A stretch of 22,407 nt of DNA, taken from positions 1 through 22,407 of the IMG/VR virus record IMGVR_UViG_3300047476_001503. The stretch is one strand, 5' to 3'. The notes under the pieces were generated by a model. It made no database searches and was not told where the DNA came from. It saw only the letters and a program-made list of their open reading frames with translations. Made by a program: the position numbers and the translations under genes. The stretch comes from a virus. Below, piece by piece: positions 1-22,407 of the stretch (the stretch's first letter is position 1; the number at the start of each line of letters is the position of its first letter).

Positions 1-1580
1 ACATTACTGTAGGCTACCGGATCCAATTTGGTATAGACTGGTATATTTTTTTGAGCTAACAATGCCAAATTGAAACCTTCATCGATGCCGGCCTGTACCG
101 CTTCTCCAAAAACATCGTTTGTGGTAATTTTTTTTATAAAATCACTGTATTTTAAATTTTTTGGATCAGACCAAACATCGTGTAGACCAAGTGCAAAACT
201 AGAAACGGAATCAGGCGTTGCCTGTGTCTCCTCATAATTGATTCCATTTATTTTTGAATTTGCTCTTTCTCTGAGCAAACGATTGAAAATTGCGTTAAAT
301 TTATTTTCGCCTTCGTTAAGTAATGTCTGTAGTTGTGTCTTGTTACTGGTAACCAAGGCTTCTGTTCTTTGTGCGATCAAAGTTTGATCAACGGGTCTTG
401 CAGAAAGTGCATTCTTTAATGCAAGTCCTTCGTCAATAGCTGTAATTTGATTTTGAATGTCGATCAACGATGTTATATCTTCTGTGTAACCTTCGCCGGC
501 CAAGACTCCAATGTAGTCGTATATTGTAGGGTTACCAAACACACCTGTTCCAATTGGCAGTTTAGATTTTGCATTGTCAAATAAAGAATTTGTTCCAAGC
601 CTTTGAACTCCGGTTAAGTTAGGTGTCGGTGTAGCCTTTATACTCAAATATGTCCCACTGAGATCTTTAAAAGATTTAAACTTGCCTCCGATGTTAACCA
701 TCTTATTGGCTAAATCTTTTAGTGAGCCGCCGGCAGCAACCAGTGCCTTAGGACTAAACAATCTCGAACCATCAAGAACATCCACTAGAGATTTTATGCT
801 ACCATATGGCTTAAAGTTTGTAACTGCAATAATGGCACTTAGTTCTGTTCCGGTAATAGTTGCCATTACTGCCAATAATTGCTTTTCGTCAGCAATGGCA
901 AGATTCGACACATCAATGCCACCTTTCGTTAACAATTCATTAACCAGATAAAAACCTTGATTAATTAAGTTCTGGCAAAGTACTTTGGGATCGTAGATCC
1001 TATCTAGTTCAGAAATGTCAAACATGGTTCCGAACTCGCCCATTTGTGTTAACATTTCTCTTGCAGAACTATTATTCAAGCCGCCTATCAGTGTAGCAAA
1101 TTGACTGTTGACTCCGCCTGTAACAATATCTGTATAACTGTTAACAGTTACTCCAAAGTCATCAAAGGATCCTTCCTGCATTTGAGTAAACATACCTTTG
1201 AGATCAAATGTATCGTTGCAGTAAGTTTGCACTCTGGCAATGGTAGAAACCAAACCGGGTACACCACCGGTCATAATTAAGTCAATTTGCTTTTTAATGT
1301 CTTCAACAACATTATTAAAATAAAATTGAGATCTAATAGATTCAGGAACTGACAATTGCAAATTTGCTGACACTTTACCAGTAAGGCACGAAGGTATAGC
1401 AGTAATAGCTGATGTAAACTGCATATTATTCATACCAAGTATTTCCTGGGATGCAGATACAGTCGGTGAACTATTAAAAGAATTAACAGCCGCTAGAATG
1501 TTAGCAGATGGAGCCAATCCTTTGTTGTCAAGGAATCCCGAGGCTGCTACAGTCAAAATTGGTGTTAAAAGTTGAGGCAT
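1..1580 (-). CDS. Large structural-type protein, N-terminal 526 residues (partial)
   Basis: The reading frame is open from the ATG at 1578-1580 to the left edge without a stop, so at least 526 residues are encoded and the C-terminus lies outside. It begins MPQLLTPILTVAASGFLDNK and is rich in Ser, Thr, Asn, Leu and Ile. Segments include FDLKGMFTQMQEGSFDDFG, GEFGTMFDISELDRIYDP and IGTGVFGNPTIYDYIG, with a helical stretch near residues 440-480 (TLLNEGENKFNAIFNRLLRER). I know no function. Size, composition and position next to the PAAR gene suggest a baseplate- or tail-associated virion protein. Its ribosome binding site lies in the inverted repeat at 1588-1608. Confidence 0.75.
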   Translation of the reverse strand, partial: MPQLLTPILTVAASGFLDNKGLAPSANILAAVNSFNSSPTVSASQEILGMNNMQFTSAITAIPSCLTGKVSANLQLSVPESIRSQFYFNNVVEDIKKQIDLIMTGGVPGLVSTIARVQTYCNDTFDLKGMFTQMQEGSFDDFGVTVNSYTDIVTGGVNSQFATLIGGLNNSSAREMLTQMGEFGTMFDISELDRIYDPKVLCQNLINQGFYLVNELLTKGGIDVSNLAIADEKQLLAVMATITGTELSAIIAVTNFKPYGSIKSLVDVLDGSRLFSPKALVAAGGSLKDLANKMVNIGGKFKSFKDLSGTYLSIKATPTPNLTGVQRLGTNSLFDNAKSKLPIGTGVFGNPTIYDYIGVLAGEGYTEDITSLIDIQNQITAIDEGLALKNALSARPVDQTLIAQRTEALVTSNKTQLQTLLNEGENKFNAIFNRLLRERANSKINGINYEETQATPDSVSSFALGLHDVWSDPKNLKYSDFIKKITTNDVFGEAVQAGIDEGFNLALLAQKNIPVYTKLDPVAYSN

Positions 1581-1587
1581 ACTATAT

Positions 1588-1608
1588 TTACCTGAAAATT
1601 TCAGGTAA
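1588..1608 (-). promoter_or_regulatory. Inverted repeat covering a ribosome binding site
   Basis: The arms TTACCTGAAA and TTTCAGGTAA form a perfect 10-base inverted repeat around one base. In RNA, about 8 pairs with a 5-base loop could form. On the minus strand the second arm holds AGGTAA, the only ribosome binding site before the ATG at 1580. No T run follows, so it is not a terminator. Confidence 0.6.
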
Positions 1609-1626
1609 TTCTAGACTTTGGTAGGA

Positions 1627-1908
1627 TCAACCAGCTACAACATCGCCGCTACAGTCAGCACGACTATGGCCGCAAGTATCTGAATTACCTTTGACATTCA
1701 CTGGTTTATTGCCAGCTATAACCGAAGACACACCGCCTGTGGTTTTAGCTTTTGCATGTGGCGGATGTGGTTTGCCAAAAGGAGAATGGGGTAATACGGT
1801 GTCGCCTACAACTACTATAGGTTTATTATTAACAAGAACGCTAGGAACAGAGCTTTTAGCGGCACCGCCTGCGTCATTTTTGTCACCATCGCGAACTACC
1901 CCTGGCAT
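1627..1908 (-). CDS. PAAR-repeat tail spike tip protein
   Basis: This 93-residue protein has the PAAR style of short beta strands (MPGVVRDGDKNDAGG, VLVNNKPIVVVGDTVLPH and VIAGNKPVNVKGN). It also has His41, His51, Cys79, His81 and Cys86 as candidate ligands for the metal at the tip of the cone. Such proteins cap the central spike of contractile tails (T4 gp5.4) and help pierce the outer membrane. AAAGG lies seven bases before the ATG. It ends the reductase cluster and is followed by a large structural-type gene, an unusual link between metabolism and tail genes. Confidence 0.85.
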   Translation of the reverse strand: MPGVVRDGDKNDAGGAAKSSVPSVLVNNKPIVVVGDTVLPHSPFGKPHPPHAKAKTTGGVSSVIAGNKPVNVKGNSDTCGHSRADCSGDVVAG

Positions 1909-1910
1909 CG

Positions 1911-2207
1911 TTAACCTTTGTTGCTGACAACTGTGATGTAGTGATCTCTCATTTTTTCATGAGTTCTGCACATCATAACAATATGTTGATCTCGAACTGT
2001 CAGTGTTTCTAAGTCGGGATCAAGGCCAAACATAGCTTGGATCAAACCAATTCCTTCAGGAGTAGTTACTACTAGACAAGGTTTGTCTAGTTCGTAACAA
2101 CCTTCGCCCGAGGATACTAGTTTTCCTAGTACTTCGTCACCACTTAACAATTTAAATGAGACAATTTCGTCAACTTGATATTTGTTTTTTGCTTGTTCAA
2201 TCAGCAT
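1911..2207 (-). CDS. Sm-like small protein of unknown function
   Basis: This 98-residue protein has an opening strand pattern (EIVSFKLLSGDEVLGKLVSSGEGCYEL) that resembles the Sm-type beta barrel of small proteins often seen in T4-like aquatic phages. No nucleic acid binding residues can be named. AAGGA precedes the ATG, which lies inside the glutaredoxin gene. The PAAR gene follows after 2 bases, so it is part of the same run of genes. Confidence 0.7.
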   Translation of the reverse strand: MLIEQAKNKYQVDEIVSFKLLSGDEVLGKLVSSGEGCYELDKPCLVVTTPEGIGLIQAMFGLDPDLETLTVRDQHIVMMCRTHEKMRDHYITVVSNKG

Positions 2208-2457
2208 TGATTTGTTCCTTTAATAATTGAAAATCACTGTCGCTTAGTTTTGCTAGACCTTGGTATCCACCTTCAACAAAAAGTTTGCTACCATTATAGA
2301 TTTGAGGTACTGTGCGATGACCTGCTTCAACAATGAATTGTCGAGCCTGCTGATCTAGATCAACACGAACTTCATTAAATGGTACACCTTTTTGTGTAAG
2401 TAGATATTTGGCTTTGTCGCAAAAAGGACAATTCGCTTTACTGTAAACTGTTAGCAT
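2197..2457 (-). CDS. nrdC: Glutaredoxin
   Basis: This 86-residue thioredoxin-fold protein has the active-site motif Cys10-Pro-Phe-Cys13, the cis-proline segment TVPQIY (Pro51) and the FVEGGY loop typical of glutaredoxins. It most likely passes electrons to the CEAC tail of NrdA. The gene starts 2 bases after nrdB, completing a reductase operon, and overlaps the next gene by 11 bases. The symbol follows the T4 name for the phage glutaredoxin. Confidence 0.9.
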   Translation of the reverse strand: MLTVYSKANCPFCDKAKYLLTQKGVPFNEVRVDLDQQARQFIVEAGHRTVPQIYNGSKLFVEGGYQGLAKLSDSDFQLLKEQINAD

Positions 2458-2459
2458 AA

Positions 2460-3560
2460 TTATAGATCCGGTAATTCCTCGTAGGTAACTGCATCACTCA
2501 TAACACCAATAACATAGTTGGTGCTTTCGTTTTCCTGTAGAGCAGTTTGTTTCTTATTGATATTTATATGCTTGTTAAACCATGGAATTGGATTTGTCTT
2601 CGGATGTTCCTCGAGATACTTGATGCCAATATCCTTGAGTTTAGTAAAGGCTGTGTAGTCAACAAAGTCTTTAAGGATGTTGGCATTCAGACCAATGACT
2701 GGGCCTTTTATAAACAAATAGTCAGCCCAGGCCTTTTCTTCTCTAATCACATCCATGTACATGGCATAGACTTCGTCACGGCATTCCTCTGCGATTTTTA
2801 CAAATCGAGGATCTTCCTTGACAACCTGATTAATCAACCAAGCAGTCCATTCTGAATGAAGGATTTCATCTTGTAAGATAAGACTGATAATGTTGCCATT
2901 GCCTATGTAAATTTTATTTTCAACCATGGCCAGGCTTGTGGCAAATGAAACCATAAAGCGGAATGCTTCTAGTGCATAGCTGGCATTTAGTGCCAACCAA
3001 ATAGCTTTGATGTGATCTTCTTCTCGTACCTCGCCACCAATTTCTTTGATACAATTAATCTTGTGTAGTGCATCGTAATATCGTCCTACACTAGAAGCCA
3101 TATCCACAATTTCTTTTGTATCATGAATTTTGTTAAATTCTTCTTTAGGCACACCATAGACATTACGAATAATATGACTGTACGACTTTGAATGAATACT
3201 GGTTTCAAAGAAGCCCCAGGTCAATGTCAATGCTTCTAATTCAGGAAGACTAACTACAGGTACGAAAACCTGACTAGGTGCGCGGCCTTGAATACTATCC
3301 AAGGCTGTTTGTCTAAGAAGGTTGCTGGTAAAAATATGCTTGACTGTATCCGAAGCTTCTTTATGATCGATTTTATCTTTGGTCAAACTAATCTCTTCTG
3401 GTACCCAGAAGAAGCCGCGGGCTAACTCTTCAAACTTTTGTAGCTTAGGATACTTAACTTCTTCAAATCGTTGAATTGTTACCGGACCGGCTGGATCCAA
3501 AAACATGTGACGCTGTAGATAGTTAGTTGCCTTTTTTAAATCGTATTGTTCTAAACTCAT
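2460..3560 (-). CDS. nrdB: Ribonucleoside-diphosphate reductase beta subunit, class Ia
   Basis: This 366-residue subunit makes the tyrosyl radical used by NrdA. Diiron ligands read as Asp88 (ALDSIQGR), Glu119, His123, Glu198 (ALEAFRF), and Glu232 with His235 (DEILH). The radical Tyr127 is in HSKSYSH. The Glu-to-His spacing in FFETSIH is one residue longer than the ETIH of E. coli, while the His-to-Tyr spacing is normal. The C-terminal tail (MSDAVTYEELPDL) is acidic, as needed to dock on the alpha subunit. The ATG overlaps the upstream small gene and the glutaredoxin gene starts 2 bases after the stop. Confidence 0.95.
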   Translation of the reverse strand: MSLEQYDLKKATNYLQRHMFLDPAGPVTIQRFEEVKYPKLQKFEELARGFFWVPEEISLTKDKIDHKEASDTVKHIFTSNLLRQTALDSIQGRAPSQVFVPVVSLPELEALTLTWGFFETSIHSKSYSHIIRNVYGVPKEEFNKIHDTKEIVDMASSVGRYYDALHKINCIKEIGGEVREEDHIKAIWLALNASYALEAFRFMVSFATSLAMVENKIYIGNGNIISLILQDEILHSEWTAWLINQVVKEDPRFVKIAEECRDEVYAMYMDVIREEKAWADYLFIKGPVIGLNANILKDFVDYTAFTKLKDIGIKYLEEHPKTNPIPWFNKHININKKQTALQENESTNYVIGVMSDAVTYEELPDL

Positions 3561-3754
3561 TTTTTCTCTTTTCTGTGTTTCTCTAAATGTTGTATGTATT
3601 GTACAACAAATCTAAACATATAAGTAGGCAAAGTGAGGAAGAACCGATTTATATATTCTCGATCTTTCCTTGAAAGTTTGCCCTTACTGTTATTCAAAAT
3701 GTCATGAATATGTGCTAGGCGTAACAGTATGATTGTTCGCCTAGTGTCTTTCAT
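3557..3754 (-). CDS. Small basic protein coupled between nrdA and nrdB
   Basis: The frame could open at 3772, but the ATG at 3752-3754 overlaps the nrdA stop as ATGA and is the likely start, giving 65 residues. The product is strongly basic (MKDTRRTIILLRLAHIHD to HLEKHRKEKK) with an aromatic middle (YINRFFLTLPTYMFRFVVQY). Its stop again overlaps the nrdB start by four bases, so translation of all three is probably coupled. No known domain is seen. It may be an accessory factor or regulator of the reductase, but that is inferred from position only. Confidence 0.7.
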   Translation of the reverse strand: MKDTRRTIILLRLAHIHDILNNSKGKLSRKDREYINRFFLTLPTYMFRFVVQYIQHLEKHRKEKK

Positions 3755-6096
3755 AACTTGCAGGCCTCGCAATCTCCATCTTCGAGATCTTCTATTAAAG
3801 TAAATTCTTTAATGCTAATACTAGTATCAGTTTTTACTTCCAAATTTCCTACACTAATTTTGGCGCCAACTTTGTTGATAAGACTGTAATAGATTGTTTT
3901 GATGCCCCACTTATAAGCCAACATTAAATTCTTGGCTACCAATGTTGCAGGCACCTTGCCGTCTTTAAAATGTGCAGGATTGTAGAATGTATTGGTACTT
4001 AGACTCTGATCGATATAGGCTGCTAATACTGCCGAAGTCTTCAAGTAGTCAACGCAGTCTGTTTGATCCCACATAAGTTGATAACGGTTTTTTAGTCTCT
4101 TGTACTCAGGTACAACCTGTACAAAACTACCGGCCTTACTTTCTTTAACTGAAATTAACTCCATGGGCATTTCAATACCATTGGTACTGTTTAAAACCAC
4201 GCTACTAGATTCAACTGGAGCCACTGCCATTAGTGTAGCATTGCGAATACCATGTTTCTTCAGTCGTTCGCGTAGACTTTCCCAATCCATACTTGGTGCA
4301 AAATCAGTTAGTTCATTAACACCGGGGTTGCGTCTTTCCCATGGAAATACTCCACGACCATACCAGGTATGTTCACTGCGCCGACAGGCTCCTCTTTCTT
4401 CGGCTAAGTCAACACTGGCCTCAGTTAGATAAAAAGACTGATGTTCTGCCCAACGCTTGACTTCGCTGAGAGATTCTTTAGTGCCGTACTTGTAGTTGCG
4501 CTTGGCATGCCAGTATGCTAAATTGGTAATACCTACTCCCAATGGTTCAAAGTCTTCGTTGGCTAGACGACTTTGTACACTTAAGAAGTCTTGATAGCTC
4601 AAGAGATTGCTGAGACTACGCACAAGAATACGACAGCACTTACGCATTTCCTGAGGGTTACGGAAACTGCCCCAGTTTATCGAGCCAAGAGTGCACAGAG
4701 CAATTCGTCCATCTGGATCTTCAATTCTCTGGAAAGGACGGGTGGGTAAAAGTATCTCCTGGCATAGGTTCGACTGATATATTGGATCCAACTTTGTATC
4801 AAAGGGGCCCTGGTTGATAACATTGTCGATGTTGACAAGATATATGCGCCCAGTATCAGTGCGTTCTTTAAGAATTCCGTTTTTAAATATTTCATCCGCT
4901 GGTACAGTTTTCTTTTTCTTTGTCTTATCTTGCTCATAGCGCAAATACAATCTTTCAAACTCTGCACTGTCCCTATAATAGGCTTCGTAGAGATCCGGTA
5001 CATCATGCGGATCAAATAAGGTAATCATTTCGCCGTTTTTATATCGGCGCCAGAACATGGCATTGACTACAACACTGTAATCCATTTGACGAACACGAGT
5101 TTCCTCTGTACCTTGATTATTCTTTAGTACAATTAAATCTTCAAATTGGTAATGCCAGACTGGAAAGGTCACTGTACAGCTGGCATTACGAATTCCGCCT
5201 TGGCTGCAACTACGAAGGTCAGCAAACCATTTCTTTAAGAATGGTATCATACCCGTGTGCTTAATCTCGCCGTTGCGAATCGGAGCCCCAAGGGGTCGAA
5301 TACGACCAATTTCTAAACCAATACCAGCTCTTTTGCTGGCGTATTTGGCCATCATTTCGCCGGCAGCAAATATCGAATCCAAAGTATCGTCACTAGATAT
5401 AAGAACACAGGAACTAAATTGCTTGGTAGTAGTACCCAGGCCGGCAAGCACAGGAGTTGCCAAAGTAAAGTGGCCATCACTTGCACATTCATAGTACTCT
5501 TTTACATATTTTAGTCGCTTGTCTCTATCCTCGGCATGAAATGCCGTGGCTGCGGCAATGGCATATCTAACCTGTGGTGTTTCGTAAATTTTACCAGTGG
5601 CGCGATTTTGCACCAGATACTTTTCGCATAGCTGTGCAATAGCACTAAAGGTATAGTTTTCGTCCTTGGAATGATCTAGAAAAAGATCAATGATGTTCCA
5701 TTCGTCTTCGGTATACCACTCTAGCAATTCTGGAGTGTACATTCCTAGTTCGACATTTGTTTTAACAATATCATAAAGTTTAGGAGGATCGTACTGTCCG
5801 TATACTTCTTTTCGTAGCATACTTAGGCGCTGACGGCCTGCTACATATTGATAGTTAACATTATTAATTTCTGGGTTTTCGCTTTCGTCTATTAGGCTAA
5901 CCATAGACTGTAGTAGTAATTGGTCAATTGTTTCAGTTGTCATTCCGTCATGAAATTCAAGTTGTGCACGAATCTCAATCATTGATGGACTAACTCCATC
6001 TATACCTCTACAACCAAATGCTACTTGACGCTGTATTTTTGAAATGTCTAACGGCATTTTACTGCCGTCTCTTTTAATTACCTGTATCTGGGTCAT
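3751..6096 (-). CDS. nrdA: Ribonucleoside-diphosphate reductase alpha subunit, class Ia
   Basis: This 781-residue subunit reduces ribonucleoside diphosphates to deoxy forms for phage DNA synthesis. Residues 1-95 form an ATP-cone-like regulatory domain. The redox pair is Cys230 (QFSSCVL) and Cys468 (ALCTLGSIN). The active site has Asn443, the thiyl-radical Cys445 and Glu447 in SNLCQEI, and the radical path includes Tyr736-Tyr737 (KTIYYSLI). The C-terminus ends CEACKL, with Cys776 and Cys779 as the swinging pair reduced by glutaredoxin, whose gene lies downstream. Length agrees with E. coli NrdA. The ribosome binding site is AAGGA. The stop overlaps the next small gene (ATGA). Confidence 0.96.
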   Translation of the reverse strand: MTQIQVIKRDGSKMPLDISKIQRQVAFGCRGIDGVSPSMIEIRAQLEFHDGMTTETIDQLLLQSMVSLIDESENPEINNVNYQYVAGRQRLSMLRKEVYGQYDPPKLYDIVKTNVELGMYTPELLEWYTEDEWNIIDLFLDHSKDENYTFSAIAQLCEKYLVQNRATGKIYETPQVRYAIAAATAFHAEDRDKRLKYVKEYYECASDGHFTLATPVLAGLGTTTKQFSSCVLISSDDTLDSIFAAGEMMAKYASKRAGIGLEIGRIRPLGAPIRNGEIKHTGMIPFLKKWFADLRSCSQGGIRNASCTVTFPVWHYQFEDLIVLKNNQGTEETRVRQMDYSVVVNAMFWRRYKNGEMITLFDPHDVPDLYEAYYRDSAEFERLYLRYEQDKTKKKKTVPADEIFKNGILKERTDTGRIYLVNIDNVINQGPFDTKLDPIYQSNLCQEILLPTRPFQRIEDPDGRIALCTLGSINWGSFRNPQEMRKCCRILVRSLSNLLSYQDFLSVQSRLANEDFEPLGVGITNLAYWHAKRNYKYGTKESLSEVKRWAEHQSFYLTEASVDLAEERGACRRSEHTWYGRGVFPWERRNPGVNELTDFAPSMDWESLRERLKKHGIRNATLMAVAPVESSSVVLNSTNGIEMPMELISVKESKAGSFVQVVPEYKRLKNRYQLMWDQTDCVDYLKTSAVLAAYIDQSLSTNTFYNPAHFKDGKVPATLVAKNLMLAYKWGIKTIYYSLINKVGAKISVGNLEVKTDTSISIKEFTLIEDLEDGDCEACKL

Positions 6097-6119
6097 CGAC
6101 TTTGAATCCTTATTTTTTT

Positions 6120-6575
6120 TTAGTATAAATTAAGCTGTAAATCTTGAACAGTGTATCGATGCTTTAACACTAAATTTTCTTCGACTTGAGTTTTATTTAC
6201 TATCGTGTCAAAATCTAAATTAAGTATATATTTTCCCTCGTTGACCCATAGTGTGTTAACGATATCCTGATTTGTTGGGTTTTTATAAATCCTAATTTCT
6301 AGATTTTCTATTTCTTTTCCGTAGTGACTACTTAGATACAAAGTATACAACATACCCAACACTTTTGCAAGATCACAATAGTAGTTTTCATGCAATAATG
6401 TCCATGGGTCGGGCCATTCGGTTGTAGACATACCATCTAAGTAATGGTTTACATATGGTGCATAACTCCAGAGATGAGCAGTTTCTTTTATGGCTTCTTC
6501 AATAGGAAGGTCGCCAATTTTTTCTCTAAACTGTTTCCACTCATGGAGCCTTTCGTCGGGCTTGAGGTTCCACAT
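6120..6575 (-). CDS. Conserved-looking phage protein of unknown function
   Basis: I choose the ATG at 6573-6575 (MWNLKPDERLHEW), 10 bases after the spike stop. An earlier ATG at 6656 would overlap the spike gene by 70 bases. This gives 151 residues. The middle is tryptophan- and tyrosine-rich (AHLWSYAPYVNHYLDG and WPDPWTLLHENYYCDLAKVLGMLY), and the C-terminal third looks like beta strands. I recall similar proteins in T4-like aquatic phages but no function. nrdA follows after 23 bases with its own AAGGA site. Confidence 0.7.
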   Translation of the reverse strand: MWNLKPDERLHEWKQFREKIGDLPIEEAIKETAHLWSYAPYVNHYLDGMSTTEWPDPWTLLHENYYCDLAKVLGMLYTLYLSSHYGKEIENLEIRIYKNPTNQDIVNTLWVNEGKYILNLDFDTIVNKTQVEENLVLKHRYTVQDLQLNLY

Positions 6576-6585
6576 TCTTGATAAT

Positions 6586-8175
6586 TTATTGATAGAGTGA
6601 TTTAATATCGTAAGTAAAAACGGCATCGGTGGCAAGATTTGCCAAGATGCATACAATATATGGTTTGAGTATTCCGGTAGGAGTACTGTTGTATTCGACT
6701 GTTATGTCTACTCCAACAGCATTTGTTTCTGTATATGAGTCATGGAAATCAAAAGTTTGAAAAGCTGTACTAAATGAAAATTTTATTATGCCTGTTCGAA
6801 AGAATCCGCTTCTTTCAATGGAATAATCAATAATTCCACTCTTGTATCTATTACTGATAGGAATGAAATTAGTTGATGCATTGTTTAGTATAACACTCTT
6901 GCCAATGGTCTGATACGAATTACCAAATCTAAAATGACCAGCAGAATGTGTACTAACTGAAGTGTCTGTTCGATGCATGACCGATTCTAAGATAGCTTCG
7001 TCGCTGGCACTACGGTCAATCATATCTGCTATACTGTAGCAAAGATTGCCGCCAAAATCAATTACATGTGTACCAGCCGCCATTGACGGTGAGTAAGACT
7101 TACCAACTTGTGTATAAGTGTTAAATGCACTAGTAACTCTAGAAACATTTGCATTGGTTAGGATTGCTTCCTCGGCAATTGTTGCAAACACAGAGTTTGT
7201 TACTCTAACTGAGTCAATGGTAAGATTGCCAGCTGTAGCCACAACGCCCTTGAAGCTGTTACTAATCGTACATCTATCGATAACAATGTCTGACACTGTA
7301 CCTTCGTTAGAACTAATGTCAACTACCTTACCAAATTGATTGAAGTCACACTCAATGAAGTGGACATTCTTTGTTGACGAAACTTCAGAGCTAATGGAGA
7401 TACCAGTCGAGGTATTAGCAGTTGTTGCTACTGTAGGTCCTATAAACTGACAACGATTGAAATAGGCACCTTTGGTCGAATCGATTTCTCCGACAGGAAT
7501 ATTAACCAGAGTAGATTCAAATCTTATGCCGGTACACTCAATTGGACCAATGAAACTCAACGATGACGACTGCACCGAATCACTGTTATAGTAAAAACCT
7601 GAACCATCAGAGACCTTAAATACACCTTCACCAGATGTTCCAACAAGTTTAATAACAACACTGTCCCTTCCTGAATTTCTTAGACAAGTAAAAGGCGGAA
7701 ATGTCAGTGTTCTTGAAATTAGATAAACGCCAGGATGAAAGTTAATAGTTCGTCTAGTTTGTGGTGGCGGTATTAATGCTTTACGACCATAGATCTGATC
7801 AATGGCTCTTTGTATGGCATCAGTGTCGTCATCGAAGCCGTTGCCTTTTGCACCAAAGTCTCGAATGTTAATTATATCGTCAACTTTGTCTTGGAATGCA
7901 CGAGTAACTTTATTAGCAATATCAGGGCCTGTTTGGGCAATATACCCACCTAGTGCACCTTCATAGGTATAAACACCTAAGATGGCTCTAATATCGCTGT
8001 TACTGGTCAGAAGTTCTGTATTACCTTCGTAGGGTGCACCCTCGGTTATTGTACCATTACCAATGAACAATCTAAGTTTGTCAATGGCCCAACCAAATTC
8101 GCCAGCACCTAACTGTCCTAGATCTTCTAAGAAGCCCCGGCGTACTTGAATTTGAGAAATCTGTATAACAGCCAT
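6586..8175 (-). CDS. Tail spike/fibre with pectate-lyase-like beta-helix
   Basis: Residues 8-40 of this 529-residue protein (QIQVRRG..EDLGQLGAGEFGWAIDKLRLFIGNG) match a tail-attachment module common at the N-terminus of phage fibres. Residues 103-125 contain NIRDFGAKGNGFDDDTDAIQ, the signature opening of pectate-lyase-superfamily beta-helices in tailspikes. The following 300 residues are repetitive in strand pattern (short V/I/T-rich stretches with Asn/Asp turns). The end is a small beta-rich domain. It likely binds or cleaves a surface polysaccharide. I see no certain catalytic triad, so a purely binding role is possible. A late-type promoter and a good ribosome binding site precede it. Confidence 0.85.
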   Translation of the reverse strand: MAVIQISQIQVRRGFLEDLGQLGAGEFGWAIDKLRLFIGNGTITEGAPYEGNTELLTSNSDIRAILGVYTYEGALGGYIAQTGPDIANKVTRAFQDKVDDIINIRDFGAKGNGFDDDTDAIQRAIDQIYGRKALIPPPQTRRTINFHPGVYLISRTLTFPPFTCLRNSGRDSVVIKLVGTSGEGVFKVSDGSGFYYNSDSVQSSSLSFIGPIECTGIRFESTLVNIPVGEIDSTKGAYFNRCQFIGPTVATTANTSTGISISSEVSSTKNVHFIECDFNQFGKVVDISSNEGTVSDIVIDRCTISNSFKGVVATAGNLTIDSVRVTNSVFATIAEEAILTNANVSRVTSAFNTYTQVGKSYSPSMAAGTHVIDFGGNLCYSIADMIDRSASDEAILESVMHRTDTSVSTHSAGHFRFGNSYQTIGKSVILNNASTNFIPISNRYKSGIIDYSIERSGFFRTGIIKFSFSTAFQTFDFHDSYTETNAVGVDITVEYNSTPTGILKPYIVCILANLATDAVFTYDIKSLYQ

Positions 8176-8195
8176 TTAATTCATCCTAATAGATG

Positions 8196-8203
8196 TATTT
8201 ATT
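8196..8203 (-). promoter_or_regulatory. Possible late promoter, AATAAATA
   Basis: The minus strand reads AATAAATA about 20 bases before the ATG at 8175, with AGGATGA as a ribosome binding site in between. It matches NATAAATA-type late boxes and overlaps the last codons of the nuclease gene. Confidence 0.5.
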
Positions 8204-8909
8204 TAGATTTATAATACTGTTCTACCCTATCCCACCAACGATTGCTCCACAGGTCGAAATCTTTTGGCTCTAGCACAAATTGTTGATAAACCGGGTCACC
8301 CCACTTGCCTGGCTCCACTTCTGGGGGCCTCACACACATTAAAATTACGCCCTTGCGTATATTTGTTCCGTGTACTTCGTTGTGAGCTAATGCATAGGCT
8401 GTTAATTGAAGATAGTAGTCTTCAATGTATTCTTCTTTTTTAGGTTTGTTTGACTGTTTAAAATCAAGAATACTTTCGTCGCCTTGATGCATACCTACAC
8501 AGTCTGTTGTGCCAGCATACAGCCCAGGAAAATAAAGAGGAACTTCACTACCCCAAACTTCGCTGATAGGCCCAAACCCTTCGTTAATAACCTTTTTGGC
8601 CATTAACAAACTTTGTTGTGCATAAGGATTGCTTACGCTTTCTTTTAGTGCTTCTCCCTTGATATAATTTTCAAGGTAGGTATGCATACGAGTACCGCGG
8701 CTAGCGGCTTCAGTGGTAATTTCTTGTGCTTGTTTTTCGCCGACTCTTCGTTTCCAATTTGCCAGTGCAATGCGGCTTTCGGCAGGTTTAGTAGCGTCTA
8801 GTATGGTTGTAACACTGGCAACACGATCACCAGCTGGTGTTACATAGTGTCTTTTACCGTTAACTACTTCTCTATTGATTGGATGGTATTTGTATTTTTC
8901 GATTAGCAT
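8199..8909 (-). CDS. PD-(D/E)XK exonuclease, RecB/Cas4-like
   Basis: This 236-residue nuclease of the PD-(D/E)XK fold shows His76 in RGTRMHTYLENY, Asp136 in YAGTTDCVG, then Asp149-Phe-Lys151 in ILDFKQSN. The helical QLTAYA motif with Gln168 is typical of RecB-type nucleases. Such proteins are usual in T4-like aquatic phages and probably act in DNA degradation, recombination or end processing during replication. The gene stands between virion genes and has a possible promoter of its own. The last codons overlap a late-promoter-like octamer that precedes the tail spike gene. No iron-sulphur cysteine cluster is present. Confidence 0.88.
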   Translation of the reverse strand: MLIEKYKYHPINREVVNGKRHYVTPAGDRVASVTTILDATKPAESRIALANWKRRVGEKQAQEITTEAASRGTRMHTYLENYIKGEALKESVSNPYAQQSLLMAKKVINEGFGPISEVWGSEVPLYFPGLYAGTTDCVGMHQGDESILDFKQSNKPKKEEYIEDYYLQLTAYALAHNEVHGTNIRKGVILMCVRPPEVEPGKWGDPVYQQFVLEPKDFDLWSNRWWDRVEQYYKSK

Positions 8910-8916
8910 AAAATTT

Positions 8917-8942
8917 ATTATAGAGTATGCATGTTAACATAC
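8917..8942 (-). promoter_or_regulatory. Possible promoter and dyad before nuclease gene
   Basis: In the 61-base gap before the nuclease gene the minus strand has TATAAT, seven bases before its ATG, and no Shine-Dalgarno sequence. Just upstream is the perfect palindrome ATGTTAACAT (8931-8940), placed where a -35 box or operator would be. No good -35 box is seen. Confidence 0.35.
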
Positions 8943-8970
8943 TTAACTAAAATATGCAACCGATGTATTA

Positions 8971-9399
8971 TTAATTACGCTTGGAAGCGGCTCTCTTGGC
9001 CATCTTGCCTACTGTTTTTTCTGGACCGCTGTCCGGTGAACCGTTGCTGCCAATATCTGAGTCACCAGAGTCGGAACGGTTAATATCTAAGTCCGGGTCG
9101 TCAAACGGAGTACTCGCAGGTTTAAGGAATACTGTCTTGACTCCTGACTCGTCGTCTTTAACACTGGCAATTAAATTTTTAACGGTTTGACTCTTGTCGT
9201 ATATCGACTTTAATGAGTCAACATTAAACATCTCAGAGCCGGGCATGTTTCTAACCATAGTGACTAGAGCCCGTAGACTAACTTTGGGCTCCTCACCGGT
9301 ATCCTGAAAACGATTCCTAATGGTTTCTAACCCATTGATCAAATTATTTTCGGAAAAATTAGTATCCCGGTCTTCTAAGATAAACTCTCTTGCTCGCAT
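8971..9399 (-). CDS. Candidate capsid-targeted small protein
   Basis: This 142-residue protein begins MRAREFILE-D, similar to the T4 capsid-targeting peptide with its (I/L)xE processing point, though Asp after the cut is not the usual Ala or Gly. Residues 20-90 look helical. Residues 95-127 are a Ser/Gly/Asp-rich acidic linker, and the end is short and basic (KMAKRAASKRN), suited to binding DNA. No enzyme motif is present. Its start is coupled to the upstream core-like gene (TAATG). Taken together it could be an internal head protein delivered with the DNA, but this rests on the N-terminus, composition and position. Confidence 0.68.
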   Translation of the reverse strand: MRAREFILEDRDTNFSENNLINGLETIRNRFQDTGEEPKVSLRALVTMVRNMPGSEMFNVDSLKSIYDKSQTVKNLIASVKDDESGVKTVFLKPASTPFDDPDLDINRSDSGDSDIGSNGSPDSGPEKTVGKMAKRAASKRN

Positions 9400-10073
9400 T
9401 AACGCTTTTCTCTACCAACAGGCTCTGTACCACCGGCGGCTGCATCAGTGGCAGCAAAAGAATCTAGCTCTGCGTCAAGGTCTGACTCAGGACCAGCTGC
9501 TGGGCCGCCTGGTAACGGCATTTCGCCTGGCATACCCATTCCGCCAGCAACTTCCTCACCGGCTAGCTGACGAGCACTGTTATCAGCAGTTTCGCGAGCC
9601 TGGCCTAGTGTACTGGCTAGATCAGTTAATAACTGACCCATAGAGCTCTTAAACTGATCGGCGTTCTGTGGGCCCATTTGATCACGGATTGTGTCAATCA
9701 GTGCAGGTAGTTGTTCTACTTGCATTTTGCTGACTTTTTCAACCATGTCTTGTAGGCTGTCAACCATGTCTTTGGCAGCAAGGATAGCTTCGCTCTTACC
9801 TAGTTCGCCTTCCATTAGTTGACGGTTTTCTTTTAGCCACTTGTTTAGACTTTCACGAACCATAAGCAATTCCATATACTTAGGATTCATTTCAGCCTTA
9901 TGGCCGCCGTAGCTATGACGGATTCGGTTTAAATTCTCGCTGATAGTATTGCTTAGGTGTAATGCTTTTCCGTAGCTAAGACGACCGAAGTCGATCTTAA
10001 ATCCAAAGCGAGAGTTCATAAGAGTGTTCATCTTCTGCGAAGAGATCACTGGGTTAATATCTTTAAGGTTCAT
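9399..10073 (-). CDS. Coiled-coil protein, possible prohead core component
   Basis: In this 224-residue protein, residues 60-165 are strongly helical and coiled-coil-like (MVDSLQDMVEKVSKMQVEQL). The last 55 are a flexible Gly/Pro/Ala/Asp-rich tail (GGMGMPGEMPLPGGP). Residues 86-89 read LME-G, matching the Leu/Ile-x-Glu pattern cut by T4-type prohead proteases. High helix content, acidity, a disordered tail and a possible processing site are typical of scaffold or core proteins, hence the tentative call. The ribosome binding site is AGGAA before ATG. The stop overlaps the next start (TAATG), and that neighbour has a capsid-targeting-like N-terminus, which supports a link to the head. Confidence 0.65.
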   Translation of the reverse strand: MNLKDINPVISSQKMNTLMNSRFGFKIDFGRLSYGKALHLSNTISENLNRIRHSYGGHKAEMNPKYMELLMVRESLNKWLKENRQLMEGELGKSEAILAAKDMVDSLQDMVEKVSKMQVEQLPALIDTIRDQMGPQNADQFKSSMGQLLTDLASTLGQARETADNSARQLAGEEVAGGMGMPGEMPLPGGPAAGPESDLDAELDSFAATDAAAGGTEPVGREKR

Positions 10074-10085
10074 AGTTAGTAATTC

Positions 10086-10601
10086 CTAGAATTTAATATA
10101 TTTAGCCGATCTTAAAGTTTTCTCTAGTAGATTCTTTGAGAAAGTTAACCGTAACGATGCTTCTTCAAATCTTACTAAAAATAAATCAATTTTGTGCGTG
10201 TTCTTTTTCTTTTTTGCTTCGTCAAACCTATAACGATACTGCTCAGTTTTAACTGTTAATCTACCAACTTCATCGTCCTCTTTAAGTACCCTGTCGGCAA
10301 ATTTAAACGATCCAATTTGATAGTAAAAAGCATAGCAAATAGCCGATAGCTTACTAGTAAAAATATGTTCGTCGTTGCTGTAACGATGTGATATTTTCCA
10401 CCATCTGTGATTATGCTGATTGATAAAATAATTACCAACTATATAGCCACGATTTAAACGCATAATTACCGGCTTTCTGTCTAGTATTGAGCGAGCTATA
10501 ATATTATCTAACTCTTTACTGGTCCACTCTTTAAGATAGGTAACTGCTTGATTGACCAACTGTTCAACTGTTGGTATGTTTGTAGAATTCGATTTGTCCA
10601 T
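10086..10601 (-). CDS. Basic protein of unknown function
   Basis: This 171-residue protein is lysine- and arginine-rich, with aromatic stretches (RGYIVGNYFINQHNHRWWKI and AICYAFYYQIG) and a charged helical C-terminal half. There is no signal peptide, membrane helix or recognised motif. It overlaps the preceding small gene by 38 bases and is followed after 12 bases by the core-like protein gene. It may be a conserved aquatic-phage protein; I cannot name it. Confidence 0.68.
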   Translation of the reverse strand: MDKSNSTNIPTVEQLVNQAVTYLKEWTSKELDNIIARSILDRKPVIMRLNRGYIVGNYFINQHNHRWWKISHRYSNDEHIFTSKLSAICYAFYYQIGSFKFADRVLKEDDEVGRLTVKTEQYRYRFDEAKKKKNTHKIDLFLVRFEEASLRLTFSKNLLEKTLRSAKYIKF

Positions 10602-10776
10602 TGTTATTTTTTCTAATTAGTGCACCCTTATTAACCAGTTGATTAGCTAGATGTTGTTCCCTGTCAGATAACTTTTGCTTAGGTATCGATTGATCCTCTA
10701 CAAATTTATTTAGAACATCTGCCTCCTCATTGCTAATGGGCATTTGTAGATTATTGATTAGCTCGACTATTTTCAT
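10564..10776 (-). CDS. Small protein of unknown function
   Basis: This 70-residue protein is probably helical (MKIVELINNLQMPISNEEADVLNKF) and ends in a segment (LVNKGALIRKNNNGQIEFYK) that looks like the beta-hairpin end of a winged helix. This is only a visual impression. The ATG overlaps the previous stop and the reading frame overlaps the next gene by 38 bases, so it sits inside a tightly coupled group. Confidence 0.6.
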   Translation of the reverse strand: MKIVELINNLQMPISNEEADVLNKFVEDQSIPKQKLSDREQHLANQLVNKGALIRKNNNGQIEFYKHTNS

Positions 10777-11054
10777 ACTTTGTTGAATAGAGTGACTATT
10801 AGTGTTATCATGCCAGCGGCTAATACGCTAAAAACAGTTGTACCAATGGCAATTAACTGTTTATTTGATTTGCTATCTGTACCAGCAATTGCTTCTCTAA
10901 TAAAAAGAATATGCTGTTCCATGGCCTTTACTTCGTCTCCTAGATTATCTAACTTTATTTGAAGTGCATTATATCTCTCAGCTAGAGTTGCATACCTTTC
11001 GGCACAAAGTTCTACATGAGCCTCGAGGCTTTTCTTTTCAATTTCGGTAGACAT
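10773..11054 (-). CDS. Coiled-coil protein with one C-terminal membrane segment
   Basis: I place the start at the ATG at 11052-11054, which has AAAGGA ten bases upstream, rather than at a TTG seven codons earlier. This gives 93 residues. Residues 5-50 are heptad-like (LEAHVELCAERYATLAERYNAL and on) and should form a coiled coil. Residues 66-90 are a clear transmembrane helix (LIAIGTTVFSVLAAGMITLIVTLF), followed by NKV. The layout resembles XhlA-type haemolysin or holin-associated proteins, so a role in lysis or at the membrane is possible. The stop overlaps the next ATG (ATGA). Confidence 0.72.
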   Translation of the reverse strand: MSTEIEKKSLEAHVELCAERYATLAERYNALQIKLDNLGDEVKAMEQHILFIREAIAGTDSKSNKQLIAIGTTVFSVLAAGMITLIVTLFNKV

Positions 11055-11092
11055 TCCTAAATCCTTTTCTGTCAATATATTATTTAATCCGT

Positions 11093-11521
11093 TTAAAAAG
11101 AAACACGGAAATACAAATTTTTTAATATACCTTGTGTGTAAAAAACAGGATCAGGAAATCCTGCTGTTTCGTTTAGACCTGTTATGATAGGAATTTCATT
11201 AAAGTCCTGTCGTAAAAATTTTAAAGGATCTTCAGGAGGACCAAAAACATCACTGTGTTCAACAAAAAACATAAATTTCCAACACTGCTGACTATCTCGA
11301 TAAAAGCTACCAAATTCATGTGCAGCCGTTGACACTAGCCTAGGACTTTTTGCGCTGATTAAATCTACCGGCTGCGCTCTCAGTCCGATTACTTGCAGTA
11401 CTGTTTCCCAGTTTCGTTGCTGGTTTCTTTCAGTCTGCAGATCTTTTTTAATTCTTCTAACGCCGGTGTCAGTGATATCAACTAGTGTGTACCCTGAAAA
11501 CCATGTTCCTGGTCTCATCAT
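11093..11521 (-). CDS. Conserved-looking phage protein of unknown function
   Basis: This 142-residue soluble protein starts with two consecutive Met codons (MMRPGTWFSGYTLVDITDTG). It contains the segment ERNQQRNWETVLQVIGLRAQP and a tryptophan- and phenylalanine-rich middle (QCWKFMFFVEHSDVFG). I recognise the style of sequence from T4-like aquatic phages but cannot assign a function. A TATAAATA box and an intrinsic terminator lie directly upstream, so it begins a new late transcription unit. Products downstream include other unassigned small proteins. Confidence 0.7.
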   Translation of the reverse strand: MMRPGTWFSGYTLVDITDTGVRRIKKDLQTERNQQRNWETVLQVIGLRAQPVDLISAKSPRLVSTAAHEFGSFYRDSQQCWKFMFFVEHSDVFGPPEDPLKFLRQDFNEIPIITGLNETAGFPDPVFYTQGILKNLYFRVSF

Positions 11522-11523
11522 GA

Positions 11524-11531
11524 TATTTATA
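11524..11531 (-). promoter_or_regulatory. T4-type late promoter, TATAAATA
   Basis: This is an exact minus-strand TATAAATA between the terminator and the next gene, ending only two bases before the first of two in-frame ATGs. If used, transcription would begin at or very near the start codon, giving a leaderless message. No Shine-Dalgarno sequence is seen. Confidence 0.5.
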
Positions 11532-11550
11532 GACTGGTTTTACGGTCATA

Positions 11551-11580
11551 AAAAAAGCCCCAGAAAACTGAGGCTTTTTG
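11551..11580 (-). terminator. Intrinsic (Rho-independent) terminator
   Basis: The inverted repeat AAAGCCCCAG-AAAA-CTGAGGCTTT has one mismatch in an 11-12 bp stem and a four-base loop. On the minus strand it ends in a run of seven T. It begins 16 bases after the stop of the 95-residue protein gene. The flanking A and T runs would let it work in both directions. Confidence 0.85.
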
Positions 11581-11595
11581 TCTGTTAAAGACTGA

Positions 11596-11883
11596 TTACT
11601 TAACAGTAAACATTTCAACAACAGCGGCTGTAACACCAGTCTGGCTAGCAAAGTTGGAACCAGCAGTAATGCCAGGACCTTCGATTAGCATGTAAACTAC
11701 ATCAGTAACACCAGCTTCGAAAGTAGTGATACCAGTGATGCTATTTGTTAGTTGAATGTTCTGAACAACAGCATCGATCTCAGCTTGAGTGATGTTTGTC
11801 TTGCTGAAGCTAGCTAGTTGTGCGGTACGACCAAAAGCACCAAAACCTTCTGTCTTACCATTAACTCTTGTAAATACGGCCAT
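11596..11883 (-). CDS. Small probable virion protein in its own late unit
   Basis: This 95-residue protein is rich in Thr, Val, Ala and Gly, with only moderate charge, and has no motif I can name. It has a dedicated late promoter (11928-11935), a strong ribosome binding site (AAAAGGAAA before ATG) and an intrinsic terminator right after its stop. That arrangement suits a protein needed in many copies late in infection, such as a small head or tail structural protein or a decoration protein. This is inference from gene layout only. Confidence 0.72.
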   Translation of the reverse strand: MAVFTRVNGKTEGFGAFGRTAQLASFSKTNITQAEIDAVVQNIQLTNSITGITTFEAGVTDVVYMLIEGPGITAGSNFASQTGVTAAVVEMFTVK

Positions 11884-11927
11884 GATAATTTCCTTTTCTT
11901 AATTATTAACGCTTTCGCGTATGTAAT

Positions 11928-11935
11928 TATTTATC
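11928..11935 (-). promoter_or_regulatory. T4-type late promoter, GATAAATA
   Basis: The minus strand reads GATAAATA, 44 bases upstream of the ATG at 11883. The leader that would follow contains AAAAGGAAA as a ribosome binding site. Together with the terminator after the gene it defines a one-gene late unit. Confidence 0.7.
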
Positions 11936-11948
11936 AAATTGAAAAAAA

Positions 11949-13040
11949 TTAGCGTTCTTTTGAGAAATGTGCTACACCGAAGTTTGGATTAATTAGTTTA
12001 ATTAGTCCGTAGCTTGTTGGAAACACTATGCCCTCTCCGCCGAGGCCTGCTGTTGTAGTTTGTTTAAAACCCTGTATTTGACCTTCGTAGGCATTAACAA
12101 TAGCAACCTTGGTCTTGAATATTGCATTCCATATGCTGTAAAGTGCATCAAGCCCTGCTTTATTTTTAGATATGTAGCCAGATTCTTCGTCGTCGCCTAT
12201 TAGGTTACGAAACTGTTTAGGGTTTGCATTTGTTCTCAGCCATTGATTAATAGTATCTTTAGTTTGCTGTGTTCTTACTTGATTTAGATATTTGCCAATT
12301 AATCCTCGGGCAACATTGTCTAGTCCTGCTAAAAATGCATCGCTTTGTTTTCCGTAAGTACTGATCACAGATTCTGTATCTCTGACCATCTTTAACAGAT
12401 TAGAAGCAGTAGCAGATGGCAAACTAAAACTTTGATCTACATTGGGAGGAATAACTGCTACATTGCTAACATTCTTTAGCCCAGTTTCTCCGTTCCAAGG
12501 GCGACCATCGAACTCGTGCACAACTATCAGTGCAACCTTGTTTGACATTAGTTTGCCTAGGTAACTGTTAGTAGCCACACTATAGGTTACTGTAGTGGGA
12601 CTAAACACAAAATTTGAACCAGTAGGTTTTAGCCCTGCTGAATCAACCATCATCAGGTCGCCTTTAAAGATTCCGGTAGTATTTCCTACACTTTTGGCTA
12701 GGCCTGGCCATATAGCGTCAATTTTAGCGTATAGGTCTGCGCGGTCTGCGCCACGGCCAGCATCGTAATCCCGCCAGCCTTGAGGACTAGTAGGGTACAC
12801 ACCCTTGGCAGGCATGTACTTGTCAGTCATAAAGAACTGACCGTCTTTATTACGCCCAAAGTAAAGAGCTATACCACCGTCCCATTTAATTGTGCCTAGT
12901 TCAGGTTTTTGTACAATTTCCTCTAAGGCTAGCGCATAGCGCATGGCCTTATCTGATCCTTGAAGGATAGCATCTTCTGGGTGCGGTATTCTAGGACCAT
13001 CGCCTATTGCTTCGGCCAAATAATCTGAAAATTTTTTCAT
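11949..13040 (-). CDS. Candidate capsid-targeted ligase-like (KxDG) adenylyltransferase
   Basis: The 363-residue protein starts MKKFSDYLAE-A, nearly position for position like the T4 internal-protein targeting peptide MKTYQEFIAE-A. The rest shows the motif order of ATP-dependent nucleic acid ligases: motif I Lys52-Trp-Asp-Gly55 in IKWDGGIALYFGR, a motif III-like FKGDLMMVD near 125-133, a IIIa-like strand ALIVVHEFDG (170-179), motif IV GEGIVF at 335-340 and motif V with Lys348 in LIKLI. It ends about 15 residues later, so the usual C-terminal OB domain and motif VI are missing. Its ATG overlaps the stop of the polymerase-X-like gene. DNA or RNA nick sealing is likely from the motifs but unproven. 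It could instead only adenylate a substrate. Confidence 0.68.
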   Translation of the reverse strand: MKKFSDYLAEAIGDGPRIPHPEDAILQGSDKAMRYALALEEIVQKPELGTIKWDGGIALYFGRNKDGQFFMTDKYMPAKGVYPTSPQGWRDYDAGRGADRADLYAKIDAIWPGLAKSVGNTTGIFKGDLMMVDSAGLKPTGSNFVFSPTTVTYSVATNSYLGKLMSNKVALIVVHEFDGRPWNGETGLKNVSNVAVIPPNVDQSFSLPSATASNLLKMVRDTESVISTYGKQSDAFLAGLDNVARGLIGKYLNQVRTQQTKDTINQWLRTNANPKQFRNLIGDDEESGYISKNKAGLDALYSIWNAIFKTKVAIVNAYEGQIQGFKQTTTAGLGGEGIVFPTSYGLIKLINPNFGVAHFSKER

Positions 13041-14920
13041 CCTAGCACATCACTCATTTGTCTGAACCAAGCGGCTGTTCCAGGTTGTACAGTTTCAGGT
13101 AATCTCATTAAACCCTTAGAAGCATCTTGCCTTGCTTGTGCTAATTTTCCTTCCCTATCGGGATCATTTTCTAGTGCTTTTAGAGCCGATTTGACACTAT
13201 TTAGGTCGTCTTCCTTGGCTTTAGGACCTAGTAGTATCTTGGCCACTTGTTTTCTTGTACGGCCAACAACTTCGTTATTATCTCTACGCAATAACTTTGC
13301 GCCAAATGCATCGAACTTTAGTCCTAGATGTTTAGCAATACTACTGATCAACATGAATAACTCACTGCCTTTAAATTCAGGATCGTCGTACATGCCCCTG
13401 AGGCCATGCTGATGCCAGGGCGCAACCAAGCCGGCTTCGTGTATAACCATAACATCAACTTGAGCTGTTTTTTTCTGGCCGGTTCCGGATTCTGCATATA
13501 TTATACCGATGCTGACATTACGACCGTTAACATTAGCCTCAACACCTTTTTTACTAAAATAATCTTTTAGTTTAAGTTTGGCATCTTTAACAGGATCCTT
13601 GGATTCATGTGTGTTAAAGAAATTAACAACATCTTCTGCTTCAACCATGACATCAATGTCGCCGGACTCTACTTTGTAACCGGCAGAGCCAATATCTGTT
13701 TGTATTCTTTTAACTAGTTCTGCAGGTAATAATTCTTTTGCTTGATTAACTACCGTTGCAACATCTTCTTTTTTTACAGGAGTTGATGTTGGAATAGCAT
13801 TACCACCTTCACGAATTACTCGACTTTCACGAAGGTCGTCGTCGGCAAATGGGTTCCAATTCTTTCTGCCTCGATTGATATCAATTACTTTATTATTGTT
13901 GCCTACATTGGCTCCGATAACATTTGATGGATCAATTATATCGTTCGCAGGATCATCGGGATCTTCAGCCTTACCTACCTTGGCTAGATCTTTTAATTCG
14001 TAATATCTCTTGTTTAGCTGTTTAACAAGATTAGGATCAATAATTTCAACGCCAGTAGTATCATCGTGCCATTGATTGTCATCAACTGTAAAACCATAGG
14101 CCTTGCCTCTAAGATCTACTTCAGCATCTCTCTTGGGTCTTCTAGAAGTAGGCTCGGGCTCAACTGGTTCGGCAACTACTTTTTCAACACCAGGTGTTGC
14201 AGCCTTGGGCGCTGCCGGCGACGACTGCTGTGCCTTAAGCATGTCAATAATTTTCTTATCGTCGGGATTGTTAGGATCTAATGTTTGGCCGCCTACTTTA
14301 ATAGGTTCATCGCCAACTGCTGGTTCAGCAGTTGGAGTATTGGTTCCTGCTTTTTGCTGATCGTAGTACTTCTTATTCAATAAGTTTATAGAATTAGCAT
14401 CTGCATATATATCACCAGTGCTTTTGTTATACCATTGTTGAGTTTCGGCGTCAAAAACAATAGGATTGCCGTTATAAAGAACTTCTGCATCCTTAGTTGG
14501 CAATGGATACCCAGTCGGCAAACTTGCTGCTCTAACCTGATTTGTACCTTGTCTACCAAAATATTCAGTCATCCTATCAAGAATGTACTTATTAGCGGTA
14601 GCCGCATCGTTTAATGATTTAAGTTGCGGAGCTGGTATGTTTGTAGGATTTCTTTTGTTGTATTTGTCTTTGTGTCTACGATCCATAAATTGGACCAATA
14701 ATTGAGACATTTGGTCCGGAGTCATCCCGGGCTGTCTTTTATACGCAGCAACTAAGGCATTCCATTCTTGGCCGGCTTCACTGGCCAATTCTTTATAATC
14801 CTGCAGGGCTTTTTGCTGCTGATTATAGGCTTTAACATTTTGTACAAGCCCGCTCATAGCAGACCCGGCTTTTTTAGCCCAGTCTAAAGGGCCTTCGTTA
14901 ATAATATCATTAACCTTCAT
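13037..14920 (-). CDS. Candidate capsid-targeted protein with family-X polymerase-like nucleotidyltransferase domain
   Basis: The 627-residue product begins MKVNDIINE-GP, which resembles a T4 capsid-targeting peptide cut by the prohead protease after Ile/Leu-x-Glu. Residues 10-360 are polar and low in complexity, with proline- and acid-rich linkers. At residues 363-372 come two more possible cleavage points (LRE-S and IRE-G). The C-terminal third carries the three carboxylates of a polymerase-beta fold: Asp421 and Asp423 in ESGDIDVMV (compare SSGDMDVLL in pol beta) and Asp489 in AQVDVMVI. Next come EFKGSELF and GLKFDAFG, like the FTGS and GLxLNEYG segments of polymerase X. No dRP-lyase or helix-hairpin-helix domain is evident. 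The stop overlaps the next start (ATGA). Polymerase activity is inferred; another nucleotidyltransfer reaction is possible. Confidence 0.72.
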   Translation of the reverse strand: MKVNDIINEGPLDWAKKAGSAMSGLVQNVKAYNQQQKALQDYKELASEAGQEWNALVAAYKRQPGMTPDQMSQLLVQFMDRRHKDKYNKRNPTNIPAPQLKSLNDAATANKYILDRMTEYFGRQGTNQVRAASLPTGYPLPTKDAEVLYNGNPIVFDAETQQWYNKSTGDIYADANSINLLNKKYYDQQKAGTNTPTAEPAVGDEPIKVGGQTLDPNNPDDKKIIDMLKAQQSSPAAPKAATPGVEKVVAEPVEPEPTSRRPKRDAEVDLRGKAYGFTVDDNQWHDDTTGVEIIDPNLVKQLNKRYYELKDLAKVGKAEDPDDPANDIIDPSNVIGANVGNNNKVIDINRGRKNWNPFADDDLRESRVIREGGNAIPTSTPVKKEDVATVVNQAKELLPAELVKRIQTDIGSAGYKVESGDIDVMVEAEDVVNFFNTHESKDPVKDAKLKLKDYFSKKGVEANVNGRNVSIGIIYAESGTGQKKTAQVDVMVIHEAGLVAPWHQHGLRGMYDDPEFKGSELFMLISSIAKHLGLKFDAFGAKLLRRDNNEVVGRTRKQVAKILLGPKAKEDDLNSVKSALKALENDPDREGKLAQARQDASKGLMRLPETVQPGTAAWFRQMSDVLG

Positions 14921-15158
14921 CGTTGAGCTTTCTTATGCCACGGGTAAATTTTGACGAATCACCGCTCCGTATGCTATTAAGAAGTCGTCGCTCAAGCTCA
15001 CCGGCTGTTTCGGTGTCGTAATTCTCTTTAATATAAGATAATAAATTAATAGCACTCTGTATTACATTGGTCGCGCGACTCTCCACAAAGTGTTTTTTAT
15101 CCCTTTGTGAAGCAATACTATCAAGCTCAGCTAAAAGACTTCTGGTTTTTTTCTGCAA
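14910..15158 (-). CDS. Small helical protein of unknown function
   Basis: This 82-residue, highly charged and probably all-helical protein carries no motif I recognise. The start is TTG at 15156-15158 with GGGGA seven bases upstream and a late promoter just before it; no ATG lies in frame nearby. It overlaps the next gene by 11 bases, so translation is likely coupled. Its position as first gene of the late unit with the polymerase-X-like and ligase-like genes suggests a late or virion-associated accessory role, but nothing in the sequence proves it. Confidence 0.6.
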   Translation of the reverse strand: MQKKTRSLLAELDSIASQRDKKHFVESRATNVIQSAINLLSYIKENYDTETAGELERRLLNSIRSGDSSKFTRGIRKLNDEG

Positions 15159-15178
15159 GAGTTGTCCCCGTGATCTAG

Positions 15179-15186
15179 TATTTATA
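15179..15186 (-). promoter_or_regulatory. T4-type late promoter, TATAAATA
   Basis: This is an exact minus-strand match to the T4 late -10 box, 20 bases before the TTG start of the next gene, and leaves room for a short leader with GGGGA. The box lies inside a dyad (AGTAT-AA-ATACT with CTAG flanks). It separates the helicase gene from three genes that look late and virion-bound. Confidence 0.7.
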
Positions 15187-15198
15187 CTCTAGTATAAT

Positions 15199-16605
15199 TT
15201 ACAGTTGAGTTGACTTTAGTCCACTAAGCATTTGTTTGAGTTTTGTTGAGTCTGCTTGTACCTTAGGTGCTGTAGACGGTACTATTTCTCCAGTTTCTTT
15301 ATTAACTGTAGTAGTTGTTCTAATGGAATTCAAAATATTAGTAGCTGTACTACGATAACCCGAATCTTCCTGTTGTGATTCCCCTGGGTCAGTGATACGC
15401 ATATTTTCCATGTTATAGTCTAAGTCAATCTTTTGTCCTACGCCTGTACTACTACGCGATTTCATACACTGAATCTGGTATTTTCCACGCTCACGCATGG
15501 CACGGCTTGTGAAAATGCCAAACACATTATCTGCTGTGTTAATCTTACTAATACCGCCCGAGATATGACTATGGTCAAATTCTACTTCTTCAACTGCACT
15601 ACGGTTCAACTGACTTGCAGTAACCATTAGCACACCTAGTTCTTTGGCTAGGTTACGCAATTCTTCTGACACATACTTGTCCTTGACAAACAAGTCACTA
15701 GGACTAACCTTGGCACTAACTGGCATTAACAAATCTAAGTAGTCGATCATTAGGAAATCAACTTTCTTGCCAGTTTGAATTTGATACTCTTTAAGATAAG
15801 CACGAATGTCGTTGATGTTGCTCTGTGCTGGCATGTACTTGACCTGATAATCGCCAGACTTTTTGGCCACCATCTTGACTTTAAGTTCTGCTGTTTCAAT
15901 ATCTTTACGGATATCTTTTGTACTCATACCTGTCAACATAGCGTCAGTACGCAAACTGGTTAATTCTTCTGCTAGTTCTAAGGTAATGTAAACACCACTG
16001 AGCCCTTGCTGTAGCCAATTAAGTGCAATATTCATCATAACCAAGGATTTACCCGAGCCGGAGCCGCCTGCAAAGATGTTAAGTTCGCCGCGGCTAAATC
16101 CGCCATACAACAGTCTATCCATCTGAGGCCAACCTGTACTGACTTGACCACCTGCATTGAAGTATTTGTTCAGTCGTTCGCTAGGACTTGCCCAATAGTC
16201 TGTACCCATGTCCTTTTGTAGACTGATTTGTACTGCATCTTTGATCAGTTTTTCAACAGGACCAAAGTCACCTTTTTCTAATAGATCGGCTGCATTTAAA
16301 ATAGCTCGCTCAAGTTCCTGTCGCTTGGTGAAACTTTCAAATTCTGTCATGAACCATTCTAGATGGTTATCAGTAATGTCAGGAACTAGCTTTAATTCAA
16401 CGCCAGCAACTGCACGAATTTGATCAATGGTAGGCAAAGACCTATACTGATCTGTATGACTCTTTAAAAATTTTGCACAGTCTCTTAGACTACGATCAAA
16501 ATTTTGCGGATTATAGATATTTTGAACACGCACATAACTCTGTGCGTCTGTGATCATTATTTCTAAAAATAATTTTTGTAGATCAACTGAGTATTCTTTG
16601 TTCAT
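15199..16605 (-). CDS. 41: Replicative DNA helicase, T4 gp41/DnaB-like
   Basis: This 468-residue RecA-fold hexameric helicase unwinds DNA ahead of the fork and partners the primase. Walker A is GGSGSGKS at residues 180-187, the catalytic Glu is likely Glu210 in ITLELAEE, and Walker B is FLMIDYLDLL with Asp288. The sensor strand is MVTASQLNR with Gln332, followed by the DnaB-type SHISGGISK segment and a basic stretch MKSRSS at 381-386. Residues 1-150 form the helical N-terminal domain. The last 60 residues are polar, threonine-rich and probably flexible. The length and motif set match T4 gp41. It starts 2 bases after the primase stop, so the two are co-expressed. Confidence 0.93.
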   Translation of the reverse strand: MNKEYSVDLQKLFLEIMITDAQSYVRVQNIYNPQNFDRSLRDCAKFLKSHTDQYRSLPTIDQIRAVAGVELKLVPDITDNHLEWFMTEFESFTKRQELERAILNAADLLEKGDFGPVEKLIKDAVQISLQKDMGTDYWASPSERLNKYFNAGGQVSTGWPQMDRLLYGGFSRGELNIFAGGSGSGKSLVMMNIALNWLQQGLSGVYITLELAEELTSLRTDAMLTGMSTKDIRKDIETAELKVKMVAKKSGDYQVKYMPAQSNINDIRAYLKEYQIQTGKKVDFLMIDYLDLLMPVSAKVSPSDLFVKDKYVSEELRNLAKELGVLMVTASQLNRSAVEEVEFDHSHISGGISKINTADNVFGIFTSRAMRERGKYQIQCMKSRSSTGVGQKIDLDYNMENMRITDPGESQQEDSGYRSTATNILNSIRTTTTVNKETGEIVPSTAPKVQADSTKLKQMLSGLKSTQL

Positions 16606-16607
16606 TG

Positions 16608-17591
16608 TTAATTATATAGCCTTCTTTTTCTCAGTTCAATTTTCAAACGGCTGACTTCTTTGGCTTCTAGTATGCTCTTTAGTACAAACAACTTTCCGTA
16701 CTTGCACACTGCCTCATTTATATCTTTACATGTTTCAAGCCAAATTGGAAAACTAACCGACCAGCCGTATTCAACGGCCTGGTCTATTAACTTTGCGCCT
16801 GCTGGATCTGAATCAGGTACAACAATAACTTCACGGCCTAATTCGTCGATAATGTCTGCTTGTACTTCACTGCACTCGTTGCCTAATACTGCTACACCAT
16901 CTAGGCTCATGGCATCAAAAGGTCCTTCGCAGACTATAACAAACTTCCAGTCCGGTAACTGCCTATTTACATTAAAAACAAAATTAGGTTCGTAGTGACT
17001 GTAGTACTTGGGTTTAACTGAAGTGTCCCAGGTCCTGGAAGTGTAACCAATGACTTCGTTTTTCCAGATACAGGGAATAATAATACGACGATTTAAATTG
17101 TGATCCAAGGATGCACTAGTATAAAAATCGTAGTTGCTGTAGTCAATTTTTCTGTCTTCAAGATATCTAACTGCTGGTGCGTCCTGGGAATCTTTAATGT
17201 TTACAGCATCGTCGGGCAAATAACGGGTTTTAAAAGAAACCGCTGTTTTTTCTTCTTGGACTGTATCCGGTGCCACTATATCTTTGACACGGACAGCTTC
17301 GATTACCAAACGACGAACAGTATTTTCGTCAGCACCTAACCAACCCAGCAACTTTCGAAATTTATAATTTAGATGATAGCCAGGTGTATAACTAGCCTTA
17401 AAGTTGCAGTTAAAACAGTGATAGCTAACTGAACCGTTAGGGTTGCTCATTAGGCCACCACGACCTCTAGTGTCAGCACTTTCGCCATTATGGACACAAC
17501 AGGGCGCATTGAAACTAATCCATCCACTGGGACTTCGTTTTCGCCTTGCAGGTAGTAGTTGTAATATTGCGTCTTGAACGGTCGTGAGCAT
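16608..17591 (-). CDS. 61: DNA primase, T4 gp61-like
   Basis: This 327-residue primase lays RNA primers at the replication fork together with the hexameric helicase encoded next. The N-terminal zinc-binding module shows Cys31-Cys32, His34 and the pair Cys59-x2-Cys62 in SYHCFNCNFKA. The TOPRIM catalytic core shows EGPFDA (Glu222, Asp226), a VLGNE strand, then VVPDSDPAG with the Asp260-x-Asp262 pair. Its length fits T4 gp61. The ATG at 17589-17591 is preceded by a TATAAT box and no clear ribosome binding site. The protein ends in RRLYN, and those last codons overlap the TATAAT box before the helicase gene. Confidence 0.9.
   Translation of the reverse strand: MLTTVQDAILQLLPARRKRSPSGWISFNAPCCVHNGESADTRGRGGLMSNPNGSVSYHCFNCNFKASYTPGYHLNYKFRKLLGWLGADENTVRRLVIEAVRVKDIVAPDTVQEEKTAVSFKTRYLPDDAVNIKDSQDAPAVRYLEDRKIDYSNYDFYTSASLDHNLNRRIIIPCIWKNEVIGYTSRTWDTSVKPKYYSHYEPNFVFNVNRQLPDWKFVIVCEGPFDAMSLDGVAVLGNECSEVQADIIDELGREVIVVPDSDPAGAKLIDQAVEYGWSVSFPIWLETCKDINEAVCKYGKLFVLKSILEAKEVSRLKIELRKRRLYN
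16611..16639 (-). promoter_or_regulatory. Candidate sigma-70-type promoter for helicase
   Basis: The minus strand reads TTGAAC, a 17-base spacer, then TATAAT, and the ATG of the helicase follows after 5 bases. It overlaps the last codons of primase and repeats the geometry seen before primase (shared TATATAATT before ATG). No Shine-Dalgarno sequence is visible. Confidence 0.4.
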
Positions 17592-17597
17592 GTAACA

Positions 17598-17626
17598 ATT
17601 ATATAGTGTTACACAAAGAAAATCAA
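17598..17626 (-). promoter_or_regulatory. Candidate sigma-70-type promoter for primase
   Basis: On the minus strand this reads TTGATT, a 17-base spacer, then TATAAT. The -10 box ends 6 bases before the primase ATG. No Shine-Dalgarno sequence lies between them, so a transcript from here would be nearly leaderless. Confidence 0.5.
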
Positions 17627-17635
17627 ATTTTTAGA

Positions 17636-19243
17636 TTAAATTTTTCTGGTAAATCTGGGATAGGCAACACCACTGGTAGGTCTGGTATTGTAATTTACCT
17701 TGGGCCAAGCAGAACCAGTTTGCGGACGCTCTTGGCGATAATATAGGTACTTATTGTTAGCGCCTCGTAGTGCAAACCAATCCGAAAGTGCGCCGCCTGT
17801 GTCAACGACTTGCGATGCTTTTGAAGTATTAGCTATGTAATCCCTTGCATCGGATTGTTTCCATCTTGGATAAATTTCTAGCAAACAAGCCAACACGCCG
17901 GTTACCTGCGGACCAGCCATGCTAGTACCGGAAAGTTTACTTAAGAAAAATGACGAATTCCTTGAATCAGCTACTGTACCTGTATTTACACTACTGATGA
18001 TATTATTCCCCGGAGCAAATACATCAACACGAGGCCCCCTTGAGCTATAATCTGATTTTCGTTCAGACACAGTCGAATCAATTGCGCCAACGCAAATAAC
18101 TGTTGACCCAGCTGCTGGACTAGTTCCTGTCATATAAGGTACTGTATAATCAACACCACCATAGGACCATATAAAATAATTATTGAAGTCGGGTCCTGTT
18201 TCTATGTCTATAGTAACTCTCCAATTCCCTGCTGAAGCACAAATAATAATTCCGTCTCTGATTGCATCTGCGGTATCCGCATCCATTGATGCAGATCTTC
18301 CATCAGTTACCCAGTTTACTCCGTTATTGTAGATACCATAATTAGTTAGTTGGGTAGCTGATGCATCAGACGATATCAATGTTCCTCTATAGTAAAGTTG
18401 TTTAACCCCGGCAACATCAAATTGATAGCTAAGTCCAAAACTACAATTTATTATTGTAGGATTTCTATAACCGGTGGCCGGATTTATTGGTTTTGAATTA
18501 TGCCAAGCCCTGATGTAATCAAATATAGCATCGCCGGCTATAGGACTTGGGGCATCTGAGTACGGACTGATGTTGTATATATTTGCCTGCCTGGCCCAAC
18601 CCTGTGTATTTCCGCAAGCTGTTCCTGCCACATGATTACCGTGATTGTTACCGTCGTTGGCTAGTAGATTATAGCTATAAACACCGTTTGTGCCGCCGGT
18701 GACCTGGTTAGTATGTTGGAACCAGTTATACTGTATAACTCTCGATCCCCCAGTTCCATCGGCATTTTTTGCAAACTCTGGATGGTTAACATTTAAGATT
18801 CCATCAGCAATAACCACATCAACATTTCTTCCTTCGGCAGTTAAAGTGACTGTTCCTGTTTGAGATGCGGTACCATCCGAGCCCCAATTTGAACGAGGAG
18901 CACCTTCAGTGGATCTTAACAATCCCCAATTCCTGTGTACATTATTAACAGTACTCGACTTATCCCAATTGCTACTGGTTTGTACTGCATAAGGAACAAC
19001 TTTCAATCCTCGTTCTGCAATAGTTAATTCAACCGCTTCGACTCTAGGATCATTTTTAAGAACTGTAGCTTCGTCGTCGGACAACATATAATGAGTATTT
19101 CGACTAATGGGTCTTCTGGCCGCTAGTTCAACAGCCCTTCCAGGAATATATAAATTGCCACCTTCGGTTTCCATGTCGTTATAAAAATCATCAAGATCTT
19201 CAAATTGACGAAGGGTAACTATATATTCTCGTAACGATACCAT
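17636..19243 (-). CDS. Subtilisin-family (S8) serine protease with probable I9-type propeptide
   Basis: All catalytic elements of a subtilase are visible in this 535-residue protein. Asp147 lies in VVIADGIL, followed seven residues later by His154-Pro as in subtilisin. His201 is in HGNHVAGT, the oxyanion Asn340 in CASAGN, and Ser441 in GTSMAGP. Residues 5-75 (REYIVTL, then LSDDEATVLKNDPRVEAVEL) resemble an inhibitory I9 propeptide, so the enzyme is probably made as a self-cleaving zymogen. There is no signal peptide or membrane segment, which fits action inside the infected cell or as a virion part. The gene follows the fibre genes after 2 bases, with GAGGA before ATG. It could process tail proteins or degrade host surface proteins at adsorption; the sequence does not say which. 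Confidence 0.9.
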   Translation of the reverse strand: MVSLREYIVTLRQFEDLDDFYNDMETEGGNLYIPGRAVELAARRPISRNTHYMLSDDEATVLKNDPRVEAVELTIAERGLKVVPYAVQTSSNWDKSSTVNNVHRNWGLLRSTEGAPRSNWGSDGTASQTGTVTLTAEGRNVDVVIADGILNVNHPEFAKNADGTGGSRVIQYNWFQHTNQVTGGTNGVYSYNLLANDGNNHGNHVAGTACGNTQGWARQANIYNISPYSDAPSPIAGDAIFDYIRAWHNSKPINPATGYRNPTIINCSFGLSYQFDVAGVKQLYYRGTLISSDASATQLTNYGIYNNGVNWVTDGRSASMDADTADAIRDGIIICASAGNWRVTIDIETGPDFNNYFIWSYGGVDYTVPYMTGTSPAAGSTVICVGAIDSTVSERKSDYSSRGPRVDVFAPGNNIISSVNTGTVADSRNSSFFLSKLSGTSMAGPQVTGVLACLLEIYPRWKQSDARDYIANTSKASQVVDTGGALSDWFALRGANNKYLYYRQERPQTGSAWPKVNYNTRPTSGVAYPRFTRKI

Positions 19244-19245
19244 TA

Positions 19246-20292
19246 TTAATCCTCGTATTTAACAATAGTCAATGTAACACTGATGTTAGCTGATGCACCC
19301 GATTTGTTTGTAATAGCCAATGGAATTGAAGTTGTCGGAGTTGCTTCATCATTAAATCCAACTGCACCCGGTGTTAACCTAACATTTGAGTTACCAGTTG
19401 TGATAACTTCAGCAACCAAACCTGAGTTAGCACTAGGGTCGGCGGTAATCAATCTTGATGCATCACTAGTTCTGGCTGCCGTATCTGTGTAAATCCTAAC
19501 CCACGAGGCTGCACTAGTTGCAATTTTATACAGTAGATAACCTTTAAACCCGTTGATACTGACATTTGCAGTAACATCATTGTTAATTGATCCGCTATAA
19601 ACTGTGGTTGTTGTTCTATTGCTAATTAGAACGCCTTCGCTACCTGTGTAGCCGATACTACCAGTATAACCTAAACTTCCTGAATATCCCACAGATCCAA
19701 TACTACCTGCATATCCAGTATCACCTTGACTACCTGTGTAACCCCCAGCTGGCCCTTGACTACCTGTATAGCCAATCGCGGCTGCTTCGCCAGGAGTACC
19801 TTGACTACCAGTATAACCACTGCTGCCAGTGTAACCTTGATCTCCAACAGATCCATTATAACCTTGTTCGCCTTGACTGCCTACATACCCCACATCGCCT
19901 CGGCTGCCTGTGAATCCAGCAGCACCAGTACTACCAGTATAACCGGCACCTGCACTACCAGTGTATCCTCTACTTCCTGTGTATCCTTGACTGCCAGTAT
20001 AACCCATACCAGCAAATGCTCCAGCAATGCCCTGACTGCCTGTGTATCCTATACTACCAGAATACCCCATACTTCCAGTATAACCGTCCGGGTCACCTTG
20101 ACTGCCAGTATAACCCATACCAGCATATGCTCCGTCAACGCCCTGACTACCAGTATATCCAACACCTTGGCTACCGGTGTAACCGAGGGTTGTACTTGAT
20201 ACTTGCCAGCCCCGACCGTTCCAAACCCAAGTCTTAGATCCACTGGTATACTCTTGATTTAAGGTTGGGTTTGATGGAAAATTAATGCTCAT
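19246..20292 (-). CDS. Collagen-like repeat tail fibre protein
   Basis: This 348-residue protein opens with the same module as its upstream neighbour (MSINFPSNPTLNQEY, then WVWNGRGWQ). Residues 37-220 are almost continuous Gly-X-Y triplets built on the hexad G-Y-T-G-S-Q, with about 15 copies of GYTGS plus variants GFTGS, GYVGS, GYNGS, GYAGS and GYSGS. The remaining 128 residues form an ordinary, probably beta-rich domain with no glycine-rich tip. Collagen-like stretches in phage tails form trimeric rods, so this is likely a fibre shaft with a small C-terminal head. Proline is unusually scarce. The start is ATG with GAGAA upstream, 18 bases after the previous stop. The subtilase gene follows after 2 bases, which suggests co-expression. 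Confidence 0.83.
   Translation of the reverse strand: MSINFPSNPTLNQEYTSGSKTWVWNGRGWQVSSTTLGYTGSQGVGYTGSQGVDGAYAGMGYTGSQGDPDGYTGSMGYSGSIGYTGSQGIAGAFAGMGYTGSQGYTGSRGYTGSAGAGYTGSTGAAGFTGSRGDVGYVGSQGEQGYNGSVGDQGYTGSSGYTGSQGTPGEAAAIGYTGSQGPAGGYTGSQGDTGYAGSIGSVGYSGSLGYTGSIGYTGSEGVLISNRTTTTVYSGSINNDVTANVSINGFKGYLLYKIATSAASWVRIYTDTAARTSDASRLITADPSANSGLVAEVITTGNSNVRLTPGAVGFNDEATPTTSIPLAITNKSGASANISVTLTIVKYED
19633..20184 (-). repeat. Collagen-like coding repeat (GYTGSQ hexads)
   Basis: This is the coding stretch for residues 37-220 of the collagen-like fibre protein. It is an array of imperfect 9- and 18-base units encoding Gly-X-Y triplets. Codon choice varies between units, so the DNA repeat is degenerate while the peptide repeat is regular. 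Such arrays change length by slippage or recombination. Confidence 0.85.
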
Positions 20293-20310
20293 TTTTTATT
20301 CTCTATATTT

Positions 20311-20700
20311 TTAATAATTAACATTGGTACTAGGGAAAGCTCTGTTAACTCCCCATACTAGTCTAACGGCACCGTGACCACCATTGTTTATTTGGCCTCT
20401 GATGTATCCCTGGCTATTGAAGACTCCGCTGTTTCCAGCTGCGCCACCACCAGGCCAACCACCTGCACCACCAGCATTGCCACCGCTAAAGTTTATAGAT
20501 CCGTTGCTTCCAGTATATCCTGCTCCGGATCCCCCTGATCCACCTTGCGGTACCACTTCAAAACTAGTCGATCTTGCGCCACCAGTGCCATTGGCTCCTT
20601 GTCCAAATAAACCAGTTCCTCCACCACCACCACCGCTTGGTGTTCCGTTTCCGTTTCCGTAGACATTATTACCACTTCCGCCACCACCACCACCGCCGTT
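20311..20700 (-). repeat. Paralogous adhesin 3' end, copy A
   Basis: This segment encodes the last glycine-rich part of the complete adhesin and is similar at DNA level to 22050-22407. An example is the stretch around 20451-20500 against 22187-22240. It marks a tandem gene duplication and is a possible substrate for homologous exchange between the two adhesin genes. Confidence 0.7.
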
Positions 20701-22029
20701 AACACCAGTGGATCCCGAATAGCCAGTAGCGGCTCCCCAGCCACCTGATCCCGAATAGCCAGCAGCACCGCCGCCGCCTCCTGATACCTCGCCAGTGTAA
20801 CCGGAAGCAAAAGCAGTATTTCCGCCTTTACCACCAAAGCCGCCGCCATCACCTGTGTAGCCGCCGCCAAAGCCGCCTTGCAATGTTTGTCCAGAATCTG
20901 CTGATGCTGTGTTATATGATGCACCACCTTTGCCGCCAAGGCCGCAGGCAGTGTTTTGACTTATAAAATAACTGTCTGCTCCGTTGGTACCAGCAACTGC
21001 GGCATTGCCGCCAATTCCACCTGCTCCAACCACTACTGTGTAAGTTTGGCCAGGTGTCACCGGAATATTATTTTTATATCCTAGTCCACCACCACCTCCA
21101 CCTGCTCCGTTGGCGCCGCCACCACCTCCGCCGCCGCCTACTGCCACAGCCGAAACTGCGTATACTCCCATTGGGCATACCCAAGAATATGTACCCGGTG
21201 TACCGTAAATTTGACTTCCAAATGTTGGAGTAGTTGATGAATAGTCACCTCTGTAGTAATAAAGAGTAACTTTTAATCCAACTGCACTGGTACCAGCGGA
21301 ATCAATGTCAAAGGTTATTTCACTATCTGCGGTAATTACAGTTGGTGTATAGATAGCAGGTATTGATGCTGTTAGACTTGTTTTTTCATTCTGGTCAACT
21401 GATAGTTTATCTGTACCAAACATACTAACACCGTTGACATTAATATCCACAACTACACTACCCGAAGTCGACGCTGTTGTCAAAGATGCTCTCGGTGATT
21501 CTGTTAAATTTAATTGAAACGGTGATCTAAAAGTATACTTTGCTGTTCCGCTAGTTATAATTCCTGTTTCACCAGTTACTGGTATAATTAAAACACTAGG
21601 CGACTCGGCCTGACTGCCTGTATACCCAACACTTCCGGTATATCCATCAGGGTCACCTTTACTACCGGTGTAACCAATTGGTCCTTTTGTGCCAGTGTTT
21701 GAAAACTCAACCCATTGTCCGCTGTCGCCATCATCGACATAAAAATAATTAATTCCAGATTCAGAATCAATCCATACAGTACCACTTAATGGAGAAATTG
21801 GTGCAACATTAGAAAATGTGTAATCAACGGCACCTTGACTACCTACATAACCAATTGGTCCTTGACTACCAGTGTATCCCAGATTACCAGTAAGACCCAT
21901 GCTTCCTGTATAACCAGTGGAAGGCATTGGAGTTTGTAGTTGCCAGGCGGCACCATTCCAAGACCAAGTTCTTCCAGCTGCCGAGTATGTCTCGTTTAAA
22001 GCAGGAGTTGTTGGAAAATTAATACTCAC
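20311..22029 (-). CDS. Tail fibre/adhesin with collagen-like repeats and glycine-rich tip
   Basis: This 572-residue protein has at least four regions. Residues 1-30 (MSINFP..P..NE.Y....R.W.WNG..WQ) form an N-terminal module shared with the next gene, probably an anchor to the tail. Residues 38-70 and 113-140 hold collagen-like Gly-X-Y hexads (GYTGSQ, GYVGSQ, GYTGSK). Residues 71-110 form a small module with VWIDSESG and WVEFS, and 145-260 look like a beta-rich domain. From about residue 275 (PGTYSWVCP) to the end is a glycine-rich tip. The start codon is GTG, supported by GGAGAA nine bases upstream. It sits between two relatives, in an array of host-range genes. No adsorption receptor can be named from the sequence. 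Confidence 0.85.
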   Translation of the reverse strand: MSINFPTTPALNETYSAAGRTWSWNGAAWQLQTPMPSTGYTGSMGLTGNLGYTGSQGPIGYVGSQGAVDYTFSNVAPISPLSGTVWIDSESGINYFYVDDGDSGQWVEFSNTGTKGPIGYTGSKGDPDGYTGSVGYTGSQAESPSVLIIPVTGETGIITSGTAKYTFRSPFQLNLTESPRASLTTASTSGSVVVDINVNGVSMFGTDKLSVDQNEKTSLTASIPAIYTPTVITADSEITFDIDSAGTSAVGLKVTLYYYRGDYSSTTPTFGSQIYGTPGTYSWVCPMGVYAVSAVAVGGGGGGGGANGAGGGGGGLGYKNNIPVTPGQTYTVVVGAGGIGGNAAVAGTNGADSYFISQNTACGLGGKGGASYNTASADSGQTLQGGFGGGYTGDGGGFGGKGGNTAFASGYTGEVSGGGGGAAGYSGSGGWGAATGYSGSTGVNGGGGGGGSGNNVYGNGNGTPSGGGGGGTGLFGQGANGTGGARSTSFEVVPQGGSGGSGAGYTGSNGSINFSGGNAGGAGGWPGGGAAGNSGVFNSQGYIRGQINNGGHGAVRLVWGVNRAFPSTNVNY

Positions 22030-22049
22030 TTAATGTTCTCCGTTAATTA

Positions 22050-22407
22050 TTAACTAATATCTCTAATTGGGAAGGCTCTATTAGACCCCCATACTATTCT
22101 AACAGCACCATTGGCACCATTATTTATTTGGCCTCTGGTGTATCCTAAACTGTTACCAGCTCCAGCATTACCGGCGGCGCCGCCGCCAGGCCAGCCACCG
22201 GCACCACCAGCGTTGCCGCCTGTAAAGTTTGCAGTTCCGGCACTACCTGTATAACCTATTCCGCCACCTCCGCCGCCACCCGATGGGGCTACTGAATAAC
22301 TAGTTGATCTTACACCACCTACGCCGTTGGTGCCTTGACCAAATAAATTGGCGCCGCCTCCACCACCAGCACTAGGAGTTCCATTTCCGTTGCCGTAAGT
22401 ACTACTA
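22050..22407 (-). CDS. Glycine-rich tail adhesin, 3' end only (5' part outside window)
   Basis: This reading frame is open from the right edge to a TAA at 22050-22052 and gives the last 118 residues of a larger protein. The translation is dominated by glycine runs and short blocks such as GYTGSAG, GGNAGGAGGWPGGG and a terminal GAVRIVWGSNRAFP. It aligns almost residue for residue with the C-terminus of the next gene (20311-22029), so the two are tandem paralogues. Glycine-rich tips of this kind occur in phage tail fibres and adhesins, where they probably form receptor-binding loops or polyglycine bundles. A role in host recognition is inferred from that resemblance. The N-terminus, and any collagen-like repeats it may hold, lie outside the window. 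Confidence 0.8.
   Translation of the reverse strand, partial: SSTYGNGNGTPSAGGGGGANLFGQGTNGVGGVRSTSYSVAPSGGGGGGGIGYTGSAGTANFTGGNAGGAGGWPGGGAAGNAGAGNSLGYTRGQINNGANGAVRIVWGSNRAFPIRDIS
22050..22407 (-). repeat. Paralogous adhesin 3' end, copy B
   Basis: This is the partner of the segment at 20311-20700. Both end in a conserved peptide of the form RGQINNG..GAVR.VWG.NRAFP, after which the sequences diverge in the last few codons. Confidence 0.7.

Follow-up and report, generated by a model that had tools for sequence, protein, structure and literature searches.

The window, by which we mean the whole 22,407-base stretch analysed here, is an IMG/VR virus record with a T4-like phage gene set. It encodes two proteins, A and B, which this phage and many freshwater relatives probably inject with their DNA as a nucleic-acid mending kit, as judged from sequence. 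We regard it as an even call whether A and B are tagged, late-expressed internal head proteins that are trimmed by protease and injected as a repair pair, consisting of a gap-filling nucleotidyltransferase and a ligase. Computation gives good support to the two folds with their catalytic residues intact, to the linkage and fusion of the genes, and to the tags, the protease sites and the late promoter.

The T4-like genes of the window include those for a primase, the DnaB-type helicase gp41, ribonucleotide reductase, an exonuclease and tail fibres. The operon that contains A and B is organized as follows:

15179..15186, minus strand: TATAAATA, T4-type late promoter box; position conserved in relatives
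14910..15158, minus strand: 82-aa gene with TTG start, first after the promoter box; homologue of phrog_11854 'virion structural protein' (E 8e-19)
13037..14920, minus strand: ORF A, 627 aa; leader, N-terminal region, disordered linker and polymerase-X-like domain
13037..13040, minus strand: ATGA, four bases common to the stop codon of A and the start codon of B
11949..13040, minus strand: ORF B, 363 aa; ligase-like, DUF6267 (PF19782, E 8e-18)

The initial annotation had described A and B as a gene pair coupled by the ATGA sequence, and both reading frames and the overlap (13040-13037, minus strand) are confirmed. A and B occur together in 121 related loci. In most of these the two genes are neighbours or overlap, and 31 loci have them fused into a single ORF. 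Many relatives retain the gene order gp41, 82-aa gene, A, B, and in 103 loci the 82-aa phrog_11854 gene is a neighbour of A or B. Some relatives have a second nucleotidyltransferase-like gene (start ...EGGWDT) between A and B.

The promoter box had been placed ahead of the pair. It is real (15186-15179, minus strand), but is separated from A by the 82-aa gene (15158-14910). With three copies of TATAAATA in the window against 1.9 expected, the box is not rare by number alone. It stands above chance because relatives hold its position while the flanking bases change: in ten of them, with diverged flanks, the box precedes A, or the split-off N-terminal gene of A, by 261-268 bp. A late promoter ahead of the operon is well supported by computation.

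ORF A combines a distinct N-terminal module of 370 residues with a C-terminal catalytic domain. The following features are located in it:

14894..14920, minus strand: leader MKVNDIINE/G, ending in an I-x-E/G prohead-protease motif (cut at the slash); low-confidence and disordered in the model
13979..14500, minus strand: duplicated beta-beta-beta-alpha units, residues 141-191 and 262-314 (model secondary structure and self-match)
13805..13816, minus strand: protease-type site I369-R370-E371/G372 at the edge of the disordered linker, before the polymerase domain (residues 367-371 with pLDDT <50)
13190..13807, minus strand: family X polymerase-like palm and C-terminal subdomain, residues 372-577 (structure matches, profile comparison)
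13652..13660, minus strand: D421-I-D423, first two metal-binding carboxylates (conserved in 66/67 and 67/67)
13454..13456, minus strand: D489, third carboxylate (66/67); aligns with the third Asp of bacterial PolX

Structure prediction and profile comparison, both proposed in the initial annotation as checks on the C-terminal domain of A, point to a polymerase X fold. With 67 relatives, AlphaFold2 placed a confidently predicted domain at residues 372-577, behind a disordered segment (328-371). In a Foldseek search with this model, all of the matches listed were Pol lambda, mu, beta or TdT (best 4k4g, E 1e-5), and VIA-align placed the PolX of African swine fever virus (ASFV) on top (Z 10.6, rmsd 3.1, 157 of 178 residues aligned). 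The profile of A matched a set of 44 bacterial PolX sequences in hhalign with a modest signal (E 5e-4 over 141 columns); the bacterial genes had been gathered with a PolX query, and the comparison took in the fetched genomic sequences only. This alignment pairs GSxG...GDID, QVD, the C-terminal 'SIAKxLGLK' region and the catalytic Asp residues. In the same comparison, the profiles of RlaP and of ligases scored no better than E 0.35 against A. Asp421, Asp423 and Asp489 and the motifs SGDIDVMV, QVDVMVI, FKGS and GLKFDAFG, which had been read from the sequence, are all present, and 66-67 of 67 sequences retain the catalytic positions, above chance.

Like the family X polymerases (ASFV PolX, Pol lambda/mu/beta, bacterial PolX), A has GS...GDxD, a third Asp and a palm with a C-terminal subdomain. 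Unlike them, it lacks the 8-kDa lyase domain and is joined to a phage-specific, tagged N-terminal region. In several relatives (loci L029, L030, L125, L133, L137, L144 and L145) the N-terminal module forms a gene of its own just upstream. ORF A matched no family in Pfam or PHROG, plain phmmer searches of A and B against PDB sequences yielded nothing useful, and profile searches with A and B gave no ligase or polymerase hit. Motifs, fold and one profile comparison are therefore the basis for assigning A and B. These support a C-terminal domain of A with a predicted family X DNA polymerase-like fold and intact catalytic residues, for which polymerase activity is predicted. An RlaP nucleotidyltransferase was also considered as the identity of A and rejected, since there is no match to Pfam PF10127, the hhalign E-value is about 0.4 and the fold is that of Pol X.

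ORF B passes the curated cut-off of DUF6267 (65.4 bits versus 27), a family without assigned function. Its features are:

13011..13040, minus strand: capsid-targeting-like leader MKKFSDYLAE/A with aromatic residues at 4 and 7, L8 and E10; disordered in the model
12876..12887, minus strand: motif I, K52-W-D-G, predicted adenylated lysine (K52 and D54 in 83/83)
12657..12662, minus strand: motif III-like G127-D128 (D128 in 83/83)
12084..12416, minus strand: all-helical insert between motifs III and IV, residues 209-319 (model)
12030..12035, minus strand: motif IV, E336-G337 (83/83)
11997..11999, minus strand: motif V, K348 (83/83)

The motifs KWDG (52-55), FKGDLMM, GEGIVF and LIKLI had been noted in ligase order. 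They are found in B in that order, with catalytic positions conserved in 80-83 of the 83 aligned relatives, above chance. The predicted structure, also among the checks proposed earlier, is confident apart from the first 15 residues (pLDDT 93) and has a ligase-type adenylation fold. The best 37 VIA matches all belong to the ligase superfamily (Z 5.5-7.2); RNA ligases come foremost (7.2-6.2; 5cou 7.2, T4 Rnl1 9do4 6.6), followed by DNA ligases (5.5-6.3), with all scores below 8. The Foldseek matches were weak (E 0.2 at best), and hhalign of B against DNA and RNA ligase sets gave no significant match. No OB domain is present in the model, where motif V is followed by one helix (352-360), and B is therefore not a standard DNA ligase.

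With Rnl1/Rnl2/Rnl5-type RNA ligases and ATP-dependent DNA ligases B shares motifs I, III, IV and V and the adenylation fold. It differs from them in the D for E in motif III, the single Lys of motif V, the helical insert between motifs III and IV and the missing OB domain. Because of the insert and the missing OB domain we name B a ligase-type adenylation domain rather than a DNA ligase; motifs and fold support its designation as a predicted covalent nucleotidyltransferase. Since the nearest folds are RNA ligases and an OB domain is lacking, the end-joining of incoming DNA that was first proposed for B is one of several readings.

The main functional rival follows from the greater likeness of B to RNA ligases: a head-packaged RNA repair kit, in which A restores nucleotides and B seals RNA, for example a tRNA cut by a host anticodon nuclease as infection begins. 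The best structural matches of B (Naegleria Rnl, T4 Rnl1, Trl1, T4 Rnl2) and the absence of an OB domain fit this proposal, and pairs of a nucleotidyltransferase with an RNA ligase (RlaP type) are a described phage theme (PMC7824862). However, profile and fold place A with Pol X, and neither these nor Pfam link it to RlaP; the Z scores of B for RNA and DNA ligases lie within about 1 of each other, which amounts to a tie. We consider RNA repair possible but, on balance, unlikely. The substrate is the least certain point of our reading; the identification of A as Pol X argues for DNA, and nicked or gapped DNA of the phage itself seems to us slightly likelier than cleaved RNA.

The internal proteins of T4 enter the head by means of a 10-residue N-terminal sequence, of which residues 4 and 7 serve in targeting and residues 8 and 10 in cleavage, and the T4 prohead protease gp21 cleaves after L/I-X-E (PMC9026906). 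Both A and B had been said to start like T4 capsid-targeting peptides. This holds for B, which fits over the full 10 residues. The start of A contains the I-x-E/G cleavage motif but has no aromatic residues at positions 4 and 7, and thus fits the cleavage motif rather than the full targeting sequence. The leader of B, MKKFSDYLAE/A, resembles those of T4 IPIII (MKTYQEFIAE/A) and of SSM1_190 from cyanophage S-SM1 (MKKFSAFLNE/A), and starts such as MKTYREFLTEA and MKTYTEYLVEA occur among its relatives. The sequences support T4-like head tags, strongly for B and more weakly for A.

In counts taken from related sequences, which are not independent events, L/I/V/M/F-x-E-[AG] is found in 50/58 distinct N-termini of B from loci that also contain A; the protease motif is found in the A-B linker of 23/26 distinct fusions, versus 2.6 expected from shuffles; and [LIV]-x-E-G-G precedes the polymerase domain in 64/64 sequences, even where 370 residues lie ahead of it, as in the window. 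A chance origin of the tag motif was rejected by the shuffles. In the fusions, protease-type sites sit at the domain junctions, which the earlier reading did not include. The linker motif lies just before the ligase domain, where no N-terminus exists, and its distance to the domain varies slightly. The I369-R-E371/G site, likewise absent from that reading, would free the polymerase domain of A. In standalone polymerase proteins no more than a short leader comes ahead of E/GG, and in these E/GG could be structural. The sites occupy domain edges and disordered regions in both models, as protease sites would.

The 22-kb window record contains neither a capsid gene nor a protease gene, and the protease is therefore documented in relatives only. 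A gp21-type protease (PF03420) was found in 5 of 15 related records, one of them with A beside gp23, the 10 records without a match being mostly fragments, and in a 216-kb relative of the window phage the A gene comes after gp21, gp22 and gp23.

We infer the packaging, cleavage, ejection (injection), activity and substrate of A and B, and propose the following course. Both proteins would be expressed late and brought into the prohead core by their short N-terminal tags, where a gp21-type prohead protease would trim them after L/I-x-E. Trimming would remove the tag of B and free the polymerase-X-like domain from the leader and N-terminal region of A. The two proteins would then be ejected together with the genome, and A as gap-filling nucleotidyltransferase and B as nucleotidyl-lysine ligase may repair breaks in nucleic acid as infection begins, ahead of phage gene expression.

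This arrangement resembles that of T4 IPI-III and Alt in the tag of B (aromatic residues at 4 and 7, L/I at 8, E at 10, then A), the T4-type late promoter box and the gp21-type protease of relatives. In contrast to the T4 cargo, which consists of restriction inhibitors and an ADP-ribosyltransferase, the cargo here looks like a polymerase and a ligase, and the fusions hold a protease site between enzyme domains, as in a polyprotein. We tentatively extend our proposal to a broader one: freshwater T4-like phages may make their head cargo in the form of polyproteins that join nucleic-acid enzymes (polymerase X, a second nucleotidyltransferase, ligase) and are cut by the prohead protease at L/I-x-E inside the capsid, and the injected kit may repair or circularise the genome before transcription.

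The same Pfam family is found in cyanophages (T4-GC71, phrog_455), where the DUF6267 gene has the same place after gp41 as B. In S-SM1, the DUF6267 gene SSM1_189 (T4-GC71) overlaps the cytidylyltransferase gene SSM1_190 (T4-GC190), and the product of SSM1_190 was detected in purified virions (PMC3037559). This partner is tagged and is the one protein of these systems detected in virions, but it is a cytidylyltransferase-like enzyme (HIGH-type), whereas the partner here is Pol X. In S-PM2, DUF6267 and cytidylyltransferase are fused without a protease motif, and the fused protein was not detected in the S-PM2 virion (PMC3037559). The DUF6267 proteins of P-TIM40, S-PM2 and S-SM1 have no tag.

The nature of the cyanophage partner, which is not Pol X, bears on a further alternative, in which packaged A and B modify host proteins or small molecules by NMP transfer, in the manner of T4 Alt, and do not repair nucleic acid. 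Pol-beta-fold nucleotidyltransferases have been proposed as protein modifiers among injected phage proteins (PMC5512222). However, the Pol X C-terminal subdomain of A and its ligase-fold partner point to a polynucleotide substrate, and we regard host modification as improbable. Least probable of all is an ordinary intracellular role of A and B in replication or repair beside gp41 and gp61, with E-G-G and E-A structural or due to chance and no packaging. In 66-114 loci the operon does come after the genes for the gp41 helicase and the gp61 primase, and some DUF6267 proteins lack a tag. However, the junctions retain the protease motif although they vary otherwise and are disordered, the late promoter is separate and conserved, and a tagged neighbour of DUF6267 (SSM1_190) is found in virions.

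The elements of the proposed injected repair pair are already known separately: head-packaged enzymes, polyvalent injected proteins (PMC5512222) and virus PolX-ligase combinations (PMC5537341). The PolX of Phaeocystis globosa virus is a polymerase-lyase-ligase fusion (PMC5537341), and like the A-B system it unites a viral polymerase X core with a ligase, in one polypeptide or as a pair. Its ligase moiety is an NAD-dependent DNA ligase, whereas B belongs to DUF6267 and lacks an OB domain, and the abstract mentions neither a head-targeting tag nor a protease site (PMC5537341).

A phage pair of polymerase X and ligase that carries head tags of the T4 type and has protease sites at its domain junctions was not found in the literature searched, which lay mostly outside subscription journals. 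To our knowledge, few phage-injected enzymes have been described, and among them the literature searched contains no pair of polymerase and ligase. If our proposal is correct, the phage DNA would survive entry by means of delivered repair enzymes, not those of the host or newly made ones, and the head-maturation protease would double as a polyprotein processor for the cargo. The proposal also suggests a function for DUF6267.

No match was obtained by tblastn of A and of a short polymerase homologue against isolated phages, and a scan of a set of bacterial and archaeal genomes turned up no relatives of A. Gene 101 of Xanthomonas phage XaC1, which adjoins a DUF6267 gene, was tried as a homologue of A and is not one. 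DUF6267 itself was found in 467 of the phage records searched, mostly cyanophages.

In three related loci a third gene lies between ORF A, with its polymerase-X-like domain, and ORF B, the ligase-like DUF6267 gene; in a fourth, the same GGWDT protein is the C-terminal part of a fusion:

L113:6774-7802, GGWDT gene between A and B
L164:5261-6277, GGWDT gene between A and B
L155:6766-7782, GGWDT gene between A and B
L146:3662-5059, GGWDT protein fused C-terminally to an acetyltransferase-like part

The three separate proteins start M...L/I-x-E↓GGWDT (↓, prohead-protease-type cleavage motif) and contain GS...GDIDLQM and QVD, by sequence a pol-beta-like NTase pattern; there were no matches in Pfam, PHROG or phages. 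The L146 fusion, whose N-terminal part was judged acetyltransferase-like by eye, has a tag-like (capsid-targeting) start of its own, MRAREFVVES, and V-x-E↓GGW at the junction.

In Pelagibacter phage HTVC008M, the gene 5' of the DUF6267 gene (L018:8935-9993), which lacks a match in PHROG or Pfam, encodes the N-terminus MLSFTGYSNLSEAR, containing an L-x-E↓A motif. Among 1406 ORFs of related contigs, seven strict T4-type tags were observed versus 0.1 expected, and searching for them offers a route to further head cargo. Genes with such tags include:

L067:1631-2761
L082:3428-4783
L086:1146-2627

Further features lie in the window, all on the minus strand:

13979-14500, duplicated small beta-beta-beta-alpha units, N-terminal region of A
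17636-19243, subtilase-type (Peptidase_S8) protein, 535 aa, adjoining the primase gene
8971-9399 and 9399-10073, two genes downstream of A
11524-11531, second TATAAATA

The duplicated units contain a W-x-(N/D)-x-x-TG-like string; L003 and L004 apparently have one copy only. The subtilase-type protein also matches a tail-fibre family, and is an unusual, possibly virion-linked protease. Of the two downstream genes, both kept a few kb past A, one begins MRAREFILED and one matches phrog_14154, a 'virion structural protein' family. The second TATAAATA lies so close (just a few bases) 5' of the listed start of a 142-aa ORF (11093-11521) that the true start may be further in.
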